From assembly GCA_001600455.1 (NCBI GenBank), contig BCKC01000003.1:4882754-4946753 (forward strand): a DNA stretch of 64,000 bases, read 5' to 3'. Shown piece by piece: positions 1-64,000 of this stretch. The notes beneath the pieces were generated by a model that was given only the letters and a program-made list of their open reading frames with translations, did not search any database and had not been told where the DNA came from. Both the position numbers and the translations under genes were made by a program. The number at the start of each line of letters is the position of its first letter. Within the stretch, counting starts at the first letter, position 1. This DNA comes from Endocalyx cinctus. Taxonomy: Eukaryota > Ascomycota > Sordariomycetes > Amphisphaeriales > Apiosporaceae.

Positions 1-1
1 C

Positions 2-454
2 TACACGTGGTTCCTCTGGCTGTCGCGCTCCTTCAACGTGCCGTGGTCGAAGACGGTCTCGATCGGGATCAAAGTCCTCATCAACCAGTGCGTCTTCACG
101 CCGCTCTTCAACGTCTACTTCTTCTCCATGCAGGCCCTCCTCACCGGGCACGACCTCGCCCAGACGTGGGACCGCGTCCGGAACACGGTGCCCACGAGCG
201 TCGTCAACAGCGCGAAGCTGTGGCCGGCCGTCACCGCTTTCTCCTTCGCCTTCGTGCCCCTCGAGTACAGGAGCCTGTTCGGCGGCGTCGTCGCCGTCGG
301 GTGGCAGACGTACTTGAGCTTTTTGAATCGCGTCGCGGAGGAAGGGGAGGCCGAGGCTAAGCAGGGAGAGGGGAAGGGGAAGAAAATAAAAAATCCGGAG
401 CCGGCGAAGTCGAAGGAAGAGTTGAGGGCCGCGTCGATACCCGCCGTTGCTTAA
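2..454 (+). CDS. Mpv17/PMP22-family membrane protein, C-terminal part (5' end outside window)
   Basis: The reading frame is open from the window edge and ends with TAA at 452-454. About 150 residues are visible, starting Y-T-W-F-L-W. The segment has the features of the Mpv17/PMP22 family: a hydrophobic stretch after a Lys-x-x-x-Asn-Gln-type motif (KVLINQCVFTP), an L-W-P-A-V-T-A-F-S-F-A-F-V-P-L-E-Y-R block, and a conserved W-x-T-Y-L-S near the end. The family consists of small four-helix proteins of peroxisomal or inner mitochondrial membranes, linked to channel activity and stress tolerance; exact substrate and location cannot be read here. The last 40 residues are a charged Glu/Lys tail that looks lineage-specific. 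The next gene is on the other strand, so the two genes converge tail to tail. Confidence 0.85.
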   Translation, partial: YTWFLWLSRSFNVPWSKTVSIGIKVLINQCVFTPLFNVYFFSMQALLTGHDLAQTWDRVRNTVPTSVVNSAKLWPAVTAFSFAFVPLEYRSLFGGVVAVGWQTYLSFLNRVAEEGEAEAKQGEGKGKKIKNPEPAKSKEELRAASIPAVA

Positions 455-967
455 CCTGGGCGAGAGAAGGAAATATGTAATGTGATATGTCTCTCTTTTT
501 GATTCGTTTCCTTTGTTCCCTTTCTTTTTTTTTTTTCCCATGCATTTTTGATGGTCCCTGAGCATTTATCAGGTTGCGACTGTGGGAGTAGCGTGGTATT
601 GTAAAGGATAGCATATTAGACGGCAACCGGGGAGTATTAGAACCACAGATTTGATTTTACCTACTATATAGAATAGACATTCACAGATTCATTTCTTTTT
701 CTACCCTTTTGCTTCGCATACCGAAGATACTATTAATTTGCTTACTTGTGTTCGGCCAACAAATGTCTTAAACAGACAGAATATCAAATATATCATGAAC
801 ATAAGCCGTTGGCACGGTAATCATACTGGTGCATGGTATCGAAGGTCAAGCCTAGCGTAGGATATTTCATATTTCATCAAGATGTAGCAAAAAAAGTATA
901 TACAAAAAATTGAATCTGCATTTCAATGGCCAACTCTCCTTCCCAGCAGCAGTTCAAACATTTTAAC
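455..967. other. 3' intergenic region between convergent genes
   Basis: This stretch separates the ends of the Mpv17-like gene (+) and the cellobiose dehydrogenase gene (-). It is AT-rich with a T run near 525-538. It presumably holds both 3' UTRs. I see no credible coding exon. Confidence 0.6.
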
Positions 968-3900
968 TTATAGGCACTAGAAAACAAGGAAGTAAACGAA
1001 GTTAGCAACGTTCGAACGGCAGGGAAAAAAAGGGGAGTGAGGGAAAGCTGGTCACTCACCTGAGAGTAGTAGTCGTTCTGGAACTGGCAAGTGTAACCGG
1101 AAGCGCACTGGAAGCTTCCGGTGTAGCCGAGACCGCCGCACTGGGCGTATTGGGCGCCGGCTTCGGCGGTGGCGAGAGCGAGAATACGCTCGGCCGCGTG
1201 CTCGGCTATGACGACGATGTACGCGCTCGGGTTGGCCGTGACGTGGCCCGGGAAGATGCTCGCGTCCACGACGAACAGGTTATCCGTGCCGTAGACGCGC
1301 GTGTCGAGGTCGACCACGGCGCTGCCGTCGTTCACGCGTCCGTCGTCCGTGCCGATCTTGGACGTTCCTGTGGAGAGCATGGGTGGTCAGCAAAAGGAAG
1401 GGAGAATTGTTTAAGAATAGGAGATTAAAAAAAAAAAAAAAAAAAACTTACCGATCCAGTGGTTTGACCGTCGGTTGGTGTACGATACGAGCATCTAGAT
1501 GGTTCCCGCATTAGCTTAAACTACCTTGTGCTTTCGGGTTTATTCATAAAGTAATTGATATCTAAGGCAACTTACGTCGTTAACGAAGTCCTCGACGGTT
1601 TCATCGGGAGAGGGAACAGCCCAAGTAAGGTTTGCTACGCCTGATAAGGCAGCCTGGACATTCTTGATTCCCTGGATGACCGCCTGGACGTCATTGTCGT
1701 CGTTAAGGTACGGAAGGGTAGATACGACGGTTGTCAAGGCCTTGGTGATAGTCATACGTCCTCGAGATACGGCGCCACGGCCAAGGTATTGGCTCATGGT
1801 AATAGCCTCTGAAGTTACGATTAATACCTAGGAATTCAGAAAGATCGTGATATGAAGAGGAAATTGGAGAATGACATACTTGTGTCCTCGATACCCGCGC
1901 TGCCTTCCACTCTGGCCGTCCACTCGAGTTGTCGCACAATGCCGTCGGGGCCAGTTACCTCGTCAAAGAACCTGGTTTACGTTAGTAAGAAACATACAGC
2001 AAAGACTTTTCGAGACGCATACATAGGGCCGATGTTTGGGGCTGCTTGAGCAAGTATTCCAGATCGCGAGTCTGTACCGTTCGAAAATTAGTATAGAATT
2101 TCAAGTTTCTATATGCTATATGATGAAACCTTACCGAGGTACATGCTCTCGTCTGTTTCGATGGGATCGTCGTAAGCCTCGTAGAAGTCGTAGAAGACGG
2201 TGTTAGGGTGTTCGACGACAAGGTCAGTCTATAACAAGCAAGTTGTTTAGTACTATAATCATCGCATATGCTCAAAAGCTACAAGCTCTACTAACGTTGG
2301 TATGGTCTTCCAAGTTGTAACCGACGGGTAATTCAATCCAGGAACTATTAGAGATCATAGTGGGTCCATCGGTAGACGTAGAGACGACCTCTAGTTGGTC
2401 GGAAGGACCAATTCCACCTGCGTTCAATGTTAGAAGTGGCAATCGAGATCTATAATGAAGTTACTCACTTCGTAATAAGATCTTGGCGGATCCAAAGGTT
2501 CCGGCAGAAAGAATGACACGTCCCGAGACCGATGTCACGTTAACAGTTCCGACGTATCCATCATCTCCGTAAGCTTCGACTTCGACACCGGTAATATGAC
2601 CACCGGTACGGACTACTCGCTTCACAGCCGTGTTCATCCACAAATCGAAGTTGCTACGCTCGTTGGCGGTGACAAGATAAGTAGCCATCGGCCCTCCTCT
2701 TTCACCATTGATAAACATGAACGGGGCGTGAGTGAAGGTGTGGTTTTTCTGACCAGGTACGTCGTTAGCGACCACTTCTGTCCATCCGCCCTGCTCCAGA
2801 CCGCCGGCTATGACCTCGAAACCCTCTTGGTAATAAAGTTGTCCATCCTGAGAAGGGATGTATGTTCCTGGAATCCTAGAGAAGACTCGTTCTGTTGCTG
2901 CCTCCATGTCAGATGACTGCCATCCGCTAGGGAAGTTATAGTCCCAATCGAGAGGATTCGGCTGCGTTGACAGTTAATTAAATGCTGGTTGGAAAGTCAG
3001 AACTAGGAGACATACCTTCCACCATAATCCGGCATTGATGGCGGTACCTCCACCGAGGACACAGCCAGCCATCTGATCAGTATCAGTACATGAGATACCG
3101 TCGGAGTCATGCCAGATCTGGTTGCAAAGACCCGGTACATCGAACCGAGTCAAATTTGTGTCTTCTGTCCAGTCGGGTCCCCACAAGTCACTGCCACCCC
3201 ATCTTCCCGAAGACGGCGGTCCCTTTTCAATCAGAAGTACACTGTTTCCGGCCTCGCTAAGCTTGTCGGCGATGGGGATACCACCAGCGCCCGCACCGAT
3301 CACGATATAGTCGTAAGAAGTTGCCGTCGGAACCGGTATCCCAGTTGGAGCCGCGGTGGTAGTGCTGGTAGGCGTCGCGGTCGTCGACGTTCCACACTCT
3401 CCAGTAACTGTAGCAGTAGCCAGAGCAGCCCAATCGGTATATGATGGGTTAGCGACATTGTCGTCAAGTGTAGCTCCCCAGATTCCTTCACCGTTATCGT
3501 GCTGCGAAAGAGTTATCTCAGTTGGGCAGCTGGGGTTACCGGGACTAGGGAAAGCATTACACCATCCCAAGACCAAGACTCCAGAACTAGTAGATGCCGA
3601 GCCCGACGCTCCGGACTGGTCCCAAGTAAGACAGTTCTGGCATCGGAAAATCAAGCTGTAATGAGTCTCGTTGATGGTTGATGATATCTGAGTTAGTTCG
3701 GCATCGCCGGTATAAACATCAGGCATGGTGTATCCAGTAGCGAATAGTAAGGAAGTTAAAATCTGATCTTCGTAAGGATATGCCATCAGAAGCAGGCTGT
3801 TCGTCATAGGACCACCGAGTGAAACACCGCACCATCCGGTAAGAGTAGTGCTGTTAGAACCACATGTCTACGGTTTTTTTTTTCTCTCTTGGTTAGCGAT

Positions 3901-4250
3901 TACGCTGGTCTAGATGGAGGTTTAGGAAGCCTAACCAGAATTCCGATAAATTCATTAGCATCAGTGGTAAGAGCATCCGAGGGGAGAGCGAGACCGAACG
4001 TCATGCCACCCCATGTCGACACGCCAGAAGCGCCGCTCGCGGTATCCGCGACAGTCCACGTATCAAAGATAATACCAGTGTCCGGATCGGTATACGCAGC
4101 AGGAGTACTTGATTGAGCAAGACATTGCTGAATATCTGCAAGTTGTCAGATAGTTAGTTAAATAATTGTTTCGGGATAGAAGTGAACTTTTCGCGTACGT
4201 GTGCTTGCCGCCAATAGCAGCGTCACTAAAGTGTGAAAACGACCCATCAT
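968..4250 (-). CDS. Cellobiose dehydrogenase: haem domain, FAD (GMC) domain and C-terminal CBM1
   Basis: Secreted flavocytochrome that oxidises cellobiose and passes electrons through its haem domain to acceptors such as lytic polysaccharide monooxygenases. My model has 12 exons: 4199-4250, 3936-4135, 3016-3867, 2469-2961, 2296-2417, 2135-2228, 2023-2071, 1880-1971, 1576-1808, 1452-1494, 1060-1367 and 968-976 (2547 nt, 848 residues). Order of parts: signal peptide ([16 protein letters not shown]); cytochrome domain with likely haem ligands Met105 ([12 protein letters not shown]) and His207 (TLSQHDNG); Ser/Thr linker; GMC domain opening with [14 protein letters not shown] and carrying the catalytic-His motif RRSNHW; and a CBM1 ([18 protein letters not shown]). 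Domain order and length match ascomycete class IIA enzymes. The last exon codes only Cys-Leu-stop and supplies the final CBM1 cysteine. No inactivating change seen. It starts head to head with the zinc-knuckle gene. Confidence 0.93.
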
Positions 4251-5838
4251 CCTGACCAAGATTACTAAGACAACTAACTATTCAAAAGAAGGGAATTGAG
4301 GCATCGCGGAGCCAACTATTAGGTGCGCACCCCAACATTTGTATTTAATTGTTTTCTTCACGTTTTATCATATCATATCATATCACATTTCTGACCATAT
4401 CACATGTTGCTTATTATTATTTTTTTTTGGACCGCGACTACATACATCTAAGCCTGCTGACGCCAATACTTTGGTTGACAACAACAGTGGATACTAATTC
4501 ATTGGTTGGTGTCCTTATAGGAGGAATTTCTTGTCCCCGGAAACGGTATCGCGGCCGCTGTACTGTTCGGTTCAGGCCGTGAGCTGGGAATACGTGGAAA
4601 TTAATTGGGCGACGGAGCGGGCATAATGAGATTTAAGGCGCGCTCGGGGTTACAAAACCAGGGTGCCGGAAGCGAACATAGTATCAACAGAAAATATCAC
4701 AATATTAATCTGGGGCGTAAAAACAGCACCAAGCGCGGCTTTCAGCGTACGTAGATCTCGATCTCGAAGATGATTGGAGAACAATCATGGAATATTTTCC
4801 GGTGCATTCGGACCTTACCACGTTTGTCCAGGAACTGGTTGCAGATAAATTCAAGATAGGAACTGAGTATTCCAGGTTTATAAGGCGTGAGTAAGGGTCA
4901 TCCCCTGAGGTAATGGAATAGTTGCCCGATTTGTCGACGGAAGTTGAAAAAGGGAAGAAGAAAAGAAGCGTAGCTATCTCTGATCGACGGGCCGAAATAA
5001 GCGCGAAAGCTGAAGAAATTAAATGTGGCTTACCACATCTTGTTGGCGGCCCGAAAGCCGTAAGCTGTAAAAGCCACATTATTTCCGAGGTGAATCAATC
5101 ATAATCAGCTCTATCAACATCCTTGGAGGCTTGGATATTGTAAGGTTTGAATTGATACCGCTAAGTAACTATGTCTTAGATCGTACAGTATATTTATGTC
5201 CCGAAGGACGGTGGTGAAGTTATTATTGGGGCCTATGAGTATATCCATGCCAATATCTCGTTACGCCACAATCGTTCTTCTTCGTTCCCCTGCCGATCTC
5301 AAAATATCAGCCACGTATTCACATGTATCCTTGTTCATTGCCAAGAGGTGCCATGATTACACCTACATGAGTCAACTATTACAGAGTTCACACGCTATAT
5401 TATGTAGAGATGGTCACGATGAGCCAAATACGATACATCTTGGCTCTTTGAATCTAGAACATATTATCGGACGAACAAGCCCATAAGAAAAAGAAAAACG
5501 ACTCGATCCACCCATAAATATCCATTCAAGGTAAATTTATCCATAATAATTATACGATACGTTGAAAACCATACCACATACCACTCACTTACTGTACTCT
5601 TTATGAGAAACTACCAAGCAGGCAGACAGGGTCACCTTAACCCCACCATAATTCAGCTATCGTCGTATTTGGGGTTACATACTACAGAGCATACCTAAGC
5701 AGTTGTGGTATTTTGGTATCTATTCTTATCTCGGATATCTGGTGAAGAAGACTTCCGTTACCTAGATGCTCGTCCAGGACCCAACTACTCATCAAATGAG
5801 CCTCTTTTGTCATATCCTAATCGGGAATTGTGTCAAAT
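4251..5838. promoter_or_regulatory. Divergent intergenic region upstream of cellobiose dehydrogenase and the zinc-knuckle gene
   Basis: About 1.6 kb between two head-to-head genes, so it should hold both promoters. Near the dehydrogenase start there is a perfect 10-bp palindrome GGTGCGCACC (4322-4331). A run of ATATC pentamers lies at about 4365-4405, and a CCCCGG element, a possible carbon-catabolite repressor site, at 4535-4540. Short ORFs here resemble nothing I know and have no coding character. Confidence 0.4.
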
Positions 5839-7302
5839 ATGGCAAAACATTACCCCTTAAATGACATTGATTTAGATTTTAAAAAATACGCCCATCGCCC
5901 CCTCGGACCTCGCGATGTTATGGTTAATCGGATATTCGAAGATTTCATATATCCACGCAAAGTGCATCCAAAAACTTATTTGGAAACTCTCGATGAGGAG
6001 TTCAAAACTAATTTATTCAAGGCACAAAATCGCGAGCTCGGCCTAGATTTGCAGGTCGCTTGGAAACTCCTCGTGACGGAGGATTCGCGGCGATATGACG
6101 TCTATCATTACCCTCAGTGGCCCGCCGCCCGTAGACTTCAGCAATTTATCGAGTACATGAGATATCGGTGCACCACATTTGAAGAACCCGTTCAGCAAGA
6201 ACTTGTACTCAGTCTAGTCCAAAGACATGCGCTAGAAAGTGAACCACTGATGCATTTTACCATCAAATACCTTACCGGTCCTTTCATACAGCCGAATCCT
6301 GTACATTCGTCCTTAGGATGGAAGAAAGACATGCTCAATCACTTAAATACGATACGGCGCGCTTCTGATTCTCGTTACCATCGTTTCTTGTACTCGGGAC
6401 AACGAGTGGCCGGAGATTGTCCGCCTCCACATAGGAGACCTCTGGACAGCGAAATTTCTATTTATCCTGCGTTTGTCTCGGTCCCTTCCTTTAGGAATAC
6501 AAAGTACAGAGGTATGGCCATCGATAGTGTGAATGGAATACGGCGCGGCAGGCCCCACCGATCATCCAGCATGCCTTCAGTCACGGACTGGAATTTAACC
6601 AAGCTCGTATGGGATACCGAGGAGCACGAGAGAAGATACTACACGGTTTTCTTCCCGCGACGTCCGCTCTCAGAATTAGACAAGCTATCCCGTAGGAGAA
6701 GTCTCAGTCGCTCCCATATTCGGTCTATGTTCATAGAGAAACCGACCTGGGCCCGCAGAAACAGTGATCTGAAGAAGCCATCGAACAAGATCAAACACGC
6801 GTGCTCCAATTGCGGCGAGTACACTCATCTGACGAAACACTGCAAATCCGTCTGCGGCTACTGCTATTCCGACGAGCACAAGGCGCGCAGCTGCGACGTG
6901 AAGGCCAAGAACAGATGCAAGTGCCAGCCATTCCCGCAGTTTCACAAAGCATCGGAATGTGCACTGCGGTGCAGTCGGAAATGCGGATCGCCGTACCCGC
7001 CAGGCCATCCCAGACATAAGAACGCCATGACTTGTTCGTACAGGTGTTGCATGTGCGGTATCAAGGGTCATTCCGGGTGGAAGTGTTCGTTGAAGAAGTG
7101 CCGCTGCGGCGAGCAGCACCTGGGCCAGGATTGCCGATGGAAGGTCGAATGCCCGGTTTCGGGATGCTACAAATATCTGTGCGACTACCACTGCAAGGAG
7201 TGCGGCATTAAGAAAGATAAGGAGACCAAGAGCACCTTTGTCGGAAGAACATGTCAGAATTGTTTGAAAAACGGAATACCTGTTTCCGCAAAGGCCGAGT
7301 AA
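5839..7302 (+). CDS. Uncharacterised Cys/His-rich zinc-knuckle protein
   Basis: Intronless ORF of 487 residues from the ATG at 5839 (a GTG nine bases upstream is in frame but is not a likely eukaryotic start). I do not recognise the N-terminal two thirds. From about residue 320 to 480 it is packed with Cys and His. Three segments fit the CCHC zinc-knuckle pattern C-x2-C-x4-H-x4-C: CSNCGEYTHLTKHC, CGYCYSDEHKARSC and CCMCGIKGHSGWKC. Related spacings follow (CRCGEQHLGQDC, CKCQPFPQFHKASEC). Such knuckles usually bind single-stranded RNA or DNA. A basic Arg/Ser-rich stretch (SRRRSLSRSHIRS) precedes them. Base composition changes inside the gene: the first half is AT-rich and the knuckle region clearly GC-richer. 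It could be a host RNA-binding protein or a relative of retroelement nucleocapsid proteins; no protease or reverse transcriptase lies nearby. Confidence 0.7.
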   Translation: MAKHYPLNDIDLDFKKYAHRPLGPRDVMVNRIFEDFIYPRKVHPKTYLETLDEEFKTNLFKAQNRELGLDLQVAWKLLVTEDSRRYDVYHYPQWPAARRLQQFIEYMRYRCTTFEEPVQQELVLSLVQRHALESEPLMHFTIKYLTGPFIQPNPVHSSLGWKKDMLNHLNTIRRASDSRYHRFLYSGQRVAGDCPPPHRRPLDSEISIYPAFVSVPSFRNTKYRGMAIDSVNGIRRGRPHRSSSMPSVTDWNLTKLVWDTEEHERRYYTVFFPRRPLSELDKLSRRRSLSRSHIRSMFIEKPTWARRNSDLKKPSNKIKHACSNCGEYTHLTKHCKSVCGYCYSDEHKARSCDVKAKNRCKCQPFPQFHKASECALRCSRKCGSPYPPGHPRHKNAMTCSYRCCMCGIKGHSGWKCSLKKCRCGEQHLGQDCRWKVECPVSGCYKYLCDYHCKECGIKKDKETKSTFVGRTCQNCLKNGIPVSAKAE

Positions 7303-7854
7303 GAATACGCCCAAGAGTTTTCTTTAAGGCAGTCGTAAAACCAGTCAGCCGGTAATTACATCAGAGTTAACGTCGGCGTGGTACTTAGACTCAGGGGTTC
7401 ACTGGTTTCCGCATACGCCGACTCTCGAATTATTTTCAATTACCATATTTGACGAAATGATATGCCATGTACACAGTAACGTGCTATAAATAAAAGTTTT
7501 AGGTTCGGGAGGTAATATTTCTATTGGTGCGGAGTAATATATCTAGGTAGCATTATAGAAGCGATCACAGATGACGTCGACCATCCGTCATGCAAATCGA
7601 TCACTCTATGGTTAGCTTGAAATGTAGATAGTTATCATCACATTTGCCTCGACGTCGTCAACTTCAATAGACGTGATACAAATACCATATTTAAGTCAAA
7701 TAGAAAGGTAGTCAACAAAACACTCAGTTTTACTAATCAAAGAGTCAAATCCATTATTATTTTCGCCATTGATTACACATCATCATTCCTGCTCTTTTCC
7801 TTCCACTCCGAATAAAAGGAGATCTATCTTAGGTAAGAGGAGGGGAAAAAAAAC
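7303..7854. other. Intergenic, presumed promoter of the GFA-family gene
   Basis: AT-rich spacer between two plus-strand genes. A purine-rich tract (about 7815-7853) immediately precedes the ATG at 7855. No coding signal seen. Confidence 0.45.
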
Positions 7855-8514
7855 ATGACCCCACTACCAGGAAGCTGTTACTGCGGCGCCGTTCGCTATA
7901 CTATCACTCTCTCGGATCCGGACGCCGAAGCCCGAACGAGTATCTGTCACTGCGGAAACTGTAAGAAGTTTACGGGAGGAAACTACGGCATAACGACCAA
8001 GATCCGACGCTCCGCCCTGCGCATCGACGATAAGAACAATATTAAGGTTCACGAGGCCGACAACGGTAGCGGCGTCCTCCTGCGTAGGGAATTCTGCGGT
8101 ATTTGCGGTGCTGGGTTGTGGGAGTATGGTGTAAAGAAAAAAAAAACTTTCATTTTTATTTTTTTTATCTTTTGGAGAGGGTGTTATAAAAGACGTGATA
8201 TTGATCAAAAAAAATAATTTATTTAGGAAAACGCGGGAGATTTCATCTACGTCTTCTACGGGACTTTAGAAGACCATGCGAGGGGACAGGTGGAACCCAA
8301 GGGCGAGTTCTTCTGCAAGTTGAGGGATCCGTGGATGCCGGAGGTGTTCGGTGAGTTTTTATCCTTACCCCCCCTTCCAACAGGACACTCGTGGTGGTGT
8401 TGGTGTTGGTATGTTGGTTGTTCGAACTTCGGTTGGAATCCCCATTTTCAGCTAATTGACGTGTGACATGTCTGTATAATAGGTCTATTCCAAAAACAGG
8501 AGATCAAGAATTAA
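7855..8514 (+). CDS. GFA/CENP-V-domain protein (glutathione-dependent formaldehyde-activating-like)
   Basis: Three exons, 7855-8130, 8227-8350 and 8483-8514, give 143 residues ending E-I-K-N. The zinc ligands of the Mss4-like GFA/CENP-V fold are all present: GSCYCGAVRY, ICHCGNCKKFTGG and FCGICGAGLWEYG. The second exon continues with the family's D-F-I-Y-V-F-Y-G-T-L and the C-terminal D-P-W-M-P-E-V-F block. Some bacterial members were described as S-hydroxymethyl-glutathione synthases, but most fungal paralogues have no known substrate. The third exon is preferred over an earlier acceptor at about 8450, because joining at 8483 restores the usual end (FQKQEIK) instead of an immediate stop. Probably cytosolic; no signal peptide. 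Confidence 0.88.
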
Positions 8515-11500
8515 AATACCAACAAAATTGGGAGGAAATAAAAAGCAGAGCATTAAAAAAAAAAAAAAAAGCATGGCTGGCCTTCCGTTATTAAATCAAA
8601 GTTCTAACACGATTAAAGTATACATACGTACAGTTGTCTAAGTAGTCTAGTAACTAATAATCCCCATGAACTCTGAACGAGATCCGTACGTAACCTAAGC
8701 TTTTTCTTTTTTTTAAAAAAAAAAATATTAATTTTCCTTCTCCATGAAGGACGGAGATCAGTACATAATCTAATAATTAAGCATTCAATGCTCTCCGCGA
8801 GTATCGCTCACACTCCACATTCCATCTCCACGAAGAAAAAAAAAATAAAAATAACAAGTGAAGAGAGATAAACCTGTTCATCAAAATCCACTCGGGCACG
8901 TGATCTGATCATTCCCGTGAATGGATCATTTGTAGTTGAGAGCTTGGCCGGGCCGCGGACTCGGCGGCGGTGAAGGAGGAGGTGGCGGGCCCGGATGTGG
9001 ATACGGTGGCGGCCCTGGCGGCGTAGGCGGCGTAATGGGTCTCGGATCAGGGGGTGGTGGTCTCGATCTCGGCCTTCCTCCTAACCGCAACCGGCCACGT
9101 GCAACTACGGGCATTTTCGGAAAATTCCGGTTGAATGCGCGTTTAGTAATTTCGTCGCCCTCGGGGAAAAAAATGATACCCGTCGTTTACTAACGACACC
9201 TGCTTCGTCGGAGGTGAGCCCGATGATCTGCCGCCTGAGGATGCGCTAATGACGACGATCCCCGAGTTATGCTGTTGGGTGATTGATACTGCTGCTCGTG
9301 AGAGGGCGTGTCTTGAAAAGGTACGAAAAAACGTTAGACGAGACGTGAATTTCTGTGTCGGGTATCTTTCGTAGCTTCTTAGCGGACTCACCTTGCATCA
9401 TGTACGTTTCTAATTAATTTTGTGAGACGGATCAGGATGCCGGTTGCATGTGGTGCACCCTTACAAACGCGAAAATGACAGTCGAGTAAAACAAAGTGGT
9501 TGTGGAGTGAAGATATACACCATAACGTGTATGAGGTCAGATAAAACTTTTGTGCAGGCTTACGTAGGATAGATAGGGTAGATAGGTTTGAAGCTTTCAC
9601 CTTGTCATCGTGGCATTTGGAGTGTACAAGTTTATGCTGTTGGTGGAGCGATAATGTATCGTTCCGAGTTCGGATTCCGGATCCGCTCGCTCGCGCGCAC
9701 ATACGCACATAAATGAATAATGTACACGCACGCGCATGCGTCGTATTTTACCATTGTTTGCAAAGGAATGCTAATCGCAGGGGGTTGCTCAATATTGAAC
9801 GATTCGCAAGAAACACCCATCTTCGGGGTAAACGAAATCTCACGTCTTGTCAAATCATTTATCTTTTGTTTTAAGTAATCCTCCCGTCACCCATTTCAAA
9901 TGGTCCAATAAGAAAAGGCGACGTTCACACCAAGAAAGGTATATCACATTGTTGCAAGGACCGAAGGATTGGTTCAGGTGTGCTCACTTTATCTTATAGG
10001 GTGCTCTCCTGGATTTTCACTCGTTTATTCTCGACCTGGAGCTGACAATAAGCTTCATGTGCCACAGGCAGGAAGACAAATAGGGTCTTGGGGGCCGACA
10101 GGAATGGCATATTATTCATGCTGCTGACACCTAATCTCGGCACCGTATCCTTTCTAGATCTTCCGCTGACCAAAATAACTCGCTTACCTTTTCATAGATA
10201 GGCAGAGAGATAGCCGTGGGTATTTCCTATCCGATCTTCTACAAATCTAGCTATCAACGGATATAAATCATCTACATCTATCTATACTAAACCAGTAGAC
10301 CCGATCACAAAATAGTGGGTCCCTATCAAGTCTCCTAAGGTCTTGGACGGCCATTTGCAGCGTATATAATATTATAGGATCTTCTCTTAATACCCTCCCT
10401 GCCTCCGACCTGGAAATATTCTTTCCACGTGTGCTAAGCTCGACTATATTATTAATATCCTTGAATCCAGGTCTATAATTGAGTTTATAACGGTTCCTTC
10501 GGAGCTCTCTCTTATTTTTCTTAAGTGAAAAGGACAAATTCCTCCCGGCTTCAGGCTAAAACAGCTCAAAACTCGTATTTTTTAGGGACCTAGCACGGGA
10601 ACTTGCCTAAGCGAGACCCCTTTTTATCTTCTTCTTTTCTTTTTTTGAAGAATTTGGGCCGCGCCGAGAAATCCGTCATATTATCGAAGTGCAGGCTTTT
10701 TTTTTTTCCCCCTTCCTCTTCTTTCTTTTCCGGTCTCTTATTAATTGCCCGGCCTGTTTGCATGGTGAAAGGAGGAAATGAAGAAAAAGCATTACTAAAA
10801 ATAAAAGGAATAGAAATTGGGAAGACTGGTTCCGGCGGGGAATCGCGGCCAATGGAACTCTTCCCCGAGCTACCAAGGACGAGGATCCGGGACGCCCGGA
10901 GGCAGCCGCGTGGGGTCATCCCCCTCTCTATATACCACGCGACGAAACGTCATTAATGCTACCTAGAGTGTAAAAACTCATGAATGAAACCCCTGCTGTT
11001 GCATTGTCTGACGTTTCGTTACACTGCCGACATGCGGAAAAAACGCTTATCATTCTTTGGCTTCTTACGTAGCTCCATTGCTCAAAGATCCCGATAAAAT
11101 CACGCAAGCTCGGATTTGAGACTATTGCGGCGTCATTGCTGTTTGCTTCTGTGAATTCATCATGTTTCTGCATAAAATAATTCTGACTAGGGGCTTTCAT
11201 CCAACGCGTTAAAAATGTCTTGACGATAGGTAAGCCTGAGCTAACCGAGACGAAACATAGACGATCTCCCATTAAACAATGTGTTAGGTAGTATGAAATT
11301 GCGAAGAAAGAAGAGGATTAGTTAGGGTGATGATTGTGTTAGCACCATAAAGATCTTGCGTTTGGCATAACCCTACGGGGTACAGTGGATACGAAGAAGG
11401 GAGAGACTAAAGAGATATTGTCGTCTTTGTCATGAAACCGGCTTCATCAGTCTTATGGGACAATTGCTATCATCTTCGGGGTTTTCTTTGATTCTTGAAA

Positions 11501-12563
11501 TATTAGTATATTTGCTTACGAAGCTATTACTTTAATTATTCATTCATTGTATCGACAGAATTAATCGCAACAAAGTGTATTCCAAGTGTAGTGCAAACAT
11601 GAGTGAAACCGGTGCTTGCAATTTGGTACAGAACTTGCAAACAAGTTCAAACCTACTGGATTCTGTGAAAGAGAGATGGTGTATGAGTATTTGCCAAGCC
11701 TGTAGTCATGGAATCTGTGAAACAAGTGAGCAGATATAGGTATTTTTTCTTCTCAAGTACTAACATGGCAACATGGGGGTCTTTTTTTCAAGCCAATGTT
11801 GTTGACGATTTAAGCTCTCTTGAGGTAATAGTGGCAATATTATATTTCTCTTGGCTGCTAACTGGCTATGCCCCATTTCTTAAACAAGATGGCGGCCATT
11901 TCCCGATTTTCATATCAATGATTTCTGGCGTGGATTCGAAGATCCCTACAAGAACTTTATCCATCTTCATCGTTCATTAGTGGTCATTTGGAGATGCTCT
12001 GATCTAATCCAAACCTGATCATCCCCCATCATGGTCTCCTTCTGGATATTTCGACTCTAGTGATTGTCAGCCTTGCTACATCTTCCTTCGTGAAGAAGTG
12101 AATATGTTGTATTCTGTACCTGAGTCGGGCTTGGCAAAATCCAACTAAACCACTGTGCTCGCCGATACTCCATGATTCGATAAATTGCAGGCTTTCCGCA
12201 TATTATAGCTACTATTGGTGTTTCATACATATTTAGTAGCCGTCAATATATGCAACTAGATAGAAATACACTTACTCCAACGGCCGGGTCCTGCCAGCGC
12301 CCGTGGACCAATGATACTTTCCTGGCCATTATAACGCTTCTCAAGTTTTTTTTTTTTTTCTTTTTTAGAATTTTCCCGAAAAAAATATGTAGGAGTCAGT
12401 GCGGTTTCCCGCAATTAGAGAAGTAGACAGAGCTTAACTCTGCCTAACCTACATTGATTTTGTTAGTTTATCGTTCCTTAATAAATAATTATCAGATATG
12501 CGGCCTTGAAAAAAATAGGGCTCTTCCACAGCTGTTGTATAAGACCTTATATTTATATTATAC
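8515..12563. other. Gene-poor AT-rich region with low-complexity tracts
   Basis: About 4 kb with no gene I can support. It holds several A/T homopolymer runs (for example 8556-8571 and 8706-8725) and a pyrimidine-rich tract at 10620-10735. A GC-rich Gly/Pro-coding tract near 8940-9110 is described separately. Scattered ORFs of 60-115 codons have unremarkable sequence and no shared splice logic. Confidence 0.5.
8926..9114 (-). other. GC-rich proline-rich ORF, possible last exon of an unresolved gene
   Basis: An island of GC-rich sequence in AT-rich surroundings. Read on the minus strand it encodes a polyproline stretch (repeated P-P-x-P blocks) ending with a stop at 8926; read on the plus strand it encodes polyglycine. 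Another minus-strand ORF lies just upstream (9143-9391), but I could not find an intron joining them in frame. It may be a terminal exon of a proline-rich protein or only simple-sequence DNA. Confidence 0.25.
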
Positions 12564-12706
12564 ATTGGTGTCAAACATATATGGACTTAGCCCGCAAGAC
12601 AAGCGGGGAGATCTCCTTTTGCTTGACATCGGGCTCATAGCTGTCAAGCAAAAGGAGATCTCCCCGCTTGTCTTGCGGGCTAAGTCCATATATGTTTGAC
12701 AATTGG
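12564..12706. mobile_element. MITE-like perfect hairpin element with 5-bp target duplication
   Basis: Two 60-bp arms, 12569-12628 and 12642-12701, are exact reverse complements across a 13-bp spacer. The 133-bp unit begins TGTCAAAC and ends GTTTGACA. It is flanked on both sides by the same five bases, ATTGG (12564-12568 and 12702-12706), as expected for a target-site duplication. No coding capacity. Perfect arms in an otherwise eroded region imply recent insertion or very slow decay. The TG..CA ends with a 5-bp duplication are also typical of LTRs, but an LTR is not a long inverted repeat, so a non-autonomous, MITE-like element is the better description. Confidence 0.85.
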
Positions 12707-14329
12707 AGCTCCGAGCTCGCGTGAGTATGAACCGTGTTTATTGTCGAGAAGAGTAATAGTTGGAATCAAATTATGCAACTAGATAAATGGACAGTTTCTG
12801 TAGCGAGAGACTCGGCGAGATTCGGAGAATTCATTTATCAGTAGTTAATTAGGTTAGATTAGAGTGACACACCAAATTCGCGTAGTAGCAATCTTCTATC
12901 CCAATGGATTTTGATTCGACCCAAGTTTTAAGATTCTTCTAATCTTAAGAAGCCACGCGTGAAGACAGCGGTAAGAGAATATGGAGAAAAAAACGACTCC
13001 TATATAGTCAGCCTTGAGGTGGTAAAACGAGGCGGTCGTCGAACTCAAAGTAAGAGTGATTAGTGTCCAGATTCGAACTTGGCAGGTCTATTCAATCTAT
13101 ATATCGGGGGGCCTGCTGGCGGATGGTGCCTCTGCGGCCTGCTTCCGACAAGAAGAAGTTACTTTAAAGTATAACAGTTATTCCGAATATTACGTAAAAG
13201 GAAGTGCAAGTAAAGAAAAGGATATAAATCGAACGACTACTGACTTTCCCGGCCTCCACTACTACGAGGGTAGATACAGCTAATACGACATCGCGTATTC
13301 AAACTTATTGCCTTAGCCTCGGCACCTACATAAAGTGGCAGGACTCTGACTGACCTCCAGGGCTATTCTCTCAAAGTCCTTCTCGTTGGTGTTGGTTGTT
13401 AACATGTACAATAATAGGATAGACCCTACTTAGAAAGTCGTATGTAGATGTTGACCTGACCAGTAATGTAATGTAGGTAGAAAGTAACATTTGCACATGC
13501 GCTTGAAACTGACTGAAGGGAGTGGGTTTTAGAAGATAGGCAATGAGATATCGGTAGAATACGGGGATACACGCACACATACACATATAACATATATTAT
13601 GTTTTGAATGGGGAGGTATCAGCGGTATCTCGCTGGCTATTATACTATGTGTTGGAATAACTAATTGCAAACTTGATATTCAGTTGTTGAGAGACCGCTA
13701 CCTATCATGATTAGAAGTCGCTTTACTAGTCATATTTAGTGATATTTATGACCTTAGATGAGATGACAACACTCCTTTAAACACCAAGATGAAAGTTTGG
13801 GCATGATAATACGTAGATAAGAACGCGATATTTTCCAAATACGCATATATATCGTGAACAAATTAACAGTATGTTCCATAGAAAAACAAGTAGAGGAAGC
13901 AAGTGGTGGCGGTAGACTCGCGATAATAAAAGTAAGTGACTTTAATATCATTCTAATACTTACCACAAGAAGAATCTCGCCTAATCAAGATCTCAGATAA
14001 GTGAGACCGCAACGTCTGGAACGCTTGAAACACGGCATATATTACTGCTAGGACTTCAAAGGTGTGAAGAGTATTCGAACAGTATTTATTGCATTACAAG
14101 GCATTGCCGCCAGATAAAAGACAAAAAAAAAAAAATAAAACATAAATCGTTGCAAGATTATATACATTGAACTTTTTATCTCGTCTCGTCTCCATCTTTA
14201 GATGGATTCGAGAGCTGTGTGTTTGTTGTGTCAGCGACTGTTAGGTCAACTAGTGGTGTATCAAGTTCCATATAACACCTGTCTAATCGTCGCCCCCAAA
14301 ACGCCGAGGTGAGGGAAAAAAAAATCGGA
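12707..14329. other. AT-rich intergenic region, no gene seen
   Basis: Between the hairpin element and the end of the minus-strand gene at 14330. Only short ORFs and an A run near 14125-14137. The last 200 bases are presumably the 3' UTR of the neighbouring minus-strand gene. Confidence 0.5.
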
Positions 14330-15931
14330 TCAGTCATCTAACCACGGATCTCCCTCGTTATTATCATCGTCACTGACGCCGCCACCGTTGAGCTCGACTT
14401 CGACGGTGGTGCCCAGCGCTTCTTGACCCTGCCGGATCATATCCCTCAAACGGGCGTTGAAGTCGTTAATCCTTATATCTGTATCTATCTCTTCCTTCAT
14501 GCGTCGAGCCGCAAGCCTTTTGGCCTCCGCGTCTAATCGAGGGCTGCTTTCGTGCATCGAGTCACGCTTCTTCTGCGTCATGGATCTCTTCATGTTCGGT
14601 ACCGACGCCGCGGTTGCGGCCGACGCGGAGCTCTGCGATCTTCGATGGCCGCGGGTGTGAGGTTTAGAATACGGGCTCGGGCTCGGTATTCGCGAGGCCT
14701 GATGCGGCGTGAACCGGGTTGGCGAGACTGCCGGCGATTGAGGTCGGCTAGGGATCGGTATCTTGCTAGGGCTAGGGCTGCGACCGTAGTAGTTGTTGCC
14801 GCCGCATTGCGAGGCTGCCGTCGTCGGGGAGCGAGACGATGCGAAACTAGCGGGTTCCCGATTGGAAAGGGAGGGAGACCCGGCATGCGATATCCTATAG
14901 GATTGCTGGCGATGGATGGTAGGGTTATTTAGCCGGCTTACCGGCTTGCTGATTCGACGCGTCAACGGAGGTGCCACAGGTCGCTGCACATGCGACGCCG
15001 TAGAGGCAGCGCGGCTTGCGGGACGAGTCTGCTGAGTTTTTTGGTGGGCTGGCTCACTAACCAAGACCCAATTTCGCCTGAGCTCGTCATTTGTTCTTTC
15101 GTTGATCTGGCGTCGTTTGGCGGCGGGCGGGGGCGTTGATTCGGGGGTCTCACGTTCGTAGTAGTAAGGGGAGAAGTCGGATTCGGGAAAACCTCCTGGG
15201 ATCGGGTCGGGGCCATAATCTGGGAGTGTTGGGACATCGTGTTCATTACACCAGACCTGACCGTTTTGCGAGAACGAGGATGTTGGTTTAACCCCTCCCA
15301 TCTCGTAGCCTCGTCCTCCTCCGGCATAGAAACCTCGAAAAGCAGTACCCTTGCAGAAATCCCAAACTTTCCCAACCACACCTCCTATGGTATTGATGGC
15401 AAACGAGCTCCATCCAGCGCTTTGTTTTGGCTGGTCTTGCATTGGCCTTGCTTCTATTTGTAGTCCCGCCTGTCTCGACGCTATCTCTTGAAGTGGCTTC
15501 TTTGGCCCTAGCGCTCGGCGATAATCAATATCTGAATATGCGCTATCGTCTAAGTTTTGCAAACCCATTCTCGTCTCTCCGTTTGGGGTCTCCATCTGGC
15601 CAGCAAGTACATAATTTCTCCCTCCGCCGGTCATCTTCCGTCCTACCTCGGATGCACCATCTGCGTTCAAGGTCGGATCGCCTGTTATAGCCCAGTCGTT
15701 CAAAGGGGTAGATTCTCGGCCTCTATGCCGTTTTCGCTTTACATTGGCACCTGAAGTCACAAAATCGGAATCCAAACCGGTCGTGGACTTTCCGAGATAA
15801 GTGGAGCTCGATGCAGAGGGCGGCATAGGAGGTCGAAATAGACCTGGATGAACGCCGGAAAGAGGACCGGCATCGTTTTGAGGATCGAAATGGAAGTTAC
15901 CTGGCATGATGGGTTGTGGTCCGAACGTCAT
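14330..15931 (-). CDS. Conserved low-complexity protein with one hydrophobic Trp/Gly-rich motif, function unknown
   Basis: Uninterrupted 533-codon ORF on the minus strand. Most of it is disordered: Ser/Pro/Arg-rich with SPSP-type repeats (residues about 310-440). A basic coiled-coil-like segment near the C-terminus (about 460-510, MKEEIDTDIRINDFNARL) precedes an acidic end (DDDNNEGDPWLDD). The only strongly ordered block is around residues 175-207, GWSSFAINTIGGVVGKVWDF followed by C-K-G-T-A-F-R-G-F-Y-A-G-G. It looks like an amphipathic or membrane-dipping segment. I believe such proteins occur across filamentous ascomycetes as hypothetical proteins, but I cannot assign a role. A basic KRKRHRG stretch near residue 65 could be a nuclear signal. 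An upstream ORF (15897-16154) might be an additional 5' exon, but no in-frame junction was found. Confidence 0.75.
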   Translation of the reverse strand: MTFGPQPIMPGNFHFDPQNDAGPLSGVHPGLFRPPMPPSASSSTYLGKSTTGLDSDFVTSGANVKRKRHRGRESTPLNDWAITGDPTLNADGASEVGRKMTGGGRNYVLAGQMETPNGETRMGLQNLDDSAYSDIDYRRALGPKKPLQEIASRQAGLQIEARPMQDQPKQSAGWSSFAINTIGGVVGKVWDFCKGTAFRGFYAGGGRGYEMGGVKPTSSFSQNGQVWCNEHDVPTLPDYGPDPIPGGFPESDFSPYYYERETPESTPPPAAKRRQINERTNDELRRNWVLVSEPAHQKTQQTRPASRAASTASHVQRPVAPPLTRRISKPVSRLNNPTIHRQQSYRISHAGSPSLSNREPASFASSRSPTTAASQCGGNNYYGRSPSPSKIPIPSRPQSPAVSPTRFTPHQASRIPSPSPYSKPHTRGHRRSQSSASAATAASVPNMKRSMTQKKRDSMHESSPRLDAEAKRLAARRMKEEIDTDIRINDFNARLRDMIRQGQEALGTTVEVELNGGGVSDDDNNEGDPWLDD

Positions 15932-17504
15932 TCGTGTCTTTTATCAAGGAGAATATAGTTTTAGGGTGGTTGAGATGAACTCTAGGTTGGTCGACAAACA
16001 GCTTCGACGTTGTAGGGATAGGAGGTAACGAGGGTGGATATTCGCAGACTGGGAGCGCCGTATCTTTTGGATTGAAGTTTAAAGCTCGGGTTTGATAGCC
16101 AGGACTAATTAGCGGGAGTTGATAATTAACGTAATTGAAAGGTACTTCTAGCATGCAGAGAGAAAATATTCAGTTGCTTGGTTTAGTTTAGAAATTCACG
16201 TAATCTCGTTATCGCACGAATTTCGAGAAGAGTGAATAATTGTTAGCGACTCATAGTAGCAGTTTCGAGACCTTGGGCTCCGTAAGGTGAATATTCGACT
16301 ATTAATGTATTCGAGAATTATTTTGCTATAGTCGCGTAGCAAAAAAAATAATACAGTTGATTTGATGTTGTCGCAAAGGCGAAGGGAGGCAATCTAGAAC
16401 AAAAGGGTCGGAGGAAGATATGCTCGTGATCACCAACACAACATTGGCTTACTTGCTCTTTTGAGTTTCGCGTGGCGTCCACGGGTATGCAATAAGTAAG
16501 TATGGTGTCACACACCAATCAACCCAGGTCAATAACTGATCGTCTTCTTATCTTCACAGGCAGCCAGCCTAATAAATCGATCTAACGTGGCTCCTCAGAC
16601 ATATATAAAACCCTCTTCTTCTTTTTTTTTTTTTTTCCCGTTCAAGCGACGTGACGACGGAGGGGAAAAGTTGGATAAGCAGACGTGAAGCCGGTTTTGA
16701 TCTCAGTCATTCGTGCCGTTTCGTCGATCTACTTATCGATACGTAGTGACGTAAGTGGTGTTTGTAAAAGTGATCGCCTATGAAGTATTATTATACTTAT
16801 ACTGTCCCTCTCCGTCGCTTCGATGTTGATTAAAAAAAGCAAAGGGAAAAAAAACCAAGTACAAATTAGAATACAAAATTACAAGTAAAAAGAATAATGA
16901 GGAGGGTGTACGCTCAGCGACAAATTGCGCGACGGTATAACACAAGACAGATTTGGACCCTGAAAAGTGAACAAACAATGTTATTATGGATACAAAGTGG
17001 GTGTGAAGCATCCGGTTGCTGGGTCAGCTGGGTGGTTCGACACTATTTTTTAGCGAATTAAATAGCTGGAATAAATGCGGATTGGTGGAGGGGTGGGGAG
17101 CGAATCTGTCAGTTTTTATTTACAAACTAATCGCAAATCGCAATGTCAAAAAACCAAGGGGATATCCGATGACGAGTCAAACACAACCGTTTTATACTAA
17201 TAATAAGACTTCAGTAATAGTAATATTTCAGGAATAACCATTTCTAGTACATATAGTAAATATGTTGATGCAATCTATCAATGTCTATGATCCCGTCAGC
17301 CTGTCTTCCTTAATTTCTTCATGTTGGTTGATCCCAAATGTCTACAACCCACTCCGCACAAGTCTATTACCATCTTTGATAAACATGAAGGTCCTCATCT
17401 ATTGATCAACTCCATTTCCACCGTCATAGTCATGTATTAGGCTAGCACCGTTCCGTCTATCCTCGTCGTAATATTAATAAATCAATAATGGCCATCACTA
17501 GTCG
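15932..17504. other. Intergenic region
   Basis: Between two minus-strand genes; should hold the promoter of the 533-residue gene and the 3' UTR of the HD-domain gene. A TATATAAA sequence at about 16602-16609 followed by a pyrimidine tract looks promoter-like on the plus strand, but no convincing plus-strand gene follows. Confidence 0.4.
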
Positions 17505-18409
17505 TTATTTACCGCCATCGTCCTTAGTGTAGTATGCCTCTTGTTGCTTTAATTTCTCATCTTCAACACCACCTTCAACACCCGATTCTCCGTGCACATG
17601 AGGTTGGACGCCCCAAAATTCGTCTCTCTCTTTTAAAATCTGCTGAGCCCATTCTTGAGTCTCCGTTAAGACAACACGCGTAGCCACGTAGGCGAACTCG
17701 CCGAGGTCAAGGCGTCGATCCGCTCGCTTTTCGTACTCAACCATCTGACTCAGCAATTCGATCTTGTCGAGGTCGTGAACAAAGTGGCTATCCAACGTCT
17801 TGGAATCTTCGTATTCTTGCCAGATCGCTCGTATCTCCTTTCCCGCCATCCCTCCGTATACTCCCCCAAGAAGCTTTTCTGATACGTAGTCCATCGTCTC
17901 GGCTTCGCGTCGCGACTTTTCCGGTTTCGCAACCCCGTCTACGGGGGTAATATCTCCCACCAGCGCCTCCGCCATGTCGTGGATTAGACACATTTTCATG
18001 CATTTATGTAGGTCAAGTTTAGAAGCCAGAGATGGGGGGCACGTTAAGGTCATCAGCGACATCCGGTACATGTGGTCGGCGATCGATTCACCCCTAATAA
18101 AAAAAGATTAATATACAAGTTAATAGATTATATTTTTGCCGAAACATGCAACACAAGGTATACATAAGCTTACCTGCCGATACCGAACCGTCTCCATCCC
18201 TCTCTCTTGTTGGTCTTCAATCTTTCGAGTGCATGGAAAAACGGGACGGGTGAGCTAGTACCCTCAGCTGGCGGCGAAGGTTCGATCGTTGAGAGTACTT
18301 TTTCGACCGTCCATGGCTCTGAGATCTTAGGTATCGCGACGACTGCGGGGTCTTCGCTGACATCCAACATCGAAAGGGATGCTCGTCTATCCTCACGGGG
18401 GCCTGACAT
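17505..18409 (-). CDS. HD-domain phosphohydrolase (HDDC2/YfbR-like 5'-deoxynucleotidase family)
   Basis: Two exons, 18174-18409 and 17505-18093, code for 274 residues from the ATG at 18409 (the in-frame codon further upstream is TTG). The metal-binding signature of the HD superfamily is intact: His in ESIADHMYRM, the His-Asp pair in LIHDMAEALVGDITP, and a late Asp in FVHDLDKIELLSQMVEYE. This spacing fits the YfbR/HDDC2 family, which removes phosphate from deoxynucleoside 5'-monophosphates in the cytosol. The first about 45 residues are Ser/Pro-rich and not conserved; the last about 35 are a charged extension. The intron (18094-18173) is phase 2 and restores G-R-G-E-S-I-A-D-H. Confidence 0.9.
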
Positions 18410-21220
18410 CTTTGGAAGCGATCGGATTTGTAGCAATAAACGTTTTTTTTTTTTTTTTTTTTTTGATCGGATAATACTGTCTGATTTGACTTAACGAAGA
18501 GACGGAGGAGGGGTAGAGTGGGGGGAAATAGAGTAAGATATACCAAATGACAAGTTGAGACGAAGCTTGTCAATTAATAAGAAATGGAATATAGGACTAA
18601 TAAAAAGAGTCAGAAGAGGGTTATAGAATTTTCAGGCGTTTTGAAAAGAAAGCAGTCTAATTTGTTTGTGAAAACGAAGACAATTCCATAACTTAGACCA
18701 AAACGATATCAGTAATTGCCCAAGATACCTCAGATACGATTGCCGTAGAGGTGGGGGTACTTATAGCGACAAACTACCAGTACCCCATGCTGTCCACGCT
18801 ATTTAATGTACCCACAATCCAAGATCTTTAATGGACGTAGCTAGAGTCAACAGTAGGTTAACCTAGCCTAGCTGCCTGGCTGCCTACCTGATTTGAGCCT
18901 ATCGTACTACTTCTTTTACTCATCAGCAATTATGATGCCTATCTACGAATTCCTCGACTTTTCTTCCTGTTGCCCTTCTCTCATATCCGTTCAAATTGTC
19001 TAAGAAGACTACTTGCAACCTGCGACTATTTCATCATCCACTCCAAGAAAAACCTTCACAGTTAATTCACGATAAACGTCTTATCTATCGCCTTCCTAGT
19101 ACAGAGAAGTCGAATCTCTGGCAGGCTTCAGCTTATCTAGCAGTACTTGCCACTGCAAAACGCAGCCACCAGCTCCTGAAATGATGGAAATTATCTCTTC
19201 AAACTCGTAATAATTCCCATTCCATAGTCGTGCCCCTTTAGCCGGAAGATGCGGAGGTGAAGCCAATCCTTTGCAGGGAGAAGCGAGCGCGCTTTTTCTA
19301 GTAGAGGGTATACGCAACCAAAATTCCCCGTTACGTATCTCACGACGTATCTCACGAGGAGACTACGAAGTCTCACCAGCGAGGTTTACGCCACGATACC
19401 TTGTCCCCCTCAGCCAGTGCTTTGATCTCCTTGCGGTTGACAGCGTCTGCCTGGGACGTAGGAGGCGGCAGAATCTCGATTAGGTTAGCGCGCGTATCGA
19501 AAATGAAGTCTGCCCTGCCAGGATTGTAATCCCCTGCCGCGATCTCCGATGTGCTGACCGCCCACGGCCCGGCTTCAGCTGTACCTATTATTAAGCAGAT
19601 CTTCAAGCTTGGACCAAGCACCTGCAAAACATGCTTTCTCTGCGCCGCCATCAACAGGCTCAGACGTGTAGGTGATCTTGTTGAGTTTAATCCTCCCCTG
19701 CCGTTTGGCGAGTAAAATTGATATGTAGTAAACCATCTCCAAAATCTAGCTGTCTAGCTACTATCACCCAATAGCACGTTGATGTGAAACTCCTCCAAAG
19801 CCTCCATTACCCTGTTCTGCCTGTTTGCCTGTCCGGCTACCTAATAATTACTGCCACTGTTCAGAATAATGGGTCCGGCGTTCTCAACCATCCCTAAAAT
19901 TAGAACTTGACTTCTATCAGTAGACAATTTATCATTAACCAAAAGCGTTTTTGCAGTTTGACATAAGAGTGGGTATGTAGTTTACCTAAAAAAAAAAAAA
20001 AAAAAACTCTCTCCGGAATCATGAAGCGATACAACCCAGTCTGTGGCAGCGATTACTCCGGTCATGCGCAAAATCTGTCTGAACTAAGCTCTCTGTCTCC
20101 GGTTCTTAGGTGTATATGTGGCGAAAATCATTACGTTCGGTCTGGTCGAACCGCCACCGATGCTGATATACAGACGTAATTAGAGGAGCCTTTTTGGGGT
20201 ATCATACCTAATTATTACGGATCAGACTTCACATTTCTTTCAGGCTGGTCTGCCTTCTGTCCCCTTCTTACGTACAGATCCTTTCTCCATACGAATGACT
20301 TTGCTATCAAATCCTCTTCCGTTCTCTGCTCTTTTCCTTGCTGTCTTTTGAAGCTGATTGCCCGAGCATCGGGCGGGTGATTACTCGATATTACAGTTGT
20401 ATACTGTGAGTGTAGACGAGCAACAGCTAGCACTTCTGCTAGTGTAGAAGGGTTGTTCCATAATGAGTACCTATAGACACAATTATTCTGCGTAATACGT
20501 GCCGAATTATAGAATGCCATTAAACTTTGGCCCATGATATCATGAAGACACAGGAGCTGGTATATCCTTTAATAAATTTACAGATACAACCAAGTATCTT
20601 ACTACCAAATGACAAAAGATGTGCAATTTTACCAAAGCGATGTTGATCCAGATCCCCCACACTATTCATTAATAGCACACACCAGAGAGTATTCCCTTAT
20701 CAAGTGGTATTTTTCATCTCGATCACTCGGCGTATTTATCCATCATTGAGGCTGGGCCTATTATGATGGGGTAACTTCAACCTGTTAGTTTAACTCTATC
20801 ATCGCGGAAGTGTATTCGTCTTACGTATTGCGGACTTTCGGCAGCTCGGAAGCGAGATGTTTCATGAGATTCAATGACGAGAAACCTGGTCAAATATTCG
20901 TATCTACCTTCCAATGACACTCGAATAAGTACACGGCTGACTATTATAAATATAGTGAAGTCATTTTTAAAACTTCATAATAAGCTAAAGTGTGCAACAG
21001 GTTTCCGACTGATCGTAACTATAAAGAGATAGTTACAATTAGATAGTGAGTATGGAGCACAGCCAACTTCAACCACAACAAATTTGTCTTACCAAAATAA
21101 CTGCCAAAATTGTTACTTAGTATTATCCAGGGTATTATCATTCGACAATTAATAATTACAACGATTTCACTACCGTTGAAATAATGCTACTCTGATTTAC
21201 ATGTTTAATGCGATGTAGAC
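18410..21220. other. Gene-poor AT-rich region
   Basis: Starts with a long T run (18442-18463) just upstream of the HD gene and continues with AT-rich DNA. A minus-strand ORF at 19373-19654 has protein-like composition (GPWAVSTSEIAAGDYNPGRA) and may be a leftover exon of a lost gene, but I do not recognise it. Another minus-strand ORF at 20215-20535 is also unrecognised. A 12-bp direct repeat (CGTATCTCACGA) occurs at about 19336-19360. Confidence 0.4.
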
Positions 21221-21502
21221 TCAACCAGATCCCCTGCCCAAGGTTACCACGTCCCGCCTAACGTGGCGTAATTGTCTCTCCGGATTTTTGATATCACACC
21301 GAGCATGCATCCACTGGCGGTTGTTGACGAGCAACACAGATCCAGCTGGAAGGTACTCAGCGGTGAGATGTAAAGCACAACCACGCCTCGAAACGGCACT
21401 ACGAAGCGCAGCTTTCAACTCTTTGAGCGCCTTCGTTGCTGCCGAGCTTAGAGGCGTCACAATATCCTCCCTAAACCGTAGGAGATTTCCAGAGATTAGC
21501 AA
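21221..21502 (-). pseudogene. TauD/AsnO-like Fe(II)/2-oxoglutarate dioxygenase, C-terminal relic
   Basis: The ORF encodes about 90 residues matching the end of clavaminate-synthase/AsnO-type dioxygenases: an R-F-R-E-D-I segment, a helix of L-K-E-L-K-A-A-L-R type, then EYLPAGSVLLVNNRQWMHAR, where the final His and Arg correspond to the distal metal-binding His and the 2-oxoglutarate-binding Arg region. The N-terminal half with the H-x-D/E motif is absent or unrecognisable upstream. The piece lies in an eroded region and is read divergently from an ATP-grasp-like relic. I treat it as a gene remnant, although an undetected spliced gene is not excluded. Enzymes of this family hydroxylate amino acids in small-peptide pathways. 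Confidence 0.5.
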
Positions 21503-22064
21503 GCCACCTACGATGCAACGATCCTTGGCTTACTTGATAAACTCTGGTGGCACAGTCAAAACGTTGCATGGTTTCAGAACGAGGACGGCAGCCGGGGGTC
21601 TGGAAACTGCGTCGTTGGGCTTCTTCTTCTCACGGTCGATCACACCCACAGACCTTAGATTGGTACCCAACTGTGAACCAGATAGCACCTACGGTCTATG
21701 TTTGGCCGCTAACTAGAGGGGATGAAAACCTTGGTGATGATGAATCGGGCGAAGAATCAGAAGTTCACCAATATATGGAATTTCAACAATATGAATTATG
21801 GGCATTAGAACCGGGGATACAGCGGCAGATTTCTCTCCACTGCATCAACGATCTCTGAAGCATCCTTGTAGTCTATGTCAAGTGCATGCTAGGAACTTTA
21901 CAACAAGAACCCCTCGTCTCGAAGATCGCGGGGTTTTTATTGGTGCCCAAGCGTAGACTCTCGGGTTTGGGATGGCCGAAACGACGCTGCTTGGATCTCT
22001 AGCGCTACTCTAGCTGTTATTAGAGCAACAACGAGAGAACTAAGGCACACAGCAGAGGATTAAA

Positions 22065-22395
22065 AACCGTTACATCCTAAAGCCGTCTCAGAATGGGAAG
22101 GGGGACAGCATCACGTTCGGGGAGGATATGAGCTTCGAGAATTGGACTTCGGTATTAGAGTCCTTATGTCATACGCCCGCCGCTGCTCTCGTAATTCAGC
22201 GTTTCGTAGTGCCATACAAGTACGATTTCGTGTTGAAGCCAACTTAGGGAAAGACTTGGTGTCCTCTTGATGGTACGTATTATGCTTATAGATGGGGAAT
22301 TTTTGGGCTTGGGCGTATGAAGAGCAAGCGGCAAAAGTATTTGTGCAGCGATTACTGGCTCGTAATGGATGGGTTCTGCAATGAGGAACGTGTAG
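22065..22395 (+). pseudogene. ATP-grasp-like ligase relic with stops and a frame break
   Basis: In one frame the sequence reads NRYILKPSQNGKG, then ITFGEDMSFENWTSVLESL and ALVIQRFVVPYKYDFVLKP before a TAG (about 22242). This has the look of an ATP-grasp nucleotide-binding region (Lys-Pro after a beta strand, a Gly-rich loop, then V-I-Q-R-F-V). After a shift of one base near 22270 another piece follows, GEFLGLGV, stop, RASGKSICAAITGS, stop, WMGSAMRN. It resembles the end of circularly permuted ATP-grasp proteins with Trp codons turned into TGA/TAA-type stops. No intact model can be built. The family assignment is from motif memory only. Confidence 0.4.
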
Positions 22396-25372
22396 TAGGC
22401 GTTAATTTTCTATCAGCTGTCTTCTGAATAGGAGAAAATTCGTTTTAAGTTGGTCTGCTAAATAAATCGTCAATCTGTGAGGTCCTCTGTCTTCGTCGTC
22501 TGCGAATTGTGGAGAAATATCCGTACCAAGAGTCGTTAATCAAAACTTGAAATAACTAATTCAGCAATATATTGCACCATTCTGGCACGGAGTTGTTTCT
22601 TTCATCTTCTCTTTTCTGGATTTGAAAATCTATGCATACTATAGTCTCCGTGACACATTTAGTGATTAGTTTATTTCAGTTAAATGGCTAACGTGGGAAC
22701 ACATAGTATCATTACGTAGATGTATAATGAGGGTTAACATCTATGGATAGATACTACGTATCAGCTGACTGAGACCGGGACATACTACCGGCTTGTGTAT
22801 AACCCCTGAATATAATTTACCATCGCTAATGATTATTTCTAAGTTTCCAGACAAGTCTACAAGGACACAAATATTTCTGGGTTTTATTTGCGAAGCCTGG
22901 GATTGGCAGTTTGCCACGGGACAAGAATACGCATTGTGGACTAAATATATATTTACGGGATCAAATTGCATCTATTTTTACAGATTGTATCCCTACACCA
23001 CATTCGTCCTATTGGCGGTCACGGTGTTTCCAGTTGTGGGAATCTCTAGCGAAGACAATATCTACGCATAAAACAATAACAGAAGTCATCTGCTCCGTTT
23101 CAACGTACGATAACTCTCGGATATGGACGGCTGATCTTCGGTGATGAAGCGTGTTGATTCACCGAATATATCTAGGCTCGCACGATGACGAGTATCTGCT
23201 TATATTATAGGTACACAGCTTGATAGTACAGCTAAGGGATTAATTTCTCGAGTTATGCTCCTTTAATATAATTTAATTTTGAACTAACGTCAAGGAAACG
23301 GAAAAACTTGATTGCGCCTTGTATATATAGCTCACATTGCCTACGTACTAATTATCCAGAAGTTATCTTGCCGTCAAATAAGTTGCTGTGACATAATCCA
23401 CCGTGATGATCTGTTGGCCACCGAAGAGGCAAGCTAATATCGATGGAGCTTAATTAATAGCTGTATTACCCCCTTTACCAGTCAAATACGATGACCAAGT
23501 ATTCTCCAATCGATTTATCGAGTTCGTAGGGTTCCTACAAAATTTTCGAAGTGCTAACATGTTATAATTCAAAATTTGTTTTTAGATCTTAGGAAGCCCC
23601 TATTTACAGCTAACGTTTGTGATAAACTTAAGCTTTAACTTGGGGTTTCTTCCACTCATTACCCCTGAAATCAGCGGGTTATCTGCCTTATAATTACTAG
23701 AAATAAAATTTAGAGCACTTGCGTAGCACTCACCGGCTCTAGCACTGGTCGGAGGAGGTAGCCCCTTACATATCGCACATGCTGCAATATTTTAGCAATT
23801 AAGAAGTTGAAGTTCCCTCGTTCTAATATATCGAGCCGCTGATCGTCAGTTCTATTTCCCATTATAACATAAGTGAAGATTCGACTATCACCTTCTCAGT
23901 GCAGGGCCAAGACGAAGCTACCAATTGGATAAATAGGCGTGCGGATAGGGGTATAATAAAAGCTTATTGACAGGGTTTCCTTAAATCCCGAGAGGATAAT
24001 TGACGACCAACCATCGAAGTTCGAAAATTCCCATACCCCGTTACATCTGGATAATATTAGTAGAGTCTTGACATTTACTTGACTTACCCCACATCTCGGC
24101 ATCGTTTATTTGAGGTGCCAGTGTCTGTCAATAAACGCTCTTAACCCCAAGCCTACGGTCTGGTCCGAAGATCGTTCTCCAAATAAGATCAATTTTTATG
24201 AATAACCCGGGCTGGTTATACAAACCTTTATTTATATCATTGGATGATCCCAGGGCGTAAACGATGTATGGTTATTTAATTATGCTGTTTTGTTTAGTAC
24301 TGTAATTATGTCCATCTACTGGCACAACTGCCCCTCACATAATAATTCTTAGCATTTAATATCTTAATGCCGCACCTGTAGTTTACGTTATAGCCATTAT
24401 ATTGTAGCCGGAACTTGACACAATGTAAGATTTACTCTTTTTTTTCTCACTCCCAGTTAACCTTGCCAAAACTTCTTGTGAGGTCCAAATTACTGTATTA
24501 ATCACCGTACTCCAGCTTCGCTTCGCTTCTTTAATTATCCCCTGTAGTGGACTGAGGCTCAAGCTGAGCATCTAGTCAGAAATTCTTTGGTAGAGATATA
24601 CATAACTTGGGTCTTCTTGCGGGTGGTTAACATTAACGGTACGGTGATTCTATCTCCGCATGATGGGCCGGGCGGCCCGGGTAACAGCAAGCAGTATCGC
24701 CACAAGAAAAGGGGGTAACCTCGCCCTATCATTCGTCATTGGACTCTTGTTTTATCCTGCTGATCTCAATCCTAGAAGGGCTGTTTTCAATAGAGACTTG
24801 ACGTAAGTTTGGTATTTCGCTATATTGCCGCGGAGTATTCGGGCCCTCACCGTTACATTTCTGGCACTTGCAAATTAATCGGTAGACCTCGCTCTCAGTC
24901 TCCAACACAGCCACGCTCACCCTCCAATCCCATTGGTAATTTAATTTGAGCCATATGGCTTTCGTTATTAACTTTGATTTACTTTGCATTAGACTGTTTT
25001 CTCCTCCCCCAGTATGATGACCATGCTATTGACTGCACTCCTCTTAGATCTCATCTTGAAACCAGCAATCCCCCAGACTTGGCGTATATTCCCCATGGAG
25101 TCGTTTACATCGCCCAATGCGGCAATATTCAGTTATAGTATGTCAATTTATCAGTACCACCCTACTGACGACCTAATATGACGACTTAGAGTTAGCTTCC
25201 GACCCGGCGGCAAATTAGGAGAGATGAGCTTGGGGTGACGAAGCTACCCTGTACTCGTTGAAGGCTATAAGAATAGCCGTATCTCTTGTTTCATTTTTCG
25301 AGTTCACGATTTCAAGTTCACCCATCATTGAAACTCTTCTCTAATCCATCACCTTAGTAATCAATCGACATT
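22396..25372. other. Gene-poor AT-rich region upstream of the GH7 gene
   Basis: About 3 kb with only short, unrecognised ORFs (for example 24729-24989 on the minus strand). The last 170 bases are the likely promoter of the cellulase gene, annotated separately. Confidence 0.5.
25200..25372 (+). promoter_or_regulatory. Proximal promoter of the GH7 cellulase gene
   Basis: Contains a perfect 6-bp inverted repeat, GGCTATAAGAATAGCC (25263-25278), whose centre includes a TATAAG TATA-like box about 105 bases before the ATG. A GGCAAATT element at about 25209-25216 fits the loose GGC(A/T)n site of the XYR1/XlnR cellulase activator. The match to known sites is by consensus only. Confidence 0.4.
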
Positions 25373-27081
25373 ATGTTGCCTCTCGTCGCAGCAGCCCTAG
25401 TCGGGCTCGCATCGGCCCAACAGGTCGGTGACCAGCAAACTGAGACTCACCCCAAGATGACTTGGAGCGACTGCAGCAGCGGTAGCTGTACTGAAGTCAG
25501 TGGTGAAGTCACTATTGACGCGAACTGGCGATGGCTTCACGGGACCGAGGGCACCGAGAACTGCTACGACGGAAACGAATGGACCTCCGAGTGCAGCAGT
25601 GCCGAGGACTGCGCCAGCAAGTGCGCTCTCGAGGGCGCTGACTACGATACAACCTACGGTGCCTCAACCAGCGGTGACTCCCTCTCTCTCAGCTTCGTCA
25701 CCGAGCACGAGTACGGTACCAACATCGGCTCTCGATTCTACTTGATGGCCGACGAGTCCAGCTACCAGATGTTCACGCTCATGGGTAACGAGTTCACCTT
25801 CGATGTTGACCTCTCCACTGTGGGCTGCGGTCTCAACGCTGCCCTCTACTTCGTTGCTATGGACGAAGATGGTGGTATGGCCAAATACGACACCAACACC
25901 GCCGGTGCTAAGTACGGTACTGGCTACTGTGATGCCCAGTGTGCCCGTGACTTGAAGTTTGTTGGTGGCAAGGTATGTTTGCCCTAAATATAGTGAACTA
26001 CTTATACTTAGAAGACGTGATTTAATCTAACTGCATCGTGCGTAGGCCAACATCGATGGCTGGGAGCCCTCTTCCAATGATCCTAACGCCGGTGTCGGTC
26101 CTTACGGTGGTTGCTGCGCTGAGATCGATGTCTGGTACGCGTTTACCTATAAAATTTGGAATCTTTTTTCCACTATTTAGTCTAACTTGAAGTTCAGGGA
26201 ATCCAACTCTCACTCGTTCGCTTTGACTCCTCACCCTTGCACGGAGAACACATACCACGTCTGTGAGACCGACAGCTGCGGTGGTACCTACTCCGAGGAC
26301 CGATTCGCCGGAAAGTGCGATGCCAACGGTTGTGACTACAACCCGTACCGCATGGGTAACCAAGACTTTTACGGCGAGGGTAAGACCCTCGACACCTCTA
26401 AGGTGTTCACGTAAGTTTCTATTTTTGTTTTATTAATCAAGTCAACATAACTCGACCTTTTTTAAATTATTTTATTTCTCTAACGTGATACTCTCTTCAG
26501 CGTCGTCACCCAGTTCGCCGAGAACAAGCTCACCCAGTTCTTCGTTCAAGATGGCACCAAGATTGAGATTCCCGGCCCCCAGGTTGACGGCGTGACGTCT
26601 ACTACTTCGGACATTACTCCGGAATACTGCACGTCCGTTTTCGATGCCTTGGACGACCGCAACCGATTCGATGAGGTTGGCGGATTCGAGCAGCTCAACG
26701 CTGCCCTCGAAGTTCCCATGGTTCTGGTCATGTCCATCTGGGACGACGTAAGTTCTCTTGCGCACCCCTCTGTTATTTACTTTCCAGATCCGTTTTCGCT
26801 GACAAACTTTTGTAATTTTAGCACTACGCCAACATGCTTTGGCTCGACTCCAGCTACCCTCCCGAGAAGGCTGGTCAGCCCGGTGGTGACCGTGGTGACT
26901 GCCCTGAGGACTCCGGTGTCCCCGCCGATGTCGAGTCCGAGTCTCCTGACTCGTATGTTTTGCCCCCCCCCTTTTTATTACACATTATTTTAATCTCGTA
27001 TACTGACTTACTTCTCTTTACAGCAAGGTCATCTGGTCTAACATCCGTTTCGGACCCATCGGCTCAACCGTTGACGTCTAA
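25373..27081 (+). CDS. GH7 cellobiohydrolase (Cel7-type), single-domain
   Basis: Six exons, 25373-25972, 26046-26134, 26198-26410, 26501-26747, 26822-26952 and 27024-27081, give 445 residues. A signal peptide ([15 protein letters not shown]) is followed directly by [16 protein letters not shown], the usual mature start of the family. The catalytic triad motif E-x-D-x-x-E is intact in AEIDVWESNS, split by a phase-2 intron inside the Trp codon. Cysteine-rich blocks ([22 protein letters not shown] region, [10 protein letters not shown]) fit GH7. Length and the late [13 protein letters not shown] block favour a cellobiohydrolase acting from chain ends over a shorter endoglucanase. The protein stops just after [11 protein letters not shown], so it has neither linker nor CBM1. 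It is secreted and would act with the cellobiose dehydrogenase of this window on cellulose. Confidence 0.94.
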
Positions 27082-27972
27082 GTTCATCCTGAAAGAGTTC
27101 GGGTTATATATGACAATATCCTGTAGCTTAGCCTGCTACAAAGCTTCTCGTGTATATATATATTCTACATTGCCAAGACTGTCAATCTCTACCTTGATAG
27201 AGTACAAAGAATTGAATTCAAAATGCTGCTCAGCTTTTATGCTAAATGCATCAATCGAGATTTACATTTTATTTATTGTTTTCAAGTGCTATTCCCAACT
27301 TGTAATATGTGCTTCGTAGCCACTTCTAGCCATCTCACCTCAGTATAATCTGAGAGGAGATATACAAATTTGTCGGTAAATTTACCGTTTCGTTATCAGA
27401 GAGATTATTGTGTCAAGGGGGAAAACTGATGCGAGTTGAAGCCCCGGGTTACAATGGGTTCCTCCATACATATGTCTCAAACTAATATCTTAGCTTCAGA
27501 AATATTATGCATATCCTCCGCTGCCCCAGTGGATGATTTATTAGTATTGGTACTTATTCCAAAATATTAATGTTACTTGTATCTATCTTCATCATGACCC
27601 GCATGAGATCAACCCTCCGATATTGCCATATTGGTGGCCGTCGAAGTAGCAATTATAAGAGACTCGGGCAAAAGTTGAACTGGGAAAAAATTCATAGAAC
27701 GACCTGAAAGAATCAGATATACTAGGAAATGTTGTAACATAAGAGATTTGAAGCGAATGTGAATTCATGGTCTGGACATGAACTGTTTAGTACTAAGATC
27801 GTATCTTGGCAGTGCTTGTCTTGTGGTATTAGTTGTAAGATGGCAAAAAAAAAAAAAAAAAAGGCGACTAGCAACATTAGGTTGTTTAATTCCTTTGGTA
27901 TTTCTAAAGGTCGTACAAGAAGCTCCCAGGACATGCCGAGAGTTCTTGGTTATTATTTATTTAGTTCTTGGA
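27082..27972. other. Intergenic region between convergent genes
   Basis: Holds the 3' UTRs of the GH7 gene (+) and the membrane-protein gene (-). There is a run of about 18 A at 27845-27862. No gene seen. Confidence 0.5.
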
Positions 27973-29188
27973 CTAAGTTGTTGATTGTTGACAGCTAGAG
28001 CTGAATCGGACTTGTTTTTGCTGCAGCTCTGTTGTAGAACTTGAACAGCTCACGGTCTCGTCTTCATCCTTCATATGTCGTACTTCGGTTTCAATAGTCT
28101 TGTGAATTCCTGTAATATCGCTTTCTTCATCATACGAGAAGCGGTTTGGAGGCGAAGTGATGATTGTGTCCAGCTGGTAATCTCGTGGATCCGTTCTTAT
28201 GTTATCACGCTTTGACGACTTCGCATAAGCAGCGGAACCACTGAGCTGAGAACCTTTATTCTCAGAGTGCACGACTTTTGTGATTAGTTCGGCCATGCCC
28301 AACTCAATGTGGAGCTTAACGAGATATACTAATGGGTGAAACTGGACATAGACAAATCCTTGGCCAAGGGACATAACACCGATGAGGATGATCTGAGAAG
28401 GTTCAAAGTCAGTGACCTTTACCTAACAATAACTTCATGAATTGAATATTCGCCCTACTCACGTCTAGCGATACAGAAAAGAAAATCATAATAAGATTAA
28501 CGCGGTATATCAAGTTATATTTTACCATTCCGTTGGCGATGAGCTTTGACCGTACGAGATAGACGAAGTAGAGATTCAGCCCTGCGTCGATGATACAAAA
28601 GAGCACCTTTTCGACACGGTCCCAAATTTCGTTTACGAAAATATACGTTTCCGAAGTTTGTAGGCGAGCGGGAATCCAAACGAAAAAGACGCTGATGTTG
28701 ATAAGAGCAAGAAAGAGTCCGCAGTAAATGTGCATTTTCTTCGTACTTCGTTGATCTCGCACCATCAGGCCAACCCGGTTAATAATAATGTGAATAACAC
28801 AATGGACTTCGAACACCCAGAAGAAAATAATCATGAAGAAGAATATAAATCTAAATCGAGTAGCAGAGTCAGAGGAAGCTTGTAGAAACATCGGTCGCTG
28901 TATAATTGTGTAATATACTCACGAAGATTCGATTACCCCCCAGAGGTAGAGCCACGTGATAATTCCCATGATAGTACTACTGATCCACTCCATCCATATC
29001 ATAGAGACGTAGGCATTAAATCGTCCATTGTTTCGTTTCATCACGCGCCATGTCTGGTCCATTCCCGTTTTGAACACATAGATGGCAACAGCGAGAGTAA
29101 TTCCCCAGATAATAGATGCAATGTTCATATCGACATCCGTGGGCCTCTTCTCCACAAAGGTGGACGGAATGAACGGGCCCCAAGCCAT
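27973..29188 (-). CDS. Fungal multi-pass integral membrane protein, function unknown
   Basis: Three exons, 28923-29188, 28463-28850 and 27973-28392, total 1074 nt and 357 residues. The start is the ATG at 29188 (MAWGPFIPSTF); upstream in-frame codons are not ATG. About seven hydrophobic segments are visible, with conserved polar motifs between them: WEWISSTIMGIITWLYLWGV, EVHCVIHIIINRVGLMV, HIYCGLFLALINISVFFVWIP, NEIWDRVEKVLFCIIDAGLN and SLGQGFVYVQFHPLVYLVKL. The C-terminal about 110 residues are a cytosolic Ser/Thr-rich tail. This arrangement is a common family of uncharacterised Pezizomycotina membrane proteins. The first junction was chosen because it restores G-V-I-E-S-S-F-I-F-F-F and keeps frame; the alternative 39-base intron looks too short. 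Confidence 0.8.
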
Positions 29189-30867
29189 AGTATGTGGCAA
29201 GATAACCGACTGTTAACTGGGTATGGTTATTTCAGGATAAGAGTTTGATTTTTTGGCATAAAATGAGAGTGTTATCCTATTTGCTATAATCATGGTTTGA
29301 ACGCGGGGGATATCAACAGGATAATATAGCATGAAAAGTAAGAAAAAGGGGAAACGCCACCCGTTTTTTGATAGTATCGTTTCCAACTTAGGAGTGATTT
29401 TAATCTAAGTCACGCCTACTTCTAACTCATAGATCATCCACCAAAGCATTTTCAGCATTAGTATCCCATGGTCCGACAGGAGATAGCCAAATCATCCATG
29501 GTGGAATCAACGAACCAACGGATAGCTTGAGATTCATGTCTATAATCCTAACTAGGTGTGTAGATCATCCATAATAAAGCTCTTTATTTCACTTACCCCG
29601 ACATTCCGGGGGCAGATTATTCACGGAATAGATACTTAGTTATTTAATATAGACAACGTAAATCTACAGATCTAAGATCATAGTGGCCCGTAACGTGAGA
29701 TGAGTTTAGTCGATAAGTACAGACTTGCTAAAATTATCAATCTGACAGTAAAACTAGTGAACGATCGGGCTACTATTAAGAAGATTTGGGTTCTTCTCAG
29801 GACTGGTAGGATAAACTAGCATTTACATATCTATAATACCACATATTTGTTCCAAACGACAGTATGTTAAGATATTTTCTAGTAATTAGAGGGCAACACT
29901 ACGAGTCAGTCAAATTTGTGCTAAGGAGACCGGTGGTCCAGTGGATATCGGTTAACAAGGCGATGTATCTGCTAGTTAGCTCCATGAAGCGAAATTATTT
30001 TCTCCTAGAATAAAACCACAGGAACTAGATCCTGATTTTTGTAAAACCTTCGTAACTTTTTAAGTTCGGTCAATTTATTCCACGTGGTGAGGAAGGTTGC
30101 GGGCCGCCTCGCATGGCTACCTGTCAACAACTATATGGCACACTCGAAAGTTCGTCAGCAGTCTTCTTTGTCGTGCGTAGTCCCGAACTAACTAGTGACG
30201 CTTTAACCTAAGCAACATGTGAATAATAGGTGAGCTGCTAAGCTTTTGTTCTCCATCCTATCTTTCCATAGATATCAGAGTATAGATAACCGCTAATACA
30301 TATCCTCGGCTGCTTCAGATAATACTCCGTGTTTGCCATAAAAAGAGTACTTGTTATTTTCTTGTCTCGAGGTTATATATAATTAAGGTATGGTTGGTAG
30401 AGACAAGTAGTAAGTAAAGGTATACATACATACGTGGGTTAATTATTATTAATTAACCCTCTTAAATTGTTTAGGACCGGCCTTTAATATTGTTTAGATA
30501 CCTAAGCCAATGAGTACTTAATTTATACGCTTTTATAAATATAAATAATTATTCTAGGTAATCTAAACTGGGGCTAAGAAGTACTCAAGAGGTTCTTTGA
30601 GGTTGTTACGTAGCGGAACTGGGGGGAGTAGACACAGTAACTAATTAGAAGCGGAGAAGGTTATGGAAGAATTGGATCAACCGGCGCATTGCATTTTATT
30701 AAGTTGTTAGACCATCCAGGTGCCAAGGGCGATGGCTGAGTTACTTAGTGCCTATTCCGACAAACTAGAACACGCTGAAGCGGAACATATCCTGAAAACT
30801 AAGGAACGAAACCTACGAAGCGCATCCATATACATGCACCGATACCATTCGATTCCTTAATTTAGGC
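29189..30867. other. AT-rich intergenic region
   Basis: No gene I can support. The part after 30700 shows faint protein-like sequence that may be the decayed N-terminus of the methyltransferase relic that follows. Confidence 0.5.
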
Positions 30868-31234
30868 TTGACAGTGCACCAAGCCCACCAGAGCCACGTG
30901 TTGCGGCCACTGAAAGAATTTTCCGAACCTGCCGACCTTGGCAAGATAGAGCCCCTATTTCTTGATGTTGGCGCTTATTTAGGTCAAAATTTACGAAATC
31001 TCGTGTACGCCGGCGCGCCGGCCGACAGGTTGTGGGCTAGCGATATTTGACAACAATATATCGATCTAGGCTTCAAACTATTTGAGGATTGGAAAAGGCT
31101 CTCGCAAAGCTACTTCCTATAGCCCGAAAATGTCTTAAAAGATGAGAATGATAAGCCGGACGAGAAACTTATCGTTTTGGACGGACGAGTCATCATTTTC
31201 CACATCACTCGTAGAAGTATTTTCCATACGCACC
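30868..31234 (+). pseudogene. Class I SAM-dependent methyltransferase relic
   Basis: Plus-strand frame reads through the SAM-binding motif region IEPLFLDVGAYLGQNLRNL (expected D-V-G-x-G-x-G, here degraded to D-V-G-A-Y-L-G), then YAGAPADRLWASDI, a TGA at 31048, QQYIDLGFKLFEDWKRLSQ, a TAG at about 31120, and PENVLKDENDKPDEKLIVLDG. The order and spacing fit fungal secondary-metabolism methyltransferases, in which acid residue D (A-S-D-I) ends motif II. Two in-frame stops and the ruined glycine motif make it non-functional. It could be a lost tailoring enzyme of the neighbouring cluster or an unrelated remnant. Confidence 0.65.
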
Positions 31235-31545
31235 CCACGTAATTAGCACTCGAACTCGCACCCTCTATCGCTTTAGACGATAAATCAGGTTATAGTTACT
31301 GTTCCCTGCCTGCATATGTAGTCTAGGGCAGAATGCTGATATCACAGCCCTGTTCGACCTGCATGTCTTGCAAACCGATTTAATCCAGACTCTCGAATAC
31401 AACTACTTGCCTCCCACGAGTTCAGCGCCCGAAAGCTACTGGAGCCAACATTATCGTATGGCGAAATTTAGTGTTACGTCACAGCATCCGTACAGGACAA
31501 GTATACAACACGTTCAAGGCTGCCTAGTACTCCTAACAGTCTTTC

Positions 31546-31688
31546 AGCCCCCAAGCAGAGCCTGCCTTAATAAATATTGTACAGATTTAGGCCCAGGCAG
31601 AGCTTCAGCTTGTCTTAAATAAACGTTATACAAATTATATAGCCCCAAACAACACCTACCTTAAATAGATATCATACAGATTATATCG
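31546..31688. repeat. Three decayed tandem copies of a 45-52-bp unit
   Basis: Copies run about 31546-31590, 31591-31642 and 31643-31688. Each reads roughly GCCCCAARCARAGC, then CTTAAATAAA-like sequence, then TACAGATTATAT. They differ by many substitutions and small length changes, so the array is old. No coding sense. Confidence 0.55.
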
Positions 31689-32548
31689 ATAAAATATAGA
31701 TTAAGAATATTGTGACGGAGACGTGGGACTGAATGGGGCCTGGTATCGGAAGCGTAAAATTATGGGATGGAATCAAGCTTACCAACCCGGTCTGAGAGAT
31801 TGACCAATCCTGTAATTACGTATTACCAGCTCTGAAAGCATTATAAATAAGGTGCTGAGCTCCCGTTCGATTCATAGAAGTAGATAGTTCCTTAAGCCCC
31901 AATTCAATGAAGTATTTACATAGTACACTCTATATAATTGCCAAGCTCCCAATTCACCTCCGCAAGCTCTAACACGTTCATAATGAGCTTTTTGAAATGC
32001 GATATACCACTCTAATCACGCTAACGGAGATTTTAGGTTATGAAGTGGGCGAAGAAGAAGAAAAAAAGATAAGAGGTAACGGAGGTGAATATAGTTATTA
32101 ATATGTGATTAAAGTAGACCGAAGCTGGACAAAAAATAGGTCATACCAGATGCAATGGATATCAATGTGCAACATAATTACGCCGGCTCAGTTAATAGAT
32201 GAAAGGGTCGGTTGACCAGGTAGATATCTTCTGCGTAGCATATCGACACGAGAAGAGATGAATTTGCGCCTTGCTGTCCGAACTAGCAGCTAATGAATCG
32301 ACCGCCGTCATCAGTTCAGTATTCTAATCAAGTAACATGCATCGCTACGTGCTGTTATGGGGTGCGATCGACATTGTCAGAAACGAATTATCAAGTAATA
32401 GATTGAGATGAGTTTCACAGTCGTTCATACATGCGTGTATACGTGTAGCTAGCTATCTAATTAAAGGAACAATAAGAGGTTTCCAGGCGTGATGTCGCTG
32501 TGTGGCAAGGAACATGAGGGTGGGATCTTCTCCATGTTTGGGATGCGC
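31689..32548. other. AT-rich intergenic region
   Basis: Downstream (3') side of the oxidoreductase gene. No coding exon recognised. Confidence 0.45.
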
Positions 32549-33599
32549 TTAAAAAATGGCTTGTTGGTTATACAACTCAGCTTGGATCTGTAGGGGTCCA
32601 CCTGCCCCAGTGCACGTACCGGAGTTCAGAGCGCCGGTGACCGTTTGCATGGGGCTGGCACAGTCTCCTGCGGCGAAAACGCCCTTGACGGTGGTCTGGT
32701 TGAAGGGTGGGTTTACTTTGATAGTATTCATCGGAGTAATCTCGAGGCCTAGCTGTTGGGCCAAGTCTCCTCGTAACTTTGTCTTAGGCTTGTGTGCTAG
32801 GAAGCCTTCTGTTTGGCAAGTACCGTCCTCAAACTCGAGTGTAATACACGCGCGCTCAGGAGCCTTAACCAGCTGGGAAATCTTTTTCGAGTTCACAGTC
32901 ATCGGCGCGGGCGCGGCCTCCAAAGCATAGATCAATTCTTTGGCTAGCTGTTCATTTCCGTTGGTGTAGATGGTGACTTGATCTGCCATGCGTAGTGCTT
33001 GACGGGCAAGGTGTAGAGCCGTCACAGCTATACCAGTGTCACCTTCGGCTAGCATGCCAGCGGATGGAATACCTCTTTCCTCCCAGCCATGACAATAAAG
33101 GCAATGGAAACTTAGAAATATCCGAGTGAATTAGCTTCTAGTATAGTGAATCCTGAGAAAAAGATGCGAAGAAGTTAAAAAGTACTCGTGTGCAACTTCG
33201 TACTTACATGCCCGAGACCCAGCATTCGGCATAGCCTGGAATATTTGGGAATATATCTTCCACACCAGTAGCGAGAATGACTTTCTTTCCAATCCACGTC
33301 TTTCCGTTCTCTGAGGTTGCTTCGAAGAGCCCATCTTGGCGCTTTTTAAGAGTCTTTACATGCACGTTCTCCACCGTGATTGAGCTGTATCGGTCAAAAT
33401 CGGCTCGAGCGGCGGCACGGAACTCTTCCGGGTCTCGGTGATCCCAAGAAGGCATAGTATGCAGGTGCTTACTCGAACCATTCCGGTACTGTTCTGAGTC
33501 AAAGAGCACCGTCTTATGGTCTTGGCGCACGATTGACGAGGCAGCGCTAAGGCCTGCCGGGCCTCCTCCAACGAGGATTATGTCATATTCAGAAGACAT
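32549..33599 (-). CDS. Thioredoxin-reductase-like FAD oxidoreductase (GliT-like dithiol oxidase family)
   Basis: Two exons, 33208-33599 and 32549-33110, give 317 residues. The FAD-binding start is YDIILVGGGPAGLSAASSIV. A redox-active Cys pair C-L-Y-C follows the intron in FHCLYCHGWEERG, and the second nucleotide-binding end is VKGVFAAGDCASPMQTV. Length and the C-x-x-C-H-G-W-E-E context fit the fungal family that includes GliT, HlmI and other dithiol oxidases or thioredoxin-reductase-like enzymes of secondary metabolism. Members form disulfides or act as simple oxidoreductases with FAD. The intron uses an AAG acceptor (reading ...TTTCTAAG), which is less common; it is the only one I found that keeps frame. 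There is no signal peptide. It sits 1.3 kb from the UstYa-family gene, on the same strand, and may be part of the same cluster. Confidence 0.87.
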
Positions 33600-33967
33600 G
33601 GCGGACGAGGTGACGATAATGCAAATGTATCAATTCAATAGATGCTAGAGCTAAGAGAATGAGGGTTGTACGAGAATGCGAAGCTATTAAAAGTCATGCG
33701 AAAGACGATTATAAACATAATAATTATCCGATGCTCGGTCACCAGTTGGCTGTGCGTTTCCTTGAGGGGGCGGTTTGGGGGCCTTTTGAGCACCTCTAGG
33801 GATCCACTTCATAAGGTGACACTACCTAAGAAGTTTATGATGTATCCCTTACTTGATATAAATAGACACAGGCTGTACTGTGGTCGAGCTTAACAAGATA
33901 AGAAAACGATAGGGGTTTTTAAAAATCGTTCCGTAGAGGCGTGTAGAAGACCCTTCGTAAACTCAGG

Positions 33968-34001
<34 letters not shown>

Positions 34002-34360
34002 ACATAAGCTTCAGATAAGCTTGAAACTCAGGCCTAGTTAAAGGCTTTTTTACGAGCCAGCACATTCACCTCCTGTGTATTACTATTACTTTTCTGAATA
34101 AGTAAGTCCCATCTAAACGTTTCTGTAAATTGGCTGAAAGGTTCAATTTCTACGGAGTAACTAGTTACCCAGTTATTTAATTCCTTTCTCTTCTCTCCGT
34201 ATCGAGACAGTATGTCAACCGACCTATGGAACACTCCACCGCCCCATATATACTCCCCTACCTCTCCACTTCTTTTCTTAAGTTCAACTTAAAGGTTTTT
34301 TAACAACATTTTATCACAAAGNATATCTGACCCATTTTTTAAGGTATATATATAAGGGAA
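33600..34360. other. Intergenic region with a long T tract
   Basis: Includes a run of about 28 T at 33974-34001 and an ambiguous base at 34322. A minus-strand ORF at 34034-34234 is unrecognised. Confidence 0.45.
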
Positions 34361-34735
34361 TTAGCATAGCTAAGTAATTGGCGAGTTGGTATAGTAATTG
34401 GCTGGTAATTGGTATGGTAATTGGTATAATAATTGGTATGGTATATAGTAATTGGTATAGTATGTAATAATTAGTATAATATGTGGTAATTGGTATGATA
34501 TGTGGTAATTGGTATGGTATNTGGTATAGTGGACAGTATGCTATATTTTAGTGAGTAATANGCTATAGATTAGTGAACTGTATGCTATAATATAGTNAAA
34601 GATATGCTACAGTGAGTAGTCCGCTATAATATAGTGCTTTACTCGCTATATTATAGCGCTCTAAGCTCTATAATATAGCGGGTAAAGCATTATATTATAG
34701 TGGGTACTAATAGTAGGTNAGTTGAAAAAAAATTT
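34361..34735. repeat. Degenerate AT-rich tandem repeat with nested palindromes and ambiguous bases
   Basis: The left half is a tandem array of GGTAATTGGTAT-like units (about 34375-34530). The right half is built of GCTATAATATAG units in both orientations. The stretch 34621-34706 can fold: CCGCTATAATATAGTGCTTTAC pairs with GTAAAGCATTATATTATAGT apart from two mismatches, around further CTATATTATAG palindromes. Four N positions fall inside (34521, 34561, 34597, 34719), with others at 34322 and 34830, so the assembly is uncertain here. Confidence 0.75.
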
Positions 34736-34947
34736 ATATAGAGGGGTAGGTCAGATTTCAAAAAAGGCCCATATTTCTTATTCTGACCCGCTTAGAATTT
34801 CATAGGTCGGTTGATCTATCACCTCCTCCNTATCCTCTAAGCTCTGCGCCCACATACATCCAACTTGCTATTAAGGCTATTCACTGGGGGGGGGACCAAG
34901 ATATCTGCTAAATTCTGTCATTTAAATTAATCATCAGTACATACACT

Positions 34948-35993
34948 TCAAATCACGTTCTCAAATTCTTCGCTTAGTTCTAGGCTGTTTAGTATCTCTT
35001 CCCTCCCATCCACGTCAAGCCTTCTATCTTCAGCCCACGCCTCGAGGTGGTTCCAGTCGGTACACTTTCTAGGCCCCGTTCGATTTCCCTTGAACTCGTA
35101 TCTATTTTTCCAGAAGTATGTATTGAATGTAACATCCGCATTACACATGACTCCGTCAATCAAAACCTCCAGGCAATGATCTGCCAGCAGCTCTATTAAT
35201 TAGTACGAAAACTGATACACCATGAAACAAATTACTGACCGCGATGCTCGGGAGTGAATGAGCCATCTTTAGCGATATCGAGATAATATTCTGGGTATTG
35301 TGATTGATAAAATCGTTTCTAGTGTACGTTAGAGGTTTGCCACGCCGTCTGTAGGATCGAATAATAATAGCTTTCACTACAAGGGGATTTCGTACCACGC
35401 AATGAAGCATATGATAAGCTTCTAGGTAGCCAATATAGCCACTGCCGTCTTGCAATGCAATGGACGATTTGTTCATCCTCTCCAACTCGTCCTTCGAGAT
35501 TACGAGCATCGATGCTATGATGTGCAATCAATATCAGGGCATGCTGCTGCAATGTACTAGAGCTATACTTCCTTACATCGTAGCAGGTGAGACCAGGCTT
35601 GATCAACCTCTGGTCGAGGGTCGCCAGTGAATGAATTTAGATCGTAGCTAGACTGTCGTGATATATACCGAATGGCAGGTTCTGCCGGGGCTGAGAGTCT
35701 CAGCATTAGCAATAGAGAACCCATCTTCGATGTCTCTTGTACTCACAAAATACACCTTCAAGGCCCACAGTAGCCGAGCTATTGACGGGCGCGGTAGATG
35801 CGGCTCTCATTCTTCCTAGAATCGTGATATTCAGGAGAACGAGGCTGATCTGGAGGAAGCAAAGTATTCCATGTAGTGTCAAGCATCTTTTAACTTTCGA
35901 GAAATACGGTTTTCCTCCCCGCAGAATTTTGGCTTCGCTGCATGTATCATCTTCGCTGGGGAGAAAGGTTTCTTTTTCGTCGGCCGAAAGCAT
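34948..35993 (-). CDS. UstYa-family (DUF3328) oxidase-like protein
   Basis: Five exons, 35747-35993, 35577-35690, 35396-35514, 35240-35318 and 34948-35192, total 804 nt and 267 residues. The order fits UstYa: a cytosolic N-terminus; one transmembrane helix (about residues 38-58, LHGILCFLQISLVLLNITIL); SPAEPAIRYISR; DPRPEVDQAWSHLL; ISKDELERMNKSSIALQDGS; the first HxxHC motif in YHMLHCVKRFY; YPEYYLDIAKDGSFTPEH; a second motif region LLADHCLEVLIDGVMCNADV; NTYFWK; and KGNRTGPRKCTDW. UstYa proteins catalyse oxidative macrocyclisation or C-H functionalisation of peptides in ustiloxin, asperipin, phomopsin and cyclochlorotine pathways. One oddity: the second HxxHC reads L-A-D-H-C, lacking its first His. 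The gene starts 1.36 kb from, and divergent to, the repeat-peptide gene at 37350. Confidence 0.9.
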
Positions 35994-37349
35994 GATTCTA
36001 TGTAAGTTTATAAATATGAATTCTTCGGCTTTAATATCTAGCGCTGGGCTCTTAAAATCCTAAGAAGCTCGGCGGTACTGAGAATAAAGTATTAATGGGT
36101 CATGTCTTGGTAGATGCCGAAAACAGGCAATATACATAGATTTGACTCGATTACCGAATATGAGCACATAGGAACTGTCTAAAACGTAGCTCAGTGTAGA
36201 TTTCTATGATTTTTCAGGCTTTAGCAGTTCTTGTTGGTTAGAAGCAACTTATTGCAGGACGATATTTCCTAAGCTCGTATGCAGGATTTAATCAACCAGA
36301 GAAATGGCCGGTGAGGTTCATGAATGGTCGAGTACGCCCCATTCTCGGCCAGAAATCCTTTATTACGACGGTAGCATCCAAACCTTCCGAAACAAATGCA
36401 TTGAATATACATTCCTGTAGGAATTGATTAAGCAAAAGGAGAGCGGTATACTTCACATAATATGCAGTTATCTATTTTCAAGCAGGGATAAATAGCCAAT
36501 CTGACAATCAATCTACAAGTTAACAGGATAAAAATAATACCCAGGTAGTTTTCTATTCTCAGTCATCTTGGAGCCAACTACTTATTTGCTGTCATTTCCT
36601 CGCAGTTCTTCGAGGCTGTCGGATCAAGCTGGCAGTGGCTTTAACTCAGACTGCTTAACTCCTCTTCATACAAGACTTATTTTCCGGTATTCGATTGTAT
36701 GCAAGTTGATTATTGATTGAAGCTCAAAACTGGGCTTGAACATTGGCTATTTTGAAATTCCCGTTCATCTTAGAGACGTACATGCTGTTCAAAGAACGGG
36801 GAGGCCAAATTAGATAGACAATATGTTGGCATGCATGATCTTAAGGAGATGATGGTTTGATAGGCCAACTACGCAGTGCTATTGGAGAAAACTAAATGCT
36901 ACGGTGACGAAGTAAACCGCGCACGAATAAGATAACAAGTTATAACATCATTCATGGCGGTTATTTTGTGTCTAACAAACGTACGTTACTGTAAACGCTT
37001 TCGGTAATTTGATCCCGCAACATGCATATACATTCCTTCTATCTACGCAATAGAAAGTCATAGCATGTAGTGGAATCACTCAATGCTAAATTTCGTTTTT
37101 CTCTCGTAGGATCTTTAACGATAACAACCTCATCTTACCGCCACATAAAGGTATAAGAAGACGGCGCTTGCCCAGCTTTCTTATCAAAGAATCGAGGACA
37201 CATATTCATGCAGCTCTTGTACTTGACATCATCTCATACGCACTTTTAAAGACAACTTACAGGATAAATCAACTCATACATTTGAGAACTTTCCCCAGTC
37301 GGTCTCAAGTAAGTTTCTCTTCTCGCAAGGCCAAAGAACTTCATCTTAC
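35994..37349. promoter_or_regulatory. Divergent intergenic region between the UstYa-family gene and the repeat-peptide gene
   Basis: Should hold both promoters. A TATAAGA box lies at 37152-37158, about 200 bases before the peptide start. A short upstream ORF of 13 codons (37208-37249) sits in the presumed leader. A 38-codon ORF at 36304-36420 is listed separately. Otherwise AT-rich with no recognised sites. Confidence 0.4.
36304..36420 (+). other. Small ORF (38 codons) with protein-like composition
   Basis: ATG at 36304, TAG at 36418. It reads MAGEVHEWSSTPHSRPEIL and continues with YYDGSIQTFRNKCIEYTFL. Its base composition is more balanced than the flanks. It has no signal peptide and resembles no family I know. 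It may be a leftover exon or a chance ORF. Confidence 0.25.
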
Positions 37350-37603
37350 ATGATGCTAGATATGAGGTACACTATTATCACGCTTTTTCTGGCAGCCATT
37401 GCTGCTGCGGTGCCTTCGCTTTCCAGTGAGTATTATATTTCATGTCACCACTGTCAACGTTGAAAAAAAAAAAAAAAAAAAAGACTCATGAAGTATGTAT
37501 AGTTATCGAACATCGCGATGGCACCACTAAGATTGATCCTGACGAAGGCTTCAATGTGAAAAGAGACGGCACAACTGGGATGGATCCTGATGAAGGTTTC
37601 TAA
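37350..37603 (+). CDS. Candidate RiPP precursor: secreted peptide with two repeats and a Kex2 site
   Basis: Two exons, 37350-37425 and 37503-37603, joined by a phase-1 intron (GTGAGT to TATAG, containing a run of about 19 A), code for 58 residues. ATGs at 37350 and 37362 are both in frame; the second gives a classic signal peptide, MRYTIITLFLAAIAAAVPS. After a short spacer come two units, DGTTKIDPDEGF and DGTTGMDPDEGF, separated by N-V-K-R. The second unit is preceded by Lys-Arg, the Kex2 site; the first by His-Arg. The 36-nt units differ at seven bases: four are synonymous and three change only residues 5-6, which suggests selection on the peptide. Signal peptide, Kex2-bounded repeats and an adjacent UstYa-family gene are the defining set of dikaritin-type fungal RiPPs. 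I do not recognise this core. A secreted pheromone-like or effector peptide is the main alternative. Confidence 0.72.
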
Positions 37604-37771
37604 ACTAGTAGCTTTAAAACTTTTGTACGATCAGGCCTAGTACCATAAGATCGAGAAACATCTACCTTCCCTTGGGATCTAGACCATCTGTATATTTAGA
37701 TTGAGCTTAAGTAGGAAAATTAGTGCGGAATCTCTTAGGATATCAAGTAAAAAGGGGTTTTACTTTTCTTT

Positions 37772-37810
<39 letters not shown>

Positions 37811-38589
37811 TTGAAATTTTATGAACTTGTCATTAGCTAAAGTATTGCGTGAACTATCAGTAATTGGTTAATCATCAGTTTCATGTGAACAGCTCTCATG
37901 ATTATATGAATGTTTTTATTCAAATTACGACTAGGGATGTGTCCTACCCGCTTCTTCGACCATCTGTGACCGGCTGCAAGTAATTATTCTCCGCCGCCGC
38001 AATTACTTATGCCGCATCCCTGCCCAAGTCAGTCCCAACTTGACCAGCCTACCATGTCAATAGTACGCAAACGACATGATTGGAATGGCTTCCACTTATC
38101 TGTTAGTCCCTTATGAACGACCTATGTACTGCTGCAAGTTTTCTACTGGTATTGGATTCCTTTTTTTGTGGATTTCCTTCAACCTCGTTAGACGGGACTG
38201 AATCAAACAGGGGTATTATTGTAAATGCCTAACCTAACAGTACCTATCGTTGGATGCGCACAAATGTGATAAGCTAGATAATCTCAAAGGAATTGACTCC
38301 GTAGGTCTAGATTACACTTCAACTTTGTTGGGAGCTCGCCTGTAACAACTCATATCACATTCAGTCCTGTCATTATCGCCAACAGGTGCGCTCAATCCTC
38401 TAGGTTAACCAACATTTCAAAAGGGGTAACTATATTGCAGGTTGGTTATAAAGCAAATAGCACTATGTAATCCGGTCACAATAGATGGAATAGATCAAAT
38501 AAATATGTACACATGGTATCTAACATTTATTTGACGGCATATTCTATCCCCATCACCACTAACCAACGTCCGCATGATTGTCTTGAAAT
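37604..38589. other. Intergenic region
   Basis: Contains a long T-then-A tract (about 37768-37810) shortly after the peptide gene, in its presumed 3' region. The remainder up to 38590 is AT-rich and is the likely promoter of the rhodopsin-like gene. No other gene seen. Confidence 0.45.
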
Positions 38590-39734
38590 ATGGACGACAC
38601 TGTAAAGAACCCAGAGATCAATGAGCGTCTGACCCAATTCATTATTTGGTTTCTTTTCATAACAGCAGGCTTCAGCGTGTGTGCGCGCCTGGGCATAAAA
38701 TATGGAATAACACGTGCTTTATATTTAGATGATTATCTCATTATTGCCACTCAAATAATATATCTTGGGCAGTGTATCGCCGTTTCTCTCGCCACCTCGA
38801 CAGGCTTCTGGTCGGACTCGACCTCCATTTCGGAGGGAACACTCGACTTCGGCTTGAAGGTGAGCAACTCATGATCCCAGAATAGACTAGAGGAGAAGAT
38901 AAATATTTACTGACAGAGTATACTCAAGGCAGAATACGCCAGCATTCCACTGCTGATAATATCTTTAGCTCTAGTCAAATGGTCGAATTATGCCTTCATC
39001 AGACAACTTAGTCCAATAGGTTATCACCAGATGTTAGCCCTGGGATTAGCCATTTTGGTAGGCTTGTGGCTAGTATCTACGACTATGTCAGCATTTTTCC
39101 AGTGTGCATTACCAACGCCCTGGGATTATGTAAGTGACCATTACTGCATAAACCGGGTAGGTTATCCAGAGCCTTCTCTTTTCTTCAAAAAAAAAAAAAA
39201 AAAAAGTTGAACTCCTACTCTGACTAAGTATTATGCTAGCGAGCTTGGTGGACATACGTTGCTGTACTAAACGTAGTCACAGACTTTGGTTTGGTTGGCT
39301 TGTATCTGCTCATAATTACGACACTTCAAATATCGATAGTTAGAAAAGTCGCTATATCTGTTGGTTTTACATCAAGATTTCTGTAAGCTAGGCCCCTTAT
39401 AATTATTTTAACAAGCCTATCAACTAATTAACATGAATCTTTTACCAGAGTTGTGGGAGTTACTATAGCGCAGCTCAGTATATTCCGCAACGGCGAATTG
39501 AGCTTGGATGCTGTGCAACGGAGGTGGCTCTCATTCGTCTTGAACCAAGCCATCCTGAGTACCAGTGTGATAACTGCGTGCGTGCCTTATCTAAAACCAT
39601 TCATGCAAAGTCTCCAGTCCGGCGTGAACCATGTAATAGACGATAACTCTGCGTATGAAGACGAGTTGATTCGCTTACCCCAGCCATCGACCACTTCGCA
39701 TTATAACATGCATTCGAGTCATAGGATAGACTAG
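38590..39734 (+). CDS. Fungal rhodopsin-like (Fung_rhodopsin domain) integral membrane protein
   Basis: Four exons, 38590-38859, 38917-39129, 39240-39382 and 39449-39734, total 912 nt and 303 residues. Seven hydrophobic segments are visible. Conserved pieces include an N-terminal helix followed by C-A-R-L-G-I-K-Y-G and the L-D-D-Y-L-I-I motif; LKAEYASIPLLIISLALVKW; FQCALPTPWDY; VLNVVTDFGLVGLYLLII; and the late S-V-I-T-A-C-V-P-Y-L-K-P-F. These fit the large fungal rhodopsin-domain family, which includes SAT5/PTH11-neighbour proteins and often lies in or beside secondary-metabolite clusters. No retinal-binding Lys is expected in this family and none was assigned. The second intron holds a run of about 18 A. 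Role unknown; it may be a cluster passenger. Confidence 0.85.
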
Positions 39735-40426
39735 GAAAGCTAGTATATTTTAGGAGATATAACACCATAGAGAGTCCTATATTGGTAAATATTACCGAGC
39801 TGAGTATGTATTTCGTGTAGTTGAGTTCCCAACAGAGCAGGGTGCCGCATTGACAGGGGTTTTTCAATAGGAGGGTCGGGGGGAAGCACCGCATTAAAAG
39901 GGAGTCTGAAAAGCAAGGGCTTTTTAGACATATGCAACTTATTATGCATATCAGAGTAACAGGTTACAATCACGATGAAATAAGCACTTCATTCCTAAGC
40001 GAACCAATTAATTATACAGATGAGGCAGGCATTCACTGCACGGCGGTCTAAGCCGCAGCGTAGTTAGATACAAGATCACACCAGGATGTTTTATAGGACT
40101 CCGACCCCCGCAAGTTATGTAGTACATGTAACTATATATCCGATTCGTGTGTGAGAAGCGGTTAATTGTACAAATTAAGTAGCAAGGGAGGTCTTGCACC
40201 CGGTTCGGCTCCCCAAGCCATACTAGCCCCCTGAGCATAGGCACGCAACCGATTACTGCTCTTTATTCATTCCCTACGACGCCGCCCCAAGTCGGAGAAT
40301 CATAAAGATTTAACTTAAAAAACGAGCATCTGTACAACCAAGCCCAGAATCTCTCTGTACCCCGCTTCTAGCTGAGCACACTTTTTACTATCTCAACACG
40401 TTCATATTATTTATCGCTAATTAATC
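39735..40426. other. Intergenic region
   Basis: AT-rich spacer between two plus-strand membrane-protein genes. No exon recognised. Confidence 0.45.
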
Positions 40427-42227
40427 ATGACCAACAACGATTTCCTAAAACCGAGTGTGTCGACTCACGTGCGTGGGCCCGATAGCACCAATTCACATTC
40501 TCGTGATGACATCGAATTGGCCCGCTTGGGAAAGAAGCCCACTCTGAAGCGTAACTTTGGCTTTCTAGCGATCCTTGGGTTTAGCTGTACGGTTCTCGTC
40601 ACTTGGGAAGGTACTCTAACGTATGTATTATCTGCCGCTCACATTCCACCACGTACCAGAAGCTAATTACCCAGTAGTTTATTCCTTTCAGGATACCAGA
40701 AGTATGTGTTCCGATTGACTTTGGCATCGACTGCTATTGACTCGTGTGATTCAGTGGCGGGCCCTCCGGTGTCGTGTACGGATATCTCATCGTATGGATT
40801 GGCACATTGTCGGTGTTCGCGACGCTTTCTGAGCTGGTGTCCATGGCACCTACTTCTGGTGGTCAATACCATTGGGTTGCCATGCTAGCACCACCGACCT
40901 CAAAACAGTTTCTTAGCTACTTGACGGCATGGCTCGCTCTTACGGGCTGGCAGGCGTTCGTCGCATCCGCTGCTTACTTAACTAGCACCCTGATCCAAGG
41001 AGTTATTCTTCTTACCCACCCTAGTTACGCGGCTGTAATGCAGCCATGGCATGGTACGCTCATATTCTGGGCTATTGTACTGTTCAGCTTCGCCATCAAT
41101 ACTTCGATAGGAACAACACTAGCGAGGTTCGAAGGGATCGTTCTGATAATTCACATTCTTGGTTTTTTTGCAACCATACTACCACTAACGTTGTTTGGGG
41201 AACCGATCGACTCTTCGGCTGTATGGAATACTTGGCTCAACCTAGGTGGCTGGCAAACTCAAGGATTGTCATTTTCTATTGGCATATTAGGGAACGTATT
41301 CTCGTTCATCGGTGCTGATGGTGCTATTCACGTAAGAACTGCGATTTCTTATCTTCCGTCTGAATCTTGTATCCTTCACACAATACTTACCATACGCCAA
41401 AACAGATGGCCGAAGAGATCCGAAATGCCGCCCTCGTCCTCCCACGATCTTTATTGGCGGGTCTCGCGATTAATGGGACATTAGGGCTCGCCATGGTCAT
41501 TGCAATACTCTACTTCCTTGGAGACGTTGATCAAGCGCTAGCAGAAAATCCTCTTTACCCGTTCATGTCTATCTTAAAAAATACGACTAAGTCGACTGCG
41601 GGAGCGGCGGCCATATCAGCCGTTATCATCGTTATGGGCTTCAGTGCTACCACAGGCGTTCTCGCTTCCACTTCTAGAATATATTGGGCATTCGCTCGTG
41701 ACCGTGGACTTCCGGCGTCTAGGTTTCTCAGAAGAGTCAAGTCTACTACTGGTATTCCGTTTAATTCTGTTTTGATCGCCGCTTGTATCGCGATTATTCT
41801 TTCATTGGTCAACATAGGAGGTGCTGCAGCATTCACCGGGGCTATATCAATTTCCATCTCGGGCCTTTTCGGATCATACCTCATTGCCAGCTCCCTATTG
41901 CTTTATCGACGACTTACTGGTGGCATCAGGCCTTACTTATCGTCTGACGAGACAAATCCTACGCCAGGTTCGGCTCCGAAATGGGGTCCATGGAAGATGC
42001 CGGGGGTTTTTGGGGCAGTCAACAACACATTTACGTGCCTTTTCCTTACTTACACTCTATTTTTCAGCTTCTGGCCTGCTTCAAGGGATGTGACTCCCCA
42101 AAATATGAATTGGGCCTCGCTAGTCACGGTTGTGGTCTTGGTGTTCAGCGTGCTTTACTATTTCATCTGGGCTAGGCGTGTTTTCAAAGGGCCAATTACT
42201 GAGATCACGCAGGCGGATATTAGATGA
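40427..42227 (+). CDS. APC-family amino acid/GABA/choline permease
   Basis: Exons 40427-40620, 40755-41331 and 41406-42227 give 1593 nt, 530 residues, in frame. The hydrophilic N-terminus ends with LARLGKKPTLKRNFGFLAIL. Then come GGPSGVVYGYLIVWIGTLSV, the consensus SELVSMAPTSGGQYHWVAML, GADGAIHMAEEIRNAALVLP (third exon junction), SRIYWAFARDRGLPAS, and a C-terminal block ending EITQADIR. These fit fungal members of the amino-acid/choline transporter family with about 12 helices in the plasma membrane. One uncertainty: direct joining of exons 1 and 2 shortens the first helix by about ten residues relative to the family, so a micro-exon in 40621-40754 may be missed. Substrate not inferable. Confidence 0.85.
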
Positions 42228-43303
42228 ATGGGGGCATTAAACATTCCGAGGTTAAATTGCATGAGTTGTTGTAAAGTTGTCTTGTGGTGATTGTCGAAGC
42301 GAATGTTTAGTAATAGCAGTTTAGTAGTGTGAGGGGACAATGTAAGATACGACTTTTAGAGGTTTAGCGTAATGGTTAATTGGGCTTACATAGTAACTTC
42401 TCAGGGTATAATTAGTGGCTAACCTAGCAGCCTAGTACTTGTTGCAGGTTACAGTTGCTGAGTTGGTTACCTATACTGAGCCTCCGTTGAAAATAAAAAA
42501 TATCATAACACAATACACATCGCGAAAACAAGATCGTATACACTAATCTACAGTTGGGGGTTACAGTTGAAAGGGGAAATTTTAGACCTACGTTTAATAC
42601 CGCCGTTGACCCCCCCTGTCAACCGCAAGCTCAAAAATTAAGTACCTACGTGTTTACTTTTTATCTCACATTAATATGCTGTCACCGGAAGGATCGTACA
42701 ATAGTGTGAACCAACACGCATATAACAGCTCGACCTAGATCGACCGGTACCAACTATCCTAATATTAAGGGATATATCAAATGCAATATTTTTTAGTAGA
42801 AGGATTGGTTATGCGGCGCGGCCCCGGAAACGAGCGCGTCGGTTGAAAGTAGCAATAATTATGACTTCAAATGTTGCAATGCATTATGCATGTTGGCTAA
42901 CAAGCTCAACAGAATGCTCAAAAAAGACGCGTCACACCATCACACGTACTCGTAACAACAGCATATCACATATATCTAAAATCTTCCAATAAATAAATCC
43001 CAGTCAGACAGGGCATGATTGGTCGTATGGATTCTCTCGTTAGTTAACAGATTGCGGAATCATACACCAGCATTCCACGTAGCAATATATCCATTCATAT
43101 TCCAATATCGTTCTCTTACGCGCCTCCCCCGCCCCCAAAATGATATGCAAACTCACTTATTACGCCTGGCTTATATTGGTTCAAAACAGGTGATTAGCTT
43201 CAAACCAAATTATTTTCACGAAACGGTATCCACAACTTGTATATGAATACGACTCACCATATTTACGGATCTGTTGTTCTCACTCTCATTTACACATAGC
43301 ATA
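42228..43303. other. Intergenic region
   Basis: AT-rich. Presumed permease 3' UTR and GNAT-gene promoter. No gene seen. Confidence 0.45.
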
Positions 43304-44099
43304 ATGCCTCTCGAGCTGCGCGAAGTAGACGCTGAAGTAGACTTTCCTGCTCTCACGAAATCTTTGGCAGAATCGTACGACGATCCACCGCAGAGCTTCG
43401 TCAATGTGTATTTCTCTCCACGTGGCAATGATGAAGTAACTGCCAAGGAACGACTAGACGAGGCAGCTGCGAGATTCGCAGACTGGCATGCCAATGATCC
43501 GTCTAGCTATTGGCAGAAGGTGGTCAACACCGAGACCGGAGAGATCGTCGGCGGCGCTTTATGGAATATTCACACGGAGAATCCATTTTCCCACGAACAC
43601 GACCTTCCGATTACTTGGCTTCCTGACGATGGCTCGCGTAAGTTTGCTGGAGAATTTTTCGGGCAGTACGCTGAGCCTAGGGTCGCGATCGGCCAGAGGC
43701 CGCAGGTCTGTAAGTACCTAACCTAGCTGGGAACCCTTTCACTCACTTCAATGAATGAACCCTAAATCTAGATATGCAGACCTTTTCATCATCTTTGCCA
43801 CTCCGGCCTACCGACGCATGGGTGTAGCCCAGAAATTCCTGTCCTGGGGAATGAAGAAGGCCGACGAGTTAGGGGTGGAAATGTTCCTGGACTCGACTCC
43901 AATGGGAAAACCATTATACGAGGCAAATAACTTCGTTTGCGTCAAAGAGAATCTTATCGTTCCTCGAATCGAGAGTCCTGACGAGGGATGGAAAAAATTG
44001 GAAAGCCAGGTGGGCCAAGTGCCTTTTTACCTCATGTGGCGCCCAGCTGGAGGGAACTATACGGAAGGAAAGACGGTTTTGCCTTGGAAGAATGAATAA
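43304..44099 (+). CDS. GNAT-family N-acetyltransferase
   Basis: Two exons, 43304-43713 and 43772-44099, give 245 residues. The start MPLELREVDAEVDFPAL is typical of fungal GNAT proteins. The acetyl-CoA-binding motif A appears after the intron: DLFIIFATPAYRRMGVAQKF, with the R-x-x-G-x-A-type loop as R-R-M-G-V-A, followed by a helix and the late L-Y-E-A-N-N-F motif. The intron is set by the frame: only the donor AA|GTACCT gives Q-V-C-K-Y-A-D-L-F. Soluble, probably cytosolic. Such enzymes acetylate amines on small molecules or peptides; the substrate cannot be told from sequence. Its place between permease and P450 makes a tailoring or self-protection role possible. Confidence 0.88.
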
Positions 44100-45430
44100 C
44101 TGCAGTAAATAAGAGAGAGATGAGTTCTGTCAAGATGTCGTGTTATGTGATGTGAATATTCTAGCTGCTTCGACTTAATGCCAGTGCTGAATGATGCAAG
44201 CTAATTATGTCACATGTCTATGACCTGATAGGTTATAACGACTTATATTCTCCGCTCAATATTTCACCTATAGGAGTTGACGACAATAAAACTGCCTTCT
44301 TTAGTATCCTCGTCGCCTATGTCTTCGACTATTCAAAGATCGAGATCGTACATCTGGTCCGGTCTACAATTGCAGAGTGCATTCTTTAGGTTACATTGCT
44401 ACGGCACTTGTATTTGGGAAAACACATCTTATACGGTCGGCTTCAATGCTAAGCAGTTTTTGTAGCCACGATGTATCTATCGACCTGTGCTCGATGAGGT
44501 GATGATGAACTGTTGGCTCGGAACTTTATGAGCACCAGCTATACTGTTCGCAAGGACAACTATCTTGAGTAGGGCACAAAATGATCTAAAAAGTAAATAA
44601 CATCTCAGAGTAACTAGTACAAGTCTACTTGCCCCAAGTTACCACAGGCTTGGAGGGGCAGACCCCGGCTTTCTCTCTGTGGTATTAGTGTAACCCATAG
44701 AAATTTACCTAACCATCACTTATCTCTCTTGCTGGCGAAGAAAGACAAGCCTAACAGCTGCATATGATCTCCCCGATCGATAAGTCACTGATATTACGGA
44801 CTTTTCTACTCACGGCAAGAGCTTTACTTCCGCTTCGTTCTTATCCCTATATAGACAGCAGCCAACTATTAATTCGTATGGCGAGGAGCGTAAGGCAATC
44901 AAATCTGACTATATGGTACTAGCAGCCTCGAAATCCCCTGGGAGATAATAAGTAGCACACTTAAGGCTTGTTGCCGCCGTATGATCAAGACCGAAATAGC
45001 GTTAGGCGTCAAAACCGGAGCCGTTAAATCGATCATCAAGTAGCCACTGATTAAGACGAAGGCCTGTATGCCTAACGCCTTTCGAGACATAAGCTACGTA
45101 GCTTGTATATTACAGTCGGCCGCGGCTAGGACGTGTGAAAGAGAGGAAGCCGGCGTAGTATGAAATGGATGGTAATGCATATACGGCTGTAAGGATACTC
45201 CCTGACTCCGTACATGGATGAGGAAAGGGGTAAATACCCCACTTATTATTTATCGATAACCTTATATTATATCTTTACAGCTGTAGGTAGCCGCATCCAA
45301 TCAGCAGTACCGTCTTTTCAGAGATTACAAAAGGAAGACTTCGAACTAATATCTCATATTGCGAGACTGAGCCCCTTCGCAGCTGACGTTCCCTCCCGGT
45401 CCCTTTCTCCAACCATTATCCAATCTCTAC
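44100..45430. other. Intergenic region between convergent genes
   Basis: Between the ends of the GNAT gene (+) and P450 gene (-). Only short ORFs; one at 44899-45090 (-) is hydrophobic but unrecognised. Confidence 0.45.
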
Positions 45431-46474
45431 TTATTTTCCCCCGTAATTGAAAACCGCAGTGGTGGCGGCGGCGTCGTCTCCGTCCTTCTCACATGGTTCG
45501 AACCGAACTTTGAGCTCCGGCTTTATCCAGAATCCATATGTAATGAAGTCACGTTCGAACAGCAGCTCGCGACCAGAACGATCCTTTACAATATCGAAAC
45601 TCCAGAGCGCCTTTGCAATAAATAGCCGAGTCAATCTCCAGGCGACGTCCTTGCCGATACACGCACGCGGGCCAATGTTGAAGGGGTGCAGATTCTTGAG
45701 ATCGTCGCCGGCGAATTTGTCGTCATAAAGAGCATGGTCGGCTAGGAGAAAGCGCTGCGGCCGGAACTTTAGAGGCTCATGGAAGTATCGCTCGCTCCGC
45801 GACCTCGCAAACGAGGATGTTTGACAATAGACCCCTTGCGGAATATATCTTCCGTCCACTTGGGCACCGGGACTGATCCGCGGTAGCCCCAGGATGCTGA
45901 TCGGGAGGATGCGAAGGGTTTCCTCGAGGACTGCATTTAGATAGGGCAGAGAAGCTAGATCCTTGGGTGTAATCTCGTCATAGGTTTGAAATCTCCTTCG
46001 AATCTCCTCGCACAGAGTCTTGTATGTTTCAGGTTCCGCCAGCAAGTACATCACAATACCGAAGAACCAGGCAGCGACAGGCTGGAAACCTGCGAAGAGC
46101 AGTTGCGCTGCGACCTGTTCGAGATGGCGCAGTTCTTTAGGGTCTTCCGGTACCTCGCCGTTGACGGGAACCAGCTGTTCGAAGAAGTCGGGATGCTGGG
46201 TGTCTCCACCCTTGGAGAGACGTCTTTGCATCTCGTCTCTGCTAGCCTTAACCATTTCGGGTATGGACGTTAGCGTGGAAGGAGGAAATCGACGTTTGAT
46301 AAATCGTTTGAGAAGTGGGAATCTAAGCGATACCTGCTCGATTGTCATGAACTGGTTAAAGCTCATGAGGACATCCAAATAGGGAGAGTTTTGCACTAAC
46401 GTCCAATCAGTCCCCCAAACCAACGAAAGAGGGTAAGTGAGAGCTGCAGGTTGACGGTACTGCCCAAGGACACA

Positions 46475-46536
<62 letters not shown>

Positions 46537-47394
46537 CTAGATCTGACTTACTATTCTTGAGTTGATTCATCTGACGGTTGTAGGTCAACTCGGCGGATAC
46601 ATCCATTGCCAACCAATTGCACCAGTCAGCAAAATTGACGAACCCAGGTACGGTCTTGATTCTCTCAATGAACAGGTCGACATATCTGTGCATCGTGGGC
46701 TCTTTTGCCGTGAGAGAGCGAGGGCTGAAGGCCGGAGAAAGCTGCTTCGCCACTTTGCGATGTCCCACGGGATCTCTTTCGAATGCGATACCGCCGTGAT
46801 CGTCTCCCCGATCGTTGATGTCTGTTTTGATAAAGGTCTCATGGTGTTTTACGTGGGATGTGTGAATATCTAGTAGCAGTGTTAGGGTAAGGTAATTAAG
46901 ATAGGTATTGGTTTCATGTTAGGAAAGCGTCGGCGGTGACGGGATCCTTCTTACCGTCAAATGCTTGTGGCCTCATGAATACAAGTTCGTTGGGCGCAAT
47001 ACGTACTACATCGCCTGTAATACAATGTCAGATTTTGACACACAGTCGAACCACATTTGGGTGAATTATCTACCGTATTTCTTAATGGCCTCCTCGATCG
47101 CCCACGGGTATCGGCCTGAAAGCCTGCGAAAAAGGGAGGTCAACAATCAATTGAAGTTGAGCAGATACAGATATGAAGATCTCTTTCTTACCAGTGGTAT
47201 GCGTACCATATATTCGAAACTGCTGCAATCTTGGGGCCGGGATAGCGGGAAAGGGGGTGGAAATACAGAAGATTGATGCAGCGGACCACCACATAAACAG
47301 AAGTCGCCCAAAACAATGCCACAACCAACTCTCCGACCGTCGCCAGGATTGTTTCGAGGTATAACATTTGTGGTCGATTGAGCCCGAATCCCAT
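45431..47394 (-). CDS. Cytochrome P450 monooxygenase
   Basis: Five exons, 47192-47394, 47074-47123, 46955-47014, 46552-46869 and 45431-46443, total 1644 nt, 547 residues. An N-terminal membrane anchor ([20 protein letters not shown]) is followed by the Pro-rich hinge [16 protein letters not shown]. Hallmarks are intact: K-helix ExxR in [13 protein letters not shown]-like FRPQRFL, and the haem loop [11 protein letters not shown] with its Cys ligand. The I-helix reads [12 protein letters not shown], without the usual acid-Thr pair, which is unusual and may change oxygen activation. It resembles fungal CYP families of secondary metabolism. The fourth intron (46444-46551) contains a (CA)n(GA)n microsatellite, is 108 nt long and has no stop in frame, so its retention would insert 36 residues. 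It ends close to, and divergent from, the thioesterase gene. Confidence 0.92.
46471..46533. repeat. (CA)n(GA)n compound microsatellite inside the P450 intron
   Basis: About ten CA dinucleotides run directly into about twenty GA dinucleotides. The tract lies wholly within the fourth P450 intron. Such tracts change length easily and could affect splicing of this intron. Confidence 0.9.
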
Positions 47395-48105
47395 ACATGT
47401 GTTCAGATGAGGGGGCGAAGAGGGATTTTCTCCTCAAGGTAAGGTAGGCGGCTCCCTTAAAACTATCTGACACTGGTGAAAACTTGGCCAATCATATGGT
47501 GTTCTTAAACGAGGTAGACAGTGCATATCCCCCCTCATTTCTATGTCCCTTTGAGTTTGGCAGGCTTTCCTGATCTCAAAGGTAGGGGAGTGGCCGCTTC
47601 GAGAGGTCGTGGATCGGGGCACTACGTACCAGTTCTGTATAGTCGACGGGCATTGGCATCGGAATAGCGCCATCCAGGCATGGTTCTTTATTATTTTACC
47701 ATGTTCTGGGAGGCTACCGTACTGGGGACCATACACATCGCTTCTAGCCCCTACCTGCCAATTAGGTTGTACATATTGGGTAGGTTAGGTATACACCTGG
47801 ATATTTAGGTACATACTCCTCTTACCCATGTTAAAATATAGAAGGTACTATAGGGTAGCAGGTACTTGTATCCTAGGTAGATACTTTCCACTCACGTGCC
47901 ATCCTTGTATCAGAACCCTCGGTTGTTAAGTATTTCACAACAACCCATGTACCTATTATTACCCCTCCACCATTCCAGTGTACTTTGGGGGCGCTTGTTC
48001 CGTAACACGCATCCTACTTCGTACTTTATACGAGCTGCCTTGCCCACTTCCCGGCTACAGCAGGAATATGCCCTAAATCATCTAGATGCCTCATTTTTTA
48101 ACAAG
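47395..48105. promoter_or_regulatory. Divergent promoter region, P450 and thioesterase
   Basis: Head-to-head spacing of about 0.7 kb suggests shared regulation of the two genes. It carries several TTAGGTA/TACCTA-type words (47757-47885), also frequent in other spacers of this window. No classic regulator site recognised. Confidence 0.4.
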
Positions 48106-49100
48106 ATGATGCGCTCCGCGATAGAGTCACACGTCGCTGTCGTCCCAGCCTTGGGTCAGGACGTTTTCACAAATGAAAAGTACCTAGCCCAACCTAATCT
48201 AACCTACCTCGCTAATGCCTGCATACAACTACAAGACCCCTAAAGTCCCAACAAGCTGGGCGAACCGTCTTTGGCGGCTTACTGGTATCTCAAGCTATAT
48301 CTGCCGCCAGCGCCACTGTGCCCCAAGTCTTTCATGTCAGCTCATCGCAGTCAACATGGCTGCGAGCCGTCAACACCACAAAGGCTAACGGCAAGGTAAC
48401 GTATCACGTTAAGCGCACCGCGAACGGCCAGTCCTACGTTACGCGTTTGGTATGGGTCATGGCCGAAGACGACGCCTGCATGTATATTGCCATTATCTCG
48501 TTCCACAACAACAACAACAACAACAGGCAGGGGCCCACGGCCAACGCCCTTGCCTACGCCGAACAAATTCTCGAGCTCGAATATGGCCCAGACGAGATTC
48601 CACAGGAGCGCACCGCCCAGTTCAGATCGTCCCAGACCAACCAGTCTGGAGGATCGATGGAGGCCTTCCGTCCCGACGAAGAGCCTTTCGATTGGCGTCT
48701 GGCAGGAGTCGATTTCTCCAGCGATCAGACCGAGGTCCGTGTACGCGGCTACGTTCGAGCAACCCAACCTTTATCCACGAACACGCCTACCGCCAACTTG
48801 GCCGGGCTGGCGTATGCTTCGGACCATATGCTAGCAGGTGTGGCGGCTGCTGCAAGCCCCAGGCAGGCGGGCAAAGGTGGCCGGAACGTCGCCCTGATTG
48901 CGAGCGTTACCCACAATGTTTTCTTCCTGGATCCTACGGTTCAGGTCTGCGAGTGGATGGTGACGGAGCGCCGGACATCATGGGCCTCGAACGGGTGGGT
49001 TCTTGTACATCAACGGCTGTGGGATCGGACAAGCGGTCGGCTCGTGATGAGTGTCGACCAAGAGGCTCTGTTGCGACTAAGGAATCAAACCAAGCTTTGA
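48106..49100 (+). CDS. Acyl-CoA thioesterase II (TesB/ACOT8-like, double hot-dog)
   Basis: Two exons, 48106-48179 and 48236-49100, give 312 residues. The start MMRSAIESHVAVVPALGQDV precedes the first hot-dog domain, whose signature appears across the splice as T-N-E-K-P-L-K-S-Q-Q-A-G-R-T-V-F-G-G-L-L, then VSQAISAAS and a degenerate D-G-x-S-Y-V-T-R-L-V (NGQSYVTRLV). The second domain has NLAGLAYASDHMLAG, with the catalytic Asp region, and ends near WVLVHQRLWDRTSGRLVMSVDQEALLR. The enzyme hydrolyses acyl-CoA to free acid and CoA. The C-terminus TKL resembles a weak peroxisomal PTS1. A short Asn run (F-H-N-N-N-N-N-N-R) is encoded by AAC repeats. The catalytic triad was not checked residue by residue. 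Confidence 0.87.
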
Positions 49101-49632
49101 TTTGTATACTCTCTGTCGAATCTTTCGGTCGGTCGTAAGCTACCGTACCACATTTTCAATGGGATCAACATTTGACACACAATTTTAAGCAAATCGAAGT
49201 AAAATGTTTGACTGAGTCGGCTCGTCTGACTCTCACTCTATGGCCTTTACACACAGGTCCTTTTTTTTCTCCTGGTAATCCAGCATCAATCTCGCATTAT
49301 GTCTCCCTATGCGCTTTAGTATTGCAGCCTATAAAGCCTTGCCTCTGTCGGAAACGGGCTGCCCGCACTCAGGCAAGAATGTATGTTGAAGATATAATAC
49401 ACAAGAGACATGTTGCGAGCTGAAAAAGCAACGACGAGGGCTTCTCTACGGTGCGCCTGCGTATGCAGGCTCAAGGTCATCATCACGAGGATTTTTGGTG
49501 GGGAGATATAGAAGCGCCGCCTTATAGACACCTGTGGCAATACGTCCCATGTTTGACTCTGTCGCTTGTATCCAAAACAAAGGCGGTATAATAGGTACTT
49601 ATCCATCGACCATTGACGACCATTTCATGACG
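49101..49632. other. Intergenic region between convergent genes
   Basis: 3' side of the thioesterase gene and of the MFS pseudogene. No gene seen. Confidence 0.45.
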
Positions 49633-50736
49633 TCAAACTGATTTCTCTTCTATCCCAGCCTCTTCGTCCCTCCGCGTTGCGGCATCGAGAGTGCGGGCTC
49701 CTGTCTCTTTCAAGCCGTATTCTGTTTCGAGCTTAGTGCGTAACGGCACGTCTTTTTCAAACAAGACGAGCAGTAAAGCGAGGCCAAGGAACGCAATGCT
49801 CACTACCCAAACACGCTGAAGCGCTTGGCGATACAGGGCGCGGATCTAAATTCGCATCGCGGGTGCGAATTGGCGCACGAAGTCGGCCGACGCGTGTTGA
49901 TATGCGTCCCCGTTTTCCAGAAGGTCTCTGATCGCCAGGTCCGTGACGGCGCCTTGCGCAAGGAGACCGTCGACTCGGTTGCCGAAAATGGCAGCCGGGA
50001 TAGCTACGCCCCAAACATTGCCAAGAGTCCGGATGAAGTTCCATGACGCCGTGGCTGCGGCCTGGTCCGACTCTTGCGAGCTGGCTTGGAAGGCCGGGAG
50101 GAGTGTGTTCAGTACAAGACCGGCTCCTAGACCGGATAGTAGTTGATATCCGACCCATTAGGCAATGGGTGTGTCCTCATCCAAGAGGGTATAGAGGCCA
50201 CGTCCGATGGTAAAAAGAGAGAACCCGACCAGGTGGATAATCTTGTACTTGCCATAGCGTGTAAGCAGTGCGGCGCCCAGCGCCGCGCTAGGAATAGTGA
50301 ATAAAGCCAGGGGGGTCAAAGAAACACCAGCACAACTCTGACTAGTCAACTGTACAGATTAGAGGTACGCCGGGAGGAAGAAAAGGCTCCAATATACGAG
50401 GATCGAATTTTGGAACGTGTTGATCGCGATGATGGCCGAAGTACGATTGCTGAAGAGTCGCCCGGGCATGATTGGTTCCGAGACCGAGGGTCGGGTCTCT
50501 AGGATACCGAAGACCACAAAACCAGCAAAACCGAGAAGCAACGGCACCAAGGTATGCCACGAAGCCCATGCAAAACGTGTTCCCGCGTAGCTGAGCGAGA
50601 ACAGGATCGATGTGCTGTTGGCAATCAGATTAAGGGGATTTTTAAGGTATAGGCGAAGCAGTTTGGGACTCTTTAACAGAGGGCGACGTGGGAAATATAT
50701 CCGCGTACGCAGACATGGTGACCTCGTTTGCAACAC
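49633..50736 (-). pseudogene. MFS drug-exporter (DHA2, 14-TM type) pseudogene, 5'-truncated with three nonsense codons
   Basis: One continuous minus-strand frame matches the second half of fungal 14-helix MFS exporters: LNLIANSTSILFSLSYAGTR, FAWASWHTLVPLLLGFAG, MPGRLFSNRTSAII, SLFFLPAYL-stop-SVQLTSQSCAGVSL, LDEDTPIA-stop-WVGYQLLSGLGAGL, SWNFIRTLGNVWGVAIPAAI, ADFVRQFAPAMRI-stop-IRALYRQALQRVW and the usual end KDVPLRTKLETEYGL. The stops lie at about 50350, 50158-50160 and about 49846. Each is a TAA or TAG where the family has or can have Gln, so each is explained by one C-to-T change in a CAA/CAG codon. The first six or so helices are missing. It was probably an exporter, possibly of the neighbouring cluster product. 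Confidence 0.85.
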
Positions 50737-51305
50737 TAGTCAGGAGCTTCAGAGAAAAGAGAGAATATGTGGTGGTGAAAGTCAAAAGTACAAGAAAGGG
50801 ACGTCGGGAAAGGAGAGCCTATTTATGCTGCGGCGCAAAGAGCAGTAAGGCAGAGTAGTCAAAGCGGCGTGGCGCTAGGCCCGATCGAGAGGGCCGCCAA
50901 ACCCGGCGGGGACAGCAGCGTGTTACCAGCTTGCCCCACCTGACCTTCTAAGTACATAACCATTCCATATCACACTACCTATTTAGGTATTTAGGTCCAC
51001 GGGTAGCTACCTCCAGGGCCATTCACCATACGATGCCGTGACAATTGTTCAAAAGTTTACATTCATTTACAATCTTCATCCTGTTAGGTTGTACGGAATA
51101 TCCTCCACGGTTTCCATCGCGTCATACGCGTTTATATTTCTTTCTGTTTTCTACCAAACAATCCTTTCTACAGCTTCGTCCAGCTATAATAATGCACCCT
51201 CTTTTCATTTATCATACCAAAGACTTGAAACTTCTAACAACTCTCTGGTCATATCCAATACATACTTATCATTCCTGATCAACTAGAAAGGAAGAACGAG
51301 TTGCA
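50737..51305. other. Intergenic region, promoter side of the DIM-5-like gene
   Basis: Includes TTAGGTATTTAGGT near 50980-51000 and no coding exon. The missing front part of the MFS gene is not found here. Confidence 0.45.
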
Positions 51306-52437
51306 ATGTCCGACCTCCAAGCGAAAGACCGCCCGAAAGCAGCGATGCAGCAATATACCAATAAGCACTTTTGGCACCATTGGAGACAAGTATGCCTATA
51401 TCACATTTTACTATTCCGTTGCTTGGCTAGTCTAACGATAGGATGAAAAAAAAAAAAAAAAACTGTAGGGCTTAGAATCAGAGAAGGATAGGTGCCACTT
51501 CTGCCAGCTACGGTCGTTTTCGAATCATGACTCGGCCCCCGTGACTATCGTCAATACCGAAGATACCGTGCTACTAAGGCCAAAGTTTCGTTTCGTCGAT
51601 AAGTCGAAGCTTGCCCCGGACGTAGAGCCGACTAGAAAAGAGTTCCTCACGGGTTGCGAGTGTATAGATGGCGAGGATTGTCAGTACAACACGTGTAACT
51701 GTCTTCAGGATGTCGACTACGACGAGCTCTCTGACGAGGAAGAAGGAAGCCGAGGCGGAAATGCGGTTCATCGCAAGAGAGTGTACGCGTATCACACGCA
51801 CGGCGCGCGGGCCGGGCATCTACGATCAAAGTTTCTTACCTCCCGCGACCCAATCTACGAATGCCACGAGAGCTGCGCTTGCGGTCCGGATTGCCCTAAC
51901 CGGGTAGTGGAGCGAGGTCGGAAGGTACCGCTCCAGATATTCCGTACGACGAACCGGGGATGGGGCGTCCGGAGCACGGCGGATATCAAGAAGGGACAGT
52001 TCGTGGATAAGTACATGGGGGAGATTATCACGGCGTCGGAGGCAAACCGGCGAAGGGCGCAGTCGCATTTCGCCCAACGTAAGGACGTCTACTTATTCGC
52101 GCTGGACAAGTTCTCGGATCCGGACTCGTACGACGAACGACTGCGGGGTCCGCCCTTGGAGGTCGACGGGGAGTTCTTGTCGGGCCCGACTCGATTCGTG
52201 AACCACTCGTGCAATCCGAGCATGCGCATCTTCGCCCGCGTCGGGGACCACGCAGATAAGCATATCCACGACCTGGCCTTATTTGCCATTCGAGATATAC
52301 CGAGGGGAGAGGAGTTGACTTTTGATTACGTCGACGGCGTGGACGACTCGGAAATGGATGCTCTAGACCCTACAAAGCAGAAGGATATGACCCCGTGTCT
52401 ATGCGGTAGCGAGAACTGCAGGGGTTGGCTATGGTGA
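51306..52437 (+). CDS. Histone H3 lysine-9 methyltransferase (Clr4/DIM-5 type SET protein)
   Basis: Two exons, 51306-51389 and 51469-52437, give 350 residues, close to Neurospora DIM-5. A cysteine-rich pre-SET domain opens with TGCECIDGEDCQYNTCNC and closes with YECHESCACGPDCPNRVV. The SET domain follows: NRGWGVRSTADIKKGQFVDK, Y-M-G-E-I-I-T, and the AdoMet/catalytic motif RFVNHSCNPSM, then EELTFDYVDG with its key Tyr. The post-SET zinc motif is CLCGSENCRGWLW. There is no chromodomain. In Neurospora this enzyme makes H3K9me3 that directs DNA methylation at RIP-mutated repeats, which fits a genome with AT-rich eroded stretches such as those in this window. Nuclear. The intron contains a run of about 18 A. 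Confidence 0.94.
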
Positions 52438-53421
52438 TTTACTCGGTCCAGAAGACGGATGATATAATACGAAACGCATCTATGATCTGGAAGTCTAACT
52501 AACACCTGCATTCACATCCACACCTGCGGAAAGATAGATATTTCTGCTCTCGTGGTTATCTAATCGCTTGGTATGTAGCTTTGATATGCCACACATACTA
52601 GTTAATGCGGATAGCCTATATCAAACTAAACTGACTACTGATATTCCCAAGTTTTTAATTATGACAGTTAAAAAGGGTAATCTTTTTAATTCAGACTTAT
52701 TTATTAGGACTCGTATCGAATGTTTTCTATCGAGTAATTCCTATGTAAACGGGTTATTTCAGCTGAATATACTCCAAGCCTGTAAATAATATTGTAGCTG
52801 AGGGGCTGAAAGTTCTTCACTTGAAATTGATCCTGGTCTGCATGTGATGACGGTAGCTAGGTAGGTTAGGTAGGTTAGGTAAGTAAGTAAGTACCTAGGT
52901 AAGTACCTAAGCAGCTAAGATCCATGGATAATAATAGATTTGTACCCGTGGACAGCGGTATAAAGTAAAAGGTTAGCGTGCCTAGAACCCCAAGAAGCTC
53001 TAAAGCTATCACCTAACCAAACCAATTACAGGTCTCTCCCCCCTCTACTACTGTATTATTTACAATCCAATCAATTAAGTACTTTAGACCTCCATCCTTT
53101 TTTTCACTTCCATTTATTTCTCTAGAGCATCACTAGATATAATTATTCTTTCCCTTTGACTTTGACACATTTTCATTTTCGCGCTTAAAGATATATCTTT
53201 TTTTTTTCTTTTGCGTAAGAATTTCGATATACCTCTCTTCTAGATACCACATATCTCGAGAATGACCTGACCATATTTGCGTCCCCGAGATATACTTATC
53301 TTGCATCCCGCACCGAAGAGCTGAACACGAGTCAGGAAATTTGAATACTGGGTCCATGTTCATACCTAATACCGAGAACAAGTAGGAAAAGGAAATAAAA
53401 AAGGAGAAGAAAAGAATACCA
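52438..53421. other. Intergenic region with TAGGT repeats
   Basis: Contains a short tandem tract of TAGGT/TAAG units at about 52857-52912 and AT-rich DNA with a T run at 53196-53207. No gene seen. Confidence 0.5.
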
Positions 53422-54623
53422 ATGGTAAAAACAAGAAAGAAAAAAAAAAGAATTTGCCGATATCTAATTTACACAAAGTCCGTTGATGCAATACTGACAT
53501 CAAATTTGTCTCTCTAACTAGGGCTGCTGTTTTTCGAGGCCTTCCGGCCCTAATGCTCCCTATCCAGGGTCACCCTCAGCTCGACCTATCAATTCACCTC
53601 CGGCCTTACACCCCTCGCCCAACGACGGCACCGGTTCCAGATCTTCCCATCATCGTCGATCTCATCATGGCCAACATCGCCAGCCACAATCGTCTCTGGC
53701 GCAACACATAGATAAACCTTTACGAAGACACAAATGGACCGCGCATAATCGGCCATGGACCCGCACAGACTTAGATACAGAACGAGCCGATTTCTTCGAT
53801 ACCAGAGTCACCGGACGCCCCGAGGTGTGGCAGGTCGTACGAGCCGCCTTGGAGGTAATATGGGAAGACGACCTGCGCCGGACAAACGAAGGGGGGAGAA
53901 GAAAAAATAAAGGGACGCCAGAAGACGTTACGACGGCAGGCGAAGAAGCCGGAGAAGGAGAAACGAGGGACGGATCGGTGACGCAAGAACAGCAAGACGA
54001 AGCCTTAGCCACGGCGCAGGGCATACTAAAGGCGGCCGAGGTGACGCTCCCCACGGGCGACCTATCGAACGGCGTGTACGATGAGCTGGGGAACTACTAC
54101 GCGCTACCGGAATGGATCGTCTGCGATCCCGATAACGTGGCCGAGGACAGCAGGACTAGAAAGCAGAAGAGGACGACGGCAAACGACAAGAAGGACGAGG
54201 AAGACGACGACGACGATACGGCCGATGATAACGACCGCAACGCCGTAGACGAAGACGAGGCGATCCGAAGAAGAGAGGAAAAGGGGAAGAGCGTGGCGAA
54301 CGCGCAAAATACCGTCAAACTCCGGGCTAGATTAAGCGAGAATTATCCCGACGTCACCCTCTCCGTCGGCGCCGATGAAAGCATGAGAAGCGTTGCGAGA
54401 AGGATCGCCGAAGACGCTGGGGTAAGTTTTTATTTATTAGACTATCATTTCCGGAGCAAAAAAAAAAAAATCAGCGTAGTTTTAACTAATCATACGATAG
54501 CTACCGTCGACCAAACGTGTCCGCGTGGCTTACATGGGCAAGATTCTTAAGGAGAATATGTCTTTGCAAAGCCAAGGCTGGCAAAAAGGCCACATAGTCA
54601 ATGCCCTCGTCTTCAATCGGTAG
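53422..54623 (+). CDS. Ubiquitin-domain-containing protein of UBTD1/2 type, N-myristoylation signal
   Basis: Exons 53422-53424, 53522-54421 and 54501-54623 give 341 residues. The first exon is the ATG alone: ATG is followed directly by GTAAAA, and the acceptor at 53521 opens with GGC-TGC-TGT, giving M-G-C-C-F-S-R, a textbook N-myristoylation plus palmitoylation start found in this family. The UBTD domain follows: HIDKPLRRHKWTAHNRPWTR, ERADFFDTRVTGRPEVWQVV, AEVTLPTGDLSNGVYDELGN and YYALPEWIVCDP. An acidic Asp/Glu-rich linker separates it from the ubiquitin-like domain (VKLRARLSENYPDVTLSVGA; after the last intron RVRVAYMGKILKENMSLQSQ, ending VFNR). UBTD proteins are linked to ubiquitin conjugating enzymes and membrane-associated turnover. 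The start-codon exon is inferred. Confidence 0.85.
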
Positions 54624-55641
54624 CCCCATGTGCTAGCATGAGCTTAAACCGAGCTGTAGCTATCAAGAGCTATAGCTATTATGCCTCTTTAGAAAGGGGC
54701 TATACGTCTTTTCTATTCGTTGCTTATGACCTCGACCCTTAATCTAATTCAATAATGCGCGCATTTAGACCTTGCCTTCTATGCTGGATCTGGCCTGGAT
54801 ATGAGGACAATCTCCCAAGCCGTATCCTTTACGATTTGGCACAATGGTGATTTCCTCTATCGCCTGACGACTATTTACTTGTTATGGGAGATTCTTTCCC
54901 GGACCCGGCTTCATGATAATTCGCCCTCCTTCTGTGGTCAAGGTAATCCTTGCTTTTTCTTATCACTTTTCCTTCATCCCATCTTCATGCGCCCGTCCCG
55001 CTTCCCTTACGCCACTTAAAACTCCATGCAATGCATAATAATACGTCAACTCAACAATTACACTGGAGCGGGACAAACCTCTCCCTTCTTTTCCGTTCCT
55101 CTTATCTTATTCGGACCACGGATTTCTAGTTAAAGCCCAAATACCCCCCTTATATTTCTGGTTTGATTTATTACCTCTGGCGTCTGGTTTTGGGATATTT
55201 GTTTCTCCTTATGATATCGTCTGAGAACGAAAGAGCAGACCTCTCAGTTTTGTTTATATTAGTCAGGGACCGCGTTATGGGGGGGTGTGGAGAGGGAAAA
55301 GAAGATCGATTCGTTGAATATAGCAAGATGGGAGTGTGTATACAAACGAGTGGATGCCTGCACGAGTTGGTTGATATAGTTGTAACAACTCTACAGCTTT
55401 TCGTCAAGGCTGATAATATAGGGTATATACCGTACCTTTGAGCCATATCTCTATATAAGAACTTATTTTTCGTCCGGGTTGCTACGAAGGAAGAATATGT
55501 TCATTTTGCTTGCTCGAGATATTGCTCTGCATTGTGACTATGCGTATTGCCTAACCAATAGGGGATGACAAGAATGAAACAAAACCTCATTCATAGATAG
55601 AACATCGATAATACTGAGTAATATACTACATCTTCTATAAC
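54624..55641. other. Intergenic region between convergent genes
   Basis: 3' side of the UBTD-like (+) and rvt (-) genes. Pyrimidine-rich patches and short ORFs only. A small imperfect inverted repeat (AGCTGTAGCTAT / AGCTATAGCT) lies at about 54650-54680. Confidence 0.45.
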
Positions 55642-58600
55642 TCACCCCTGCCACTTCACTCTCTTATCCCGGAACATGCTTACCATGCCCATAGGTAACA
55701 AGCCTGGCTCAACAATATTCAGACCGCCGAAACGGTCAATCGCCTCGGGCCCATACAGCTGCGCTACCCACCTCCAGTACGCATCCATGTCGTCCCAGCT
55801 GCAGTGGATGCCGCAGTCCAGGTTCCCCCCACGGGTATACGTGTCGCTGGGGAGGGCGTCGAGCGCGTTCCGCAGGCCGACGCTCGGATCCTGCAGCCCG
55901 TTCTCCCCCGGCAGCGCCAGCAGCCGCTTGTAGACGTTGCTGAGGTTGTGGTAGAACTCCTCCCGGTACCGGACGAACTCGGCAAAAGGCATGAAGTTGC
56001 CGCGATCGCGCTCGTCCGCGGGCTCCCACCGGGGATTCGGGTTCCGGCTGCGGTCCACCTCGTCCCGCTCGAACAGCGTCTTGCAGTACGCGTACCGCCG
56101 CTTCTCGCCCTCGACGTACTGGTCCAGGATCTGGGACGGCTCGCTCAGCACGGCGTCGCGCGCTTGCACGATCGACACGAAGGGGCTGCGCAGGTCGAGC
56201 CCGCCGCGCTGCACGGGGAAGAAGAGGTACGCGTCCGGCACGTCGGAGATGGCGAACCGATCCCGTATCATCTTCTTGAGGTAATCTATCACGTTGTCGA
56301 TCTCGCCGTCGTCGCCACCGCCGGACTCGTTCTCGCCGATCCGAAGAGCGGAAGAGGTGGCCGAGGTGGCCGAGGAGGCCGAGGCGGAGAAAATTTCGCG
56401 CTGGATGCGGCGGTGCGCGTCCAGCATCTGATCCACGTGCCCGCGCCCGAAGCAGTTGGCCGGTTTTCCGAAGTTCGCCGTGAAGAAGGTGGCCGCGTAC
56501 GTGTTCCACGCCTGGATGAAGGCGATGACGCTGTCGCGCTTGGAGCCGAGCTGCTTTCGCAGGTCCGCGATGTGCTTGCGCACCATGTCGCCGTCGATCT
56601 CGAACCGCCCGGTCTCGGGGGACAGCCGTAAGAATCCCCAGCGGATATCCCCCCGCGGTAACAATGGCTCGTGGTCGGTCGGACGTTGGGGGATTGGGCC
56701 GCCGCCGCCGCCGCCGGACACGACGCGCACGCTGCCGCACTTGGACGCCGAGAGCTGCGTCCCCGTCGCGCGCGCAAACTCTCGGACGCAACCCCACGCC
56801 TCGACGGCGACGGCGTGATCGCGCGACCAGAACCACACGTCGTCGTGCATCCGGAAGAGGGTCTGCCCGGCCGTGGCCTGGTTGACGGCGAAGTCGAGGC
56901 AGAAGAGCATGGTCTCGCCGAAGACCTCCGAGAGGGTATGCGACGCCGGCGTCCCTCTTTTTCTGGTTTGAGCCGGTTTCGTCTCGTCGTCGTCTCGGAA
57001 TTTCAGGGGCGCCCGGAGGAAGCGGGTGAAGAATCGCATCCACTTGGGCGAAACGCCGAGGAATTTGAGGACGGCGAGGACGCTCTGGTGCGGCAGGAAC
57101 GAGTTCCACGAGTCGAACATACAGTGAAACGCCGTCAGCTCCCCGTATAGGCGCGTGTTGATAGCGATCTCGGTGGACAGGAGACGCAGCAGGCGCTGCT
57201 TGTCGTCCATGGGATGACGGGGCCCCGTGACGGGTGGCGGGTCGTGCTCCTCTACTCCATCTACGATAACGAAACCGTTCGATATGGAGTTTTCTTCCAC
57301 GAAGGAATCGAAGTCGAAAGATGCGGGGGAATTACCGTGATGGTAATCCTTACGCTGATACCGGGAGTGCATTCCAAATTGCTTTCTCATCTTCTTCGAC
57401 TGCGGCTGGTAGTCCTGATAATTCGTGGTTCTTCGTTTCTGGGCAGTTTGTACCGCATATTGCGGTGCTTGCACCGGCATCTGATACATTTGCATCTGTT
57501 GTGACTGGACCATCCCAGGAGCCGGCGGTGGAGGCGCATAAGGATTGGCGTTCTCGAATTCGGCTTCTTCTTCACCTTCCTTGGAGTGGCTTTGCTGCGT
57601 CTCTGAATCCATCAGCTTCTCCATAAAGTAGTATCTCCTGTAAACGCGGTCACGGACGAACTGGAGGCAGCCCCGGCTGGTCTCTTCCGTTGAATAAGAT
57701 CCGAGATAGTACGCCCTCCTCTGGGCTGCTTCCTTGGGAATCGGCGTTCGACGCGGAATCCAGGCCCTGTCCGCTCCCCCGGCGGTGTTTTGATATCCAG
57801 GTGCGTAATTATTCGTAACGTTACCGCCCCCTATGCTGAAACTCCGGAAATCTTTGAAGGCATGCTTGAAGAATACCGACCACTGCACACCTATATAGTG
57901 TAAAAATAAGGCCTGGAGTAGATCCTCGTGCATCAGAATGTTATACACGCCGCTAATCTTCCGACGTTGTTCAAGCGGCACCTCGTCACCCCAGGACCAG
58001 TTATCCAGAGCAGCAAGTCGCATGTTGAGCACGTCAGCCACCTCGGCCAAAATGATGGGATTTCGCTTGAAGTCCTTCAACACCTCCCGCTTCTCGTCCG
58101 ACAGCAGATCGGAGGCGATGAGTCCGTCGGCGAGCCATCTTAGCGTCCTCTCGTCGAAATGATCAGGACCGTTCATGTCACTCTCAAAACTGGCCACGCT
58201 CTCGTGCAGCTTTTTGAGGGCTTTGGCCTTAGCCGTCGGCTCGACGTCTTTGACGCCGAATAATCGATCGAGATATGATTGTAGCCCGTGCTCGTCCACC
58301 TGGGCTGGTTCGAATACGAGTTTCTCCCATTGGGCGCGAGACTCCTTCTTTAAAGTATCGGCGACATCTTCGAATCCTTCGGACAGGGGTGTGGAACCAC
58401 CGTCGGCCCCTAGCGCGTCGCTATGCTGTTTCTTCTCGGTGGATAGCCACTCGGTCACGATATTAGCGTACAAGGACGCATACTCGTATCGCAAGGACTG
58501 GGCGTTGAGATGGCTGAGCAGCGAGGCCTCCCATTCACGTAGTCGCGCAGCCGAGATGGAAGGATCGTAAGCCGCCTGGGCTAGAAAGCGATCCAAGGTC

Positions 58601-58872
58601 TGCAACTCCAACTCTAGCTCGTCATTTTTAGACTGGGATACATTTTCTCTCAGTACGCACCCATTCTTATCGAGCTTAATGGAATAACAATCTTTAATAC
58701 CACCACTCAAGATGGCCAGTCTTTTAAGAGGGGCACTCTCAGCTGATAGATTAGCGAGGATGAAGGCTTTGGTGCTTTCAAAGGCGGCTCGTCTCTTCGA
58801 GAGTTCTTCTAGCTTGGCATTTGTAATCTCCTGTAATGTTTCTGAAAAGACGCTGCCACCTCCGAGAGACAT
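55642..58872 (-). CDS. rvt: Domesticated cellular reverse transcriptase-related protein (rvt family)
   Basis: A single 1076-codon exon without interruption. The N-terminal half (about 1-480) is helical and charged, then a Gln/Met/Pro-rich linker and KKMRKQFGMHSRYQRK. The reverse-transcriptase-like core spans about 545-800: LSTEIAINTRLYGELTAFHC, SPKWMRFFTRFL and the catalytic Asp pair in FRMHDDVWFWSRD (about residue 677), where retroelements have Y-x-D-D. A long conserved C-terminal part follows with PVQRGGLDLRSPF and GIHCSWDDMDAYWRWVAQLY. I know this architecture as the rvt genes, single-copy reverse transcriptases kept in many fungi outside any transposon. In Neurospora the protein is reported to polymerise nucleotides and to be inducible by translation inhibitors. 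No endonuclease, integrase, repeats or LTRs flank it. The last two thirds are GC-rich, which creates long antisense ORFs. Confidence 0.85.
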   Translation of the reverse strand: MSLGGGSVFSETLQEITNAKLEELSKRRAAFESTKAFILANLSAESAPLKRLAILSGGIKDCYSIKLDKNGCVLRENVSQSKNDELELELQTLDRFLAQAAYDPSISAARLREWEASLLSHLNAQSLRYEYASLYANIVTEWLSTEKKQHSDALGADGGSTPLSEGFEDVADTLKKESRAQWEKLVFEPAQVDEHGLQSYLDRLFGVKDVEPTAKAKALKKLHESVASFESDMNGPDHFDERTLRWLADGLIASDLLSDEKREVLKDFKRNPIILAEVADVLNMRLAALDNWSWGDEVPLEQRRKISGVYNILMHEDLLQALFLHYIGVQWSVFFKHAFKDFRSFSIGGGNVTNNYAPGYQNTAGGADRAWIPRRTPIPKEAAQRRAYYLGSYSTEETSRGCLQFVRDRVYRRYYFMEKLMDSETQQSHSKEGEEEAEFENANPYAPPPPAPGMVQSQQMQMYQMPVQAPQYAVQTAQKRRTTNYQDYQPQSKKMRKQFGMHSRYQRKDYHHGNSPASFDFDSFVEENSISNGFVIVDGVEEHDPPPVTGPRHPMDDKQRLLRLLSTEIAINTRLYGELTAFHCMFDSWNSFLPHQSVLAVLKFLGVSPKWMRFFTRFLRAPLKFRDDDETKPAQTRKRGTPASHTLSEVFGETMLFCLDFAVNQATAGQTLFRMHDDVWFWSRDHAVAVEAWGCVREFARATGTQLSASKCGSVRVVSGGGGGGPIPQRPTDHEPLLPRGDIRWGFLRLSPETGRFEIDGDMVRKHIADLRKQLGSKRDSVIAFIQAWNTYAATFFTANFGKPANCFGRGHVDQMLDAHRRIQREIFSASASSATSATSSALRIGENESGGGDDGEIDNVIDYLKKMIRDRFAISDVPDAYLFFPVQRGGLDLRSPFVSIVQARDAVLSEPSQILDQYVEGEKRRYAYCKTLFERDEVDRSRNPNPRWEPADERDRGNFMPFAEFVRYREEFYHNLSNVYKRLLALPGENGLQDPSVGLRNALDALPSDTYTRGGNLDCGIHCSWDDMDAYWRWVAQLYGPEAIDRFGGLNIVEPGLLPMGMVSMFRDKRVKWQG

Positions 58873-60067
58873 AGTGGAAGAACAAAAGTGGGAAATGGAA
58901 ATATAATAGATAATCCCTTATTCGGACTGTATAAGTAACACGAATCTCGATATGTATATTATGGAAAGATGAGAGGGTTGAAATAATGATGATTCTTAAT
59001 ACAATGAATACAATAAATATCAACAGAAAGGAAGGGGAGAGGTTGACCCTTTTATAGATAAAGAAGTATGTGTAGAGAGGATGAGAGAGGATGAGTTAGG
59101 CATCTGTTTTACCTGAAAGTCTGTAGCCTAGAATTGACGGAATAGTGAACGATAGTTTGTGCGCGAACTAGATGCCATACACGCTATACCATACGCTATA
59201 ATTATTCTCTAACGGCGCCTACTTGAGTACATACTTAAGTAGATATATACTGGACTTCAAGACTCACCGAAATGCCTAACCTAGGTAATTGGTTATTGGT
59301 AGTTGGTACTCATACCGTGAAACCTTTACATATCACCATTATATCCTGTGTTTGAATGATATGTCCGTGACGTCGTGGTCCTTCAAATCAATTGTCACGT
59401 TGCCCAATTCATTCGGTTACCTCAGCTGCCTCATTACTTCGTAGCCATTATGCCATTAAAAGTTATCGAAACGAAACGTCAACTTTGATTTTATGCTATG
59501 ATAAAACATATGAACTGGCGACAGAGTTAAAGCATGTACAGATTTGAAGAATAATTATATTGTCTACTCTGTCTTGAGTAAACATGCGAAGAGAATTCAA
59601 GGAGTATCCACCATGTTACCAAAGTAGTCGTAGTCGGTTCAGCAAATACGAATTAGACAACATCCCAAGTACACAGTAAAGTATAAAACGACGTCAAATT
59701 ATGGTTATTTTTCTTTGCTTGACAGTTCCAAGGTTATAACTAAACCTATAAATAATTCGTATCCATATTGCATTTTATATCGTTCCGGGAAGCCGTCGTG
59801 CCCCTTAATTCTTAACCTGATTGAGCTTCTCCTTTAGGTGACCAAGGCCGAATACGAACAAGCTAGTATCCACAACCACCGGAAATGAACCTCGATTTCG
59901 AATCTCCATTTCATGGCTTCATGGACGCAATGGAGAGGGAAAGGGAGAAAAGAGAATATAAAAATGTCGTATATTTCATCATTTTCTTTCTCTTTTTTCC
60001 ACGCTATTTGACCTGATGTGAGAGGACAATTAGGGATTGAACGGTACAAAGAAGACAAAAGGGAAAA
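58873..60067. promoter_or_regulatory. Divergent promoter region between rvt and the deuterolysin gene
   Basis: About 1.2 kb of AT-rich DNA between two head-to-head genes. A TTAAGTAGATATATAC stretch near 59234-59249 could contain TATA-like elements. No ORF resembling a gene. Confidence 0.4.
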
Positions 60068-61380
60068 ATGAGGTTTCAGCAAGTACTCTTGGCGCTGTCC
60101 ACTTTCGCGGTCGCCGCAGAATCCCATCTTGTACGGCCGATCACCGGGCGCGGCCGTCGAGCGACCTCACCGCTAGCCGTCACGTTAGCATCCACGACCG
60201 GTGAGGATGCCGGGGATATTGTAGCGACGATCCGGAACGTCGGGTCTGACAATCTGAGCCTGTTGAAAGTCGGCACTATCCTCGACGACAAGCTACCCGT
60301 CCAGAAGTTCATCATTACCGACGTTGCAGGTGAGTGAAGGGGGGGTCAAGAAAAAAAAAAAAAAAAAAAAAAAAAGGTCGCCAAATTAGAAGATACGGTA
60401 GAAAAATTAACACAAAAAAAAAACAGGAACCGAAATTCCTTTCAAAGGGATCCACACCAGCCTCTACCGCCAGGGTCTCCTACCCACCCACTACCAGGAG
60501 CTGAACGCATCGAAAGCTCTAACGGCCACCGTCCTAGACGGTGACTCCCTTTCCCTGTACGACTTTCCCGAATCCGGCACCTACCGCTTCACGGCGGCGG
60601 GCCTGATTCCTAGCAAAATCGAGGGCTCTTCGTCCGCGTCGCTCAGCTTCGAGTCCAACGCGCTGGAGCTCTACGTCGACCTTTCGAAGCTCTCCTCGTC
60701 TCGGCGCTCGGCCCCCCTCGAGGAGCGCACCAACCTCCAAGAAGGCTGCAACGCGACCCAGCTCACCGCCGTCACCGCCGCCCTCGACAACTGCCCGTCC
60801 CTGGCGCTCGCGTCGGCGGCCGACGCCCTGGACCCGACCTCGCAGCGGTTCGTCGAGTACTTCAAGACGAACTCGTCGTCCGCGCGCGCGACGGTGGCGG
60901 CGCGCTTCGCCGCCGTCGCCGACGAGTGCTCTACCCGGGACGCCGGGCCCTCGCGCTTCTTCTGCTACGACTACTACGGCGTGTGCGAAACGGATGGCCC
61001 CTTGCTGGCCTACACGATCTGGAACTTCGACACCATGGTCATGTGCCCGCTCTTCTACGACATCTTGAGCCTGCTGCCGGAGCCGGGCACCTGCCACGGC
61101 CAGGACCAGACCACCACCGTGATTCACGAGATGACCCACTGCGAGAGCGTCTACACCCCTCACACCAACGATTACACTTACGCGTATAACGAGAGCACCG
61201 CCCTCTCGCCCGAGTTTGCCCTGCTCAACGCCGATAACTACTCCTTATACGCCGATGGTAAGTGACCTTGAATGGATCCCCCCCTGTCCCACCCTCTGCT
61301 ATCTACGATATAATGTATACGCCAGATCTAGTAACTAATGTGGTATCTGTCCCTCGCAGCGATCTATAATGATTGTTAAG
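60068..61380 (+). CDS. Deuterolysin-type zinc metalloprotease (M35, aspzincin)
   Basis: Three exons, 60068-60329, 60427-61257 and 61361-61380, total 1113 nt, 370 residues. A signal peptide (MRFQQVLLALSTFAVAAES) precedes a propeptide of about 170 residues, then the catalytic domain from about GCNATQLTAVTAALDNCPSL. The zinc motif HEMTH lies at 61125-61139 (in TVIHEMTHCESVY), followed by the aspzincin Asp in TNDYTYAYN. Cysteines at the expected places (FFCYDYYGVC, MVMCPLFYD, TCHGQDQ) fit the family. The last exon adds only A-I-Y-N-D-C, the C-terminal cysteine that closes a disulfide. It is secreted and degrades proteins at neutral pH with a preference for basic substrates. The first intron holds a run of about 27 A. 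Confidence 0.93.
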
Positions 61381-61750
61381 TGAACGTGTCACGAATTCAC
61401 CCGAAATAATAATAATAATTGATTAATAAAAAATCCAAAAAGAAACCTGCGCCAGTCGTGTTTGTGAATTAGTTAGACTCTGGTAGTAGTCTAGCGTTGT
61501 AGAATCCGTAGTCTACAAATCTTCTCAACCAGATACGCCATGCCAAAATACAACAAGTCATGCCAGGATTGTGATTTATGACGCGGGAATCATTTCACCA
61601 CGAATAATTTACTGACTTCTCTATTAATTAGAGGGGTATAGATGTACATTACGTATAATACAAGGACGGCGCATGCCTATAAGGCAGCAAACCCAGAAAA
61701 GCCTATTATTCCGTAACGCCATGATTCCTTCCATGAAGAAGATATAGATT
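61381..61750. other. Short intergenic region between convergent genes
   Basis: Tail-to-tail spacer of the deuterolysin (+) and HIR3-like (-) genes. AT-rich, no gene. Confidence 0.5.
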
Positions 61751-64000
61751 TCAAGAATCTTCTTCCTCTTCATCCTCAACGTCTTCTCCTTCACCTTCTT
61801 CACCTTCTTCTTCTTCGTCTTCTTCGTCTTCGTCGTCTCCTTCTTCTCCACCTTCGTCTGCTTCTTCTTCTTCTTCTTCACTATCATCGCTACCGCCCCT
61901 TCTATCTAGCTCTGGGAAGAGAAGATGTTGAGCTTCATCTTCATCTAACAGGTCTTCTGGCGGCACATCGCTCAAATCGCTCTCATCGTCGGCCGAGTCG
62001 TGCACACTACCCGGAGCCGAGCTCATAGTCGCATCTTCTCTTTCAACCACTCCCTCGTCTGGAGCGGCCGTGGCATCTTTCATATCTACGTCTTCATCCT
62101 CCTCGTCTGGGTCTGGCGGTCCCTCTTCCTCTTCTTCCTCGTCTTCGTCGATCTGGTTTTCGTTCTCTTGTTCGTCTTTTTCGTTGCCCTCAACAGCCGG
62201 TGTCTTACTACCAGACGCGGAGGCGGAACTGCGCGATTTGGTATTGGTGTTATTATTAGTACCGACGGACGACGGCTTCGGTCCTTCCTGCGCCCGCAAA
62301 AATGCTTGTTCCGCCTTCCGAAGTATATCTGCTCTTCTAACCCCCGCCTTTCGAGCAGGTTTTTGAGCTCCCGCTTCCGCTGCACTTGCCGGGGCGCCAG
62401 CATCTTTATCTGCACCGGCTCCTTCCATGCCCGAATTTTCATGTGATGGTGGATTAAGTATGTTGCTAAACGAGTTAGCTGGTTTGGCCTCGGAGGCGGC
62501 CTTCTCTTTCTCTTTCTCTTTCTCCTTCTCCTTTTCCTTCTCTTTTTCTTGATTCCGGGCAGCTTCTTCCATCTTCAAACGTTCCTGCTGTTCTCGCTCG
62601 GCAATAAGAGTTGCAACTGGAGGACCAGGCAGCGTTCTGCCTATCTCAAAGTATATTGCCATGTAACAATCGGTGATCAGATCGTCGATAGCGCCTACTT
62701 TCATGAGTCCCGCGTTAAGTTTTTTAAGTTCGATAGTCTCCTGGAGCGCGCTAAGGGCTGCGTTGGAAGAATCAGGATCTGATGACCAATCATTGATACG
62801 GGCAGCAATGATCTCGAACTCTTCAGGCGTTGTCGATTTGAAGTCCTCTTCGGAGACGGGAGAGACTTGGTACGTCTGACGTAGCAGGCGAAGATAGGAC
62901 ATACAACATGCCGCCCACAGATCATTGAAGTGGTAGAAATCAGCCCCTTTTTTGCGTAATCGACGAAGGAGAGCTTCAAAATTGACTCGATCTTTTAGTA
63001 CCGTCAAAAGTTTCACGACAAAACGTACATATTGCTCCGTGTATACGTGATGTCGGCCAGGGCGTTCAGCATCGCACTTCCAAACATTCATTACCATCGT
63101 CTTCGTAATCATCGATTCTCGGAGGACACCAAAGGCAGCCATAGCTTGAAGGTATCCTGAATCTTCAACTTTATCGTCAAACAAGATCCGGGCATGTCGC
63201 ATAATAATGCGATGCTGCCAGTTCGATCTGTCCTTCTCCTTGAGATGCGTGAGAGTCTTAATAATAAATGTTTCCCAATCTTCCGGGTCGCTGATCTCAT
63301 ACCGCTCTCCCTTCTGAATGGCATATGGTTGACGCTGGAGAATGTCCGCGGCTTGTTGCGGTCCAATATCGCCAAGCATTACTAGTTTATGCAGGACAGA
63401 AACGATTTTATAGTGAGGCTCTAGAATCGGATCTTGACCGTGGCGTGGTTTCGGAAGCAACGACACTATTTCAACAGCCGTCTCGAGGGCGTCGACGACA
63501 TCTTCAACAGTTGGATGATGCCGCCCGCGTATTTCATCAAGATCTGGGGGCGGTTTCTGATACATCTTCCATATACATTTGGATAACATGTAAGGATTCC
63601 TATTTCATAGATATCAGTATAGGTTAGAAAAACATAAAATACATATGGATAACTTACTTCCAGTTCTTAGGCTTAAGCTTCATAGCTTTCCTGAACAGTC
63701 TCGCTGCGTATGTCCACACGTGGTATTCATCCATCCGAGAATGAGCATCTTTGGTATCAGCACCAGTGTCATGTATATAATATCGTTTTTCTATATTGAG
63801 GAAAGGCTCCATAGCAAAGGGCTCCCGGCTGGAGGCGTACATACGCATACCGAACATGTGGTAGAGGTCATGCATAGCATCGGCGCTCTCTCCGACGACT
63901 TCGTTCACTACATCGCGAGAGTGGGAGAGAGCGAGTGTATAGCAATGAATTGCGCTCCGCTGGTTTTTAACTAGTTCTGTCCTCTCTTTATTCATTTTAT
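61751..64000 (-). CDS. hir3: Histone transcription regulator 3 homologue (HIR3/CABIN1), C-terminal part, 5' end outside window
   Basis: Two exons are visible, 63658 to beyond 64000 and 61751-63599, read in frame as [20 protein letters not shown]. The first part, [20 protein letters not shown] and [16 protein letters not shown], is TPR-like helical sequence of HIR3. Then come [10 protein letters not shown], a helical core to about residue 330, a Glu-Lys run ([10 protein letters not shown]), and a long acidic tail of Asp/Glu blocks with [23 protein letters not shown]3 is the scaffold of the HIR histone chaperone complex (HIRA/UBN/CABIN1), which deposits H3-H4 outside S phase and controls histone genes. 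Assignment rests on the TPR-like part, the conserved block and the acidic tail; the N-terminal two thirds lie outside. Confidence 0.75.
62499..62555. repeat. Hexanucleotide repeat coding a Lys-Glu run in the HIR3-like gene
   Basis: TTCTCTTTC-type hexamers (GAGAAG on the coding strand) repeat in frame and encode alternating Glu and Lys. Such runs form single charged helices and vary in length between isolates. Confidence 0.8.

Follow-up and report, generated by a model that had tools for sequence, protein, structure and literature searches.

Does a spliced open reading frame of only 58 residues in the genome of Endocalyx cinctus encode a genuine RiPP precursor and, if so, what kind of peptide would it yield? 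The frame lies on the forward strand of the window, by which we mean the whole 64,000-nucleotide stretch analysed here (bases 4882754-4946753 of contig C3), and an earlier note on this DNA had taken it for a precursor with two Kex2-bounded repeats. Reading the window sequence, we obtained the same 58-residue frame, with exon 2 (37503-37603, TAA stop included) separated from exon 1 by a predicted intron of 77 nt (37426-37502, GTGAGT...TATAG). A search of the genome (44.76 Mb in 15 contigs) revealed two intact paralogues, one at C2:2214390-2214684 with two DGTTEFDPDTAF units and a degenerate unit upstream, the other on the minus strand at C9:17016-17286 with two DGDTPLNVDVDYKI units. Their introns, of 61 and 64 nt, match that of the window in position and phase, and in all three copies the single intron, of phase 1, directly follows the signal-peptide-like segment. 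The common exon-1 size and intron phase thus provide independent support for the window intron. By contrast, the start at 37350, which would make exon 1 run from 37350 to 37425, needs revision: if translation begins at the third ATG, 12 nt further in, exon 1 (37362-37425) comes to 64 nt and ends in phase 1, matching the two intact paralogues, so that 37362 is the likelier start, with a predicted product of 54 residues, and 37350 is an upstream in-frame start.

The predicted product opens with a signal-peptide-like segment, MRYTIITLFLAAIAAAVPSLS, in which inspection reveals a hydrophobic MRYTIITLFLAAIAAA followed by VP, a feature kept in the paralogues. Two 12-residue core units, DGTTKIDPDEGF (37517-37552) and DGTTGMDPDEGF (37565-37600), come after it, the second running up to the stop codon, with one Lys-Arg, a predicted Kex2 site (37559-37564), between them. 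The earlier description of the repeats as Kex2-bounded therefore holds for the second unit, whereas the first has no dibasic site and is directly preceded by His-Arg only. The unit spacing, 16 residues, is common to the three intact precursors of this genome, and Pfam contains no match for the window precursor. Long runs of A occur in its intron (20 nt, 37463-37482), downstream of it (37786-37810) and in an intron of a nearby Fung_rhodopsin gene (39187-39205); runs of this kind may cause trouble for gene prediction.

In the two copies that are informative on selection, the window gene and its C2 paralogue, the constant thing is the peptide, not the DNA, as had been proposed from the window units alone. 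These differ by four silent changes (codons 1, 3, 9 and 11) and three replacement changes, the latter found solely in codons 5-6, a pattern that our recomputation confirms (pS 0.52, pN 0.11); when the seven changes were randomised, 1,766 of 200,000 draws altered two residues or fewer. The units of the C2 paralogue show eight nucleotide differences, all silent, and none of 200,000 random eight-change draws preserved the peptide. The C9 units are identical in DNA and hence uninformative on selection.

Searched alone against proteins, the 58-residue sequence yielded one candidate, and none with E<=10. A profile of the three copies, however, scored 1,420 candidates and retrieved 34 relatives at E<=10; for 30 of these E was no higher than 1e-3, the best reaching 4e-22. 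The named sources include Xylaria, Astrocystis, Poronia, Hypoxylon, Podospora, Triangularia, Cytospora, Septoria, Pseudocercospora, Paecilomyces and Aspergillus ellipticus, genera which we take to represent Sordariomycetes, Dothideomycetes and Eurotiomycetes. Many of these relatives bear database names, as hypothetical proteins, so the notion that routine annotation misses a gene of this size does not hold in general. Together with the three own copies, the relatives gave a table of 37 sequences, some of them fragments, and 93 units, collected with a pattern fixed as R-DG-x-[T/A], which makes positions 1, 2 and 4 conserved by construction or nearly so. The consensus core is DGTTEFDPDxx[F/L/Y], its last residue being F in 56, L in 22 and Y in 12 of the 93 units, and Phe occupies position 6 in 83 of the 93; the window copy lacks this Phe and diverges from the consensus at positions 5-6 (KI, GM) and 10 (E). 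Repeat number varies among the relatives, as the earlier note would have it for a precursor of this kind: there is one unit in 4 sequences, two in 13, three in 17 and four in 3, counts that take in annotated or fragmentary proteins, last units that are cut short and the degenerate upstream unit of C2. Later units follow KR or RR in 53 of 56 cases; for the first unit, the preceding residues are RR or KR in 21 of the 37 members and a single Arg in 16. One further genomic hit, C14:160142 (E 1.0), was dropped as a candidate paralogue; it has neither repeat nor Pfam match, and on inspection the DNA around it looks like an ordinary enzyme gene encoded on the opposite strand.

A UstYa-family gene on the minus strand (34948-35993, stop included) starts 1.4 kb upstream of the precursor. 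Its spliced model of 267 residues (exons 35747-35993, 35577-35690, 35396-35514, 35240-35318 and 34948-35192) is open throughout and apparently intact, scores 131.6 bits against PF11807 (cut-off 25) and is 58% identical, at full coverage, to a protein of Nemania abortiva; the three best homologues are from Nemania and Xylaria. Among solved structures, none matched the sequence of the UstYa homologue P0001 at E<=1. The UstYa neighbour that the earlier note had named as something to look for is found at both intact paralogues as well, the distance between precursor and UstYa being about 1-2.5 kb in all three cases. In the genome as a whole, 53 UstYa exon hits merge into 32 loci, and by simple arithmetic the chance of three out of three precursors lying within 3 kb of one is ~1.5e-7.

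The UstYa genes concerned are also related to one another. We ran a profile of 29 foreign homologues and the window's own sequence over the loci taken from the genome, and a UstYa gene on contig C10 (C10:864991-865479, L030) scored beside those of the window, C2 and C9, exon by exon. We placed 64 rows in a tree, of which 34 are from this genome (exon hits in the retrieved loci only, with a few genes appearing twice) and 30 are made up of the protein-search homologues and the window model. Here exactly four own-genome rows (window, C2, C9 and C10) group with 27 foreign homologues, with modest support (0.64 locally, 0.91 at the next larger node, which adds one tip). L012, which topped the profile table by virtue of one long exon, falls outside this clade in the tree and was rejected as a member.

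It was the search outward from this clade that turned up the C10 locus, and all four own-genome members of the clade have a core motif nearby. The C10 DNA encodes MVERRDGSTEFDPDFFLKA and then a stop beside UstYa exon 2 (about 2277 of L030; C10 near 861-866 kb), and we read this one-core relic as a decayed fourth precursor locus. UstYa exon 1 was not detected there by the UstYa profile, and a limited set of ATG/GT/AG combinations over ~370 nt upstream gave no in-frame exon 1 for the precursor; a DDE_1 transposase-like ORF in the flank (L048 1135-1944, in the same part of C10) fits a decayed locus. The whole-genome protein searches missed the C10 motif and are thus not exhaustive. The motif scan took in the window, C2, C9 and C10 and, for 30 of the 53 UstYa exon hits, ~1.5 kb of flank in each direction, for which reason the absence of the motif near other UstYa loci carries little weight. 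A different UstYa gene, on C6 near 30 kb, adjoins another KEP-like precursor (L025 about 540-735, plus strand) with some five tandem units such as DASDIDVADAF and KR between them, acidic and Phe-terminal like those of the window.

The association extends to other fungi at the level of contigs. Seven assemblies, matched by name and locus-tag prefix, are represented both among the 29 hits for UstYa and among the 34 for the precursor, and in five of the seven both hits fall on one contig, as judged from a size identical to the base in the two lists: X. curta (94,895), X. grammica (569,172), Podospora australis (468,998), A. ellipticus (353,065) and Cladorrhinum sp. PSN332 (882,970). In Poronia punctata and Hypoxylon texense, the hits are on different contigs. 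For Cytospora mali and Paecilomyces variotii, the two lists contain different strains, and these species were left out of the count.

Downstream of the precursor, on the plus strand, lies a gene for a membrane protein of 312 residues (38590-39734; exons 38590-38859, 38917-39156, 39240-39382 and 39449-39734) that matches Fung_rhodopsin (PF20684; 84.2 bits, cut-off 27) and is a recurrent cluster partner. The C2 locus contains two UstYa genes, an FAD_binding_3 gene and a Fung_rhodopsin gene, one piece of which is over the cut-off and the second without a match; the C9 locus contains UstYa, Fung_rhodopsin and an FAD_binding_3-like gene that reaches 25.9 bits (cut-off 22) in hand-joined pieces, the single pieces having no match. 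Precursor, UstYa and Fung_rhodopsin are therefore common to the window, C2 and C9, with an FAD_binding_3-type gene in two of the three. At C10, an FAD_binding_3 gene shares 57-62% identity with the one at C2, and a piece of Fung_rhodopsin, lacking a Pfam match of its own, is 53% identical over 53 residues to the C2 counterpart. When this locus is included, an FAD_binding_3-type gene is present at three of four loci and a Fung_rhodopsin relative at all four (at C10 by identity to the C2 piece only).

The window itself encodes, on the minus strand, a pyridine-nucleotide-disulphide-oxidoreductase-like flavoprotein (32552-33629, PF07992 in both open stretches), of a different family from the flavoprotein genes at the other loci; its membership of the cluster is possible but unproven. 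Farther out are an amino-acid permease and a P450, and the part of the window ORFs that was scanned includes no peptidase, tyrosinase or methyltransferase. Elsewhere in the window, a cellobiose dehydrogenase cytochrome domain (2977-3867, minus strand) and a GH7 glycoside hydrolase (25361-25984, plus strand) suggest a fungus able to attack cellulose.

Genome-wide, too, Fung_rhodopsin genes seem to occur in the vicinity of UstYa genes more often than expected. The two further sites that match the window protein at E<=1e-6 are each close to another UstYa gene, at ~6 and 10 kb. Furthermore, with an incomplete list (150 of 271 candidates scored, the window's own copy not shown, and the copies at C3, C2 and C10 found by a targeted look) and with most contig sizes in the simulation estimated, a listed Fung_rhodopsin gene falls within 10 kb of 7 of the 32 UstYa loci, where random placement gives 2.0 on average (15 of 5000 placements reach 7); at 15 kb the count is again 7, with a random average of 2.9 (116 of 5000). 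Among the literature matches listed for UstYa and rhodopsin, nothing looked relevant by title.

Given the gene structure shared by three copies, the conservation of the peptide, the family and the linkage to one UstYa clade, we consider, with a probability of roughly 0.86, that the product of this window gene is a secreted dikaritin-type precursor with several cores, Kex2-processed and UstYa-modified, and that its core family is new. The original reading as a RiPP precursor is thus well supported by the family, the repeats and the UstYa neighbours. By analogy with the dikaritins (PMC10512285; PMC9233826), the signal peptide would carry the precursor into the secretory pathway, Kex2 would cleave after Lys-Arg, and carboxypeptidases would remove the basic tail, releasing acidic peptides that correspond roughly to DGTTKIDPDEGF and DGTTGMDPDEGF. 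In linear form these two cores have calculated [M+H]+ values of 1294.580 and 1241.463, respectively. The product of the nearby UstYa-type gene might oxidise the core by cross-linking, desaturation or hydroxylation, and the Fung_rhodopsin membrane protein, perhaps with the flavoprotein, could contribute to tailoring, transport or sensing. A further review associates UstYa/DUF3328 proteins with cyclisation, chlorination and hydroxylation and, in phomopsin, with desaturation of Ile, Asp and Pro (PMC10880069), so that Asp-Pro-Asp of the core could be desaturated as well as cross-linked. A cross-link at the terminal Phe of the units, raised in the earlier note, is a conjecture for which victorin, described in a review as cyclised between the side chain of its C-terminal Phe and an internal Leu (PMC9233826), sets a precedent; like victorin, the window units end in Phe, and they have Ile or Met mid-core. 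As a general rule for the family it is, however, ruled out, given that Leu is common at the last position (22 of 93 units).

A bolder extension, to which we give only a small chance, is that the acidic DGTTEFDPD core acts as a UstYa-modified signal with a Fung_rhodopsin-type protein as cognate sensor, exporter or means of self-protection, the whole forming a conserved peptide-communication module in filamentous ascomycetes. This reading draws on the Fung_rhodopsin relatives at four of four loci and near other UstYa genes. Somewhat less probable is that the window copy is a decaying or non-expressed duplicate that makes nothing, a possibility that overlaps with the explanation offered for the family as a whole. 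Indeed, its two units, the monobasic first site and single dibasic site, and the replacement of the E-F that the consensus has at residues 5-6, by which the Phe at position 6 is lost, may indicate divergence or weakening, and the fourth locus on C10, flanked by the transposase-like ORF, has decayed; yet the frame, splice sites, Lys-Arg site and stop in the window are all intact, pS between its units exceeds pN, and the adjoining UstYa model is open and well above the PF11807 cut-off.

Less probable again, and in our estimate unlikely, would be an unmodified linear signalling peptide, pheromone- or hormone-like, cut by Kex2, with UstYa coincidental or acting elsewhere. Alpha-pheromone cores are rich in Trp, and the window precursor contains none; moreover, an alpha-type precursor would combine a pheromone core with the lack of a DUF3328 neighbour, and here UstYa adjoins. 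The core is unusually constant across species, as expected of a ligand, and a KEP survey reports a DUF3328 neighbour for 22% of KEP genes, most doing without; the same survey states, on the other hand, that annotated pheromone precursors lack such a neighbour with three exceptions (PMC7329392), and UstYa is linked to the family at all four own loci and in five of the seven shared assemblies. That the frame arose by chance, its repeat a DNA duplication without coding meaning, can be practically dismissed: although it is short and retrieves no homologue on its own, the same-structure paralogues, the silent divergence of the units and the relatives found with the profile all speak for a gene.

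How, then, does this dikaritin-type family relate to what has been described? To our knowledge, its core resembles none of the known dikaritin cores; that of victorin, for one, differs in sequence. The dikaritins (ustiloxin, phomopsin, asperipin-2a, victorin and, in some counts, epichloecyclin) likewise combine a signal peptide, Kex2-separated repeats and a UstYa/DUF3328 neighbour (PMC10512285; PMC9233826). The family differs in its acidic core of 12 residues, DGTT..DPD...F, in the scarcity of Tyr (present in 20 of 93 units and in neither window unit) and in unit number, 1-4 against the 16 given for the ustiloxin precursor (PMC10512285). KEPs, as outlined in the two surveys (Le Marquer 2019; Umemura 2020, PMC7329392), are similarly secreted with Kex2-separated repeats, and several relatives of the window gene have 3-4 units. 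Both surveys demand at least three repeats, however, and this threshold places the window gene, with its two units, and the two intact paralogues outside them; 20 of the 37 family sequences have 3-4 units, and such three-unit relatives may be present, unnamed, in the supplementary tables. In a study of Venturia, even a single repeat sufficed, with a minimum repeat size of 10 residues (PMC9632046).

The letters of the core are absent from the running text of 5.39 million papers, a search to which figures and supplementary tables were external, and the literature on dikaritin, UstYa, DUF3328 and Xylaria that we consulted contains no description of it. A study of Hypoxylaceae and Xylaria hypoxylon looked for RiPPs by similarity to known precursors and reported ustiloxin-like clusters in a few species, its authors adding that their coverage could not be judged (PMC8403587). 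We conclude that this is a conserved, apparently undescribed core family within the UstYa-associated kind of precursors.

According to a 2022 review, no more than five dikaritins have been reported, although there are at least 838 types of precursor (PMC10512285), and the present family adds a dikaritin-type precursor with a cluster signature consisting of one UstYa clade, Fung_rhodopsin and, at three of four loci, an FAD_binding_3-type gene. Its core is nearly constant across the fungal classes to which its sources presumably belong, whereas the survey stressed the diversity of such cores (PMC7329392). Repeat-based surveys are blind to precursors that have one or two cores, and an outward search from one UstYa clade should yield further such precursors. 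The same approach might help with the UstY-type clusters of lichens, the candidate precursors of which, according to one study, lack repeats (PMC12048977).
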